A DNA stretch of 8,289 bases from Alphaproteobacteria bacterium (GTDB lineage Bacteria; Pseudomonadota; Alphaproteobacteria; GCA-2731375): assembly GCA_030746295.1 (NCBI GenBank), contig JASLMY010000223.1, forward strand, positions 1 to 8,289, in the 5' to 3' direction. The notes below the pieces were generated by a model, which was not told the origin of the DNA, ran no database searches, and saw nothing but the letters and a program-made list of their open reading frames with translations. Shown here piece by piece: positions 1 through 8,289 of this stretch. The position numbers and the translations under genes are program-made. Position 1 is the stretch's first letter; each line of letters opens with the position of its first letter.

Positions 1-21
1 GTGGCGGATTTTTGCTCCGCC
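1..21 (+). repeat. 21-bp repeat, copy A
   Basis: This copy matches 48-68 at 19 of 21 positions by eye, differing only at bases 5 and 7. Within it, GGCGGA (3-8) and TCCGCC (16-21) are inverted around TTTTTGC. The A/T core stands out against the GC-rich surroundings. It is probably a transposase-binding site of the putative IS21-type end. Confidence 0.7.
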
Positions 22-47
22 CGCAGCCGGACATCCCAGCCGCCTCA

Positions 48-68
48 GTGGTGTATTTTTGCTCCGCC
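48..68 (+). repeat. 21-bp repeat, copy B
   Basis: This is the second copy of the 1-21 repeat, in direct orientation and offset by 47 bp. Its left arm has diverged (GGTGTA), so the inverted repeat seen in copy A is lost, but the TTTTTGCTCCGCC half is exact. It lies next to the presumed element terminus at about 75. Confidence 0.7.
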
Positions 69-82
69 GCTTACATCAGGGA

Positions 83-118
83 GTGAGGTCAAGTGCTGGC
101 ACCAGCCCAACGCCTCAC
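83..118. promoter_or_regulatory. Symmetric 36-bp dyad / hairpin upstream of the DUF3553 gene
   Basis: Two nested inverted repeats share one centre: GTGAGG (83-88) pairs with CCTCAC (113-118), and GCTGG (95-99) pairs with CCAGC (102-106). A mostly unpaired 6-nt symmetric bulge separates them. No T-tract follows, so it does not look like an intrinsic terminator. It lies 54 bp before the DUF3553 start, between the putative IS end and the formate dehydrogenase operon. An operator for a dimeric regulator or a 5' leader hairpin are both possible. No -35/-10 or sigma-54 promoter could be identified with confidence nearby. Confidence 0.4.
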
Positions 119-171
119 ATAGACTTGCCCGCCGGCACGAACGCCCGGACTGAATTGAAAGGCATGCGTCA

Positions 172-357
172 GTGTCGTTCGCAATCGTGCCCGGCGCCCT
201 AGTGCGCCATCCCGACGAGCCCGATTGGGGCTTGGGACAGGTGCAGTCAGTGATCGGTGCGCGGATCACCGTCAACTTCGAAGGTGCCGGCAAGGTCTTG
301 ATAAATGCCGATCACGTTGATCTGATCGTCGTCGAGGATCAACCCATGGCATGCTGA
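172..357 (+). CDS. DUF3553 family small protein
   Basis: This 61-aa protein matches my memory of the DUF3553 family (PF12073). That family is a short all-beta domain with the pattern PGxLVRHPDxPDWGxGQVQS, then a glycine turn, RITVNFExAGKxxIN and a final short strand. The match covers residues 7 to about 53, so the protein is full length for the family. The function is not established; similar small folds occur in nucleic-acid-associated proteins, which is only a hint. It starts at GTG, preceded by GAAAGG (157-162) with 9 nt spacing; the ATG at 164 is in another frame. Its stop lies 29 bp before the diaphorase start, and the same strand suggests co-transcription. No membrane segment, signal peptide or cysteine cluster is visible. 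Confidence 0.85.
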   Translation: MSFAIVPGALVRHPDEPDWGLGQVQSVIGARITVNFEGAGKVLINADHVDLIVVEDQPMAC

Positions 358-386
358 CCGCGGGACGAGGGGAACGGACGGCCAAC

Positions 387-2093
387 ATGAACAAGAACAA
401 TGGCATCGGTGGCGGTGCCGCCCACAGGACGCATCACCCTGGCGGCGGCGGACGGATGGGCCTTCGCCATCCCAAGGGCCGTCAGGTGACACCCGACGCC
501 CTAGCCGAAATTGGCGGGCTCTTGGACGAACGGCCGCGCGGGCCCGAGTTCCTGGTCGAGAACCTACACTTGATTCAGGACCGCTACGGCTGTCTTCGGA
601 CGGTGCATCTCGCCGCTCTCGCCGAGCACATGCGGCTTTCCATGGCTGCGGTCTGGGAGGTCGTGACCTTCTATCACAATTTCGATGTGGTGAAGGATGA
701 AGCCCCGGCACCACTGCCCACCGTTCGGGTCTGCGACAGCCTCAGCTGCGCCCTCGCCGGCGCGGCCGAGCTGAAGGCCGGACTAGCAGCTGGGCTCGGC
801 ACCGAGGTCCGCGTTACTCATGGCGCCTGCATGGGACGCTGCGACCAGGCGCCGGTGGCGCGGGTCGGTCAGAGTTTCGTCTCAAAGGCGACGGTGGCGC
901 GGGTCGAAGCCGCGCTCAAAGCCGGCGACGAAGCCTCATTGCCCGGCTACATCGATTTCGGGGCTTACCGAAAGGATGGCGGCTATCGCCTGCTGCAACG
1001 CTGTCACGCCGGCGACGAGAGCGGCGAGGCGATCATCGCCGCTCTCGAGGCTTGCGGGCTCAGGGGCCTCGGCGGTGCCGGCTTCCCGACCGGCATGAAG
1101 TGGCGCTTCGTCCGCCAGGCACCGGGTCCCAGGCTGATGGCCGTCAACGCCGACGAGAGCGAGCCCGGCACCTTCAAGGACCGCCATTTCCTGGTCACCG
1201 ATCCGCACCGCTTCATCGAGGGCATGCTGATCGGCGCCTTCGCCGTCGAGGCGGAAGCGATTTACATCTATCTCCGAGACGAGTACCCGGACGTCCGTCG
1301 CATTTTGGAGTCGGAGCTGGCACTGCTGGAAGACCTGACCTTGCATCTGCCGGAAATCTACCTCCGACGCGGGGCCGGCGCCTATATCTGCGGCGAGGAA
1401 TCCGCGATGCTGGAAAGCATCGAGGGCAAGCGCGGCCTCCCCCGCCACAAGCCACCCTTCCCCTCCGAAGTCGGCCTATTCGGCCAGCCGACGCTGATCA
1501 ACAACGTCGAGACGCTCTATTGGGTTCGTGACGTGGTCGAGCGCGGCGCGGAATGGTTCGATGCCCAAGGCCTCGACGGACACAAGGGAACCAAGAGCTA
1601 TTCCGTCTCCGGCCGCGTCAAGGAACCGGGGGTCAAGCTGGCGCCGGCCGGAATTACGCTGAACGATTTGATCGCGCAGCATTGCGGCGGCATGGCCGAC
1701 GGCCACAGCCTCAAGGCCTTCCTGCCGGGCGGCGCCTCGGGCGGCATCTTTCCCGCTCGCATGGCCAATTTGCCGCTCGATTTTGGCAGCTTCGAGCCAC
1801 ATGGCGGCTTCATCGGCTCGGCCGCCATCATCGTGCTGTCGGACCGTGACAGCGTCGCCGAGGCGGCGCTCAACTTGCTGCGGTTTTTCGAGGATGAAAG
1901 CTGCGGGCAATGTACACCCTGCCGAGTCGGCACCGAGAAGGCGGTGAAGTTGATGAGCGAGGCACATTGGAATCGCGAGGCGCTGGAGGACCTAGCCGGC
2001 GTCATGGCCGATGCCTCGATCTGCGGTCTCGGCCAAGCCGCGGCCAACCCGTTGCGCTCGGCGATGAAGTATTTCCCGGAGGAGCTGCCATGA
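387..2093 (+). CDS. fdh1B: NAD-dependent formate dehydrogenase, fused NuoE/NuoF-type beta (diaphorase) subunit
   Basis: This 568-aa cytoplasmic subunit passes electrons between the catalytic subunit and NAD+/NADH. It fuses a NuoE-like thioredoxin-fold domain (about residues 30-180) with [2Fe-2S] ligands C116, C121, C148 and C152 to a NuoF-like domain (about 190-565). The NuoF part shows the FMN/NAD glycine-rich stretch GLRGLGGAGFPTGMKW (224-239), NADESEPGTFKDR (254-266), GAGAYICGEES (330-340), and [4Fe-4S] ligands C506, C509, C512 (ESCGQCTPC) and C546. Separate FdsG and FdsB proteins do this job in Rhodobacter and Cupriavidus; the fused layout matches FDH1B of Methylorubrum extorquens. The ATG at 387 gives the usual short N-terminus before HPK-GRQVTP and has GAGGGGA at 367-373 (13 nt, rather long). 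Other in-frame starts are 351, overlapping the upstream stop, and 456. The stop overlaps the next gene as ATGA. Confidence 0.95.
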   Translation: MNKNNGIGGGAAHRTHHPGGGGRMGLRHPKGRQVTPDALAEIGGLLDERPRGPEFLVENLHLIQDRYGCLRTVHLAALAEHMRLSMAAVWEVVTFYHNFDVVKDEAPAPLPTVRVCDSLSCALAGAAELKAGLAAGLGTEVRVTHGACMGRCDQAPVARVGQSFVSKATVARVEAALKAGDEASLPGYIDFGAYRKDGGYRLLQRCHAGDESGEAIIAALEACGLRGLGGAGFPTGMKWRFVRQAPGPRLMAVNADESEPGTFKDRHFLVTDPHRFIEGMLIGAFAVEAEAIYIYLRDEYPDVRRILESELALLEDLTLHLPEIYLRRGAGAYICGEESAMLESIEGKRGLPRHKPPFPSEVGLFGQPTLINNVETLYWVRDVVERGAEWFDAQGLDGHKGTKSYSVSGRVKEPGVKLAPAGITLNDLIAQHCGGMADGHSLKAFLPGGASGGIFPARMANLPLDFGSFEPHGGFIGSAAIIVLSDRDSVAEAALNLLRFFEDESCGQCTPCRVGTEKAVKLMSEAHWNREALEDLAGVMADASICGLGQAAANPLRSAMKYFPEELP

Positions 2094-4858
2094 GCGACGC
2101 CGCCGGCGCCACCGACCAAGTGGTGTTCGAGCTCGACGGCCGCGAGGTCGCCGCCATGCCCGGCGAAAGCATCTGGCAAGCCGCGGCCCGCCAAGGCACG
2201 ACGATCCCGCATCTTTGCTATTCGACCCAAGCGACCTACCGCGCCGACGGCAACTGTCGTGCCTGCATGGTCGAGATCGAGGGCGAGCGGGTCCTCGCGG
2301 CCTCCTGCATTCGAAAACCCACAGCTGGTATGAAGGTGCGCATCGCCGGCCACCGTGCGGTTCAGGCCCGCGAGATGGTGATGGAGCTGCTGCTCTCCGA
2401 CCAACCGCCGCGCGAGGTGGCGCACGAGCCCGATTCCCGGCTTTGGCACTGGGCGGAGAAGCAAGGCGTACGCGAGAGCCGCTATCCGGCACGCCTGGCG
2501 CCGGCACCCGATTTCAGCCATCCAGCGATGGCCGTCAACTTGGATGCATGTATTCACTGCACCCTCTGCGTTCGGGCCTGCCGCGAGGTCCAGGTCAACG
2601 ACGTTATCGCCATGTCGGGACGAGGGGCGGAGGCACGCATCGTCTTCGACTTCGACGACCCCATGGGCGAGAGCACCTGCGTCGGTTGCGGCGAATGCGT
2701 CCAGGCCTGCCCGACCGGGGCGCTGATGCCGGCCGGCGATGTCGGCAAGGTTGCGCCCGACGCCTGCGTCAATTCGGTCTGCCCCTACTGCGGCGTCGGT
2801 TGCCAGCTCACCTTCAACGTCAAGGACGACAAGATCCTTTCGGTCGATGGCAGGCCCGGCCCCGCCAACCTGGGTCGGCTCTGCGTCAAGGGTCGCTTCG
2901 GCTTCGACTACGTCCACCACCCCCACCGCCTTACCCGGCCGATGCTGCGCAAGGAGGGCGTGCCCAAGGACGACGTCGAGATCGACCCGGCCGATCCCTG
3001 GAGTCATTTTCGCGAGGCCAGCTGGGAAGAGGCCCTAGATGCCGCGGCCCAGGGCCTCGCCCGGATCCGCGAGGCCGACGGCGGCCGGGCGCTGGCCGGC
3101 TTCGGCTCGGCCAAGGGCTCGAACGAGGAGGCCTATCTCTTCCAGAAGCTGGTCCGCACTGGATTCCACACCAACAACGTCGACCACTGCACCCGGCTCT
3201 GCCACGCGTCGTCGGTGGCGGCGCTGATGGAGACCATCGGCTCCGGCGCCGTCACCGCCCCCTTCACCGAGGCGGTCAATGCCGACGTCGTGCTGGTGAT
3301 CGGCTGCAATCCAGCGGTCAACCATCCGGTCGCCGCGACCTTCTTCAAGAACGCGGCCGAGCGCGGCGTCAGATTGATCGTCGCCGATCCCAGGGGTCAG
3401 GCCCTGAGCCGCCACGCCACCTGGATGCTGCAGCACAAGGCCGGTAGCGACGTCGCCCTGTTGAACGCGATGATGCACGTGATCGTCGCCGAGGGCCTGG
3501 TCGACCGCCAATATATCCAAGCCCATACCGAAGATTTCGAGGCCCTGGCCGCTCACTTGGACGCCTATTCGCCGGAGGCGATGGAGCCGGTCACCGGCGT
3601 TCCGCCGGCGGCGGTCCGCGCCTCGGCCCGGGCTTTCGCCACAGCCAAGGCGGCGATGGTGTTCTGGGGCATGGGCATATCGCAGCACGTGCACGGCACC
3701 GACAACGCCCGCTGCCTGATCTCGCTCTGCCTAATGTGCGGCCAGGTCGGGCGGCCGGGGACAGGGCTGCATCCGCTACGGGGTCAGAACAACGTCCAAG
3801 GCGCCTCCGACGCCGGCCTGATCCCGATCGTCTATCCCGACTACCAACCGGTCACCAACGATGCCGTGCGGGAGAAGTTTGAGGCCTTTTGGAACACCGA
3901 GCTCGATCCCGATGCCGGCCTCACCGTGGTCGAGATCACCGAGGCGATCCACGCCGGCGCGATCCGCGGCATGTACATCATGGGCGAGAACCCGGCGATG
4001 TCCGACCCCGACGTCGCACACGCCCGGGCGGCGCTGGCCAAGCTCGACCATCTGGTGGTGCAGGACCTGTTCCTGACCGAGACCGCCTGCTACGCCGACG
4101 TCGTCCTACCGGCCTCGGCCTGGCCCGAAAAGGACGGCACCGTCACCAACACCAACCGCCAAGTGCAACTCGGACGCCGGGCCCTGGGCCTGCCGGGCGA
4201 GGCTCGTCAGGACCTCTGGATCATCCAAGAGATTGCTCGGCGTCTCGGTCTAGAGTGGCAGTACGACCACGCCAGAGACGTCTTCGGCGAGATGCGCCAG
4301 GTGATGGCGTCGATCCATGGCATCACCTGGGAGCGTCTGGAAGCCGAGGACGCGGTCACCTATCCCTGCCTCGAAGAAGGCGATCCGGGTGACCCCGTGA
4401 TCTTCGCCGACGGCTTTCCAACGGCCTCCGGTCGCGGCAAGTTCGTCCCTGCCGCCATCATTCCACCGGACGAGGAGCCCGATTCCGACTATCCCTTCGT
4501 GCTGACCACGGGCCGGGTCCTGGAGCACTGGCATACCGGCGCCATGACCCGCCGTGCCGAGGTCCTGGACCGGATCGAGCCGGAGCCGCTGGTGCAGATG
4601 GCGCCAGCCGACGTCGCCCGGCTGGGCCTGGACGGCGCCGACAAGGTCCGTGTCGCCAGCCGGCGGGGCGCGATCGAGCTCGCCATCCGCAGCGATGCCG
4701 CCGTGCCGGCGGGCCTGGTCTTCATTCCCTTCTGCTTCGCCGAGGCAGCAGCGAACCTGCTGACCAACGCCGCCCTCGATCCGTTCGGCAAGATCCCGGA
4801 GGTCAAGTTCTGCGCCGTCAAGGTGGAACCGGCCGGCGAGGCTCAGGCGGCGGAGTGA
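2090..4858 (+). CDS. fdh1A: NAD-dependent formate dehydrogenase, catalytic alpha subunit (Mo/W-bis-MGD)
   Basis: This 922-aa subunit interconverts formate and CO2 at a Mo- or W-bis-MGD centre. In order it has: a NuoG-type [2Fe-2S] domain (C43, C56, C59, C73); a two-cluster ferredoxin domain (C154/C157/C160/C164 and C197/C200/C203/C207); the molybdopterin-oxidoreductase [4Fe-4S] site (C231, C234, C238, C265); and the catalytic domain. The metal ligand is Cys371 followed by His372 in HCTRLCHASS, so it is not a selenoenzyme. Arg564 in HPLRGQNNVQGASD sits 193 residues later, the same spacing as U140 to R333 in E. coli FdhF. The C-terminal molybdopterin-dinucleotide domain includes TGRVLEHWHTG. 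There is no Tat signal, so it is cytoplasmic. GGAGGAG (2078-2084) lies 5 nt before the ATG. The His-x3-Cys-x2-Cys cluster segment of NuoG/FdsA is absent, as I recall for tungsten FDH1A of M. extorquens. Sequence alone cannot decide W versus Mo. Equivalent names are fdsA and fdhF. Confidence 0.96.
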   Translation: MSDAAGATDQVVFELDGREVAAMPGESIWQAAARQGTTIPHLCYSTQATYRADGNCRACMVEIEGERVLAASCIRKPTAGMKVRIAGHRAVQAREMVMELLLSDQPPREVAHEPDSRLWHWAEKQGVRESRYPARLAPAPDFSHPAMAVNLDACIHCTLCVRACREVQVNDVIAMSGRGAEARIVFDFDDPMGESTCVGCGECVQACPTGALMPAGDVGKVAPDACVNSVCPYCGVGCQLTFNVKDDKILSVDGRPGPANLGRLCVKGRFGFDYVHHPHRLTRPMLRKEGVPKDDVEIDPADPWSHFREASWEEALDAAAQGLARIREADGGRALAGFGSAKGSNEEAYLFQKLVRTGFHTNNVDHCTRLCHASSVAALMETIGSGAVTAPFTEAVNADVVLVIGCNPAVNHPVAATFFKNAAERGVRLIVADPRGQALSRHATWMLQHKAGSDVALLNAMMHVIVAEGLVDRQYIQAHTEDFEALAAHLDAYSPEAMEPVTGVPPAAVRASARAFATAKAAMVFWGMGISQHVHGTDNARCLISLCLMCGQVGRPGTGLHPLRGQNNVQGASDAGLIPIVYPDYQPVTNDAVREKFEAFWNTELDPDAGLTVVEITEAIHAGAIRGMYIMGENPAMSDPDVAHARAALAKLDHLVVQDLFLTETACYADVVLPASAWPEKDGTVTNTNRQVQLGRRALGLPGEARQDLWIIQEIARRLGLEWQYDHARDVFGEMRQVMASIHGITWERLEAEDAVTYPCLEEGDPGDPVIFADGFPTASGRGKFVPAAIIPPDEEPDSDYPFVLTTGRVLEHWHTGAMTRRAEVLDRIEPEPLVQMAPADVARLGLDGADKVRVASRRGAIELAIRSDAAVPAGLVFIPFCFAEAAANLLTNAALDPFGKIPEVKFCAVKVEPAGEAQAAE

Positions 4859-4931
4859 GGCGACGACCCGCTCGGATGTGACGATTTCGTTATTTTTCTT
4901 TTCCGCGTCGCTTTGTTGAAATGGTGACAAA

Positions 4932-4937
4932 GGGAGG
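4932..4937 (+). promoter_or_regulatory. Ribosome binding site that fixes the start of the first exported cysteine protein
   Basis: GGGAGG lies 7 nt before the ATG at 4945. It falls inside the reading frame that would begin at the ATG at 4921. It therefore favours 4945, which also puts a clean signal peptide directly at the N-terminus. Confidence 0.8.
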
Positions 4938-4944
4938 CACGGCT

Positions 4945-5373
4945 ATGAGAATTCTCTACGTCTTGGCCCTGACGGCACTACTGACGATCGGCGGTGGATC
5001 GGCGTATGCCGCTAAGGAGGGTCAGATCCGCGTCACCGGCGAGGTGATCGACGCCTGGTGCTATCTCTCCGAGATCATGTATCCGCTCGGCACGGCGCAT
5101 CACCAGTGTGCCCTTTGGTGCGCCGTCGGCGGCATTCCGGTCGGCATCCTCGACGATGCCGGTGTCGTTCACATCCTGCTCGAGATGCCCGGTGAGACGG
5201 CCAACGTCCAACCTGAAGGCGTGCTTCGCATCCAGAGCCACCGCGTCACCTTCGAGGGCCGCGCGATCGAGCGGGACGGCGTCAAGTACCTCCTCGTCGG
5301 CAAGATGATCGAGGATGCCGGCATCGTCAATCAGACCCACGAGGAACACGGCATTCAGCCCTTCGGCGACTAG
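4945..5373 (+). CDS. Exported small cysteine protein, hypothetical (paralogue of the next gene)
   Basis: This 142-aa protein has a Sec-type signal peptide: MR, a hydrophobic core to about residue 16, and probable cleavage after AYA at residue 22. The mature part, about 120 aa, starts with a strand-rich segment. It carries C39 (VIDAWC), His52-His53 and C55-x3-C59 (HHQCALWC), followed by GGIPVGILDDAG. Later strands include HRVTFEGRAIERDGVKYLLV. The layout suggests a small beta-barrel, possibly OB-like; that is inference. I recall uncharacterised secreted proteins with the same CY...HxxCAxxC...GxPVGxL signature, but no proven function. C-x3-C without a following His is not a standard c-type heme site, so metal binding or disulfides are more likely. 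The gene begins 86 bp after the alpha subunit stop, in the same direction. That gap is AT-richer (about 4884-4903) and could hold a promoter, though none is clear. Confidence 0.88.
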   Translation: MRILYVLALTALLTIGGGSAYAAKEGQIRVTGEVIDAWCYLSEIMYPLGTAHHQCALWCAVGGIPVGILDDAGVVHILLEMPGETANVQPEGVLRIQSHRVTFEGRAIERDGVKYLLVGKMIEDAGIVNQTHEEHGIQPFGD

Positions 5374-5403
5374 TGGATAAAGACCGGGATCGGAGACCAG
5401 GAT

Positions 5404-5928
5404 ATGCGCAGCTTGATCCTCATGATGGCCCTTCTCACCGCCCTTGCGGCACCCGCGCAAGCGGCCGAGGAATGGGGCGTTCCGGGTGAGAAGATCGCCC
5501 GTTTCGAAGCCAAGGTGGTCGATATCCTCTGCGAGTTGACCGGCAATTGCCCCGAGGCCTGCGGCGCCGGCGCCCGTCAGCTTGGCCTCCTAAAGGACGA
5601 CGGGACGCTCGTGCTGGCGATCAAGAACAACTACCCCTTCACCGGTGCCACCCGGGACCTGACCGACTTCTGCGGCAAGCGGGTCGTCGCCGACGGTCTG
5701 ATGATCGAGAATCGCGGCACCCGCTTCTTCAACCTGCAATTCGTCCGTCTGGCGCCCGACGGCAAATGGCGCCGCGCCAATCGCTGGATCGACCGCTGGG
5801 CCGCCGACCAGGGCGTGGCTGCCGACAGCGAGACCGCCAAGCAGTGGTTCCGCAACGACCCCACGGTGAAGGCGATCCAGAAAGAAGAAGGCGGAAAGCT
5901 CGGTATCCCCGGCCTCAAGGCCGAGTAG
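5404..5928 (+). CDS. Exported small cysteine protein, hypothetical (divergent paralogue of the previous gene)
   Basis: This 174-aa protein has a signal peptide with probable cleavage after AQA at residue 20. The mature protein repeats the neighbour's plan: KVVDILC (C43), C49-x3-C53, then six residues and LGLLKDDG. A strand and an extra C90 in DFCGKRVVADG follow, then an RGTRFFNLQFVRL strand. Spacing from the C-x3-C pair to the Gly-Leu-Leu segment is identical in both proteins, which supports common ancestry. The histidine pair of the first protein is missing and the C1-C2 loop is about ten residues shorter. A C-terminal extension (about 120-174), rich in Trp, Arg and Lys, is unique to this one. 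GGAG (5392-5395) stands 8 nt before the ATG, and only 30 bp separates it from the previous stop, so the two are probably co-transcribed. Function unknown; a periplasmic metal or redox partner is a guess. Confidence 0.87.
   Translation: MRSLILMMALLTALAAPAQAAEEWGVPGEKIARFEAKVVDILCELTGNCPEACGAGARQLGLLKDDGTLVLAIKNNYPFTGATRDLTDFCGKRVVADGLMIENRGTRFFNLQFVRLAPDGKWRRANRWIDRWAADQGVAADSETAKQWFRNDPTVKAIQKEEGGKLGIPGLKAE
5910..5923. other. Short GC hairpin at the convergence point
   Basis: CGGCCT and AGGCCG form a perfect 6-bp stem around CA, directly before the stop of the second cysteine protein. No T-tract follows in either direction. It may slow or end transcription where the two operons meet, but it is not a textbook terminator. 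In so GC-rich a sequence it could also be chance. Confidence 0.25.
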
Positions 5929-5933
5929 TCCGC

Positions 5934-6566
5934 TCAACCTAGTAGCCGCTCCGCCTCCGCCAGATCCTCGGGCCGGTTGGCGTTGAAGAAGGGGTCGATG
6001 GGGTCGGTTGGCCAAGCGACCTCGACGACGCCATGGCGCCGGGTCCAGAGATCGATCTTGCGGAGCCCCTCGTCGGCCAGGGCCCGGCGCAAATTGTCGG
6101 CGAGGTCGAGCCGCCAAAGCCCAACCACGGGGTGGCTGCGGCCAGCCGACGCAGCACAAGCGAGCGGTGCGCCTTCGGCCACGGCCTCGCGATAGAGGCG
6201 CGCGACCAAATCCCTCGGCAGGAACGGCGCATCGGTCGGAAAGCTGGCGAGCCATTGGGCGCCGGGCGAGTTCTCGCGTACCTGGTCCATCGCCGCCAGA
6301 ACGCCGGCCAGCGGTCCGGCGAAACCCTCGATCTGGTCCGCGACGACGGCCAAGCCAAAGGCCCCGAAGCGGGCCGGGTCGCCGTTGGCGTTCAGGATCA
6401 AATGGCCAACTTGTGGCTGCACCCGTTCGATGACGTGGCTCAAGAGAGGCCGGCCGGCGAGCGGCCGCAAGCACTTGTCACCGCCGCCCATGCGCCTGGC
6501 GAGGCCGCCAGCGAGCAACACGCCGACGATCGCGTCCTTGTTCGGGGCGTCGATATCAGGCGGCAT
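5934..6566 (-). CDS. mobA: Molybdenum cofactor guanylyltransferase MobA
   Basis: This 210-aa cytoplasmic enzyme transfers GMP from GTP to molybdopterin, giving the MGD cofactor that the bis-MGD formate dehydrogenase upstream needs. The nucleotide-binding signature GVLLAGGLARRMGGGDK (15-31) is intact. It is followed by PLAGRPLL (35-42), LILNANGD (57-63), the metal-binding-type segment SFPTDAPFLP (108-117, Asp112), GRSHPVVGLW (142-151) and the C-terminal FFNANRPEDL (193-202). The length is normal for MobA. Its ATG lies inside the end of fdhD (11-bp overlap), so translation is probably coupled and no strong separate RBS is seen. It runs convergently into the second cysteine protein with only 5 bp between the stops. 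Confidence 0.95.
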   Translation of the reverse strand: MPPDIDAPNKDAIVGVLLAGGLARRMGGGDKCLRPLAGRPLLSHVIERVQPQVGHLILNANGDPARFGAFGLAVVADQIEGFAGPLAGVLAAMDQVRENSPGAQWLASFPTDAPFLPRDLVARLYREAVAEGAPLACAASAGRSHPVVGLWRLDLADNLRRALADEGLRKIDLWTRRHGVVEVAWPTDPIDPFFNANRPEDLAEAERLLG

Positions 6567-7437
6567 CGTCGGCGCGGGCGGCCTTGCGGCCGACGGCGCG
6601 GGGCTCGTCGGCGACCCGCTCCGGATCGGCGTCGTAGCGGAGCCGCTCGGCGCCGGCCAGGCAGACGAAACGCTTGCCGCGGGCCCGGCCGACCAGCGTC
6701 AGGTCGGCCTGTCGGGCCAGATCCACCCCCCAGGCCGTGAAGCCCGAGCGCGAGACCAGAATCGGCACGCGCATCCGCACGCACTTGATCACCATCTCCG
6801 AGGTCAGCCGCCCGGTGGTATAGAAGATCTTGTCCTCCGGTCCGACGTCGTTCCGATACATCCAGCCGGCGATCTTGTCGATGGCGTTGTGGCGGCCGAC
6901 GTCTTCCATATAGACGAGCGGCTTGTCGCCGCGGCAGAGGACGCAGCCGTGAATGGCGCCGGCGGCGAGGTAGAGGCTGGGCTCGGTGTTGATCGCCCGG
7001 GTCAGGGCATAGAGCCAGGAAGTCTTGAGCACCGCCTCCTTCGACAGCTCGGCCTGTTCGAAGCTCTCCATGACGTCGCCGAAGACGGTGCCCTGGGCAC
7101 AGCCGGAAGTCAGCGTCTTCTTCTTGAGCTTCTCCTCGAAGTCGGTCTCGCGCTCGGTGCGCACCACGACGACGTCGAGCTCTTCGTCAACATCAACGCC
7201 CGTGATCTCGTCATCGTCGGAGAGCATATTCTGATTCAGCAGATAGCCGATGGCGAGGTACTCGGGATAGTCGCCGATCGTCATCATGGTGACGATCTCC
7301 TGCCCGTTCAGGAATAAGGTCAGCGGCCGTTCGACAACGACGTCGAGCACCACCGCCTTGCCGTCATGATCTGTGCCGGCGAGACGCTCGGTCAGGCGCG
7401 GGTCGTCCGGCCTGGGTTTCACCGAAAACTCGTCCAT
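6556..7437 (-). CDS. fdhD: Formate dehydrogenase accessory sulfurtransferase FdhD
   Basis: This 293-aa protein should carry sulfur from a cysteine desulfurase to the Mo/W-bis-MGD cofactor, which is needed for formate dehydrogenase activity. Family landmarks are the N-terminal RPLTLFLNGQEI and IGDYPEYLAIGYLL (55-68), then EDVGRHNAIDKIAG (178-191), TTGRLTSEMV (207-216) and VSRSGFTAWGVDLA (228-241). The loop that holds the Cys-x2-Cys pair in E. coli FdhD (C121/C124) reads TSGCAQGT here, with one cysteine, C113. A C165-x2-C168 pair appears instead in IHGCVLC. The ATG at 7437 has GAGG only 1 nt upstream, too close for a normal ribosome site. An in-frame TTG at 7473, with GAGG 6 nt upstream (7480-7483), would give 305 aa and is a credible alternative. 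The gene follows the permease by about 85 bp and overlaps mobA. Confidence 0.95.
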   Translation of the reverse strand: MDEFSVKPRPDDPRLTERLAGTDHDGKAVVLDVVVERPLTLFLNGQEIVTMMTIGDYPEYLAIGYLLNQNMLSDDDEITGVDVDEELDVVVVRTERETDFEEKLKKKTLTSGCAQGTVFGDVMESFEQAELSKEAVLKTSWLYALTRAINTEPSLYLAAGAIHGCVLCRGDKPLVYMEDVGRHNAIDKIAGWMYRNDVGPEDKIFYTTGRLTSEMVIKCVRMRVPILVSRSGFTAWGVDLARQADLTLVGRARGKRFVCLAGAERLRYDADPERVADEPRAVGRKAARADDAA

Positions 7438-7522
7438 GCCTCGAATATGGGGCAGCCGAACGCCCGTGGCCAAGAAAAACCTCGGGCCGGCCGGATTGCG
7501 TGATGGTGAGCCGCAAGAGCTT

Positions 7523-8289
7523 TCAGACGACAGCGAGCTGGTAGGCGTAGCCGATGGCGACCGAGCCAACGACCGCCAGGCCCAGGTACCAGAAGAAGAC
7601 CGGCAGCCGGACCAGGGCGAATACGGCGATCGCGGCGGGTATCGAAGACACAGCACCTGCCGTCATGAAGGCCATCGCCGCGCCTGGCTGCATGCCGAGG
7701 TCGATCATCCCGCTCATCAGCGGTATGGCGGCGAAGCTGTTGAGATAGGCCGGCATGCCGATGAGGGCGGCCAACGGGATCACCAGGAAGTTGTCGCCGC
7801 CCAACAGCCCGGTCACGGTCTCAGGCGGGACGTAGGCCAGCATCAGGCTCTCCAGGACGAAAGCGAGCGTCAGCCATTTGCCGAGAAACGCTAAGGTGGC
7901 GAGACTTTCCCTTGCGAAGACCTGACGGCGCTCCCGCTCTTCCCAAAACCGCCACTTGACCTCGTCACTACCGACCTTCGTCGTCTCGCAGCCCGTGCCA
8001 CAACCACCGCCGCAATCGGCGCCGACTCCGGCTTTGAGCGGGTTCGCAAAGCCGCCCGCGCGCATCAACGCATGGGTGGCGAAGCCGCCCAGCAGGCCGA
8101 TGAAGATGGCGGCGATCGTCTTGCCGACGGCGAAGGTAAGGCCCAACGGTCCGGCGGTCAGGAAGAAGACCTCCGGATCCATGATCGGCGAGGCTAGCCA
8201 GAAGGCCATCACCGGCGCCAGCGGCACGCCCATGGCCAGCAGGGCCGCGATCACCGGGATGACGCCGCAGGAGCAGAAGGGCGACAGCG
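7523..8289 (-). CDS. PF03773 (DUF318/ArsP-like) membrane permease, N-terminus cut by the window edge
   Basis: About 254 codons are visible; the reading frame continues past the right edge, so the true start is outside. The visible part opens with LSPFCSCGVIPV, the hallmark of the PF03773 permeases, and continues with AFWLASPIMDPE and, near the end, MPAYLNSFAAIPLMSG and FMTAGAVSSIPA. About six hydrophobic segments are visible. A hydrophilic loop after the second or third one contains CGGGCGTGC (three cysteines, each separated by three residues) followed by a charged stretch, WRFWEERERR. Members include ArsP, which exports trivalent organoarsenicals; most are uncharacterised. The substrate here is unknown. 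The position ahead of fdhD and mobA on one strand suggests a shared transcript, but that may be incidental. Confidence 0.88.
   Translation of the reverse strand, partial: LSPFCSCGVIPVIAALLAMGVPLAPVMAFWLASPIMDPEVFFLTAGPLGLTFAVGKTIAAIFIGLLGGFATHALMRAGGFANPLKAGVGADCGGGCGTGCETTKVGSDEVKWRFWEERERRQVFARESLATLAFLGKWLTLAFVLESLMLAYVPPETVTGLLGGDNFLVIPLAALIGMPAYLNSFAAIPLMSGMIDLGMQPGAAMAFMTAGAVSSIPAAIAVFALVRLPVFFWYLGLAVVGSVAIGYAYQLAVV

Follow-up and report, generated by a model that had tools for sequence, protein, structure and literature searches.

What does a tandem pair of small cysteine-bearing proteins do directly behind a formate dehydrogenase operon? The window analysed here, an alphaproteobacterial stretch of 8,289 nucleotides, raises this question through its gene order: an fdhB-like gene, fdhA and then the pair, which we call P1 and P2, on the forward strand, followed by mobA, fdhD and an ArsP-type permease gene on the reverse strand. 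The fdhB-like gene (351..2093, +) encodes a fused NuoE/NuoF-type subunit (Pfam PF01257 and PF01512), and fdhA (1910..4858, +), whose true start probably lies near 2090, encodes the formate dehydrogenase alpha subunit (TIGR01591 at 740 bits, above cut-off, with Pfam support as well). An 86-nt gap (4859..4944, +) separates fdhA from P1; no terminator-like site was found in it on the forward strand, and AAAGGGAGG, which resembles a ribosome-binding site, stands immediately 5' of the P1 start codon. A weak sigma-70-like match (4924-4952, +) overlaps that same codon. Beyond P2, and convergent with it, lies mobA (5934..6566, −; TIGR02665 above cut-off), and then fdhD (6556..7656, −; PF02634 and TIGR00129), whose true start is probably nearer 7440; as listed, its reading frame overlaps the ArsP-type permease over 7523-7656 (−).

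P1 (4945..5373, +) has 142 residues counted from the ATG at 4945, and P2 (5404..5928, +) has 174, from the ATG at 5404 to the stop at 5926-5928. Both carry the export-type leaders that the initial annotation had assigned to them, each a hydrophobic N-terminal stretch that, read by eye, closes in a plausible AxA site. The shared motif it had described is equally present: V-I-D-x2-C39 in P1 corresponds to V-V-D-x2-C43 in P2, and C55-x3-C59 to C49-x3-C53, with identical spacing from the C-x3-C through six residues to VGILDDAG in P1 and LGLLKDDG in P2. So are the differences between the two, P1 having H52-H53 alongside its three cysteines and P2 a fourth cysteine, C90, and a basic tail with W122, W128, W132 and W148.

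Most of these residues are kept across homologues. Among 83 aligned P1 rows, C39, M45, H52, C55, W58 and C59 are invariant, and W38 and H53 each occur in 82. In the 81 P2 rows, C43 and C49 are invariant, C53 and W148 are found in 80, and C90 and W132 in 79, while W128 is poorly kept (14 of 81); for both sets, leaders were cut by profile position and not by motif. P2 thus retains four cysteines, and at its site neither His nor Met is conserved. The P1 pattern WC-x5-M-x6-HH-x-C-x2-WC holds in 119 of the 120 homologues listed, the sole exception (P0026) being only 98 residues long, and the P2 cysteine pattern holds in 114 of the 120 listed.

Judged by their sequences, P1 and P2 are real paralogues, as had been proposed, and divergent ones. 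Direct BLASTP comparison is weak (23% identity, E 0.005), and the two profiles match at 95.8% probability before the leaders are removed and at 94.6% (E 6e-8) after removal, against at most 2.8% for 60 column-shuffled controls. Structural models suggest an OB fold for both, with core elements in the same order and several matched chains in common (3k0y, 4pqx and 8b2n); in P2 the predicted fold is followed by the helical, Trp-rich basic tail. In the P1 model, C39, M45, H52/H53, C55 and C59 all lie in the helical segment that separates strand one from strand two and are a putative metal site. No single family is prominent in the fold search of the two models. Above cut-off, neither protein matches any family in Pfam or NCBIfam: P1 has no Pfam family at E<=0.1, and P2 has only YCII, below cut-off. 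We therefore set aside LpfA as an identity for P1 and YCII for P2, both matches being below cut-off. PDB sequence searches returned no copper chaperone, only weak matches to unrelated-looking molecules (best E 0.022), and a pair of this kind is not named in the titles or abstract openings of the literature matches listed.

Relatives are numerous, with 1158 for P1 and 608 for P2 in the database search, and no Pfam domain was found among the 120 listed for either protein. Whole genomes of the class contain a match at E<=1e-3 in 19 of 289 cases (10 strong, 9 weak only, and all nine of the latter longer, membrane-type proteins that we discuss below); genomes of the phylum in 10 of 398 (E<=0.01; 9 strong); and relatives of the genome that carries L001, the locus closest to the window, in 9 of 96 (E<=1e-5; 7 strong). 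No tblastn match to P1 or P2 was found in 72,556 plasmid records. A scan of a genome collection confirmed 95 places, of which 80 loci were kept; these are not independent of one another, and their flanks vary, with less than 3 kb before P1 in 13 of the 80. P1, P2 and the SCO genes considered below were counted from six-frame open reading frames because a simple gene caller failed to find P1 in 11 of 81 sources. The two genes nearly always occur together, P2 following P1 in 78 of 80 loci; of the exceptions, one (L064) stops at P1 and the other (L047) has space for P2 but lacks it. In L043 and L050 the unit is doubled in tandem, as P1-P2-P1-P2.

The initial annotation had attached the pair to formate dehydrogenase, and conservation of that neighbourhood had been set beforehand as a test that could refute the claim. 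It fails: homologues of fdhA and fdhB adjoin P1 in only one of the 80 loci. That locus, L001, is the one most closely related to the window, and the two form a clade in the P1 tree (support 97). In L031 the sole trace of fdhA is a distant match (142 bits) on the opposite strand, at a distance of over 4 kb. A periplasmic role for P1 and P2 as accessories of formate dehydrogenase alone might be suggested by their place next to fdhB and fdhA, both in the window and in L001. It is largely refuted by gene neighbourhood, and we regard it as very improbable, since outside the window only its sister locus has this arrangement. Further, the formate dehydrogenase subunits, apparently of the NAD-linked, soluble type, have no export leader that can be seen by eye, unlike P1 and P2.

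A different neighbour recurs. Directly after P1-P2 and on the same strand, 47 of the 80 loci encode a SCO1/SenC protein, 27 lack it despite having room and 6 end too soon; these counts, like the others given here, tell gene position and not gene function. In the 47 loci the SCO profile match begins 0-113 nt past P2, and two SCO proteins that were scanned gave E-values of 2e-51 and 1e-39 against PF02630, with PF00578 matching as well. Because SCO genes are rare, at about three matches per genome (38 matches, 36 of them over cut-off, in 13 genomes), this adjacency is far above chance. It also occurs on both sides of the deepest split of the P1 tree (8 of 12 versus 38 of 68 rows; support 100), a tree built from few columns and midpoint-rooted for drawing only. 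All 47 SCO proteins show the ligand pattern CxxxC plus His, 42 of them when a strict pattern is applied and the remaining five by eye. Adjacency to an SCO protein with intact ligands is conserved among the loci but absent from the window itself, where the pair stands without an SCO neighbour; the genome of L001 contains SCO matches, none of them beside P1. Sixteen further loci were annotated with the simple gene caller, of which six (L082, L083, L086, L087, L107 and L113) repeat loci already counted. Among the ten new ones, the caller placed an SCO gene next to the pair in five (L084, L085, L088, L102 and L104) and none in the other five, partly because the locus ends or because P1 or P2 was not called properly. 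In L088 a rhodanese-like protein (9353-9826, +) follows P1-P2-SCO.

P1 and P2 share the CxxxC spacing of SCO1/SenC (PF02630), whose fold is of the thioredoxin type, whereas their own models are OB-like. Homology to SCO was rejected for both, with hhalign probabilities of 0.1% and 0.4% and no PF02630 match.

As an SCO-type neighbour occurs in over half of the loci, P1-P2 probably serves copper handling or thiol protection in the periplasm rather than formate dehydrogenase, and SCO1/SenC is probably its partner. The best explanation in our view, which we hold with moderate confidence, is a periplasmic copper- or thiol-handling pair of OB-fold proteins working with SCO. Conserved soft ligands, an OB-like fold, an export leader and the SCO neighbour together point to periplasmic copper handling. 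P1 would bind a soft metal, with Cu(I) the likeliest candidate, through C39, C55, C59, H52/H53 and M45. P2, with its CxxxC and two more cysteines and without His or Met, would be the thiol/disulfide or metal-transfer partner of P1, a redox or hand-over role suggested by its cysteine-only site. The pair would thereby maintain a usable state in the periplasm, be it of copper or of SCO's reduced thiols. In the window, the absence of SCO and the position behind the formate dehydrogenase operon would probably reflect a local rearrangement. The proposal that P1 and P2 are specialised partners stands in so far as they are a divergent pair, almost always found together and differing in their conserved residues; the 'metal relay' or 'redox pair' attached to it is still plausible, and more so given the SCO neighbour. 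In many bacteria, copper delivery to SCO proteins, and the way copper is kept reduced for them, are only partly understood. An SCO link would replace a misleading formate dehydrogenase context and would give alphaproteobacteria an uncharacterised, probably exported and nearly always paired SCO partner.

CusF of E. coli is an OB-fold protein whose metal ligands are Met, His and Trp. P1 is likewise small, with an export-type leader, an OB-fold-like model and conserved residues of the soft-metal type, and would place its ligands on that fold in a comparable way, using Cys, His and Met where those of CusF differ. No sequence relation of CusF to P1 or P2 was found (no Pfam match), and CusF goes with the CusCBA pump, whereas P1 goes with a paralogue and SCO. 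CusF is absent among the fold-search matches listed, an absence that carries no weight. A connection with MsrP is common to both: an MsrP-like gene lies downstream of the pair in 8 of the 80 loci, a count that was taken from clusters of open reading frames and may be low (the one scanned matches PF00174, and the name MsrP is our reading). In E. coli, MsrP restores oxidised Met in CusF, a periplasmic copper chaperone (PMC9302797), and by keeping the Met of CusF reduced it provides a precedent for such a neighbour beside P1-P2.

Much of this evidence could also be read without copper. The main rival explanation has the pair serving thiol-disulfide exchange or protection against peroxide, with SCO as a thioredoxin-like reductase and any metal incidental. 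Both proteins have a CxxxC and further conserved cysteines, the P2 site lacks conserved His and Met, and the thioredoxin-type fold of SCO (PF00578 matches) would suit such chemistry; the MsrP-like genes (8 of 80), together with MsrA genes near membrane-type relatives in L072 and L073, suggest oxidative damage as the setting. Disulfide exchange, however, has no obvious use for the His-His and Met of P1, or for the C/M/H/C/C set that recurs in its distant relatives, and we consider this rival unlikely, though not remotely so.

Those distant relatives extend the P1 site well beyond the soluble pair. All twelve membrane-type weak matches (L072:2381-3142 (−), L073 and L089-L098) contain a P1-like domain with the C, M, H, C and C residues, and the pattern C-x4-M-x7-H-x2-C-x3-C holds in 118 of the 120 relatives listed from a family of 674, some of them labelled Acidobacteriota, Blastocatellia or Myxococcota. 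Their profile matches that of P1 at 98.4%; against P2 it reaches 2.7%, which supports no relation, so P2 is tied to this family only through P1. Although the domain is homologous, the membrane-type proteins differ from P1 in having an extra region and a strongly hydrophobic segment ahead of it, a single His, other neighbours and, by profile, no relation to a P2-like paralogue. Neither of the two scanned has a Pfam family above cut-off. In the L072 relative, the region before the P1-like domain has sub-threshold matches to DUF5818 and DUF5666 (E 0.014 and 0.016), and neither family matches P1 or P2. The Cys/Met/His site of P1 is common to a much wider, unnamed family.

In all 12 membrane-type loci an immediately neighbouring gene on the same strand encodes a ferric-reductase/Rieske protein (homologous to that of L094), and in L072 and L094, the two that were scanned, Pfam confirms both domains, Ferric_reduct and Rieske. 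This raises a further alternative, in which P1 and P2 would be accessories of a membrane electron-transfer module and the Cys/His/Met site a structural zinc or electron-transfer site. However, the soluble pair commonly neighbours SCO and not such a complex, and where both kinds occur in one locus, in L072 and L073, they lie more than 5 kb apart. We think this alternative distinctly improbable. The MsrA gene of L072 matches PF01625.

For the copper- or thiol-handling pair that we favour, other recurring neighbours bear on when it might act. Open reading frames with CNPCAAK (NPCAAK) cysteine repeats are found in 18 of the 80 loci, always upstream of P1 and no further than about 3 kb from it; at the threshold used, no such frame turned up elsewhere in those 18 loci. 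The encoded proteins have export-type leaders and look metallothionein-like. Thirteen are on the same strand as P1 (L008, L010, L013, L014, L022, L025, L034, L037, L041, L052, L054, L061 and L064) and five on the opposite strand (L005 at 7713-8843 (−), L007, L009, L015 and L045). A cytochrome P460 domain is fused to the repeats in the three opposite-strand proteins scanned; in L007 the contig ends within the gene, and in L045 the reading frame stops after the repeats. The three scanned proteins without a P460 part (L010, L014 and L052) have no Pfam match. Histidine kinases and response regulators also recur around the pair, and the recurrence of MsrP-like, NPCAAK and two-component genes fits control under copper or oxidant stress.

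Taken at its widest, this picture would turn P1-P2-SCO into a copper-trafficking system of the periplasm that has yet to be described: Cu(I) would be carried by the Cys/His/Met half, the four-Cys half would keep Cu(I) or SCO reduced, NPCAAK proteins would provide metallothionein-like buffering and MsrP upkeep, and P1 would belong to a wide, unnamed superfamily of metal-binding domains. We offer this larger scheme tentatively, as a possibility that is on balance doubtful.

Some neighbours are confined to small groups of loci. A cytochrome c gene lies near the pair in seven closely related loci, and a cupredoxin gene upstream of it in one (L027). The five loci with opposite-strand NPCAAK genes (L005, L007, L009, L015 and L045) carry, immediately upstream of P1, a gene for an FGE/SUMF1-like protein and, downstream and on the other strand, one for a YeeE/YedE-type sulphur transporter, followed in L005, L007 and L015 by a DUF302 gene, the Pfam basis for all three assignments being the genes of L005.
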